Assembly: GCF_900112165.1 (NCBI RefSeq)
Contig: NZ_FOKY01000009.1
Coordinates: forward strand, 1 to 38,555
Direction of reading: 5' to 3'
Source: Brevinema andersonii
GTDB lineage: Bacteria > Spirochaetota > Brevinematia > Brevinematales > Brevinemataceae
DNA length: 38,555 nt
The first letter of the stretch is position 1; each line of letters starts with the position of its first letter. Below are positions 1 through 38,555 of this stretch, one piece after another. The notes below the pieces were generated by a model. That model saw nothing but the letters and a program-made list of their open reading frames with translations. It searched no databases and was not told the DNA's origin. Both the position numbers and the translations under genes were made by a program.

Positions 1-208
1 TCTGTACTTCTGCGCCGAAAACGTCTACACTTGAATTAATGTTGTTGTCGAACAGCATGTTCTGCTTTCCTAGCTGCTCAAAAATTCCAATGGAGATCAC
101 TCCGTCATCTGCGATCTTTACAAAGATTTCCACCAAATATTCCAGCCGCGCCAACTCCAAAAACAACCCGACGCTCCCGAGCTTGTCATTACCAATTACG
201 CCCCCCAT
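1..208 (-). CDS. partial hypothetical protein, possibly a remnant
   Basis: The minus strand is open from an ATG at 208-206 to the window edge and gives about 69 residues (starting MGGVIGNDKLGS). The frame is also open upstream of that ATG, so the true start is unknown, and no convincing ribosome-binding site precedes it. The stretch is visibly GC-richer than the rest of the window: two 60-base rows counted by hand gave 25 and 31 G+C. It directly follows copy 1 of the edge repeat. I do not recognise the protein. It may be the end of a neighbouring gene or acquired DNA. The overlapping plus-strand frame looks like a shadow of it. Confidence 0.3.
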   Translation of the reverse strand, partial: MGGVIGNDKLGSVGLFLELARLEYLVEIFVKIADDGVISIGIFEQLGKQNMLFDNNINSSVDVFGAEVQ

Positions 209-329
209 GCTCCAGGGAGGGACTTTTCTTTCCTGGAGCAGATGAGTAAGCCTGCTACCTAGAAAAGGGTTCTGTTTTAAAGTGCCATTTTAAACTTCTC
301 ATAACACTCAAATCAAACTTTGCATGACA
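203..329 (-). repeat. edge repeat copy 1 (hairpin-bearing dispersed repeat)
   Basis: Read on the minus strand it starts TGTCATGCAAAGTTTGATTT and later runs through AGCAGGCTTACTCATCTGCT and GGAAAGAAAAGTCCCTCCCT. The same ordered blocks occur on the plus strand at 37942-38060 and 38234-38336. The middle folds as a GCAG/CTGC hairpin with an 8-base loop, extended by CTTTTC/GGAAAG. This copy carries an extra tandem half-unit (ATGAGAAGTTTAAAATGGCA). The reading frame is not kept between copies, so it looks like a structured non-coding element. Confidence 0.6.
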
Positions 330-375
330 TTGATGAATGCTGTCAAAGAAATCAGACATAGCGCAGTATGTAGAT

Positions 376-406
376 AAAAAGTCCACTAGATTTACTAATG
401 GACTTT
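376..406 (-). terminator. Rho-independent terminator of the tRNA-Tyr unit
   Basis: AAAGTCCA (378-385) pairs perfectly with TGGACTTT (399-406), and the stem continues inward with CTAG/CTAA. On the minus strand the stem is followed by a run of T (A at 376-380 on the plus strand). It lies just 3' of the tRNA. Confidence 0.8.
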
Positions 407-410
407 GGAT

Positions 411-493
<83 letters not shown>

Positions 494-504
494 ATTGTTT
501 TTTA

Positions 505-533
505 ATTATAAAACAGAAGAAAAAAAATGTCAA
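505..533 (-). promoter_or_regulatory. consensus sigma-70 promoter of tRNA-Tyr
   Basis: On the minus strand TTGACA (533-528), a 17-base spacer and TATAAT (510-505) match the vegetative consensus exactly. The -10 box ends 11 bases before the mature tRNA 5' end. The spacer includes a run of eight T. Confidence 0.9.
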
Positions 534-604
534 TATTTTTCTTTTTAATTTGTTAGGAAAAGTAGTCGATATTAACTTAGTTATAAAAACAATGGAGAAT
601 GATA

Positions 605-2098
605 ATGTTAAATAATAGAGCATCTGGAGTATTATTGCCTATTTTTTCTCTGCCGGGCAGCCAAGGTATTGGAGTGTTAGGAAAAGAAGCATTTGAATTT
701 ATCGATTTTTTAGCCGAATCAAAACAAAAATATTGGCAAGTGTTACCTATAGGAGTTACCTCTTATGGGGATTCTCCTTATCAGAGTTTTTCTTCTTATG
801 CAGGAAATCCTTATTTTATAGATCTCGAAGAAATGATCGAGATGGGATATCTCAACAAAAATGATGTTTATGGTATTCCCTGGTCTAGATTTGTTAATTA
901 TGAAGAGCTTTGGCACCGAAAATATGCTCTGCTTCGAAAGGCTTTTAATAACGGATTTGAAGAATTAAAAGCTGACATTCGTAACTTTTCAGAAAAAAAT
1001 CAATGGTTGCAGGATTTTTCGCTTTTTATGGCATTGAAAAATCATTTCAATCATGTGTCACGCAGCAGCTGGCCTGAATCCCAATTCAAAAAGTATGGTA
1101 TTCGTCAAGAAGTTCTTCAAGTCATACGTAAGGATCGTGATTTTTATATGTTTATACAGTATTTTTTTTTCAAGCAGTGGCATAGTTTGAAAAAATATGC
1201 TCATAGCAATGGAATAAAAATTGTTGGCGATATGCCTATTTTTGTTTCGGAGGATTCAGTGGATGTTTGGGCTTATCCTGAATATTTTCAATTGGACAGC
1301 ACCGGCAAACCTACTGTAGTTGCAGGAGTTCCTCCGGATGCTTTTAGTGATACAGGGCAGTTGTGGGGGAATCCGCTTTACAATTGGAATGAAATGCAGC
1401 GTGATCATTTTTCTTGGTGGGTGGACAGAATTAAGGATTCGTTGCGTTTGTTTGATATGCTACGTTTGGATCATTTTCGTGGTTTTGAAGCCTACTGGGC
1501 AGTACCTTACGGCGATACAACTGCTGAAAATGGACAGTGGATTAAAGCTCCTGGTAGTTATTTGTTTGATACGGTTCATCATGCATTGGGTTCGATCAGC
1601 GCTATTGCAGAAGACTTGGGTGTAATCACAGATGAAGTTAGGGATTTGATAAAACAAACAGGTTTTCCTGGAATGAAAATATTATTATTTGCGTTCAACC
1701 ATATCGAAGCAAACAGTCTTTACCGTCCCCACTACTTTCCAAAAAATTGTGTAGTCTACACGGGAACTCATGATAATGAAACTGTTGCGGGCTGGTTTAA
1801 GGACGGAGATCCAAGGGATGTTGAATGTGCGGCTCGTTATTTTAATTTGAAAAATTCTACTCCTGAGTCGTTTGCTCGGGTTTTTGTAGAAGCTGCTTGG
1901 AAATCAAATGCAGATCTTGCAATTGCTCCGATGCAGGATATTTTAGGGTTAGATAATCATGCTCGTATTAATCGTCCGTCTACGTTGTGTAACAATTGGC
2001 GCTGGCGTTTGGAATATCTACCTGATCAGAATATCATTAAATTTTTAACAGAACTAACAATAAACAGCAAGCGTGTTCCAGGGGGAAACGAAAAATGA
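605..2098 (+). CDS. malQ: 4-alpha-glucanotransferase (amylomaltase, GH77)
   Basis: The enzyme moves alpha-1,4-glucan segments between maltodextrins and releases glucose, in cytoplasmic glycogen and maltodextrin metabolism. The family is recognised from RLDHFRGFEAYWAVP at about residue 287 (nucleophile Asp), IAEDLGVIT at about 334 (acid/base Glu) and GTHDNETVAGW at about 388, plus the N-terminal LPSxGIG-like segment SLPGSQGIG. Its 497 residues are the normal length. I chose the ATG at 605 because GGAG at 594-597 is spaced correctly for it; an in-frame ATG at 599 sits almost on the Shine-Dalgarno. A T9 run (1162-1170) lies inside the gene. No terminator is visible before the next promoter and I see no clear promoter in the roughly 70 bases upstream. 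Confidence 0.95.
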   Translation: MLNNRASGVLLPIFSLPGSQGIGVLGKEAFEFIDFLAESKQKYWQVLPIGVTSYGDSPYQSFSSYAGNPYFIDLEEMIEMGYLNKNDVYGIPWSRFVNYEELWHRKYALLRKAFNNGFEELKADIRNFSEKNQWLQDFSLFMALKNHFNHVSRSSWPESQFKKYGIRQEVLQVIRKDRDFYMFIQYFFFKQWHSLKKYAHSNGIKIVGDMPIFVSEDSVDVWAYPEYFQLDSTGKPTVVAGVPPDAFSDTGQLWGNPLYNWNEMQRDHFSWWVDRIKDSLRLFDMLRLDHFRGFEAYWAVPYGDTTAENGQWIKAPGSYLFDTVHHALGSISAIAEDLGVITDEVRDLIKQTGFPGMKILLFAFNHIEANSLYRPHYFPKNCVVYTGTHDNETVAGWFKDGDPRDVECAARYFNLKNSTPESFARVFVEAAWKSNADLAIAPMQDILGLDNHARINRPSTLCNNWRWRLEYLPDQNIIKFLTELTINSKRVPGGNEK

Positions 2099-2099
2099 T

Positions 2100-2128
2100 T
2101 TGAAATTTTCGGGGGTATATGCTATAAT
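2100..2128 (+). promoter_or_regulatory. sigma-70 promoter of the PIN/TRAM-ispF-lepB operon
   Basis: TTGAAA (2100-2105), a 17-base spacer and TATAAT (2123-2128). The box starts two bases after the malQ stop codon. An AAGGAG Shine-Dalgarno follows at 2137-2142. Confidence 0.85.
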
Positions 2129-2151
2129 ATAAAAAAAAGGAGCATATTCCT

Positions 2152-3135
2152 GTGAAAGATATATGGGATAAACATAAAATTGCTATTTTCATTTTCATTT
2201 TAGCAGGTACTGTACATTATTTGTTTAGTGGGCGTAATCCTTGGATTATTATTGCAACACTTATTACAATTATTTCGACTCTTCTTATGGAAAATATTTT
2301 TTATTCTCGAAGAGGAGTATTTCTTTTTTCTCAAATAGGATTTATTGCTGGAGTTATTACTGGACGTTTTGTATGGGAATTTATATTAAGTTTGTATCCT
2401 TTAGATCAAATAATTAATTTAGAACCTTATTTTACAGGAAGCTTTGCTTATTTAGGTTTTTATATGCCGTTGATGTCTCTGCAAAAACCAGGTGCCGTTT
2501 TCCAAGCACCTTATAGTGAAAGTTCGGAAACACATTCTGCATTTGATTATAAATTATTGGATACCAGTGTAATCATCGATGGCCGAATCAATGATATTGT
2601 TGATACCCAATTTGTTTCTGGTACATTAATTGTTCCAAAATTTGTTCTAAATGAAATTCAGGCATTAGCAGATTCTCAAGACAGCATTAAAAGAAGTAGA
2701 GCACGTCGGGGATTGGATATTCTTAATGTTTTACAGGAAAAACCTAATATTGTTCTGAAAGTTGTTTCAAAAGATTATAATGACATCAAAGGGGTTGATT
2801 CCAAACTTATTGTTCTCGCTAAGGAAAAAAAATATGCTATCCTTACTAATGACTATAATCTTAATAAAATTGCCCGCTTAGAGGGTGTTTTGGTTTTAAA
2901 TATTAATGATCTAGCAAATGCGCTAAAACCAGTGCTTTTGCCTGGTGAAGAATTTGATCTCGATATATTACGAGAAGGTAAAGAACAAGGTCAAGGTATT
3001 GGTTATCTACCCGATGGGACAATGGTTGTTGTTGCTCAGGGGGCTCATCTTGTAGGAAGGCGCATGAGGGTAAAAGTTACCAGTATGCTTCAAACATCTG
3101 CAGGTCGTATTGTATTTACTGAGGCTGATGAGTAA
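2152..3135 (+). CDS. YacL-type membrane protein with PIN and TRAM domains
   Basis: This is a membrane-anchored putative ribonuclease of the YacL family. About four hydrophobic helices lie in residues 10-110. A PIN nuclease-like domain follows (about 134-255), with acidic residues in LLDTSVIIDGR (Asp137, Asp143) and a later LTNDYNLNKIA. A C-terminal TRAM-like nucleic-acid-binding segment follows (about 265-327). The start is GTG at 2152, with AAGGAG nine bases upstream. The stop overlaps the ispF start by one base (TAATG). In many bacteria this gene sits beside ispD/ispF, which fits. The RNA target is unknown. Confidence 0.85.
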   Translation: MKDIWDKHKIAIFIFILAGTVHYLFSGRNPWIIIATLITIISTLLMENIFYSRRGVFLFSQIGFIAGVITGRFVWEFILSLYPLDQIINLEPYFTGSFAYLGFYMPLMSLQKPGAVFQAPYSESSETHSAFDYKLLDTSVIIDGRINDIVDTQFVSGTLIVPKFVLNEIQALADSQDSIKRSRARRGLDILNVLQEKPNIVLKVVSKDYNDIKGVDSKLIVLAKEKKYAILTNDYNLNKIARLEGVLVLNINDLANALKPVLLPGEEFDLDILREGKEQGQGIGYLPDGTMVVVAQGAHLVGRRMRVKVTSMLQTSAGRIVFTEADE

Positions 3136-3608
3136 TGTACCGTGTTGCATTAGGTTATGATTTGCATCGCATGGCACCTCAAAAAAATAGTTCTATTATA
3201 TGCGGTGGCATAGAAATTCCATGTGATTTTGTTATAAAAGATGCACATTCTGATGGTGATGTTGTGCTTCATGCTCTTACAGATGCTTTTTTAAGTTTAT
3301 GTTCGACCGATATAGGACAAAAATTTCCTAATACGGATCCTCTAAATTATGGTCGTTCTAGTCAGGATTTTATATTATATGCGAGTAGTCAAATGGAGAA
3401 GTATAATGTGATAAATGTAGATATAATAGTAATTTGTGATTTTCCAAAAATAGCACCTTATACTTTGCAAATTGCTCATCATATAGCAGACTTGTTAAGT
3501 ATGGATGCTGGAAATATTTCTATTCGCGGAAAAACAACAGAAAATACACAACCGTTCAGTATACAAGCTTATACTAATGTATTGTTCAAAAAAAAGGAAA
3601 ATTATTAA
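3135..3608 (+). CDS. ispF: 2-C-methyl-D-erythritol 2,4-cyclodiphosphate synthase
   Basis: IspF forms the cyclodiphosphate in the MEP pathway of isoprenoid synthesis as a cytoplasmic homotrimer with a bound metal. The N-terminal GYDLHRM supplies Asp9 and His11, and HSDGDVVLHALTDAF supplies His46; these are the expected metal ligands. DIGQKFPNTDP and RGKTTEN mark the usual later motifs. The C-terminal stretch after TTEN is divergent and lacks the usual EKLGF-like sequence, but 157 residues is normal. No ispD is visible in the window. Both ends overlap the neighbouring genes by one base (TAATG), so translation is probably coupled. Confidence 0.95.
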   Translation: MYRVALGYDLHRMAPQKNSSIICGGIEIPCDFVIKDAHSDGDVVLHALTDAFLSLCSTDIGQKFPNTDPLNYGRSSQDFILYASSQMEKYNVINVDIIVICDFPKIAPYTLQIAHHIADLLSMDAGNISIRGKTTENTQPFSIQAYTNVLFKKKENY

Positions 3609-4612
3609 TGAAACAGAAAAAGACACGCAAAGAATCATTGATAGAAAATATTAAATTGTTTTTCTCTACTTATGTACTTGCTTTGTTTATTAGAACATTT
3701 ATTATAGAGGCTTCTCAAATTCCATCCCAATCTATGGTACCTAGTCTATTAGTTGGTGATACGCTAATGGTAGAAAAAGTATCATTAGGTGCTTATATTC
3801 CAGTACTTAAGAAAAAAATACCGTCATTTTCTTCTCCGAAAATTAATGATATGGTAGTATTTGTATCCCCTTCATGGAAAAGTCCATCTTTAGCAGATGA
3901 ATTAATAACTTTTTTAACACTTTCTATTATCAATAAAGATAATACGTTTTCAAATCCTAAAATATTAGTAAAACGTCTCGTTGCAGGGCCGGGTGATGTG
4001 TTAGGGATGACTAATTTTCAGCTTTATAGAAATTCTATATTGTTAAATGAAGATTTTATTTCAGTTTCTACTCAAAGTGTTTATAGTGGTGGGCGTCGGC
4101 GAGGTGATCATATATATGATTTATTTGTAGAACACGATAATGGTAAAGAAAGAGTCATTCAACATAGTATGGATAGATCGTCATTAGCATCGAATTCTAT
4201 TTTGGCTTTTGAAGATGAAGGTTTTATTTATGCGCTTCGTGCGTTGCTCCTGGAAGGATTTCCGGATATCCGTATTCCTCAAAAAAATATTCCTGTACAA
4301 ATGTCCAATCTTAATCTTTACGAATTATATCTTTGGAGTTATCTAGTTGCTCGTGAATCTGGTTCTCAAAATGTTAATATACGTGATAAGCAAATATATC
4401 TTGATGGTCGACTGGTTGAAGAGTGGATGCCTCAGAATGATTATTATTTTATGATGGGTGATAATAGAGATTTCAGTGAAGATAGCCGTTATTTTGGATT
4501 TGTCCCCAAGCAGAATATTTATGGGAGAATATTATTCAGATATTGGCCATTCAATCGTTTGAGCATAGGTGCTAATTTGTTGCCTAAGAATGCTCAATAT
4601 TTAAAGTTCTAA
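3608..4612 (+). CDS. lepB: signal peptidase I
   Basis: The enzyme removes signal peptides from exported proteins at the outer face of the inner membrane. One N-terminal helix (about residues 16-34) precedes the catalytic Ser42 in IPSQSMVPSL and the general-base Lys122 in ILVKRLVAGPGD. The family box GDNRDFSEDSRYFG follows at about 281-294, then FRYWP. At 334 residues, with a long insertion between box D and box E, it resembles the larger signal peptidases of diderm bacteria. It starts one base before the end of ispF. Confidence 0.95.
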   Translation: MKQKKTRKESLIENIKLFFSTYVLALFIRTFIIEASQIPSQSMVPSLLVGDTLMVEKVSLGAYIPVLKKKIPSFSSPKINDMVVFVSPSWKSPSLADELITFLTLSIINKDNTFSNPKILVKRLVAGPGDVLGMTNFQLYRNSILLNEDFISVSTQSVYSGGRRRGDHIYDLFVEHDNGKERVIQHSMDRSSLASNSILAFEDEGFIYALRALLLEGFPDIRIPQKNIPVQMSNLNLYELYLWSYLVARESGSQNVNIRDKQIYLDGRLVEEWMPQNDYYFMMGDNRDFSEDSRYFGFVPKQNIYGRILFRYWPFNRLSIGANLLPKNAQYLKF

Positions 4613-4627
4613 AATGGAGGAACATTT

Positions 4628-5338
4628 GTGAATACTCAAAAAGGTATTTTCATATTAAGTGCCAGTTTTGTTGTAGGATTGGTATCGGTGGGTTTGATTC
4701 TTCGAAATGCTGTTCTAAAATATCGCGCTTACGAAAGAACAGTACAAGTCAAAGGTTTGGCCGAACGTGAGTATAATGCAAACGTGGTGATGTGGACCAT
4801 AGGAATAATAGAGTCCAGTGCAGATATTTCTTTAACTTATAGTAAATTAGACCGTTCTATAAAAAAAATTAACGGCTTTTTAACAGAAAAAGGAATTGCT
4901 AGTTCGGAAATTTCTTTTTCAATGCCTACTGTTGTAGATCGTACGTTGGAGGATAGATTGGGAAGTTTTTCTGGCGATCGTTATGCTGGATCTCAAGCTG
5001 TTATCGTATATTCAACTAATGTGCCATTAGTTCAGGAGATTATGCCTAAATTATCGGAACTTGGAAAAGAAGGGATAGCCATATTGCCTTCGGGATATGA
5101 ATATCCTACGGAGTATCTTTTTACAGCATTAAATGATATTAAGCCTGAAATGATTCAAGAAGCTACAGCAAATGCACGGGAAGCTGCTCTAAAATTTGCG
5201 CAAGATTCAAAAAGTAAACTAGGTAAAATAAAAAAAGCTAATCAAGGACAGTTTATTATTTCAGATAGAGATCAGAATAATCCCCATTTGAAAATAATTC
5301 GTATTGTAGTTACAATTGAATATTATTTGTCTGATTAA
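4628..5338 (+). CDS. SIMPL (DUF541) domain protein
   Basis: An N-terminal signal anchor (about residues 6-27) is followed by a SIMPL domain: VQVKGLAEREYNANVVMW, a helix-rich middle part, and a C-terminal ARExALKFAQDSKSKLG-like segment. SIMPL proteins are periplasmic or envelope proteins of unclear function (family members are linked to stress tolerance). The start is GTG at 4628, with GGAGG at 4616-4620. It is the last gene of the 2.1-5.3 kb run. Confidence 0.85.
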   Translation: MNTQKGIFILSASFVVGLVSVGLILRNAVLKYRAYERTVQVKGLAEREYNANVVMWTIGIIESSADISLTYSKLDRSIKKINGFLTEKGIASSEISFSMPTVVDRTLEDRLGSFSGDRYAGSQAVIVYSTNVPLVQEIMPKLSELGKEGIAILPSGYEYPTEYLFTALNDIKPEMIQEATANAREAALKFAQDSKSKLGKIKKANQGQFIISDRDQNNPHLKIIRIVVTIEYYLSD

Positions 5339-5365
5339 TGAAATAAGGAATCTATTTTACTATAT

Positions 5366-5375
5366 GATGAATTCA
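5366..5375. promoter_or_regulatory. small palindrome upstream of the CT leader
   Basis: ATGAATTCAT is a perfect 10-base palindrome in the gap before the CT-repeat leader. It could be an operator half-site, but a palindrome this short can occur by chance. I see no good promoter in this gap. Confidence 0.25.
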
Positions 5376-5398
5376 TTAAGAAAAAGAAGGAGTTATTT

Positions 5399-5449
<51 letters not shown>

Positions 5450-5476
5450 ATTTTTATTATTTTATATAGGAATACA

Positions 5477-6214
5477 ATGATGATTAATATTGTTATTCCT
5501 ATGGCAGGCTTAGGTTCACGCTTTTTTCAGCATGGTATTATGATTCCTAAGCCATTAATATTAATAAAAAATTTGCCTTTTTTGTATTATGCTGCAGAAA
5601 GTTTGGTGCGTTTTTATGACTATAACAATCTTATTTTTATTGGTCTAGAAAACCATAATGAAAAAAATATACTCATCGATAATATTTTTAAATATTTTCC
5701 CCGAGCAAAAATTAAATTGCTCAAAGAAACCCCAAACGGAGCCGTATTAACGGCGCGTGAGGCGATTCCTTTAATTGATAATGATTTTCCTGTTGTGTTT
5801 AATGATTGTGATCATATGTTTTATAGCGAAGAATTACGTTTAGCTCAAGCTGAATTTTCTTGTATTGATGGATTTTTATTGACTTTTGCATCTAATAATC
5901 CTAATTACAGTTATTGTTTAAAAGATGATAGCGGAAAAATTATTGGTACAGTAGAAAAAAAAGTAGTTGGCTTTGAAGCTATTGCAGGTGTTTATGGTTT
6001 TAGAAATGTGGAATTGTTTGATCAGGCGACTGGCGAATATCTTATAGATTGTCCTTATTCTGAATTTTTTATGAGTGGAGTTTATAACACTTCGATTTTT
6101 GATAATAAAATCATTAAAAATTATAGTGTTGATTTTAATATTTCATTTGGCACACCGGAAGAATATTTCTCTGTGAAAAATAGTGAACTATTTTCATTTT
6201 TTAGGCCTATATGA
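5477..6214 (+). CDS. sugar- or choline-phosphate nucleotidyltransferase (BcbE/LicC-like)
   Basis: The N-terminus MINIVIPMAGLGSRFFQHG and IPKPLILI is the nucleotide-binding signature of the GT-A nucleotidyltransferase fold. VFNDCDHMF at about residue 115 provides the metal-binding acidic pair. The 245 residues match the small BcbE-like and LicC-like enzymes found in capsule and phosphocholine clusters, which activate a phosphorylated headgroup or sugar with an NTP. The substrate cannot be read from sequence. The start lies in ATGATG (5477 or 5480), and a weak AGGA precedes it at 5468-5471. Its stop overlaps the next gene as ATGA. It sits directly behind the CT-repeat leader, so its translation may be coupled to that leader. 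Confidence 0.8.
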   Translation: MMINIVIPMAGLGSRFFQHGIMIPKPLILIKNLPFLYYAAESLVRFYDYNNLIFIGLENHNEKNILIDNIFKYFPRAKIKLLKETPNGAVLTAREAIPLIDNDFPVVFNDCDHMFYSEELRLAQAEFSCIDGFLLTFASNNPNYSYCLKDDSGKIIGTVEKKVVGFEAIAGVYGFRNVELFDQATGEYLIDCPYSEFFMSGVYNTSIFDNKIIKNYSVDFNISFGTPEEYFSVKNSELFSFFRPI

Positions 6215-8037
6215 TGACATTTTTTTTGAAAGCAGTCTTTTTGTTACTTTTGAGTCATATTTTGAAGATGTTAAGAACAGTTTTTATTATTAATTCATAT
6301 ATCAAAAATCCTATGAAAGCCTATTGGTTTTCTTTAGGGGTAGGTTATTTTGTTGATTTTTTTTTTCCGTTTCGTATTTCTGATATTACCCGTACATTTA
6401 TTTTTTCAAGAAAAACTCAAACTCCATGGAGTTTGAGTTTGGCATTGGCAATTATTGAGAGAATATTTGATCTGGTGATTATTTTGATAATTTTGTTTTT
6501 CTTTCATATTAAAAGTCCTATTAATTTGTGTTTAACAATTATTGGAATTTTTATTTTTATTTTATGTCCTTATAAAATATTACGAAATCTTTATTTTTAT
6601 ATTGGTTCAGTATTTAACGATTGTATAAAAAATTTTTTGTTTTCTGTTTATTGGGCTATATGTCAGCTAAGAAAAAAAATTTTATATAACCCTCATGTTA
6701 TGAGTGTTTTTTTATTGATAACTATATTAATATGGCTATTCTATGTATGGTCTTTAATGATTTTAAGCGAAATATTTACAGATATCAGCACAATAGAATT
6801 AATAAGCTATCAATTTACTACGTTGAATTCTGCTGGCATATGGACAGCACGAAAGATTTTTCATTCTTATAGCAATATGTATTTTTTTTATTTACTGATA
6901 CCTGCATTATTTGCAATTATTATAGGGATGAAATCAGAAAAAAATAAATCTACAGAAGTCATATTAAACATTATTCCTTTTATGTCTTTTGACGATTCTT
7001 TAAAATTTGTTGTTGATTTCATGAAAAATAATTTTTCACAAAATGATGAGATGTACTATAGGATGACATATAATGCCTGTCGGGTGAAAGATTTAAGTGC
7101 GGCTTCGGGAGCGAAAACTTATTTAATGATTGATAAGGGTAAGAAATTTATCCGAAAGATCGCATTAGGGGTTTATGCAGAAAAACTAAAAATGCAATTT
7201 GAATGGCTTCAAGCAAATAAAAAACTTCCATTACCAGCTATTTTGCAAAAAAACGAATCAGACACTCTTTTTTCTTATGATATGGAATATTTTGCAGAGG
7301 GACAGAAATTTTTTACGACAATCCATCAATTGTCAAATGTTGAATCATGCGAAGTGCTCAAAAACATTCTGGAAAATTTAAATCAGCATTATAGTTCCAT
7401 AGCACACCATGGTAAACAGGAGGTTGTTAAAAAATATTTGGATTTATACTTGTGGAAAAATATTACTATTGTGGATCAAGATCCTATAATACAGCAATTT
7501 AAAGACAGCCATTTTTTATATGCTAATGGTATTAAAGTTCCTAATATTCTTTATTTTGCTGACCAACTTGAAAATTATGCATTGGAAAATCTTTCTCAAT
7601 TCCCGCAGCAATGGATTCATGGTGATTTAACGATAGAAAATATATTAGTAGATTTGGATAAAAATTATATTTTAATTGATCCGTCTCCAGCATTTATTGA
7701 TATTTTTGCAGAATATGCAAAATTATTTCAGTCGTTGCATGCTCATTACGAGCATGTCAAGCTTACTCCTACGTGGAATGTGTCTCAAAACAGCATTACA
7801 TATGCGCAGTATGGAACGATTAAGTATTATGATTTATTTTTATTTCTTAAACGGTATATCCTTGAAAAATATGGAATAGAAGGATTAAAAGCTGTGTTTT
7901 TTTATGAAGCAGTGTGTCATCTTCGGACGCTTAGATATATGGTCAGTTTGAAACAGCCTCGCGCGATTTTGATGCTGGCATTATCAGGATTAGCATTGAA
8001 AGAATGGAATGATTTGGGAGGAAATAATGAATATTAA
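6211..8037 (+). CDS. flippase-like membrane domain fused to an APH/LicA-type kinase
   Basis: Residues 1 to about 240 are strongly hydrophobic with several helices. They carry PFRISDITR and, a little later, IIERIFDLVII, matching the R-x-x-D and E-R-x-x-D signatures of the lysylphosphatidylglycerol-synthase transmembrane (UPF0104/flippase-like) family. From about residue 265 a soluble kinase of the aminoglycoside/choline phosphotransferase fold follows, with the catalytic loop WIHGDLTIENILVD (about 468-481) and the metal-binding LIDPSP (about 489). It could phosphorylate a sugar or headgroup at the membrane for the nucleotidyltransferase upstream. Its start overlaps the upstream stop, and the preceding ribosome-binding site is weak. 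T8 (6221-6228) and T10 (6357-6366) runs could slip. Confidence 0.75.
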   Translation: MMTFFLKAVFLLLLSHILKMLRTVFIINSYIKNPMKAYWFSLGVGYFVDFFFPFRISDITRTFIFSRKTQTPWSLSLALAIIERIFDLVIILIILFFFHIKSPINLCLTIIGIFIFILCPYKILRNLYFYIGSVFNDCIKNFLFSVYWAICQLRKKILYNPHVMSVFLLITILIWLFYVWSLMILSEIFTDISTIELISYQFTTLNSAGIWTARKIFHSYSNMYFFYLLIPALFAIIIGMKSEKNKSTEVILNIIPFMSFDDSLKFVVDFMKNNFSQNDEMYYRMTYNACRVKDLSAASGAKTYLMIDKGKKFIRKIALGVYAEKLKMQFEWLQANKKLPLPAILQKNESDTLFSYDMEYFAEGQKFFTTIHQLSNVESCEVLKNILENLNQHYSSIAHHGKQEVVKKYLDLYLWKNITIVDQDPIIQQFKDSHFLYANGIKVPNILYFADQLENYALENLSQFPQQWIHGDLTIENILVDLDKNYILIDPSPAFIDIFAEYAKLFQSLHAHYEHVKLTPTWNVSQNSITYAQYGTIKYYDLFLFLKRYILEKYGIEGLKAVFFYEAVCHLRTLRYMVSLKQPRAILMLALSGLALKEWNDLGGNNEY

Positions 8038-8602
8038 ATTATTAATTTTCGATATGGATGGTACGCTTGTAGATAGCGCGGATGCAAATTATTCTGCTTA
8101 TGCTACTGCATTGGAGGAAGTAGGGGTGGAATTAACGCGCGAATTTTTTGATATCCACTGTTTTAATGGACAGCATTATACTCAATTTTTGCCTCAATTG
8201 ATGCCGGGTGAATCTCAGGAAGCAATAAAAAAAGTACATGCAAGAAAACAGGAAGTTTATGCTCGAAATCTTGATCAGTTATCGGTGCATCCTTATTTGA
8301 AATCACTCATTGTCCAACAAAAGGAAACACTAAAAATAGCCCTCTCAACAGGAGCAGCCCGTGTTGCAGTAGATAATATACTGCCTATTATGGGCTTAGA
8401 AAATGTTTTTGATTTGGTTTTGACAGGGGATGATATTCAAAATAAAAAACCTCATCCGGAAATATTTTTACGTACAATGGAATATTTTCATACAGAACCT
8501 CATGAAACGGTAATTTTTGAAGACAGTGATATTGGTCTTGAAGCGGCACGCCTTACTAAAGCATGGGTTTTTCAAGTGCACCAATGGGCAAATAACGATT
8601 GA
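8027..8602 (+). CDS. HAD-superfamily phosphatase (phosphoglucomutase/GPH-like)
   Basis: This small haloacid-dehalogenase-type hydrolase probably removes or moves phosphate on a sugar or headgroup intermediate. Motif I is FDMDGTLVDS (Asp9, Asp11), motif II is LSTGAA, motif III is the Lys in NKKPHPEIF, and motif IV is IFEDSDIGLEAA. A helical cap lies between motifs I and II (about residues 18-85). The ATG at 8027 is preferred over one at 8009 because GGGAGG (8016-8021) precedes it; this makes it overlap the kinase gene by 11 bases. Its 191 residues are near the low end for the family. It is the third gene of the glycan cassette. Confidence 0.88.
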   Translation: MNIKLLIFDMDGTLVDSADANYSAYATALEEVGVELTREFFDIHCFNGQHYTQFLPQLMPGESQEAIKKVHARKQEVYARNLDQLSVHPYLKSLIVQQKETLKIALSTGAARVAVDNILPIMGLENVFDLVLTGDDIQNKKPHPEIFLRTMEYFHTEPHETVIFEDSDIGLEAARLTKAWVFQVHQWANND

Positions 8603-8612
8603 GGAAAGATTT

Positions 8613-9344
8613 ATGAAAAGTCATTGTAAATTATCTATTATTATTCCTTGTTACAACGAAGAAGAAAATTTACCGGATCTTGTTTCCAAGTTAATGCAAA
8701 TGGTAGAAAAAGCACCTTATTCTATAGAAGTTATTTTAGTAGATAATGGGTCTACTGATAATACGGTTGAAGTTATGCAAGAATTACTCGCTGAGCTGCC
8801 TATTCGCACTGTCTGCGTACCACAAAATAAGGGTTATGGATATGGTATTTTACAGGGGTTGGATGCTGCTTCTGGAAGTGTTTTAGCGATCACTCATGCG
8901 GATATGCAAACAGATCCACATATGATCTTAAGAGCTTATGATCTTTACCGGCAGCATAATAATCCTTATATTCTTGTTAAGGGAAAACGTTGTAATCGGC
9001 CTTGGGTGGAAAGATTTTTTACCTTGGGGATGCAATGGTATGTGAATTTTAAATTAAAGACTTCTTTATCAGATATCAGTGCTCAACCTAAAGTGTTTTC
9101 AAAGCAGTTTTATTTGGAAATTCGTGATGATCTCCCTTATGATTTTACTTTAGATTTATATTTGTTATATTGTGCATTTTGTAAAGGACAAATTATGACG
9201 GTTGATGTACCTTATCTTCCAAGACAGTATGGTATAGCAAAAGGAGGATCAGGGTCTTGGAAATCACGTATTAATTTATGTCATTTGATGATCCGGTCAA
9301 TTGATAAGTTAGCGAATAAAATATCTAGATTTAATAACTATTAA
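8613..9344 (+). CDS. GT2-family glycosyltransferase (dolichol-phosphate mannosyltransferase-like)
   Basis: The enzyme transfers sugar from a nucleotide sugar to a lipid or glycan acceptor. The N-terminal KLSIIIPCYNEEENL and VDNGSTDNT are the GT-A nucleotide-binding signatures, and THADMQTDP holds the DxD-like metal site. It lacks the C-terminal membrane helices of GtrB-type members, so it is probably cytoplasmic or peripheral. The start is ATG 8613, behind GAGGAAA (8601-8607), ten bases after the phosphatase stop. Upstream in-frame codons lie inside the phosphatase gene and are not needed. It ends the cassette. Confidence 0.88.
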   Translation: MKSHCKLSIIIPCYNEEENLPDLVSKLMQMVEKAPYSIEVILVDNGSTDNTVEVMQELLAELPIRTVCVPQNKGYGYGILQGLDAASGSVLAITHADMQTDPHMILRAYDLYRQHNNPYILVKGKRCNRPWVERFFTLGMQWYVNFKLKTSLSDISAQPKVFSKQFYLEIRDDLPYDFTLDLYLLYCAFCKGQIMTVDVPYLPRQYGIAKGGSGSWKSRINLCHLMIRSIDKLANKISRFNNY

Positions 9345-9390
9345 GAAAGAATTAAAAATTAGTTGAGCTATGTCATCAGACTAAACACTC

Positions 9391-9427
9391 AAACAACTCT
9401 AATAATTCGTTACTTGATTGGTTGTTT
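9391..9427. terminator. possible bidirectional terminator between the glycan cassette and uvrB
   Basis: AAACAAC (9391-9397) pairs with GTTGTTT (9421-9427) across a 23-base loop, in the gap between two convergent genes. The stem is short and the loop long, so this is a weak call. No better hairpin is visible in the gap. Confidence 0.35.
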
Positions 9428-9523
9428 TAAAAATATCACAAAAACTCAAAGCTGTATGGTTTTAGGAAAATATAACAATAACAACTCTTATTTTCTATAT
9501 TTTCTGCACTGGAAATTTTATGT

Positions 9524-11557
9524 TTAATGAATTTCATTTTTTGTTCTTAATTTTAACAGAAAATTATAATATTTTAGTCGATTTTTTTTTTGAAGTTTTA
9601 GAATTTCATCACGAAACATTGCTGCCTCAGCAAAGAGTAATTTTTCAGAAAACTCAAACATTATTTCTTCTAATTTGGCTATTTTTTCGGTAGTTTCTTT
9701 GTTGCTTTTTAGAATATGTTTGATTTGGCTTTTTATTGCTTTTTTGGAGTCAACAGCTTCAGATTTTCTTTCTAAAATTTCTTTTATGTCTTTACGGATC
9801 GTTTTTGGAGTGATATTGTAACGCGCATTATGCTCTTCTTGAATGGTGCGTCTCCTAGAAGTTTCACGTATAGCTTCTTTCATAGCATCACTTATCTTGT
9901 CGGCATACATCAAGACCAATCCGGAATCGTTCCGGGCGCTGCGCCCTATAATTTGAATCAAAGAACGTGTAGAGCGCAGAAACCCAATTTTGTCTGCGTC
10001 TAAAATGCATACTAAAGATACTTCTGGAAGATCAATACCCTCTCTAAGAAGATTAATTCCTACAATAACATCATATTTTCCTAATCTAAGATCTCTTAAA
10101 ATTTCGGTACGTGTAATAGTGTCAACATCGCTGTGGATATATGATACTAATAATCCAGCTTCAATTAGATGTTCCGTGAGATTTTCAGCAGTTTTTTTTG
10201 TGAGGGTATTCACAATAACTCGTTCGTTTCGTTTTTTGCGCGCTTTTGCTTCTCTGATAATATCTTTTATTTGACCTTCTGTTTGTCTAATCTCAATAAG
10301 AGGATCTAAAAGTCCGGTTGGTCTGATGATTTGTTCGATAATGGCCTCTGAGCGACTGATTTCAAAATCAGCTGGAGTTGCCGAAACATACAATATTTTG
10401 TCGCAGATATCGAAAAATTCTTCAGATTTCAGAGGTCTATGATCTATCGCAGACGGAAGCCGAAATCCAAATTCAATAAGTGTGCTTCTTCTGTTATGGT
10501 TTCCATTGTACATTGCCCCAATTTGCGGAACTGCCAAATGAGATTCATCTAAAATAGTAAGAAAGTTATCCTTAGGAAAATAATCCAGTAAAGTAAAGGG
10601 ACGTTCTCCGGGTTTTCGAAATGTCAGATGCCGTGAGTAGTTTTCAATGCCATTACAATAACCAGCAGTAAGCATCATTTCGATATCGTATTTGACCCGT
10701 GACTCCAAGCGTTGTGCTTCTTCATGATGTCCAGACGCTTCTAATTCCTGCATTCTGTCTTTCAATTCTAGTTCGATATTATCAATAGCTGTCTCGATTT
10801 TGTTGTCTGTAGTAGCAAAAAGTTTTGCCGGATAAATGATTACGCGGTCCATTTCTTCCAAAACAGAGCCCGTGGCAAACTGCATATTGTTGATGGAAAT
10901 AATAGTATCGTTTTTAATTTCAATTCTGAGAAGATCTTTCGAGTAAGCCGAATGAATATCTAAAAATCCATCTTGTATTCGAAAGCTGGCTCTTTCCAAC
11001 GTGAAATCGCGTTCTTCATAGAGAATACGTATGAGATGTTTGGTAACTTTTGCCAGATCTATTTTCATTCCTACCGTAAGCAAAAGAAGTAGTTCTTTAT
11101 AATCGGTTGGGTTGCCGAGCCCGTAAATACAGGAAACAGAAGACACGACAATAACATCTTTGCGTTCCAGAAGAGATGCTACAGTAGACATACGCATTCG
11201 TTCGAGCTCGTCATTGATGCGGGATTCTTTTTCTATATATAGGTTTTTTTGAGGTACGTAAGCTTCTGGCTGATAATAATTAAAGTTAGAGACAAAATAT
11301 TCGACAGCATTTTCCGGAAAGAATTCTTTGAATTCGCGAAAGAGTTGTGCTGCGAGGGTTTTATTAGGACATAAAATTAATGTTGGTACTTGGAGATTTT
11401 GAATCACTCCAGCCATGGTAAATGTTTTTCCACTGCCTGTGACTCCTAATAAAGTTTGTTCCTTCATACCTATTTTATAATTTTCTGAAAGTGCTTTAAT
11501 TGCTTTTGGCTGATCACCCGCAGGATCAAATTCCGAATGCAGGATAAATTTATTCAT
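9524..11557 (-). CDS. uvrB: excinuclease ABC subunit B
   Basis: UvrB verifies DNA damage and loads UvrC in nucleotide excision repair. The Walker A motif GVTGSGKTFTMA lies at residues 39-50. The beta-hairpin region is YFVSNFNYYQPEAYVPQKN. TILDESHLAVPQIGAMYNG, YVSATPADFE, RPTGLLDP, VGINLLREGIDLPEVSL and QIIGRSARN follow in order. A C-terminal UVR motif (about 636-670) binds UvrC. Its 677 residues are normal. Several usual residues differ (for example GRSARN for GRAARN and DADKIGF for DADKEGF), so the copy is divergent but intact. AAGGAA precedes the ATG. It is convergent with the glycan cassette and divergent from the chemoreceptor. Confidence 0.97.
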   Translation of the reverse strand: MNKFILHSEFDPAGDQPKAIKALSENYKIGMKEQTLLGVTGSGKTFTMAGVIQNLQVPTLILCPNKTLAAQLFREFKEFFPENAVEYFVSNFNYYQPEAYVPQKNLYIEKESRINDELERMRMSTVASLLERKDVIVVSSVSCIYGLGNPTDYKELLLLLTVGMKIDLAKVTKHLIRILYEERDFTLERASFRIQDGFLDIHSAYSKDLLRIEIKNDTIISINNMQFATGSVLEEMDRVIIYPAKLFATTDNKIETAIDNIELELKDRMQELEASGHHEEAQRLESRVKYDIEMMLTAGYCNGIENYSRHLTFRKPGERPFTLLDYFPKDNFLTILDESHLAVPQIGAMYNGNHNRRSTLIEFGFRLPSAIDHRPLKSEEFFDICDKILYVSATPADFEISRSEAIIEQIIRPTGLLDPLIEIRQTEGQIKDIIREAKARKKRNERVIVNTLTKKTAENLTEHLIEAGLLVSYIHSDVDTITRTEILRDLRLGKYDVIVGINLLREGIDLPEVSLVCILDADKIGFLRSTRSLIQIIGRSARNDSGLVLMYADKISDAMKEAIRETSRRRTIQEEHNARYNITPKTIRKDIKEILERKSEAVDSKKAIKSQIKHILKSNKETTEKIAKLEEIMFEFSEKLLFAEAAMFRDEILKLQKKNRLKYYNFLLKLRTKNEIH

Positions 11558-11599
11558 TTAATGATTCCTTAAATTAGCTTGATTATTTATATAAATAAA

Positions 11600-11628
11600 A
11601 TTATAATATTATTTCAACAGCTATGCAA
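11600..11628 (-). promoter_or_regulatory. sigma-70 promoter of uvrB
   Basis: On the minus strand TTGCAT (11628-11623), 17 bases, TATAAT (11605-11600). The box ends about 43 bases before the uvrB start. Confidence 0.65.
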
Positions 11629-11645
11629 TAAAATATAGAAAAAAT

Positions 11646-11673
11646 TTCATTTTATTTATTCTGCTGCCGATAA
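11646..11673 (+). promoter_or_regulatory. sigma-28 (FliA-type) promoter of the chemoreceptor
   Basis: GCCGATAA at 11666-11673 is an exact flagellar sigma-28 -10 element. The -35 part is weak (TTCATTTT at 11646-11653, five of eight positions matching TAAAGTTT, with a 12-base rather than an 11-base gap). It ends 59 bases before the chemoreceptor start. Confidence 0.65.
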
Positions 11674-11732
11674 AATAAGAGACTATTATTCCAGTAAAAG
11701 TCATATTTGTTAATTAAACAGAGGGATTCAAA

Positions 11733-13547
11733 ATGGCGTTTTCCTTAAGAAAAATAATACGTGCAATATTTTACAGTATAAGATTTAGAGTATTTATTAT
11801 CATGGCGGTAGTGGCTGTGGCGATATCTTCAGTTTTTTTGTTTATTTCTCATCTTGAGACTAAGACAACTCGGGCTATTTCCCAGTTAGCTTATATTGAT
11901 GAATTAAAATTGTTAATTTCTGATTATTATTGGTACTCAGTAAAAGGCAGTACAGAAGAGGATACGAAGAAATTACATATCAAATCACAACTATTATTAG
12001 ATAAAGAAGGATCTGTCTATAAGTTTGCGACACAAAGTTCTGAAGAACCTTATCTTTCCGGAGTTTCTGATATTAATGAATTATTCTTAATGGTACAGCA
12101 AGCTGGTAGAATAAATGATTCATATCAATTAGAACGATTGGTTATTCAATCACAACAATATCCTAAAATATCTACTTATAATGCTTTGACATCCTTAACA
12201 GGAGCTGGTATTCAAAGTATGGTAGTAAATCGCAGCCTATTAATTACCATTTTAGTAGGAACTTTAATTTTAGCATTTATTTTTTTACAGATTATTGCAG
12301 CTCGTATTGGAATGATCAGTAATACTACACATATGCTGATTGGACAAGAAGATCAATTGGATGTTTCAATACGTCCTCGTTTCTATGCAAATGATGAAAC
12401 TCGTATTATTATTGATAATCTGAATTTATTTCTGAGCCGAATAGAAAATTCTATTTCTCTTACTTATATGTCATTACGTAAAATGCTTTATCAAACTAAT
12501 AAAATGAATGATGAATCTGAAGGAGGACAATTAGAAATTCAAGTTATTCAGGATTCAACAGAACGTATTTTCCGGCAGATTCATCATCAAATTGGTAGTA
12601 TAAGCGAAGCTGCAGCTGCATTAGAAGAAATGGAACGCACTTTGGATATGATTTTTATTAATATTAGTAGGCAGTCGGCTGCAATGACTCAATCGGCAGC
12701 GACTTTGGAAGAGATGGGACGTCAGGTTGAAGGGATTGCTGGTATTGCAACAGATACATCAAATCTTGCTGTTAAATTAACGGAAGCCGCAAATAAAGGT
12801 AATGAAGCAGTGGAAGCTTCGGTAGTATCTATTCGCGATGTTGCAGAATATTCAACACAGATTATTAAACTACTTAAACTTATTACAGATATTGCGAAAC
12901 AAACAAATCTTTTAGCAATGAATGCTTCTATTGAAGCAGCTCATGCCGGCGAAGCAGGACGCGGATTTGCAATTGTGGCGGAGGAAATTCGTCGTTTATC
13001 AGAAACCACAAATAAAAATGCAAAAGAAATTCGTACTGTTGTCGATACAATGGTTGAAAAAATTGAAAATTCGGTCAGTCAGGCCCATACTGCAGGTGAG
13101 GATCTTTTGCAAATTAATGAATATGCAAACAATGTAGAAGACCGTATTAGCCAATTGAATAATATGATGCAGGAACAAAATACAGCTACTCATGAGATGA
13201 TTGGAACAATAGAAGGATTGGTAACACTAGCACAAGAAATTAAATTATCTATGGAAGAGCAAAAACATGGTTTACATGAATATAGTACAACAATTTCTAT
13301 GTTACGTGAAAACTTTACTGATACAAAAAGCAGCTTAGATTCCCATAAAAGTAGCATTGATAATCTTCTTCGAATTATGGAAGATGTTAATATTCGTATC
13401 GAATTAAATAAAAAACAAATGGAAACTATTGTAACTTTTATCCGTTATTTTAAGATCAATCCTGAGTATATCGTGTCAGAAAATGCTATTGAACAAGAGC
13501 AAGAACAAGAATTTATTAATATTAAAACAAGTGAAATAGTCCGTTAA
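11733..13547 (+). CDS. methyl-accepting chemotaxis protein
   Basis: This is a transmembrane chemoreceptor that signals to CheA/CheW. The first membrane helix lies at about residues 17-39 and the second at about 168-192; the roughly 130 residues between them form the periplasmic sensor, which I do not recognise. No clear HAMP consensus follows. The long coiled coil has the signalling hairpin [20 protein letters not shown] and [14 protein letters not shown] at about 387-425. The Glu/Gln-rich flanks (for example AATLEEM) are likely methylation regions. The tail ends in a QEQEQEF cluster without a CheR-docking NWETF-type pentapeptide. The gene stands alone, with GAGGGA before the ATG. Confidence 0.93.
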
Positions 13548-13635
13548 TTGGCAGAATCTTTATCTTTACAATCAAGTTTCAATGTTAAAACTTTGATGAC
13601 TTCGCTGAAATATTTGTTTAGATTAAAATATTCTT

Positions 13636-13662
13636 AAAAATTCCTATTCAATAGAAATAGGA
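13636..13662 (-). terminator. terminator overlapping the alpha-2-macroglobulin stop codon
   Basis: On the minus strand TCCTATT (13662-13656) pairs with AATAGGA (13648-13642), followed by a short T run. The TAG stop (13646-13644) lies in the second arm of the stem. Confidence 0.6.
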
Positions 13663-16600
13663 GGTTGACTCTTATAACTAAACATTTCAGGATTTTCTTT
13701 ATCAAAGACTTGGATTGCAGGAGCTACCCAAGTTCCTGCAATTGTTGGAGTTACTAAATATTTTAATTGAATTTTATTTTGATTCCGGATGCGCGCAGAT
13801 AGGTGAACAGCAGTATTTTGGATGCTGGTAGAATATAAAGAAGCCGATTGATTTTGACTGGATGTTGCGTGCAAGGTAGCATATAAAGGATCAATAATAT
13901 AAATATACTGATCTTTGACAATATTAGGTATGACATCGATAATAATAGTATAAGTTTTACCTATTTTTAAAATGTTATTTGTTACTTTTTTATTGTCATC
14001 ATAGATTGTTTTTTCTATGTTAAATCCTTGGTTCACGAAATTTTTACTTTTTAAGGGAATACGTTGATAGTTAATAGAGTAAAAATAGGGAATACCACTG
14101 TTTTCAAAATCTAAACAAACAGTACTATTTTTATTATCTAGCTGAATAATAGCAGAGTTTTTTTGAAAAATAATCGGCTTTTTATTGAGAGAAACTTTAT
14201 AATTTGAAGATTCCTGCTTATAATTCCCAAATCTATGGGCATATAGTAAATAACTATTAATGCTGTTTATCTTATTTGTGTCTATGCCGTTGATAATTTT
14301 TAATGCATTGTACTGAGATGAAGTTTGATTAATCATCGTGTTAGCAATATTATTATTTTCAAAACTATTAGTGCTAAAAATAATTGAAGAAACTGATTCT
14401 ATTTTTTCATTATTTATTTTTTCTATTTGTTCTTTTATTTGTTCTGAAGGAAATCCTAAAATATTCATAATATCCAGAATCAATGCATGAATTTGGGCAT
14501 TATCTATTCTGATATTATTAACTAATAAAGAAAAATTATCTTTTGAAAGAGATTTGTCTAAAGTTTGTAGCTTCCATGCGTATAATTGATATACTGTTTG
14601 TAAATAAGGAGATAAATTAGGACTGAATTTTTTTTGTGCATATTGGTCTGCAGCTATTTTGAAATGTTCCAGAAGATGAGGATCGATATTATAGCCCGAT
14701 TTTTGAGCATGAAGCAACGTATGATAAGTTCTTAATATAGTGTATTCGGGAACAGGTAAAAACATAGATACAGGAATCATATTTATTTTATTACTTACAA
14801 TATAATTATTAAGATTTTTAATATCATTATTTACAATATTTCTGAGTTCTGTAGGCAATAAGTCAGTTAATCCCAGTGAGTTGAGAAGTTGTTCATTTGA
14901 ACTGATTAAAAAAATTCGTTGAATAATATCAGACAAATATAGACTTTTATTGGTGATTATTTTTGTAATTAGTGGCTTTATAGTCAGCAGAGGTGAAGGT
15001 GAAATTTGTATAGCAAGTTGCTGTTTTAGGAGATTATTAGTGTCTAAAGCAATATGAATACTATTTGAATTACTAATAATTCCAGAGTATGAAGCAGTTT
15101 CCCATGGATTTTCTATAATAATAGGAATCTCTTTAGTAAATCCATCTTGGTATTTACTATTAGAGGCTTGTACAGTCCAAGTTTGTGATTGATTTGATTT
15201 AATCAGTGTTTGAATTAAAACAGATTGCTGCGATTGAGGTAATAAAGTAAGATTGGTAGAATAATTAGTATAAGGATTTTCAAGATTGACTTCCGTATCT
15301 AAAATTTCTGCTGTCTTATTTTTAACTATTGTACCCCAAATAGGCTGATCTCCAATACGGACAAATTTTGAAGCTAATAAATCACTAGTCATAGAGCGAG
15401 ATACAGAAATAATAATATTTGTTTTGCCAAATAATGAATTTTGATCATAACCTAATATAGTAATATCAAAGCTTGTAATATTATCGGGCAGGTTGAATTC
15501 TACTATTGTTTTTTTATTGTGATACAATTTTACATTTCCTTGGTAGAATGCTGTATATTTTATATCAGATCTGATATAGCCAGCAGTGCTTGCCATATTA
15601 TCTGCAAGGCGTAAAGGCCGCATAATCGGTTGAGGATTATTTTGAAGAAATCCACTATCCCATAAACTACAACTGAATGGTTTAGGATTGTAGAATATAT
15701 CTACGGGATTAGGAATAATATTAAAATTGGGAATACTTCTGTCTCGTACAATAACAACTGCTTCTCCATTAACTCGTATATTAGCATAATTTATAGCATC
15801 CAGTTCTAAACGTACTTTTTCTCCAGGTGTATATTTCGGTTTTTCTGTGCCTATATTGATGAGAAGTTCTTGATGGCGTGGATTTATTGCTAAACTCAGA
15901 CGTCCTGAATATAATGGATCCACATTTTTTGGTTCTAGAGAGATCAGCAGCGCAGATATAATGATATTAGGTTCATCGTCAATAGTCAATGGAATTTCTG
16001 TGGAAATAAGGGAATTGGTACTTTCAATACTCCTTGTTTCTATTGTATTTTTTCTTTCTAAGAAAAGTAATAATCGAGATTTAGAATAGGGATTAATAAC
16101 AGAAAGAATAGCTTTTTCTCCGCTATTATATTTTGGTTTATCCAGATGCATTGTCAATTTTTTTGATGTAATATCATTGATTTCTTCTTGATTGTATACT
16201 TCAAAATTAACGGAAGAATGAATATTATTTTTCTTATATTTAGCTTGTAAATGTGCAACATATCTTCCAGGTTTGGTTGGTATAAATTCAATTTTATCGT
16301 TACCCAGTTTTATTTTTTTATTATATATGATTTTTCTCTTAAAGAAGAAAAAAATCTTTTGTAGTATATTCTGTTTATCGTCATTATAGGCATAATATTC
16401 GATATAAAATTTAGCTTTTATATTAGAAGCTAATTGTTGGTTGACAGTATTTAAAGCAAGCATATAGAAAGTATTGGTCTGCAAAACAGGGAGATTATAA
16501 TATTGTGGTTTCAAGCCAAGTTGTAATGGTAATAAAATAGGTATATCATTGGTTGTATTAGTGATTGCTGGCATATTTGTCGGATGAGCTATTACAGTTA

Positions 16601-18944
16601 TTGTTAAATATCCGTTATTTGAACGAAATTGCTTCAATTTTTTTGAAAAAACAATGTTATTTCTAGAGTTTTTTTTCTGCTTGATTAATATTTCTGTCTT
16701 TGATGGAAAATCATATTCGTTAAATGTATAATCAGGGTAAATTGAACTGAAATAAGGAGCAGTATTCATAGATGCTTCATAAGAAATAGGCATATCAATA
16801 GGAGAATTAAGAAAATCAGAAGTCGTAATAGAAAAATTTAATAAATCACCGTAATAATAGATATTTGTATTCAATTGTATCGAAAGGTCAATAGGAGTAG
16901 GTTCAGCAGTATCAACTTTAAAATAAGTTTCAGAATAAAATGGTGGCTGTTTGGCTCTACTTTTTGCGATTACTCTATAATTTCCTATTGGTGCTGTGTT
17001 TTCTAGGGGATAAGAAACATTAAATGAGCCAAATTCTGTCCATTTTTTTGTAATATTTGTTAATTCTTTGTCTTCAGGGTCTAATATGGTGATAGTGATG
17101 TTGCTTTTAAAGAAAGAGCTTTTTGTAGAAAGAATACCATTATCATAATCTCTGGCTATTGCATGAATATTGACACTTTCTCCAGCGTTATAAGAAGATT
17201 TATCTGTAAATATCATATTTTTTATGGTTAGAGGATAAGCAATATCTCCATCAAAAACCTGAGCACTGTAATAATAGGGTTGAGTAAACGAATCTTTGAA
17301 CGTTGATCCATATCCTGCAAAAGTAATATCATTGTTTAAAATCCCGATAAATAAAGGTTCTTCCAACAATGCTAATGAAAGATTGGGCTTAGGAACCCGT
17401 AATAATCCATCAGAACCAGTTCTTCCTAGATCTTGATAAGATCCACGTTCCTTATCATAAATCATAATCGTCATATCTGCAAGCGGTGCTTGAGTTTCAA
17501 TATCACGGGCGTAAAATACTAAATTATTAAATGATGTGTAAGCTGTCAATAAAGAACTGGATAAAATCACTTTTAGCACAGGAGGCGATTCTTTAAGTTC
17601 TGCATTATGAAATGAAATTTGAATTAATCCTGATTGATTGTTGGTGATCGTGTTAAGGTCAAAATTAAATTTTTGCATCTTATCTGGAACAGTATCAAGT
17701 ATAATATTTGTAGTTTGTATGGGGACTGCAACTTCATTGTTTTGTAATGTCCGTGCAATATAATAATCAGAACGTATTACTTGAAATTTTACTGTAAGAT
17801 TACTGATATTTATGGTTTCAATAGGAATAATAGGATTTTTTTTGTTGAGTAGAATAATACCTAAAGGATATTTGATACCTGGATCTGCATGTTTAATAAA
17901 TAAATTGGTAGTAAAAATATCAGTAAGTTTTTGATTATAAATATCTTTGATATTTTTGGGAATAAATGTAATCGTATAAGATGTATTGGCTTGAAAGGAG
18001 CCTGTTATAAGAATATTGCTGTTAGAGATTGTATAGTCAACCTCTGGAACCAAAGGCACTATTTGTAATAACGAATTTTTGTTTTGTGTTTCTTTCAAAG
18101 GATTAGAACTTTGTAACCAAATCTCTTTTTCTATCGTAAAATCTTGATAAATTTCAAAAGGATCGCTAGAAATTCCTTTCCATGTTGGCAATGAATATGT
18201 TGAGAATTCATCTTGAAAACTAACTAATCCATTATTAGAATGAATAATTGTATATCTTGTATTTGGTTTCAGATGTTTTATAGTAACAACAATTTTTTGA
18301 AAATCTGTGGAGATCGAATTATTTCCAGGGATAAAATTTGTTGTTTCTTGATAATGAAGTCTATATGGTATTTTTTGGGAATTATCCAAGATAACTAGTG
18401 ATTTTTTAAGTTTTTTTAAATCAATAGGCATATTAATGCTTAAAGTTAAGGGGCTTTTAAGATCTTTTTTTATTCTTTGAGCATATAAAATTTGAAATTG
18501 TTTAGCAGGCAATGTATATGGAAGCTCATTAACAGAGTGTCCATTTATTTTTAAATTTATGCTTTTGTCATGTATAGAGGCTGCGATGTTTGAGCTTATG
18601 ATTTTAACTGATTTATTAGGAGGTATAGGAGTATGTAATGTATAGATAAAACTTTTGTTGTTAATTGTTCGAATACTTCCTGATAGAGGAGGTTCAAAGT
18701 CTAATCCTAATTTTGTTTGCCAAGTTTCAATAGCTTGTTCGTAAGATGATGGGTTTATAATATCCTGATCAAATTGAAAAGTAATCTCTCTAGTGCCATA
18801 GTTTAGTAGAATTTTATCCCAATCTTCTTTTTGTGTGAAATGTTTATATCCAACATATATTGTTAATAGAGAAATATTTAAACTAAAAAATAGTATAATA
18901 TATTTATAATAGAGATAAAAAAAAGAAAATATTTTTTTTTTCAT
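13644..18944 (-). CDS. bacterial alpha-2-macroglobulin family protein lacking the thioester Cys
   Basis: The 1766-residue envelope protein matches the bacterial alpha-2-macroglobulin family (YfhM/YfaS type), which traps proteases in the periplasm. Residues 10-33 form an uncleaved-looking signal anchor with no lipobox. Many beta-sandwich segments follow. The MG2-type signature TDKSSYNAGESVNIHAIARD lies at about residue 580 and KPKYNSGEKAILSVINP at about 930. The segment with VEFNLPDNITSFDITILGYD (about 1130-1150) resembles the macroglobulin domain before the thioester domain. Where members have a C-x-E-Q thioester, this one reads NKSLYLSDIIQRIF; only two Cys occur in the whole protein. No pbpC neighbour is visible. 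An A10 run fills codons 2-5, and I see no Shine-Dalgarno before the ATG. Confidence 0.85.
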   Translation of the reverse strand: MKKKIFSFFYLYYKYIILFFSLNISLLTIYVGYKHFTQKEDWDKILLNYGTREITFQFDQDIINPSSYEQAIETWQTKLGLDFEPPLSGSIRTINNKSFIYTLHTPIPPNKSVKIISSNIAASIHDKSINLKINGHSVNELPYTLPAKQFQILYAQRIKKDLKSPLTLSINMPIDLKKLKKSLVILDNSQKIPYRLHYQETTNFIPGNNSISTDFQKIVVTIKHLKPNTRYTIIHSNNGLVSFQDEFSTYSLPTWKGISSDPFEIYQDFTIEKEIWLQSSNPLKETQNKNSLLQIVPLVPEVDYTISNSNILITGSFQANTSYTITFIPKNIKDIYNQKLTDIFTTNLFIKHADPGIKYPLGIILLNKKNPIIPIETINISNLTVKFQVIRSDYYIARTLQNNEVAVPIQTTNIILDTVPDKMQKFNFDLNTITNNQSGLIQISFHNAELKESPPVLKVILSSSLLTAYTSFNNLVFYARDIETQAPLADMTIMIYDKERGSYQDLGRTGSDGLLRVPKPNLSLALLEEPLFIGILNNDITFAGYGSTFKDSFTQPYYYSAQVFDGDIAYPLTIKNMIFTDKSSYNAGESVNIHAIARDYDNGILSTKSSFFKSNITITILDPEDKELTNITKKWTEFGSFNVSYPLENTAPIGNYRVIAKSRAKQPPFYSETYFKVDTAEPTPIDLSIQLNTNIYYYGDLLNFSITTSDFLNSPIDMPISYEASMNTAPYFSSIYPDYTFNEYDFPSKTEILIKQKKNSRNNIVFSKKLKQFRSNNGYLTITVIAHPTNMPAITNTTNDIPILLPLQLGLKPQYYNLPVLQTNTFYMLALNTVNQQLASNIKAKFYIEYYAYNDDKQNILQKIFFFFKRKIIYNKKIKLGNDKIEFIPTKPGRYVAHLQAKYKKNNIHSSVNFEVYNQEEINDITSKKLTMHLDKPKYNSGEKAILSVINPYSKSRLLLFLERKNTIETRSIESTNSLISTEIPLTIDDEPNIIISALLISLEPKNVDPLYSGRLSLAINPRHQELLINIGTEKPKYTPGEKVRLELDAINYANIRVNGEAVVIVRDRSIPNFNIIPNPVDIFYNPKPFSCSLWDSGFLQNNPQPIMRPLRLADNMASTAGYIRSDIKYTAFYQGNVKLYHNKKTIVEFNLPDNITSFDITILGYDQNSLFGKTNIIISVSRSMTSDLLASKFVRIGDQPIWGTIVKNKTAEILDTEVNLENPYTNYSTNLTLLPQSQQSVLIQTLIKSNQSQTWTVQASNSKYQDGFTKEIPIIIENPWETASYSGIISNSNSIHIALDTNNLLKQQLAIQISPSPLLTIKPLITKIITNKSLYLSDIIQRIFLISSNEQLLNSLGLTDLLPTELRNIVNNDIKNLNNYIVSNKINMIPVSMFLPVPEYTILRTYHTLLHAQKSGYNIDPHLLEHFKIAADQYAQKKFSPNLSPYLQTVYQLYAWKLQTLDKSLSKDNFSLLVNNIRIDNAQIHALILDIMNILGFPSEQIKEQIEKINNEKIESVSSIIFSTNSFENNNIANTMINQTSSQYNALKIINGIDTNKINSINSYLLYAHRFGNYKQESSNYKVSLNKKPIIFQKNSAIIQLDNKNSTVCLDFENSGIPYFYSINYQRIPLKSKNFVNQGFNIEKTIYDDNKKVTNNILKIGKTYTIIIDVIPNIVKDQYIYIIDPLYATLHATSSQNQSASLYSTSIQNTAVHLSARIRNQNKIQLKYLVTPTIAGTWVAPAIQVFDKENPEMFSYKSQPPISIE

Positions 18945-18966
18945 ATTATTTTGGTTAGATAGGGGT

Positions 18967-19001
18967 GATTAAGAAATCTCCCTAAGGGAGATTTCTTAAT
19001 C
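18967..19001. terminator. perfect 16-bp hairpin over the FakA-DegV stop codon
   Basis: GATTAAGAAATCTCCC (18967-18982), loop TAA, then the exact reverse complement to 19001. The stop codon of the fusion gene (18998-18996) lies in one arm. No U-tract follows on the minus strand, so it may act as a terminator, an attenuator before the downstream macroglobulin gene, or an mRNA-stabilising stem. Confidence 0.7.
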
Positions 19002-20807
19002 AGTATAGATAACACCAACAGCTATTGCTCCAAATCCAACATTAGGGGCCATAATAGGAGATGCTATGTTTACACTCCAAGGTTCGCATCCTAAAATTTT
19101 AGAAATCTCTTTAATATATTCATTTAGGTAGAAATTATCAATCACTGTGTGAGATATAACAAATCCTTTTACTTTTCTGTTTTTGACATGAGTCTTTATA
19201 TTTTTCAAACTTTTTTGCAGTGCTTTGCTAAAACTGAATGCTGCTCCTGTAACATGGGCTTTTCCATCTTTTATTCCAATAATAGGGCGTAACCCAATAC
19301 CTTTAATAAAGTTTCCAGCTATAGATCCTAAACGTCCACTCTCTATAAGATGATCAATAGATCGGAAATTAATATATGCTTGGGTATTTTGAATGTAATT
19401 TTGAGCATTTTTTAATACTTCAGCATGGCTTAGGCCTTTATTAATATCTTCTGAGACCGAATAAGCAATTACTCCAGCAGATGCTGAAAGATGTCGGCTG
19501 TCAATAATATCAATAGGTAGTTGCTTTTTCAATTTTGCCAGCTTAATCCCTTGTACGGCGCTATTATAAGTTCCACTCACTCCTTGACTCATCGATAATA
19601 CAATAATTGAATCATAATAGTGAGATAAATAATTGTATATATCTGCAAATGCTTTAGGTGAAGGTTGAGAAGAGCGTCCTTTTTCTCCTGTTTCTTGTAC
19701 TCGTTTAGTGTATTGATAAAGATCCAAGGATCGATTATCATGATATACGCCTTCCGGTAGCTCTATGGTACATGGAACAACATGAATTTGGTTACGTTCT
19801 ATAAATTCTGCATCAAGAGCTACTCCTGAATCAATGACAAGAGCAATGGAATGTTTGCGGTGGTGGGCAACATTGTATTGCTGACGCATATCTTCAATTT
19901 TTTGGAAAGAAAAAGTTCCAAACTGTCGCAATTTTGCAAACATTTCTGCTGGATTATTTGTATGAAAATGAAGTCTTAATTTAGAGGAAGATCCTGCAGT
20001 AACAATAGAATCACTATCTTGGCTAAGAATTTCTAGGACCGCATTTTTATCAATATTCTCGCCAATGATACAAGTTTCCGTACAAAATCGATTATGAAGT
20101 GATTCTTCTGTTAATTGTTCGGCTTCTGCAATAGGAAGATCTGTATCTATTGCTAGAAGATGTTCCATATCATGATCTTCTCTCGAAAATGCTCGTTGGC
20201 TTAGTGTTTCTTTCATGCCTTCTAGGAACAAAACAAAACCTTTTGCTCCGGCATCTACAACTTTAGCTAATTTTATTGCTTCAAGTTGTTGTGCAGTGCT
20301 CTCGAGAGCTTGTTTTGCAATAATTTCCGCTTTATTAAAAAGATCGGTAAAATCATCAATATGAGTGCATTTTTCATGAATATAATCAGCCCATTCCCTA
20401 ATAACGGTTAAAATTGTACCTTCTTGTGGGGTTGGAACAGCATCATAGACATATTGTGATGCTTTTTTGACAATTTGTGCAAAATGTTTTGTTGTGATAT
20501 GGGCCATATCGTTCATTTCCTGTCCTATTCCATAAAGAAATTGAGCAAAAATAACGCCGCTATTGCCTCGAGCGCCATCTAATGCAGCATCTCCAATGCT
20601 TTTAGCTACTTCTTTAATGGTGCCATTTTCTTTTGCATGATAGATAACAGAGGTTACTGTTGCTGCCATATTTGATCCTGTATCTGCATCGGGAACAGGA
20701 AATACGTTAATTTTGTTGATTTCTTCTTGGTGTTCAATAAGTTTTTTACCTCCGGATAATATCGACCAATATAATTCTTTTCCAGATAAAGTTGAAAGAA
20801 TGGACAT
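18996..20807 (-). CDS. fatty acid kinase FakA-like (DhaL) / DegV (FakB-like) fusion
   Basis: FakA phosphorylates fatty acids bound to a separate DegV-fold carrier (FakB), feeding exogenous fatty acids into phospholipid synthesis; here both parts lie in one 603-residue chain. Residues 1 to about 200 form the DhaL kinase domain, with NVFPVPDADTGSNM (Asp40, Asp42) and DGARGNSGVIFAQFL. Residues about 235-315 match the FakA middle domain (RFCTETCIIG, LRLHFHTNNPAEMF, KIEDMRQQYN). From about 320 a DegV domain follows, with ALVIDSGVAL, SSQPSPKAF, SGTYNSAVQG and DSRHLSASAGV. The DegV part stands where FakA normally carries its own C-terminal domain. AGGAGG precedes the ATG. The reaction is inferred from the family. 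Confidence 0.85.
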   Translation of the reverse strand: MSILSTLSGKELYWSILSGGKKLIEHQEEINKINVFPVPDADTGSNMAATVTSVIYHAKENGTIKEVAKSIGDAALDGARGNSGVIFAQFLYGIGQEMNDMAHITTKHFAQIVKKASQYVYDAVPTPQEGTILTVIREWADYIHEKCTHIDDFTDLFNKAEIIAKQALESTAQQLEAIKLAKVVDAGAKGFVLFLEGMKETLSQRAFSREDHDMEHLLAIDTDLPIAEAEQLTEESLHNRFCTETCIIGENIDKNAVLEILSQDSDSIVTAGSSSKLRLHFHTNNPAEMFAKLRQFGTFSFQKIEDMRQQYNVAHHRKHSIALVIDSGVALDAEFIERNQIHVVPCTIELPEGVYHDNRSLDLYQYTKRVQETGEKGRSSQPSPKAFADIYNYLSHYYDSIIVLSMSQGVSGTYNSAVQGIKLAKLKKQLPIDIIDSRHLSASAGVIAYSVSEDINKGLSHAEVLKNAQNYIQNTQAYINFRSIDHLIESGRLGSIAGNFIKGIGLRPIIGIKDGKAHVTGAAFSFSKALQKSLKNIKTHVKNRKVKGFVISHTVIDNFYLNEYIKEISKILGCEPWSVNIASPIMAPNVGFGAIAVGVIYTD

Positions 20808-20821
20808 AGTGCCCTCCTAAT

Positions 20822-20892
20822 TTGCGAAAATATAATCTCTTGTACAGAGTTATAATCTTGCTATTATAATATAATTTAAATAATTTCGCAAG
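20822..20892. promoter_or_regulatory. inverted repeat flanking the promoter and leader of the FakA-DegV gene
   Basis: TTGCGAAA (20822-20829) and its reverse complement TTTCGCAA (20885-20892) frame the -10 region and leader; the second copy overlaps the -35 box. They could be two operator half-sites or pair across the leader. No regulator gene is adjacent. Confidence 0.35.
20863..20891 (-). promoter_or_regulatory. sigma-70 promoter of the FakA-DegV gene
   Basis: On the minus strand TTGCGA (20891-20886), 17 bases, TATAAT (20868-20863). It leaves a leader of about 50 bases before the start codon. Confidence 0.7.
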
Positions 20893-20944
20893 AAATTTCT
20901 ATTATATATTCTATATAATTAGAGATCAATAACAAAGAATAAGT

Positions 20945-20979
20945 TAGGAAAAAGGCCTCATAAAATATTGAGGCCTTTT
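20945..20979 (-). terminator. Rho-independent terminator of the beta-propeller lipoprotein gene
   Basis: AAAAGGCCTCA (20950-20960) pairs with TGAGGCCTTTT (20969-20979) across an 8-base loop. On the minus strand a T run follows. It lies 12 bases after the stop codon. Confidence 0.9.
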
Positions 20980-20991
20980 GAAATGATAAGT

Positions 20992-21963
20992 TTATTTTGA
21001 ACGAAGTTCACGTGGGAGACGCACAAAATACACTTTATTATTAAGAAATTCCGGGAACCAAATTTTATCCTTGTATACACTAAAATCTGCTGCAGAGTTA
21101 ACACCCGTACCTTTTGATACAAGTTGTTTGGTATTGGCATCGAATATATAGAAGCCCGTATCCCAATCGGAAACGATTACATATCCTTTAACATAAGCAA
21201 TGCCATCTAATTTGCCTCCCCCTAATGGTTCTGAGAGCCAGGGAGCAGATAAAGTGCCCACACTAAAATCATCGGTAGTAAATTGAAAATCATAAATATT
21301 TCCTTTAGCAGGCTGACCTCCAAATGTGGAATCTACTAAGAAAAGTTTATTCGATTCGGCATCATAAGTAATTCCGTTGATACCGTTTAGTGTTGCATTT
21401 AAGCCTGTAATAGGAATAACTTGAACAATAGAATCCAAATTGGGACTGAGTGTTATGCGATATAATGTTCCACTTCCGGTATCTGACAATACAATTGTTT
21501 CCTTATTAATTACAGCAACATCATTAAGAAAACTAGCATCTGCAATATTAAAAGTGGTTATTACTTTTCCTGTAGCTACGTTCAATAATTTTACGGATGG
21601 ATGATCTGATACAACCATAACATCATCATTTAAAAAAGCAAACCCTTTAGGATCATCTAATTTTCCTACGAATAACTTTTCTACTTGCGTGCCGTCAAAG
21701 GCAAATCGTGTGAAAAACCCTGCACGCTTAGATTTTCTCGGCTGGCCTCCAAGATTGGCTACATATACCATATTATTATGAATAGCAACGCTTTCTGGAG
21801 TAGAAAATTCAGTGACACCCGAATCAACAATCAGAATTTGTTTTTCTGAAGCTCCTGAAGTAGCCAAATAACGCGGCCTACATGATTGTTGTGTTTTTTT
21901 TCCAGTTCCGCAAGCAGAGGTTAACAGTGCCGCAACTAAGATAATATATTTTTGTACGTTCAT
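20992..21963 (-). CDS. lipoprotein with NHL/SMP-30-like beta-propeller
   Basis: The signal peptide ends in the lipobox LLTSAC, with Cys18 as the likely lipidated residue. The rest reads as short repeated beta-propeller blades, each with a hydrophobic strand and an Asp/Gly turn (for example FSTPESVAIHNNMVYVANLG, LDDPKGFAFLNDDVMVVSD, FLNDVAVINKETIVLSDTG, GINGITYDAESNKLFLVDS). Such propellers bind ligands or act as lactonase-like enzymes; no catalytic residues can be named here. AGGAGG precedes the ATG. It follows the SDR gene on the same strand after 65 bases, so both may share the A13-spacer promoter. Confidence 0.8.
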   Translation of the reverse strand: MNVQKYIILVAALLTSACGTGKKTQQSCRPRYLATSGASEKQILIVDSGVTEFSTPESVAIHNNMVYVANLGGQPRKSKRAGFFTRFAFDGTQVEKLFVGKLDDPKGFAFLNDDVMVVSDHPSVKLLNVATGKVITTFNIADASFLNDVAVINKETIVLSDTGSGTLYRITLSPNLDSIVQVIPITGLNATLNGINGITYDAESNKLFLVDSTFGGQPAKGNIYDFQFTTDDFSVGTLSAPWLSEPLGGGKLDGIAYVKGYVIVSDWDTGFYIFDANTKQLVSKGTGVNSAADFSVYKDKIWFPEFLNNKVYFVRLPRELRSK

Positions 21964-22028
21964 ATAATGTGCCTCCTATAAGATTTCTTTATTTTACCAT
22001 GCTTATGTATTACAAATCAATTTATTTG

Positions 22029-23030
22029 TTAAATATTATGTTGTGTTTTTTTCCACAAATACTTGTGCTGATGTGCCCATGCTATGGTATCACGGATTGT
22101 TTCTTCGAACGGGCGTACCGTATAGCCAAGTTCTGTTTTGGCTTTGTCGTGGCGAAGGTCAGCATTAGAGAACAAAATCGCCAACGATTCAGGAGTGAGG
22201 AGTGGTTCTAAATTAAGAAGAGAATAGAGTGGAGACATAATATGTGCCCCAAAATATGCCAAAGATTTCGGCATATTAACAAAAAAATGTTTCCTTCCAA
22301 GCACTTTATCGACAATTTTTTTCTGATCGCTGACACTGAGAATATGTCCTGATAGAATATAACGTTCGCCAATTGTGCCTTTTTGGTCTGCCAGCAAGAT
22401 ACCTTGCACGACATCTCGCACATCCACGAAATTATAAGCCCCTTTAACTCCCATGCAAAGCCATGTTGTCATTGCGTTAATGACCAACCCCATTTGTGAT
22501 GGCATGTAATCGTGAGGGCCTACAACTCCCGCAGGATGCACGATAACAGCATTAAGGCCTTTATTTTTGACAGTATTTAAAAGATAATTTGTAGCAATAG
22601 CTTTGGTTTGACCATATTTTCCTAAGGCTGTTTTTTCACATACAGGTGTATTTTCTGTGAGTGGCTCGCCATGAGGTCTGTCACTTATTGCATGTACAGA
22701 ACTTGTATAAATCAATTTGATGCCCTGTTCCGAGCAAATATCGCATACGTTTTTTGTACCGTTGACATTTGTATCATACAATTCTTTGTTAGAGCCGGGC
22801 AAAATGGAAATAACAGCCGCTAAATGAAATACTTTTTCTGCACCTTGAAATGCTTTTTGCAACGATGCCTTATCACGTATGTCTCCATAAGCAATTTCAA
22901 CATCTAAGTCGTCAATCGGAATAGTAGTTGACCCCGGACGAACTAATACTCTTACTTTTTCGCCATTTTTGAGTAACTCACGTACTAACACGTTGCCGAT
23001 ATGGCCTGTAGCACCTGTAATAACAATCAT
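22029..23030 (-). CDS. extended SDR, NAD(P)-dependent epimerase/dehydratase family
   Basis: The Rossmann signature VITGATGHIGNVLV stands at the N-terminus. HLAAVIS, YTSSVHAIS and the catalytic YGQTK (Tyr-x-x-x-Lys) follow in order, and VHPAGVVGP is the usual substrate-side motif. The 333 residues match the dihydroflavonol-reductase/3-beta-hydroxysteroid-dehydrogenase-like branch; the substrate is unknown. GAGAGG precedes the ATG with a 7-base spacing. The promoter spacer contains a run of 13 A, so expression may switch. Confidence 0.85.
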   Translation of the reverse strand: MIVITGATGHIGNVLVRELLKNGEKVRVLVRPGSTTIPIDDLDVEIAYGDIRDKASLQKAFQGAEKVFHLAAVISILPGSNKELYDTNVNGTKNVCDICSEQGIKLIYTSSVHAISDRPHGEPLTENTPVCEKTALGKYGQTKAIATNYLLNTVKNKGLNAVIVHPAGVVGPHDYMPSQMGLVINAMTTWLCMGVKGAYNFVDVRDVVQGILLADQKGTIGERYILSGHILSVSDQKKIVDKVLGRKHFFVNMPKSLAYFGAHIMSPLYSLLNLEPLLTPESLAILFSNADLRHDKAKTELGYTVRPFEETIRDTIAWAHQHKYLWKKTQHNI

Positions 23031-23071
23031 AATAATGCCTCTCTTAAAAGTTAAAATAAAAATAATAGCAT

Positions 23072-23100
23072 ATTGTATTTTTTTTTTTTTGAAAAGTCAA
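23072..23100 (-). promoter_or_regulatory. promoter with an A13 run in its spacer (possible phase-variable promoter)
   Basis: On the minus strand TTGACT (23100-23095) and TACAAT (23077-23072) are exactly 17 bases apart. Thirteen of the 17 spacer bases are one A run (T at 23078-23090 on the plus strand). Gain or loss of one or two A would move the spacer off its optimum. Confidence 0.7.
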
Positions 23101-23353
23101 TAAGCATAATATAAAATTATCAGGTGCTGCAATGAGAGGTTTAGTCTTATAATTGCATAGAAATTTATTTAGATGATAAACCATTTTTATATTTCTGATT
23201 CTAACATTTATTAGCAAAAAGTTTAGGTTATTGTTGTAAGAGTAAACATTTATTCTAGATAGAAAATAGTTAACTCTTGAAATTAACTATGATTAATGTG
23301 GATACTTGTTTTTGTTGATAAAAGATTGAGTTAAAATTTAAAATATGATATAT

Positions 23354-23382
23354 TTGATATTTAGAAAAAATTAATTTATAAT
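23354..23382 (+). promoter_or_regulatory. sigma-70 promoter of the outer-membrane barrel gene
   Basis: TTGATA (23354-23359), 17 bases, TATAAT (23377-23382), 33 bases before the ATG. The rest of the gap 23101-23353 is AT-rich and I see nothing else in it. Confidence 0.7.
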
Positions 23383-23415
23383 TTGTAAGCTTAATTTGGG
23401 GATTGAGGAGGATTT

Positions 23416-24081
23416 ATGAAGTATTATATGGCTTTCTCCTTCTTTTTATTGTTCAGTGTTCCATTGTTCAGTCAACAAACAGCCCCGCTTTCTTTAAAAG
23501 CTCAGAAAATCCAAGCAGAACTTGAAAATGAAAGTCTGCCTGAGCTTCCAAATACGGAAAAAGTTGCAGAAAACTCTGAAATCAAACAAGAAATCCCTGA
23601 TTCTTTAAATATTGATTCTCAGGAAGTTGTCAAAAAAAGCCGAACCGTACCTAACGAAGGAAAACCTTTTTTTACATTGTCGGGTGGCCTTGCCCCATAT
23701 CAGGCAAACTTAGGCATTTTAAAATATTTTATTCCAGAATGGTGGGGACAAATCGAAATCGGTATGACTATTTTTCCCAATGTGCCTGTTAACGATTATT
23801 ATACTGCTATACAATTTTTTAAACCTTATATAGCATTAAAAATTATTACCGGTTATTCATTTTTTACAAAAAAACAATTTGAAATGTCTCTGTTTGTGCA
23901 AGCGCAAGCTGCATTTATCGGTACCACGGAAATTCCTATTATTCCTGCAGCTGGATTTCGGTTTACAATCAGCTTTTTCTGGCTTGATGTAGCGGTTGGC
24001 TATGCGGTAACGGTTGGGGGTACGTTAAGTCCTATATTTAGCGGTGTACAACCTGTAATTGCCTTAGGATTCCGTTTCTGA
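23416..24081 (+). CDS. predicted outer-membrane beta-barrel protein
   Basis: A signal peptide (about residues 1-19, ending LFSQQ) is followed by a polar, acidic linker (about 20-80). About 135 residues of alternating aromatic and small residues then look like an eight-stranded barrel: GKPFFTLSGGLAPY, WWGQIEIGMTIFP, FKPYIALKIITGYSFF, FEMSLFVQAQAAFIG, ISFFWLDVAVGYAVTVGG. The C-terminus IALGFRF ends in Phe, as outer-membrane insertion signals do. GAGGAGG precedes the ATG. I do not recognise a specific family. It is the first gene of a two-gene unit with the reductase-like gene. Confidence 0.65.
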   Translation: MKYYMAFSFFLLFSVPLFSQQTAPLSLKAQKIQAELENESLPELPNTEKVAENSEIKQEIPDSLNIDSQEVVKKSRTVPNEGKPFFTLSGGLAPYQANLGILKYFIPEWWGQIEIGMTIFPNVPVNDYYTAIQFFKPYIALKIITGYSFFTKKQFEMSLFVQAQAAFIGTTEIPIIPAAGFRFTISFFWLDVAVGYAVTVGGTLSPIFSGVQPVIALGFRF

Positions 24082-24102
24082 CGTTATGGAGGATCAATTA
24101 TT

Positions 24103-24873
24103 ATGAGTGAAGGATTGTTTTATAATGTAACTTTTTCTGTCTTTCTTTTACTCCCTTTTATAGTTTTTTTAGGGTTGGTTTTTGGTAAAGTAAAAGCTCC
24201 TTATGGTCGTTATACAACTCCGGCATGGGGTCCTATCATTCCTGCTAAATTGGGATGGATCATTATGGAAGCACCGTCTTCTATTTTGTTTCTGGTGTTT
24301 TTTTTGCTGGCACCAAGTTTGACACCAGGACAGATAGCCCTTTTTTTTATTTGGCAATTTCATTATTTTTATCGAAGCTTTATTTATCCTTTTCTGTCGC
24401 AGCACAGTAAGGGAATGGCTGTAGTATTAATGTTTTCAGCGTTAATATTTCAAGTTTTTAATACATACTTCCAAGCTCGCTGGATCTATAAGTTTGCACC
24501 TCCTGATTTTTACGGAGATGGCTATTTGACGTCTTGGCAATTTATTTTGGGATTGGCAATATTTTTGTTGGGTACTTTTATCAATCGTCAGTCTGATACT
24601 ATCTTAAGGCATTTACGTTCATCTTCGGATAATAAATCGTATAAAATTCCATATGGAGGCTTATTTCGCTTGGTTTCGTGTCCTAATTATCTTGGTGAAA
24701 TTATTATTTGGTTAGGATGGGCTATAATGTTAAAATCTTGGGTTGGTTTTGCATTTTTCTTATGGACTGTTAGTAATCTTGTCCCTCGCGCGATGATGAA
24801 TCATCAATGGTATCTGGAACGATTTCCTAATTATCCGAAAGATCGAAAAGTATTAATTCCCCATATTTTTTGA
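24103..24873 (+). CDS. steroid 5-alpha-reductase (SRD5A/DUF1295) family membrane protein
   Basis: The protein has about six hydrophobic helices over 256 residues. Its C-terminal half carries the family signature: INRQSDTILRHLR, YKIPYGGLFRLVSCPNYLGE and IWLGWA. Family members are integral-membrane reductases of C=C bonds in sterols, polyprenols or long acyl chains, using NADPH. Bacterial substrates are mostly unknown. GGAGG (24088-24092) precedes the ATG. The stop codon lies at the loop of a perfect 23-bp inverted repeat. It follows the barrel gene after 21 bases. Confidence 0.85.
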   Translation: MSEGLFYNVTFSVFLLLPFIVFLGLVFGKVKAPYGRYTTPAWGPIIPAKLGWIIMEAPSSILFLVFFLLAPSLTPGQIALFFIWQFHYFYRSFIYPFLSQHSKGMAVVLMFSALIFQVFNTYFQARWIYKFAPPDFYGDGYLTSWQFILGLAIFLLGTFINRQSDTILRHLRSSSDNKSYKIPYGGLFRLVSCPNYLGEIIIWLGWAIMLKSWVGFAFFLWTVSNLVPRAMMNHQWYLERFPNYPKDRKVLIPHIF

Positions 24874-24895
24874 AAAATATGGGGAATTAATACTT
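24848..24895. terminator. perfect 23-bp inverted repeat around the reductase stop codon
   Basis: Bases 24848-24870 are exactly complementary to 24873-24895, leaving only TG at the centre; the TGA stop (24871-24873) spans the tip. No U-tract follows on the plus strand; a short T run follows on the minus strand. It probably acts as a terminator or mRNA-end stem. It lies just before the broken glycosyltransferase gene. Confidence 0.75.
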
Positions 24896-24912
24896 AACAA
24901 AAAAGAAAAAGG

Positions 24913-25838
24913 AGGTTATAGTGCGCAACCGACTATAAAGATATTGCATCGCATATATTTTGGTTTTGATGGAAGAAAAGATCTTTATCAAGAGTATCTA
25001 GAAACATGGAAAGACCAACTACCTAACTATGAAATTAAATTATGGAGTGCTAAAAATTTGCCGTTGGATATAATTATTTTACTTGCACAATGGCTTCTCA
25101 AAAAAACGGTGCATTTCTAAGCGATTATTTTCGTTGGTGGGTATTACGTGAATATGGAGGGATTTATTTAGATGCTGATATAGAAATAGTTAATGGAGAA
25201 AAATTTAATCAGGTAGTAGAAGAATTAGAACAAGGCCAACATCATAGTTTCATGGGATTTTCAGGTAATGGATTGCCCACATATGACTGGATTGCAGAAT
25301 CTGTTGGCTCGAAAAAAACTCTCCTTTATCAGTGTTTGTGTGTAGTTTATATGATAATATGGGACCTTTATCTTATTTGGATAAGCATTCTATTACAGCT
25401 CCAAATTTATTAGCTTGCTACTTTGCATACCATGGTTATTTTATTGAAAATAATGGTAAATATTCGGGAGAGGTCGATAAAATTATCGATATTTTGGGAG
25501 TCTGAATATATCCAAAAGAATATTTTCATCCGGTAGAAATTTATCCCTATCCTTTAATTGAGAAACTAGGGATAAATCTTTGTGCACCGAATGTCACTGA
25601 AAATACATGCCTTTGTCATCATGCTTCTTCTTCATGGTTGCCAGAAACGCATATTTCGCATCAAAGGTTCCGGAAAGTGTTGGAAAAAAGACCTATGTTT
25701 GCTGATTATTATAAGAGTTTAGAGGAAGTAGAACAAGCTGCACGTGAAACAGAAATTTTTTTTAGCGATGGCATGACAAAAAGATTTTCTTTTATGAAAG
25801 CACTTTTGCAAAAAATGAAGAGGTTGACGAAAATCTAA
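24913..25838 (+). pseudogene. broken DXD glycosyltransferase (capsular polysaccharide type)
   Basis: Translation in pieces recovers a full-length relative of the intact gene at 27506-28396: ILHRIYFGFDGRKDLYQEYL, then SDYFRWWVLREYGGIYLDAD with the metal-binding DAD, then a C-terminal part. Four lesions are visible. The Shine-Dalgarno AAGGAGG is followed by ATAGTGCG, with no in-frame start. A frameshift lies near 25065-25075. A second lies in the A7 run at 25312-25318. A TGA at 25503-25505 stands where the intact copy has Arg (GVRIYPK), consistent with CGA to TGA. The last piece runs to the TAA at 25836-25838. It could also be an OFF phase if slippage dominates, but the nonsense codon argues for decay. 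Confidence 0.88.
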
Positions 25839-25852
25839 AAATTATTTATAAT
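25824..25852 (+). promoter_or_regulatory. sigma-70 promoter of gpsA-recX
   Basis: TTGACG (25824-25829), 17 bases, TATAAT (25847-25852). The -35 box lies inside the last codons of the broken glycosyltransferase. Confidence 0.8.
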
Positions 25853-25881
25853 ATCCTATTGTGAAGAAATAAGGAGCCATT

Positions 25882-26868
25882 ATGAATAATATTGTTGTAT
25901 TAGGGGCCGGAAGTTGGGGAACAGCGTTGTCTGTGGTTCTTCGTGAACACAATAATGTCACATTGTGGAATGCACTGCCGGAAACTCTCAATATTATTCA
26001 AAAAGATGATCAAAATACTAAATATCTGCCCGGTATCAGCTTGGAGAATATTAATTTAGAATATGATCTTGCACAGGCAGTACACGGAAAAGATATGATC
26101 TTAATTGCTATTCCTAGTAAATTCTATAGAAATCTACTCGATCAATTAAAAATTTTGACTTCGAAAGATCAAATTATTGTCAGTGCTACGAAAGGCATAG
26201 AGTTGGATCCGATACGCACAATGACGGAATTGATTGAGGAAATTATCCCTCATAAGGCTGCTGTGGCTTTAAGTGGTCCCTCGCATGCTGAAGAAGTTGG
26301 AATGCAAAAATTTACTTGTTTAGTAGCAGCGTCAAAAGATATGCAAGCTGCTAAACAAGTGCAAGAATGTTTTTCTACGTCATGGGTGCGGGTTTATACG
26401 AACATCGATCCGAAAGGAGTCGAAATCGGTGCTGCTATAAAAAATGTTGTTGCTATAGCTGCTGGTATTGTAGTTGCGGGAAATTATGGAGACAACGCTC
26501 TAGCTGCATTGGTTACGCGGGGTCTTGCGGAAATGATCCGTTTTGGGACTTTTGTGGGTGGCGATCCTCAAACATTTACCGGGCTTGCTGGTATAGGAGA
26601 TTTAATTGTTACTTGTTATTCTGCCCATTCACGCAATAGATATGTTGGAGAGCAGATTCTTGCGGGAAAAAAAGTTGATGATATCCAGCAATCTATGTCT
26701 CAAATCCCTGAAGGAGTCAGAGCGGTGAAGCTTATTTACCAGTTTGCATGTGATAATAATATTTCTATGCCTATTGTTGAATCCGTATATAAAATTTTAT
26801 ACGAAAATATGAGCTTGCGGGAGTGGGAAAATGCGTTAACGGATCGTCCTTATAAAATTGAGTATTAA
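25882..26868 (+). CDS. gpsA: glycerol-3-phosphate dehydrogenase [NAD(P)+]
   Basis: GpsA reduces dihydroxyacetone phosphate to sn-glycerol 3-phosphate, the backbone of phospholipids. The N-terminal VLGAGSWGTALS is the dinucleotide-binding loop. SATKGIE, LSGPSHAEEV, AIKNVVAIAAGI (with the catalytic-region Lys), NALAALVTRGLAEM, TFTGLAGIGDLIVTC and HSRNRYVGEQI follow in family order. Its 328 residues are full length. AAGGAG lies eight bases before the ATG. The product would supply the lipid pathway that the FakA-DegV fusion probably also feeds. Confidence 0.97.
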   Translation: MNNIVVLGAGSWGTALSVVLREHNNVTLWNALPETLNIIQKDDQNTKYLPGISLENINLEYDLAQAVHGKDMILIAIPSKFYRNLLDQLKILTSKDQIIVSATKGIELDPIRTMTELIEEIIPHKAAVALSGPSHAEEVGMQKFTCLVAASKDMQAAKQVQECFSTSWVRVYTNIDPKGVEIGAAIKNVVAIAAGIVVAGNYGDNALAALVTRGLAEMIRFGTFVGGDPQTFTGLAGIGDLIVTCYSAHSRNRYVGEQILAGKKVDDIQQSMSQIPEGVRAVKLIYQFACDNNISMPIVESVYKILYENMSLREWENALTDRPYKIEY

Positions 26869-26874
26869 AATCCC

Positions 26875-27354
26875 ATGGAAAAATATACTTTAGAGCAGTT
26901 GCAGAATAAAATTCTATATTTTATTAATTATAGAATAAGATCTCGGCAGGAAGTACTTGTGAAGCTGAAACAATTAGCTGCTACTGAAGATCAAATTCAT
27001 GCATTAATGGATCAATTAGTTTCTCATGGTTTGTTAGATGATGAAAGATTTATTCATTTTTTTATTAATGAAAATTTATATGTGAAAAAACGCAGTATTT
27101 CCTATACAAAGCAAGTGTTAAAACAAAAAGGATTTAAGGAGCATTTAATTAATGATGCATTGTTGGAATTTTTGGAGTACAATGAATTTTCAGAATTAGA
27201 ACAGGCTGTCCATGCCTTAAAACAAAAATACAGTACCAATAGCATATTAGAAAGTAAAAAAATGCTTGCATTTTTGGGAAGAAGAGGATTTTCTTACTCT
27301 GTTGCTTTTGATGCTGTCAAATTATATTTAAGAAATGATCATAACTTTGAATAA
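26875..27354 (+). CDS. recX: RecX family regulator of RecA
   Basis: RecX binds RecA filaments and limits their extension. The 159 residues form three-helix repeats, with the signature INYRIRSRQEVLVKL, LLDDERFIHFFINENL and a later QVLKQKGFKEHLINDALLEF. It begins six bases after gpsA with no clear Shine-Dalgarno of its own, so it probably depends on translation of gpsA. recA itself is not in the window. Confidence 0.85.
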   Translation: MEKYTLEQLQNKILYFINYRIRSRQEVLVKLKQLAATEDQIHALMDQLVSHGLLDDERFIHFFINENLYVKKRSISYTKQVLKQKGFKEHLINDALLEFLEYNEFSELEQAVHALKQKYSTNSILESKKMLAFLGRRGFSYSVAFDAVKLYLRNDHNFE

Positions 27355-27360
27355 TTCATA

Positions 27361-27389
27361 TTGACATATATAAAGAATTTTAATATATA
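27361..27389 (+). promoter_or_regulatory. orphan consensus-like promoter pointing into the antisense of a glycosyltransferase gene
   Basis: TTGACA (27361-27366), 17 bases, TATATA (27384-27389), with no plus-strand gene downstream. A transcript would run antisense into the 3' end of the gene at 27506-28396. In such AT-rich DNA a chance match is possible. Confidence 0.35.
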
Positions 27390-27505
27390 AAATTTTAGCT
27401 AGTATAGATATGTTTTGATTTCTTAATTTTTATCTCAACCAAAACTAATAAAACAAATTTCCTTTTCTTTGTAAATAATGAACTTAAAAAATGCCAGTGC
27501 CAGTT

Positions 27506-28396
27506 TTAACTTTTTAGTAAGGTATTAATTTTGTGAGGAATTTTTAAGACAAACTGCCATATTTTTATTAAAATATGTTGCATTTTGTGAGGTTTTGAGC
27601 CTTCTGTTTGAGTTGTAGCAATAAAATAATCTTTTAACATGGGTCTTTGCGTAAGGGTTGCTTGTCCTTTGTTGAAATAGGCAGATTCTTCTGTATGCCA
27701 AGAGCACCCATAGTGGTGACAAAGTGCAGTCTGATTAGGGTTGTAGTCACGTAGGAAAAAGACTGAGGATCCAGCAGTATGAGTATCATAATAGCAGAGA
27801 GGTGAAAAATATGCTTTAGGATATATTCGAACTCCTGCTAAATCTGTAATAGCTTCACAATGAGTGAACTTTCCTAATTCGTGAGTACGTTTACCTTTTT
27901 CCATAAAATATAAAGACAAAAGTTGGGGTGCTGTACAAAATGTCTTACGCCAGTGACGTAGAGGGCCAAGATTTTCGTATACTGTGCACATGAAATTTGC
28001 AAGTTCAGAATTTTGTTTGCAAGCCATGGAATGCGCCGTATAATATCGTGCATCTGTATCAATGCCTACAAGAGCATGGTTGTCGGACTGTTCGAATTCT
28101 TCAATATATTGATTAAAAAGCTCTCCATTAACTATTTCTATATCAGCATCTAAATAAATCCCTCCATATTCACGTAATACCCACCAACGAAAATAATCTC
28201 CCAGAAACACAGCATCTTTTTCTTTGGTGTGAATACTGACATATTCATTTAAATCCATAGGAAGATTCTCTGCGTTCCAATGCATAATTCTATATTCCGG
28301 AAATTGTTCTTTCCATGTTTCTAGATATTCCTGATACAAATCTGGCTTACCATCAAAACCAAAATATATTCTATGTAATACTTTTAATTCTCCCAT
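27506..28396 (-). CDS. DXD-motif glycosyltransferase (OCH1/capsular polysaccharide type)
   Basis: The N-terminal VLHRIYFGFDGKPDLYQEYL and the nucleotide-sugar/metal site GGIYLDADIEIVNG mark the GT family with a sugar-binding DXD region (Gly_transf_sug type), used for surface polysaccharide or protein glycans. 296 residues; no membrane helix. I chose the ATG at 28396, with AGGAGA five bases upstream, over a TTG one codon earlier. It follows its paralogue on the same strand after 9 bases. It shares an identical 77-base block (28122-28198) with the broken copy at 25123-25199. Acceptor and donor are unknown. Confidence 0.85.
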   Translation of the reverse strand: MGELKVLHRIYFGFDGKPDLYQEYLETWKEQFPEYRIMHWNAENLPMDLNEYVSIHTKEKDAVFLGDYFRWWVLREYGGIYLDADIEIVNGELFNQYIEEFEQSDNHALVGIDTDARYYTAHSMACKQNSELANFMCTVYENLGPLRHWRKTFCTAPQLLSLYFMEKGKRTHELGKFTHCEAITDLAGVRIYPKAYFSPLCYYDTHTAGSSVFFLRDYNPNQTALCHHYGCSWHTEESAYFNKGQATLTQRPMLKDYFIATTQTEGSKPHKMQHILIKIWQFVLKIPHKINTLLKS

Positions 28397-28405
28397 CAAT
28401 ATCTC

Positions 28406-29368
28406 CTAAAGCTTTATGGTTTGAAGTTTTATTTTTTTGTATATTAAGCAGCATAATTTAAATATTTTACTGCTTAATTTGCGTATTATGTTGTTTTGTG
28501 GGAAGACATTATAAAGTTTATTCAGTATTTTTTTAAACAAATTTAATAATTTATTGAAAGATTCTTTATGACTATGATCTACAGCTGGAATTTTCATTGT
28601 TTTCAGGTATTCTTGAAGTTCATGAAAGCGCCGTGCTTGTTTTTTTTCTTTTGCATATTCAGAGTCTGCATGGTGATTTATATTGAGATTGCTGAATAAG
28701 TGGTATACACACGTATTTTCTGTATAATTCAAAGTTTTGCCGGTCAAACCAAATTTAGGCGAAAAATATTCTTGAGGGTATATTTTGATGTTTGCATGTA
28801 TTTCAGGCTGATCTATAATAGGGTAACCATTATTTTTTGTATACCCGTTCTCCAGGAAATATAATGTAATCAGTTGCGGACCAAGTAAGTTCCTGCTTTC
28901 TTTCCAGTGCCATAGAGGTCCTGATAAATATTGATCATACATCATAAGCATAAAGTTCGCAAGATCGGAATTAGGCTTGAGGGCTACAGTTTGAGCGGTC
29001 GGATGTCCATTATTTTTTTCTTCAATGCCTAAAAATCCTTCATAAGCACGGGTTGAATATAATTCGTTTAAAAGAGAATCTAATTTTTTACCATTAATGA
29101 TTTCACAATCGGCATCCAGATATATGCTTCCATGCTCTTTAAGCACAAACCAACGATAATATTCTGACAAAAAAACAGGTTGCTTATCTACTAATGCTTT
29201 TTGTACCCATGTATTGCCAGTTTTTAGCGGAAGATTAGAAGTATTCCATTGCATAATCGTATAGCCAGGCATTTCTGCTTTCCAGGTATCCAAGTAATGC
29301 AAAAATAAATCTTCGTAAGGAGGCATATTTGCAAAATAAATTCTATGAAGAATTTTAGGATTTTGCAT
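28406..29368 (-). CDS. DXD-motif glycosyltransferase, paralogue
   Basis: The protein has the same family layout as the gene after it: ILHRIYFANMPPYEDLFLHY, EYYRWFVLKEHGSIYLDAD and IINGKKLDSLL. A basic, helix-rich C-terminal extension (about residues 255-320) may attach it to the membrane. The start is taken at ATG 29368, with GGAAG (29381-29377) eight bases upstream; a TTG at 29383 would add five residues but has no ribosome-binding site. It is the first gene of a two-gene unit whose upstream region holds a short leader ORF and a terminator-like hairpin. Confidence 0.83.
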   Translation of the reverse strand: MQNPKILHRIYFANMPPYEDLFLHYLDTWKAEMPGYTIMQWNTSNLPLKTGNTWVQKALVDKQPVFLSEYYRWFVLKEHGSIYLDADCEIINGKKLDSLLNELYSTRAYEGFLGIEEKNNGHPTAQTVALKPNSDLANFMLMMYDQYLSGPLWHWKESRNLLGPQLITLYFLENGYTKNNGYPIIDQPEIHANIKIYPQEYFSPKFGLTGKTLNYTENTCVYHLFSNLNINHHADSEYAKEKKQARRFHELQEYLKTMKIPAVDHSHKESFNKLLNLFKKILNKLYNVFPQNNIIRKLSSKIFKLCCLIYKKIKLQTIKL

Positions 29369-29414
29369 AATAGGAACTTCCAAATTACATTAAAACGCAA
29401 AAATCCCCTTATTG

Positions 29415-29442
29415 GCTTATACCAAGTAAAGGATTGATCACA
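29415..29442 (-). promoter_or_regulatory. possible proximal promoter of the glycosyltransferase pair
   Basis: On the minus strand TTGTGA (29442-29437), 16 bases, TATAAG (29420-29415). It is weaker than the distal promoter at 29552-29581. If real, the pair could be expressed without reading through the terminator at 29448-29471. Confidence 0.4.
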
Positions 29443-29447
29443 AATAA

Positions 29448-29471
29448 TATAAAAAAGCTAATAAATTAGCT
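29448..29471 (-). terminator. terminator/attenuator upstream of the glycosyltransferase pair
   Basis: On the minus strand AAGCTAA (29471-29465), a 4-base loop, TTAGCTT (29460-29454) and then a run of T. It lies between a strong minus-strand promoter and the glycosyltransferase genes, and its first arm contains the stop codon of a 16-residue leader ORF. Confidence 0.7.
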
Positions 29472-29515
29472 TGTGTTGTTATAACATATGAATTTTAAAA
29501 TGTCAATTTTTTTCA
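29465..29515 (-). CDS. 16-residue leader peptide of the glycosyltransferase pair
   Basis: The ATG at 29515 has AAGGAA centred about 9 bases upstream. The product is MKKIDILKFICYNNTS. Its TAA (29467-29465) lies in the first arm of the terminator hairpin. A ribosome stopping here would cover that arm. There is no run of one amino acid as in classic amino-acid attenuators. The ORF is very short, so translation is inferred from the ribosome-binding site and layout only. Confidence 0.45.
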
Positions 29516-29551
29516 TAATTTTCCTTAAAATAACTAAATTATTCCTGTACT

Positions 29552-29581
29552 ATTATAATGTATTGGAAATAATTTTGTCAA
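29552..29581 (-). promoter_or_regulatory. near-consensus promoter of the leader/terminator unit
   Basis: On the minus strand TTGACA (29581-29576), 18 bases, TATAAT (29557-29552). Both hexamers are perfect. Transcription would start near 29545 and reach the terminator after about 95 bases, giving either a small RNA or an attenuated leader. Confidence 0.75.
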
Positions 29582-29679
29582 GTATTTTTATCCTTATGTG
29601 AGTAAGAGAATTTATAATAACTTTTTAAAAACTAAAAAATTTTATATTAGAACCGATTAAAATATATAAAATATTAATA

Positions 29680-29708
29680 TTGACAAAACTAAGAATATAT
29701 ATTACAAT
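29680..29708 (+). promoter_or_regulatory. sigma-70 promoter of the giant lipoprotein gene
   Basis: TTGACA (29680-29685), 17 bases, TACAAT (29703-29708). It leaves a leader of about 130 bases that holds a 30-residue ORF. Confidence 0.8.
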
Positions 29709-29761
29709 TACTTATATTGAGTAGTTTACTTTATTAAATAGTAAAATAGGAGCAATTATTT

Positions 29762-29854
29762 ATGCTCACTCTCAATTATTACTATTTATTATTGTCAGGA
29801 ACATGCACTAAATTTTGTCAAGGAATTCAAGCTAGGGGAGTAGTATATGAATAA
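29762..29854 (+). CDS. 30-residue leader ORF overlapping the giant lipoprotein start
   Basis: AGGAG (29748-29752) lies nine bases before the ATG. The product begins MLTLNYYYLLLSGTC and ends GVVYE. Its TAA (29852-29854) lies just inside the next gene, overlapping it by eight bases (ATGAATAA), so translation is probably coupled. The hydrophobic start followed by LSGTC faintly resembles a lipobox. It could also be the relic of an older N-terminus. I do not recognise it. Confidence 0.45.
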   Translation: MLTLNYYYLLLSGTCTKFCQGIQARGVVYE

Positions 29855-32800
29855 AATTGTATGTTTATTACTATTTTCGCTAAGTGTAAGTTGCTCATTA
29901 GTAAAGGAAGAGGCATTTAAATTATCTTATGCTGAAAGAAAAGTGATTGATACATTTGGGAAGCACGAATTATTATCCTTAGAACCAAATGGGTATTGGA
30001 ATTCTCAAGAATATAAGACTTTATTGTTTAATGGCGATTTTTTGACGATGCAATCCACAATTATTTCAGGTGGCAAAATTGTGCGTGTTGAAAATTATGC
30101 TCTCGAAGTAATTAAAGATGTTTCAAAGTTTGAAGGAATTTATAGAATTCATGGCTCTGGAGCCTACAGTGGTTTGTATATGGGGATTTATGCAGAAACA
30201 AATAGTACGGGTTCCTTAGTTAAAGTAGAAGTCGGATTGTCTGAAAATGGTATTTTAGATAAAGCGCGAACAAAAAATAATTGGGATTATGCTAGCGATT
30301 TAATTGTTAATAGAGTGTTTAAAGTGTTTCATTCAGAAAAGATAGTCAAACTAAACAATGATTTAAAATATGACGTAAAAGAAACAACTAATGCAATATT
30401 CAGTATTAACCGTGTTACAGGAGAATTAAGAGCTGAGTTTACTGAAGTTAAGCCGGTCACTCGTAGTAGAAGAGATGTTTCTACAACAGCAAGTCGTACG
30501 ATTCTGACTTCATTGGGAAATATACAAGCACAATCTGTCCAAATTTTAGGACCTAATCTGGAAGTGTATCGACTAGCATCTGGTGGTTATTTTGCTGTTG
30601 AATATCGTACAGATCCTGTTTTTGGCAAATTACGAATGAAGTTTGCACAAGGTTTAACAAAAGAAGAAGTATTAAATAAATTATCTGCTATCTCAGAATA
30701 CTATTGGGAAAGTGAGAAGACAGCAGATATCCCAAATCGGGTATTAGAAAAAATAAAAGATAGACCAATAGTAACTTTGAAAGCTTTTAATGCGCCTCCT
30801 ATAGGGGCATCCTCTTCTCCTATTATTATTCCGGATGCATATGATTGGGAAAACACAACAGAATATAGGATAAATATTGAAACTATGTGGGCTAAAATAA
30901 TAGATGTGAATAATAAAATATCGAATATAAACGATTATCGTGTTCGTATGATTGAAGATATTAGTGATACGGAAGGAGTATTTCAGTTTTTAGGTACGGG
31001 CTTACTTAATGGCCAGTATGCAAAATTGAGCATTACTAATGTGGATAAAAAAGCGGGATGGTTGGTGCTGAGTGCAGATAAAGAGAAATTTGAACAGCAG
31101 CCTGTTACAAACGATATACAGGATAATTTTGAAGCACAGCAACCACATCGAGTGGTAATAGAAATGCAACAACGCGGTAAAACTTGGGTTGGAGTGATGG
31201 ATGATGGCACATACAGTAAAACAGCAACTACTAATTGGTCTTTTGACGCTGAAAAACTTTTGATACAAGCGAAAATTTTGACAAATTCTGTACCAAAAAC
31301 ATCGACTTATTCTTTTAAAATAGTTAGTAATGAATCTGGAGAAAAAGGCACATTTTTACTGAAAACAACAGCTGAAAATTTTCCTAATTCTGAAAATGAT
31401 ACAGATATGGGCTCTCCGTTTGATAATTTTTACTTTGCAGTGCAGCTTGGAAATGGTGTTAATAATGGCAGAGCATTAATGGAAATAGGAATGGAACAGC
31501 ATCAGGTTGAATATGCCTTAAAACACAGAGCAGTACAAAATTTGTATGAACAATCCGTAGTGCCAAGTACTGACAAAATAGTAAAAGCGTTAGCTGGATT
31601 GACTCCATGGATCAAATTAAAGAATGGTTATTATTCGGAAACAGAAACAGAAATTTGGTGGTTTGATTCGGATACTATGGAAGCAGTTGTAATGGAAATC
31701 ACCATGAGTAATGGTGACGTTGTTACTAATGCGTCGCGTTTTGCTTTGGAGATGTCAAGGGATGTAGGAGCTATTGAAGGAGCATTTTTATTAAAACCCT
31801 CCGAAAATAAGACTCCTATAACTACTGATTATCCAAATAGCACAGGTACGGAGATTAATACGCCATTTGATGCTCACAAAGATAAACATATGTACGTATT
31901 AACAGGCACAGCAACGACAGCAAATAGGGCATATATAGGTTTCGGTGGGACTGTGGACAATGCAAAGACTGCAAAACCCACTGATGCAGCGAATTATCAT
32001 ACACGTGCGGATGCTCCGTTATCAGCAGAAGCAATTCAGTCTGCTGTTGATAATGCAAAAAATAAAGGTCATTTGTATGTGAAATTAGCAGCAAATGCGA
32101 CTACAGCACCAGGAGTTGTAAATCCAGGTTTATATGTTCCTTATGAGACAGAAGAAGTACAATTTTCTACAGATCCTCTTCAAGTTACAATTACTACAAT
32201 TAAAAGGAATAATACCCGTACTACTAATACTTATCCTTTACAGATAGTCAAAGCTGAAAATCAGAGCAAAGCGATATTTAAATATTTAGGTACTGGACCT
32301 TTAGGGCTGAAATTTGGTGGTATTGCTGTACAAAATGCTGCGTTATCGGGAATTGCTCCAACGGGAACCTATTTAGTACTAACTAATGAAGATACTCTGG
32401 AAAAAGCAAATCAATCTCTTGATGCTTTGATAAATGTTAATCAATGGAACTATAATTTAAAAAGTAGTGAGCAATTAGAAGATGAATACATAAAAGCAGA
32501 ACGAGGTCCATGGGTATCAGTTGATGTCATAGGCTCTAGTAGTGTTCTAGAGTATGTTGATCGGTTTTATGATAATCGTAATACAACAAATATAGTATTT
32601 AAACCTACTGATAGAAAAGTAGAACTTGGTATAATTATCAAAGGAGTTGCATCACAATCAGAGTATGAGTATGAAGTGGTATATACTAATGTTACAGCAA
32701 AAGTTAGTAATATTATAGTCCGGCTTTCAGGAGACGGTATATATAATGGTAAATATTTAGGATTTTCTCTAATCGAAGAAAATGATGCTACCAAAACAAA

Positions 32801-35800
32801 GTCAGGAAAAACAGCAATAGGAGATACTTTTGACAGCACGAAAACAGCACTTGATTCGGCACATACAAATTTCTATAAATTATCAGATGTAACTCCAAAA
32901 AATGATATTTTAAAACGTGCTAATGGGATAAAAAGAAATCCACCTGCATCTATTAATTCAATAGGAAATACTGTTGTAAAGGTTGATAGCAAGGGAATTT
33001 ATAATTCAGAAGACACGCAGGAATTTTTATTTGATGCAGAAGAAAATACACTAACTGTATTGACAATAAAAGGTTCTGATTCAAAAACACATAAATATAA
33101 TATTATATTTCCGAAAAGTGCTTCTAATTTGAGTACGGGAAATAATACTGCTGAATTGCAGTCACGATTTTATTTAAAATCTTTTGAGAATAATAATACA
33201 GATCCTCTTCATAAGCATTTTGTTGAAATGAAAGTGGAAGCAGGTGCAACTCCAAAGAAAATAAGATTTGCAGCGTCAAGCGTGTCTCCTAGTGATGCTC
33301 TGAATCAATTTAATGCAATGGATGGTAATCCTGATCAATGGAATTATTTAGAGAAAACAAGTACAGCTATTGATATGCGTGTAGTTGTGAATGCTTCTGG
33401 ATTTTCATGGACAAGATTGATAACAAATGATAATTTATATTACTATGATCCACAAAATACGGAAACATGGACCTTTAATCCTGCTGTGAAAACTGTATCG
33501 ATAAAAACTACAACATCAGGAAGTTCAACGGAACATAATTATCGGATCGGAATGAAACGATCTATTTCTCCCGATGAAGGTGTATTTGTGCTTGCTAGTG
33601 ATACTTCAGGAACTTATGATGGACGTATTGTATTTTTAAGTCTGGGTACCTCAGGAAATGATAAGAATGCGAATGCACGCATTTTAGTTTCTACAAGTTC
33701 CGGAGATGAAGCTGCAAAAATTCAAGAAGTAGAGAATTTGAATACATTATTAAAAAATAGTAATCATTGGAATTTTCGAGAAGATACTTTAGCGGTCAAT
33801 GAAGCAAAAGCAATAGTAAGTGCTGCAAAAGTAGCAGAATGGCGCAGTTTGGAAGGAAACAATGGCATATATGATCAAAATAATTATGTATCATTAAAGT
33901 TTGAGGGCGGTACGAAATCTAGGTATACACGGTATACAAATATTAAAATACAAGTTGTTGGAGTTGTTTCAGGTTTTGTCGCGATGGCAGCAGAAGATTT
34001 CGGATATAAAATGCATTCGGATATTTCAGATACTCGTGGGATATTTCAATTGATTCGCGGATCAAGCACTCAATTTACCAACAAATATATGGCTATTGAA
34101 CTGGGGACTGCTGTGAGTGACAGATTAATGAAAGTAGGTTTTGGAGATACACCGGCTGCAGCACAGGAAGCACTCAATAGACAAGTAGCTTGGAATTATA
34201 TGGATAAAAAAATGGCTGAGGCAGATGATCGCGTTGTTAAAGAAGCGATCAAACGAGGATCAGCGGTATGGGTTTCTCATTTGTTGCACCCTATTGTTGG
34301 TAATGTGGCTAATCCGGCCTATACGTCTAAGATGGTCACAAATATTGTGTTTAATACCACAGAGAAGACAGTAAAAGTTGAATATGTAACGACAGTAGGC
34401 CAAGACAGCACTATTAAAGAAAATGTTTATGGTTATACTATGATAGAAGATGAATCTGATATAAAGGGTATTTTTAGATTATCCGGATATGGTGATTTTG
34501 GAAATAAATTTATTGCTGGTGAGTTGATAAGTAAGGGTGAGACTTATGAGAACAGAGGACGAATAGCAGTTGGTATAGATGTTGCGAGTGCTAAAAGTGC
34601 TTTAGCTGCAACTAATGCTGCTCAAGAATGGAATATGTTAGAAAGGAATTCTTTATTATTAAATGCCCAAGTTATTGATACTGCTGTTAGTAAAGGAGTA
34701 CTTGCGGGATTAGATCAGGCACGTCGTCTGCATGATCCTCAAAATACAACGAATCTCCAATTTGCTAAAAACGGTGTAAATATGACATTTACTTATACGG
34801 AATATATCAATGGGGTACCACGACCTGATGTCTATGAAATAGAAATGGTTAACGATAGGTCTACAACAGATGGGATCTTTCTCTTGAAGGGTACAGGTTT
34901 GTTCAGAAATAAGTATGCTCGTATTTCTTTCAGCGGTAACGGTAATAATGAAGTAACATTGTTGATTAAGGATCAAGCAGACGATTTGACAAATCGAAAT
35001 ATGAACTCTGATAGTACAAGATTGAGCTTTAAAGCAAAGACAGCATTGCAGCAAGATAACGGTTTACTAGAAAAAATAATAGCGCAACAACCGTTTGTTA
35101 CATTAACGGATAAAAAAGTATATGTTCCTAAAGATAGTGGTATTGTTTCATTTTCTAAAATTTCAGCTACCGGTACATTGGCGGAAAGAGTTATAATGAC
35201 AGTTGTGACAAATGGAGCTTCTTATACTTATGATGTATTGCAAGTGTCTAATGATGTGGTAACTGCTGATGAAGCTACATACTTCTTAAAAGCTACTTCA
35301 GGTGCTTGGAAAGATCAGTATTTATTGCTTAAAACACAGGATAAGTCTAGCAGTGATATTGTAAGTTTAAGAAGTGGTTTGGGTGTTGATATGCAAAATA
35401 TGACTAATGATTTTAATAGTACCGGATTATCAGTTGGATATACTGTGGCACAGTTTGAAAATGCAAAATGGGTTAGACAATCAGAATTTGCATCGGATGA
35501 AGTGGTACAGGAAATAGTTCGTGAGTCTTCAACAATGAGTATTACTCGTGGCGGATTCAATGACTTTAGAGATACTGATCAATGGACATTTGATGTTCCT
35601 AACAGAAAAATTACTGTTAAGAAAGGAAATACATTTACTTCAGGTAATGTGGCAGGACAAACGGTAGCAGAAGATGTTTACTATTTTAATATTTATCACA
35701 TGGACAGTACAAGTTTAGAAACTGGTGTTAGTATGAATGCTTATCCGAATACAGTCCATAACAACCGTAAAGTAGCTACTTATGCTTATTTTAAATTAGA

Positions 35801-36740
35801 TTCGGATCCTTTGAGAAAAAATTATTTCTTCTCAATGAACTATTCTGTCGAAACAAATATGGCTAAAACCGAAGCTTTAAAGCAGCATGCCGAGTCTCAG
35901 CCAATTTGGAGAACATACAATTTGGCAATGAATCCTGCTTCTGTAATGACTAATTTGAAAACTAATAGAATATGGATTGCAACAAACAGCTCTGGTGCAA
36001 TAGATACAAGTAAAATGGGTGTACAGGCTACTAATAAGAATACATTTGTGTATAATGAAGCACCTGGAGGCGGATATAGAAATAACTTGTTTTTATATTA
36101 TAGCACGGTTAATAGTAGCGGAAATTTTACAAACACTCAAGATTTCTATGTTCCTGTCATTTATCAATATAATGGGGCAAGTGATTCTATTATTATGCTT
36201 GAGCAGGAAGCTCGTACCCGTCCGAATACAAAGAAAAATAAATTTGTGGCCATTCAGGTAGGAACCGGTGCGAATTCATTTACTGCTAAGATTGCTGAAG
36301 GTGACACATTATTTAATGCTATTAATGCACGCAACCAATTAACTAGTTGGAATTATAAGGTTAAATCTTCTGTAGGTGCTAACAGTGCTTTTAGATCTGC
36401 ATTTGGTACATCGGGTAGTTTTAAGGGCTCTGTGGCAATTGATGGAGGCAGTCCGTCCTATTATGTTTTGAAATGGCTCAATGCATCTGATATGCTTGTA
36501 TCGGTCACAACTCCTGGTAGACGTGTCTATCAATATGATATCGAAGTTATGGAAGTAACTGGAAGTGGAGCGAATACAGAGTATACAGTGAAATTTCATG
36601 GCTTAAGAGATTTGGGAAATAAATTTGGCCGATTTAGATTTAATAGTAAGTCAACTAAAGCAAGATTTGCTGTTGGTTCGGATGAACAAAAATTAAATAG
36701 CGCATGGACAGCACAAACAAGTGATAATTTGACGAAATAA
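29847..36740 (+). CDS. giant lipoprotein of about sixteen diverged ~143-residue repeats
   Basis: The 2297-residue product starts with a lipoprotein-type signal (LLLFSLSVSC, Cys16). The rest is one repeated unit. It has a W..L..NG.Y region, a T..W.F....V strand pair, a core like MIEDISDTEGVFQFLGTG followed by a K-Y segment, a GR..VG region and a closing WNY. The core starts near residues 88, 231, 368, 492, 635, 800, 950, 1087, 1235, 1386, 1531, 1666, 1798, 1951, 2111 and 2234, a mean step of 143. Later repeats (10-12) are the most regular and the last four the most diverged. Cys occurs only in the signal region. GGGGAG precedes the ATG. I do not recognise the family; a surface-exposed beta-rich rod is the likely form. 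Confidence 0.85.
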   Translation: MNKIVCLLLFSLSVSCSLVKEEAFKLSYAERKVIDTFGKHELLSLEPNGYWNSQEYKTLLFNGDFLTMQSTIISGGKIVRVENYALEVIKDVSKFEGIYRIHGSGAYSGLYMGIYAETNSTGSLVKVEVGLSENGILDKARTKNNWDYASDLIVNRVFKVFHSEKIVKLNNDLKYDVKETTNAIFSINRVTGELRAEFTEVKPVTRSRRDVSTTASRTILTSLGNIQAQSVQILGPNLEVYRLASGGYFAVEYRTDPVFGKLRMKFAQGLTKEEVLNKLSAISEYYWESEKTADIPNRVLEKIKDRPIVTLKAFNAPPIGASSSPIIIPDAYDWENTTEYRINIETMWAKIIDVNNKISNINDYRVRMIEDISDTEGVFQFLGTGLLNGQYAKLSITNVDKKAGWLVLSADKEKFEQQPVTNDIQDNFEAQQPHRVVIEMQQRGKTWVGVMDDGTYSKTATTNWSFDAEKLLIQAKILTNSVPKTSTYSFKIVSNESGEKGTFLLKTTAENFPNSENDTDMGSPFDNFYFAVQLGNGVNNGRALMEIGMEQHQVEYALKHRAVQNLYEQSVVPSTDKIVKALAGLTPWIKLKNGYYSETETEIWWFDSDTMEAVVMEITMSNGDVVTNASRFALEMSRDVGAIEGAFLLKPSENKTPITTDYPNSTGTEINTPFDAHKDKHMYVLTGTATTANRAYIGFGGTVDNAKTAKPTDAANYHTRADAPLSAEAIQSAVDNAKNKGHLYVKLAANATTAPGVVNPGLYVPYETEEVQFSTDPLQVTITTIKRNNTRTTNTYPLQIVKAENQSKAIFKYLGTGPLGLKFGGIAVQNAALSGIAPTGTYLVLTNEDTLEKANQSLDALINVNQWNYNLKSSEQLEDEYIKAERGPWVSVDVIGSSSVLEYVDRFYDNRNTTNIVFKPTDRKVELGIIIKGVASQSEYEYEVVYTNVTAKVSNIIVRLSGDGIYNGKYLGFSLIEENDATKTKSGKTAIGDTFDSTKTALDSAHTNFYKLSDVTPKNDILKRANGIKRNPPASINSIGNTVVKVDSKGIYNSEDTQEFLFDAEENTLTVLTIKGSDSKTHKYNIIFPKSASNLSTGNNTAELQSRFYLKSFENNNTDPLHKHFVEMKVEAGATPKKIRFAASSVSPSDALNQFNAMDGNPDQWNYLEKTSTAIDMRVVVNASGFSWTRLITNDNLYYYDPQNTETWTFNPAVKTVSIKTTTSGSSTEHNYRIGMKRSISPDEGVFVLASDTSGTYDGRIVFLSLGTSGNDKNANARILVSTSSGDEAAKIQEVENLNTLLKNSNHWNFREDTLAVNEAKAIVSAAKVAEWRSLEGNNGIYDQNNYVSLKFEGGTKSRYTRYTNIKIQVVGVVSGFVAMAAEDFGYKMHSDISDTRGIFQLIRGSSTQFTNKYMAIELGTAVSDRLMKVGFGDTPAAAQEALNRQVAWNYMDKKMAEADDRVVKEAIKRGSAVWVSHLLHPIVGNVANPAYTSKMVTNIVFNTTEKTVKVEYVTTVGQDSTIKENVYGYTMIEDESDIKGIFRLSGYGDFGNKFIAGELISKGETYENRGRIAVGIDVASAKSALAATNAAQEWNMLERNSLLLNAQVIDTAVSKGVLAGLDQARRLHDPQNTTNLQFAKNGVNMTFTYTEYINGVPRPDVYEIEMVNDRSTTDGIFLLKGTGLFRNKYARISFSGNGNNEVTLLIKDQADDLTNRNMNSDSTRLSFKAKTALQQDNGLLEKIIAQQPFVTLTDKKVYVPKDSGIVSFSKISATGTLAERVIMTVVTNGASYTYDVLQVSNDVVTADEATYFLKATSGAWKDQYLLLKTQDKSSSDIVSLRSGLGVDMQNMTNDFNSTGLSVGYTVAQFENAKWVRQSEFASDEVVQEIVRESSTMSITRGGFNDFRDTDQWTFDVPNRKITVKKGNTFTSGNVAGQTVAEDVYYFNIYHMDSTSLETGVSMNAYPNTVHNNRKVATYAYFKLDSDPLRKNYFFSMNYSVETNMAKTEALKQHAESQPIWRTYNLAMNPASVMTNLKTNRIWIATNSSGAIDTSKMGVQATNKNTFVYNEAPGGGYRNNLFLYYSTVNSSGNFTNTQDFYVPVIYQYNGASDSIIMLEQEARTRPNTKKNKFVAIQVGTGANSFTAKIAEGDTLFNAINARNQLTSWNYKVKSSVGANSAFRSAFGTSGSFKGSVAIDGGSPSYYVLKWLNASDMLVSVTTPGRRVYQYDIEVMEVTGSGANTEYTVKFHGLRDLGNKFGRFRFNSKSTKARFAVGSDEQKLNSAWTAQTSDNLTK

Positions 36741-36751
36741 AATTGTAGTTA

Positions 36752-36787
36752 GTATTAAAACAACACTTATAGGTGTTGTTTTAATAC
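36752..36787 (+). terminator. strong terminator of the giant lipoprotein gene
   Basis: GTATTAAAACAACAC (36752-36766), loop TTATAG, then the exact reverse complement (36773-36787): a perfect 15-bp stem 11 bases after the stop codon. The second arm holds a TTTT run. The following 36788-36986 is AT-rich; apart from a small palindrome (ATACAATCTTGTAT near 36880-36900) I see nothing in it. Confidence 0.85.
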
Positions 36788-36986
36788 ATATATTGTTCAA
36801 AAATATTTTGAAGTGGGATAAAAAATTGGACTTACAAGATTATAATTGAAAAAATTGTTCTTAATAGGTATAGAGTCTTTTTGATACAATCTTGTATAAA
36901 ATTAAGTACTATAAAATCTCAAGCTCATAGATAAGAATTTTTAGTCTATATAAAACAAAGTTTGTCTATTTTGATAAATTGAATAA

Positions 36987-37469
36987 TTAAAATTTATTAA
37001 AAGGATATTCTTTCAATCTGAGTTTATCTACTAATGTTTGGCATGTTCTTTCTATAGTATTATAAATATTGTTAAAATCATTTTTGTTTCCGTAATAGGG
37101 GTCGGGCACATTATTTTCAAGGGGATTCATAGGATCAAAATTCCGGAAATAAAAGATATTGTTATTGCAAGAATCCTTGAAACGCTCTTGTAATAAAGAT
37201 GTGATATCTTCACCCATGGAAAAAATTATATCATATTCTTTCCAATCGTTTTTTGTGAACTGTTTTGCACGATGGGTAATATCATAACCTTTTTCGTAAG
37301 CTATTTTGCGCATTCGAGGATCAGCATGTTCTCCTTGGTGCCAGTTGCCTATACCTGCGGAATCTACAATAACATTTAATTGATTGTTTTGTGCCAATTT
37401 TTGAAATATGGTATGTGCCAGTGGTGAACGGCAAATATTTCCTAAACAAACAAATATAATTTTTTTCAT
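36987..37469 (-). CDS. low-molecular-weight protein tyrosine phosphatase
   Basis: A cytoplasmic phosphatase whose relatives dephosphorylate tyrosine kinases of exopolysaccharide systems or other phosphotyrosine proteins. The P-loop VCLGNICRSPLA supplies Cys8 and Arg14. VDSAGIGNWHQGEHADPRM is the family's second signature. VPDPYYG gives the general-acid Asp123. Its 160 residues are full length. Only a weak AGAG precedes the ATG. No partner tyrosine kinase is visible, although glycan genes are common in the window. Confidence 0.93.
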   Translation of the reverse strand: MKKIIFVCLGNICRSPLAHTIFQKLAQNNQLNVIVDSAGIGNWHQGEHADPRMRKIAYEKGYDITHRAKQFTKNDWKEYDIIFSMGEDITSLLQERFKDSCNNNIFYFRNFDPMNPLENNVPDPYYGNKNDFNNIYNTIERTCQTLVDKLRLKEYPFNKF

Positions 37470-37941
37470 AATGGATTCTCTTTGATATTTAGCGAATTTT
37501 TATACTAAATAATCGGCAGAATTGGCTTTGAATTTAGATCACATAAGATTTTAGATTTATTAACTGAAGAGTTTTATTTGATAATTATTAAATATTATAT
37601 GATATAAATACAGGTTTATTTGTCTTTATATCTTGCTAAGGTAAGTTTGATTTGAAACTAGAACGAAGCTAAGAACCTACAAGCTTAAAAGATAATTTAA
37701 GAACGAAAGCCGCTGACATTTGAAACCCGAACCCCCTATATCTAATCAAACCAAGATATCATATGTTTCTTAATCTCGGTTTAGTTTCCAATCCTCGAAT
37801 ATTTTCTCTAGAGTTTATATTTCTTTGCTTTAAAGTGATACTTATAATGTACGACCCAACGTTTTTTGACATGACATTGGGTAGAGATCTTAGAATGTAG
37901 ATACCTTTGCTCTATTTTTGTAAAATATTTTTGTTTCGAAT
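37470..37941. other. gene-free AT-rich stretch with remnants
   Basis: No intact gene on either strand. It holds an isolated AAGTTTGATTTGA core (37643-37655) shared with the edge repeat and two imperfect hairpins (AAACCAAGAT with ATCTCGGTTT near 37755-37790; ACCCAA with TTGGGT near 37854-37883). A short frame from about 37848 (MYDPTFFDMTLGRDLRM) stops at once and looks like a fragment. Confidence 0.5.
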
Positions 37942-38060
37942 TGTCATGCGAAGTTTGATTTGGCACTTATTTTAAGTCTAATTTGACATTTTAAAAGAAA
38001 CCTCTTTCCAAGCACCAGGTTTATGCACGCTGTTGCCGAAAGAAAAGTTCCTTCCTAATT
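37942..38060 (+). repeat. edge repeat copy 2
   Basis: Starts TGTCATGCGAAGTTTGATTT and later reads AAGCACCAGGTTTATGCACG and GAAAGAAAAGTTCCTTCCTA. It is the most diverged of the three copies, with an internal near-duplication of the AAGTTTGATTTG block and a poorer hairpin. Confidence 0.5.
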
Positions 38061-38255
38061 GAAAATATTTATATAAATTTTGGTCGAAGAGATGGAGATA
38101 TCGTATTCTGCACTCCGGATGAAGAGCCTGTAAATATTGACCGAAACCAGGAAACATTTATTAATATCGAAAAGATTCAAAAAAGAATAGAAGAATTGAA
38201 AAACGGAGATTGGGATAAGACCACTTTTGTAACTGTCATGAGAAGTTTGATTTGA
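38046..38255 (+). pseudogene. coding remnant ending inside edge repeat copy 3
   Basis: One frame stays open for about 70 codons and looks protein-like (for example FGRRDGDIVFCTPDEEPVNI and IQKRIEELKNGDWDK), ending VMRSLI and TGA at 38253-38255 inside copy 3. No ATG, GTG or TTG in frame with a ribosome-binding site is present, so it is probably the 3' end of a lost gene. I do not recognise the protein. Confidence 0.4.
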
Positions 38256-38336
38256 GACTTTAAAGAAAATTCCTTTTCCTAAGCGGCAGGCTTACGCACC
38301 TGCTCTAGGAAAGAAAGTCCCTCCCCTGAGCATTGG
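38234..38336 (+). repeat. edge repeat copy 3 (best hairpin)
   Basis: Starts TGTCATGAGAAGTTTGATTT. TTTCCTA (38275-38281) pairs with TAGGAAA (38306-38312), and inside it GCAGG (38286-38290) pairs with CCTGC (38299-38303) around an 8-base loop. GAAAGAAAGTCCCTCCCCTG follows. The order of blocks is the same as in copy 1 at the other end of the window, on the opposite strand. Confidence 0.65.
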
Positions 38337-38397
38337 TTAGGGATTGTTTATAAAGAGATATTTCTTTACTCCCTGTTTTTGTATTTTTCATATAACA

Positions 38398-38555
38398 TAC
38401 TTGAGGACAGCCCAGATGGCGGCTTTATCCTTGTGCTCGGGATTGTCGGCTAAAAATTTATCTATTCCCTCTTCGATATTTTTGTCTTCATAAGAAATAT
38501 ATTTCGAAAGGAGATGCTTCTACATCGAAATAAAAACTGAGGCATTGGCATGACA
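38398..38555 (-). pseudogene. 3' fragment of an unrecognised gene
   Basis: On the minus strand the frame from the window edge to TGA at 38400-38398 reads as a small helical protein (SYEDKNIEEGIDKFLADN, then HKDKAAIWAVLKYVI) but contains an in-frame TAG at 38522-38520. It may be a broken gene, or a short intact one starting after the TAG at an unseen codon. Confidence 0.35.

Follow-up and report, generated by a model that had tools for sequence, protein, structure and literature searches.

The promoters closest to the one described here belong to tp0126 of T. pallidum and to the vlp genes of M. hyorhinis. According to PMC7864442, the tp0126 promoter carries a poly-G tract between its −35 and −10 elements, and transcription is best when these are 17 nt apart (Giacani 2015). 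The vlp promoters, as summarized in PMC10502178, switch via insertions and deletions in an adenine tract (Citti and Wise 1995). Spacer-length variation, which the first-pass annotation of this DNA had named as a known route to phase variation, is by these accounts established, including in a spirochaete (the tp0126 poly-G tract, PMC7864442). The site analyzed here, located upstream of an SDR gene within a 38,555-nt stretch of DNA (the window), appears to match both systems in geometry.

On the minus strand, positions 23100..23072 of the window read directly as TTGACT-TTTCAAAAAAAAAAAAA-TACAAT. The −35 hexamer TTGACT (23095..23100, minus strand) is separated from the −10 hexamer TACAAT (23072..23077, minus strand) by a 17-nt spacer (23078..23094, minus strand), which consists of TTTC followed by a homopolymer of 13 A (A13; 23078..23090, minus strand). 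On the plus strand the same bases appear as ATTGTA (23072-23077), a 13-nt T-run (23078-23090), and AGTCAA (23095-23100). With hexamers near TTGACA/TATAAT and a spacing within 16-18 nt, the site has the features by which sigma-70-type promoters were recognized. It was also listed by an independently run promoter scanner (10/12 hexamer matches) and was the top-scoring site within 100 nt upstream of the SDR gene, whose ATG lies 41 nt downstream of the −10 hexamer and is preceded by a Shine-Dalgarno-like AGAGAGG. From sigma-70 geometry, transcription would be expected to start at 23063..23067 (minus strand), roughly 5-9 nt past the −10.

Promoters of SDR orthologs were compared using a best-site search; when the divergent intergenic regions were aligned automatically, they came out of register because this region is longer in the genome under study (G000) than in its relatives. 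The comparison covered the other three genomes of the family (G001-G003, one sister genus) and four genomes from another family of the same order (G005, G008, G011, and G012). A −35/−10 site with 10-12 of 12 matches preceded the SDR ortholog in all seven: TTGACA-18-TATAAT in G001, TTGACA-17-TACAAT (the −10 of the window) in G002, TTGACA-17-TAAAAT in G003, and TTGACG-17-TATACT in each of the four genomes from the other family. Hexamers and spacing were kept across these orthologs and the spacer letters were unrelated. The A-run, sought in all orthologous spacers, was present in G000 alone, and no A12 runs were found across the whole genomes of G001-G003. Since orthologous genes in seven relatives keep the same architecture, the SDR promoter is very probably real and of sigma-70 type, and this pattern indicates that its hexamers and spacing are under selection and its spacer letters free. 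The first-pass annotation had reported TTGACT and TACAAT 17 bases apart with 13 spacer bases in one A run, which proved exact on re-reading of the sequence. Its assignment of the promoter to the SDR gene is borne out by the shared architecture before the orthologs, and the claim that 17 is the optimal spacing holds in the sense of a preferred spacing, found in six of the seven ortholog promoters (18 in G001).

Based on profile matches and orthologs, the SDR gene (22029..23030, minus strand) encodes a 333-aa HpnA-like protein of the NAD-dependent epimerase / 3-beta-HSD type. The nearest NCBIfam families were HpnA and SdmB, and the protein fell below both cut-offs, scoring 251 bits against HpnA (TIGR03466, curated cut-off 367.65) and 222 against SdmB (cut-off 600). 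Identification as the hopanoid-associated sugar epimerase HpnA was rejected on the first of these scores. Each of the three remaining genomes of the family had an ortholog with 60-63% identity, spirochaete matches occurred among the homologs, and a plasmid tblastn search with the SDR gene returned distant relatives only (under 60% identity). Together with the pattern of kinship and the genome size of 1.5 Mb, the spirochaete matches point to the phylum Spirochaetota, perhaps to Brevinema. The product is probably a conserved, cytoplasmic-type oxidoreductase acting on sugar- or steroid-type substrates, unlike typical phase-variable surface genes. Divergent from it lies a gene for a 221-aa protein with a signal-peptide-like start and no family match (23416..24081, plus strand), which adjoins the SDR gene throughout the family by synteny and has a promoter-like site of its own, TTGATA-17-TATAAT (11/12; 23354..23382, plus strand), identified by the scanner and the best-site search. 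It is followed by a gene for a 3-oxo-5-alpha-steroid 4-dehydrogenase-like membrane protein (the pair spanning 23416-24873, plus strand). Throughout the family both divergent genes remain beside the SDR gene, itself 3-beta-HSD-like, which suggests that the three products share a lipid or steroid-type pathway. Genes for DXD-type sugar transferases (...RIYFGFDGK...) also occur in the window in several copies, at 25090-25413 (plus strand) and 27506-29383 (minus strand), one of them apparently truncated.

On the other side of the SDR gene, across a 65-nt gap, is a lipoprotein-like gene (323 aa; 20992..21963, minus strand) with a weak SdiA-regulated (beta-propeller) profile match, which had been expected to switch together with SDR. 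A terminator scan of the gap found none, so read-through from SDR is possible. The gap also contains a candidate promoter for the lipoprotein gene itself, listed by the scanner as TTGATT-18-TAAAAT with TGG before the −10 (21991..22020, minus strand), and counterparts precede the orthologs in G001 (TTGACA-18-TATAAT, 12/12) and G002 (TTGACA-18-TAACAT, 10/12). The lipoprotein gene adjoins SDR in G001 and is located ~3.7 kb from it in G002, where a transporter-like gene lies immediately downstream of SDR. Joint switching is weakened by this non-adjacency in G002 and because the lipoprotein gene has a promoter-like site of its own here and in two relatives; the two genes probably do not switch as a strict unit.

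In the order's other family, the palindrome GAGTGAGTNNTCACTC lies just past the −10 of the SDR promoter (L014, L015, L016, and L022), and elements similar to it occur upstream of more distant homologs (L017, L018, L019, and L021). In its letters the palindrome resembles a TetR-type operator. No element of this type was found at the SDR promoter of the window's own family, which suggests that a repressor site present in the ancestor has been lost from the SDR gene of this family.

A13 exceeds every other homopolymer of the window in length. A whole-genome pattern search returned two A/T runs of 13 and none longer in the 1.5-Mb genome, and 24 runs of at least ten in total (19 of ten, 2 of eleven, 1 of twelve, and 2 of thirteen). 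To obtain expected numbers, 314 kb of the genome (20 stretches plus the window) served to train Markov models of order 1, 2, 4, and 6. Per 1.5 Mb, these models predicted 3.8-13.5 A/T runs of at least 13 (2 observed) and 75-180 of at least ten; with 24 of the latter observed, the genome is thus short of long A/T runs, and A13 belongs to the ordinary tail of the distribution. That tail falls off without the flat shoulder seen for poly-G tracts, and A13 did not show a tract length beyond base composition, which is a supporting and not a strictly defining sign of a switch. As for position, only one of the 24 A/T runs of at least ten sits wholly inside a promoter-like spacer, namely the A13 of the SDR promoter, which is joint-longest and leaves the spacer at its optimal length. 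When an A13 was placed at random, or the flanks of natural A runs were used, 0.16-0.29% of trials per strand gave a position inside the spacer of a 10/12 promoter. Chance would account for the length of the run but not for its location within a promoter spacer. Promoter-like sites in the genome occur about once per kb at 10/12 (23 at 9/12 within 3.4 kb), and others among them carry spacer A/T runs of 7-9. As the orthologs show, however, the promoter preceded the A-run, so what is left to ask is whether drift can turn a free, AT-rich spacer of this genome into an A-run.

The second A13 (C5:60604-60616) was considered as a sister switch and rejected, as no promoter surrounds it and it lies near a contig end; the long ORF that it overlaps at the extreme 5' end may in truth begin further downstream. 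At an A10 run (G000:C1:104601-104610, L064), a 327-aa frame that starts out resembling YifB/ComM stops and is continued in another frame, which may reflect a slippage frameshift, decay, or an assembly error. Another reading frame has at its 3' end an A10 that runs straight into a long (GA)n repeat (G000:C1:211249-211300, L065), and an ERERERER stretch likewise terminates the 322-aa sugar-transferase frame on C27 (L062).

Poly-G (G/C) tracts of 10-21 nt numbered 13 in G000, against ~0.25-0.5 expected. This G/C expectation was taken from Markov orders 1-4 because the tracts themselves had pushed up the order-6 counts and tract-bearing stretches were over-represented in the sample. The sister genomes contained none (G001), one (G003), and four (G002). 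The tracts of G000 (loci L050-L062) are located at C1:53041, C1:490200, C2:165231, C4:4182, C4:63242, C13:1, C13:27281, C16:22769, C20:18676, C21:13522, C24:15116, C26:13344, and C27:3221, and some lie at the ends or breaks of reading frames. The C27 tract is in or beside genes for a two-domain glycosyltransferase and a capsular-synthesis-type sugar transferase, the C26 tract is in frame within a sugar 4,6-dehydratase gene, the C24 tract is associated with a D12-class adenine methylase fragment, and the C4 tracts with a SprT-like protein and a membrane protein. These tracts are likely the contingency loci of this genome, and A13 does not share their statistical signature. When promoter spacers were checked for poly-G as internal controls, none of the G000 tracts lay in a recognizable one. 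A copy related to the DXD-type sugar transferases of the window adjoins the tract on C27. One repeat at the ends of C1, C2, and C13 (L051 12201, L052 8232, and L055 1) carries the same poly-G at lengths of 11, 14, and at least 11, and the sequence after it resembles a decayed transposase.

Probably, then, the site is an ordinary sigma-70-type SDR promoter with a slippage-capable spacer that is currently at its optimal length. RNA polymerase would read TTGACT and TACAAT at this spacing and start roughly 36 nt before the SDR ATG, and the free spacer would have drifted to, or expanded into, an A-run in the G000 lineage. Occasional slippage would add or remove one A, yielding a spacer of 16 or 18 nt and presumably a weaker promoter, and two or more steps might leave it nearly silent. 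The switching rate would be low, and slippage as a frequent or selected switch was not supported. Two observations count against the ordinary-promoter reading, namely that A13 is the sole spacer-contained run among 24 and that 13 poly-G tracts show slippage to be tolerated or used elsewhere. The first-pass annotation had instead proposed a promoter that phase-varies through its spacer length, with the sequenced state ON. In this rival reading, slipped-strand mispairing in A13 would alter the −35/−10 distance, with 17 nt ON, other lengths weak or OFF, and a mixed population. The SDR promoter and its spacing of 17 are supported from that proposal, and variation in the length of the run is not supported. 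The exact geometry of a long homopolymer wholly within the spacer, the mechanism established at vlp and tp0126, and the richness of this genome in simple-repeat tracts favor it; however, the sister-genus orthologs lack the A-run, A13 is not in excess, and the over-represented tracts here are poly-G and lie outside recognizable promoter spacers. In addition, the genome has intact copies of mutS and mutL, so that mismatch repair should correct most single-base loops arising in A13, and SDR is an enzyme with no evident surface role. A run of 13 A is long enough for some slippage even with mismatch repair, and on balance phase variation of this promoter is judged unlikely. It would be rather improbable for a poly-A spacer switch to turn a metabolic oxidoreductase, and not a surface antigen, on and off stochastically in a genome with poly-G contingency candidates.

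A stiff or curved A-tract might also be static and kept because it tunes promoter strength or the response to temperature or supercoiling. Here the rigid run does fill the part of the spacer adjoining the −10, and the runs of 7-9 at other promoter-like sites are in keeping with such a role, but the tract seems unneeded for SDR expression in relatives because the orthologous promoters are without it, making this explanation very improbable. Promoter-like sites are common in AT-rich DNA, and the A-run could by that token be a chance feature outside any promoter, with the SDR transcript beginning elsewhere; given that seven relatives keep the position, the hexamers, and the spacing and that no better site occurs in the 100 nt upstream of the gene, this is hardly credible.

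If A13 does vary, poly-A spacer switching, known from the surface genes of mycoplasmas, would gain a metabolic gene of another phylum as an example. If it does not, a long A-run in a spacer would be weak evidence of phase variation in an AT-rich genome unless accompanied by a composition control and orthologs. The poly-G tracts would be the better place in this genome to seek switching. As tp0126 is described in the source cited above, the SDR promoter shares with it a homopolymer within the −35/−10 spacer, an optimum of 17 nt, and probably the phylum; tp0126 differs in that its tract is poly-G, its gene encodes an outer membrane protein (an OmpW homolog), and the effect of length on transcription was tested, whereas the SDR tract is poly-A and known from sequence. 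The vlp promoters, again as summarized, likewise have an adenine tract in an AT-rich genome, but the surface lipoprotein genes that they drive are multi-copy, and their ON/OFF length variants are proven; for SDR, a single gene for an enzyme, no variants are known. With an ordinary sigma-70 promoter containing an AT-rich spacer, the SDR promoter has in common its hexamers, the 17-nt spacing, and a position 41 nt before the ATG, kept in relatives, and it differs in an unusually uniform spacer, 13 of whose 17 bases form one homopolymer.
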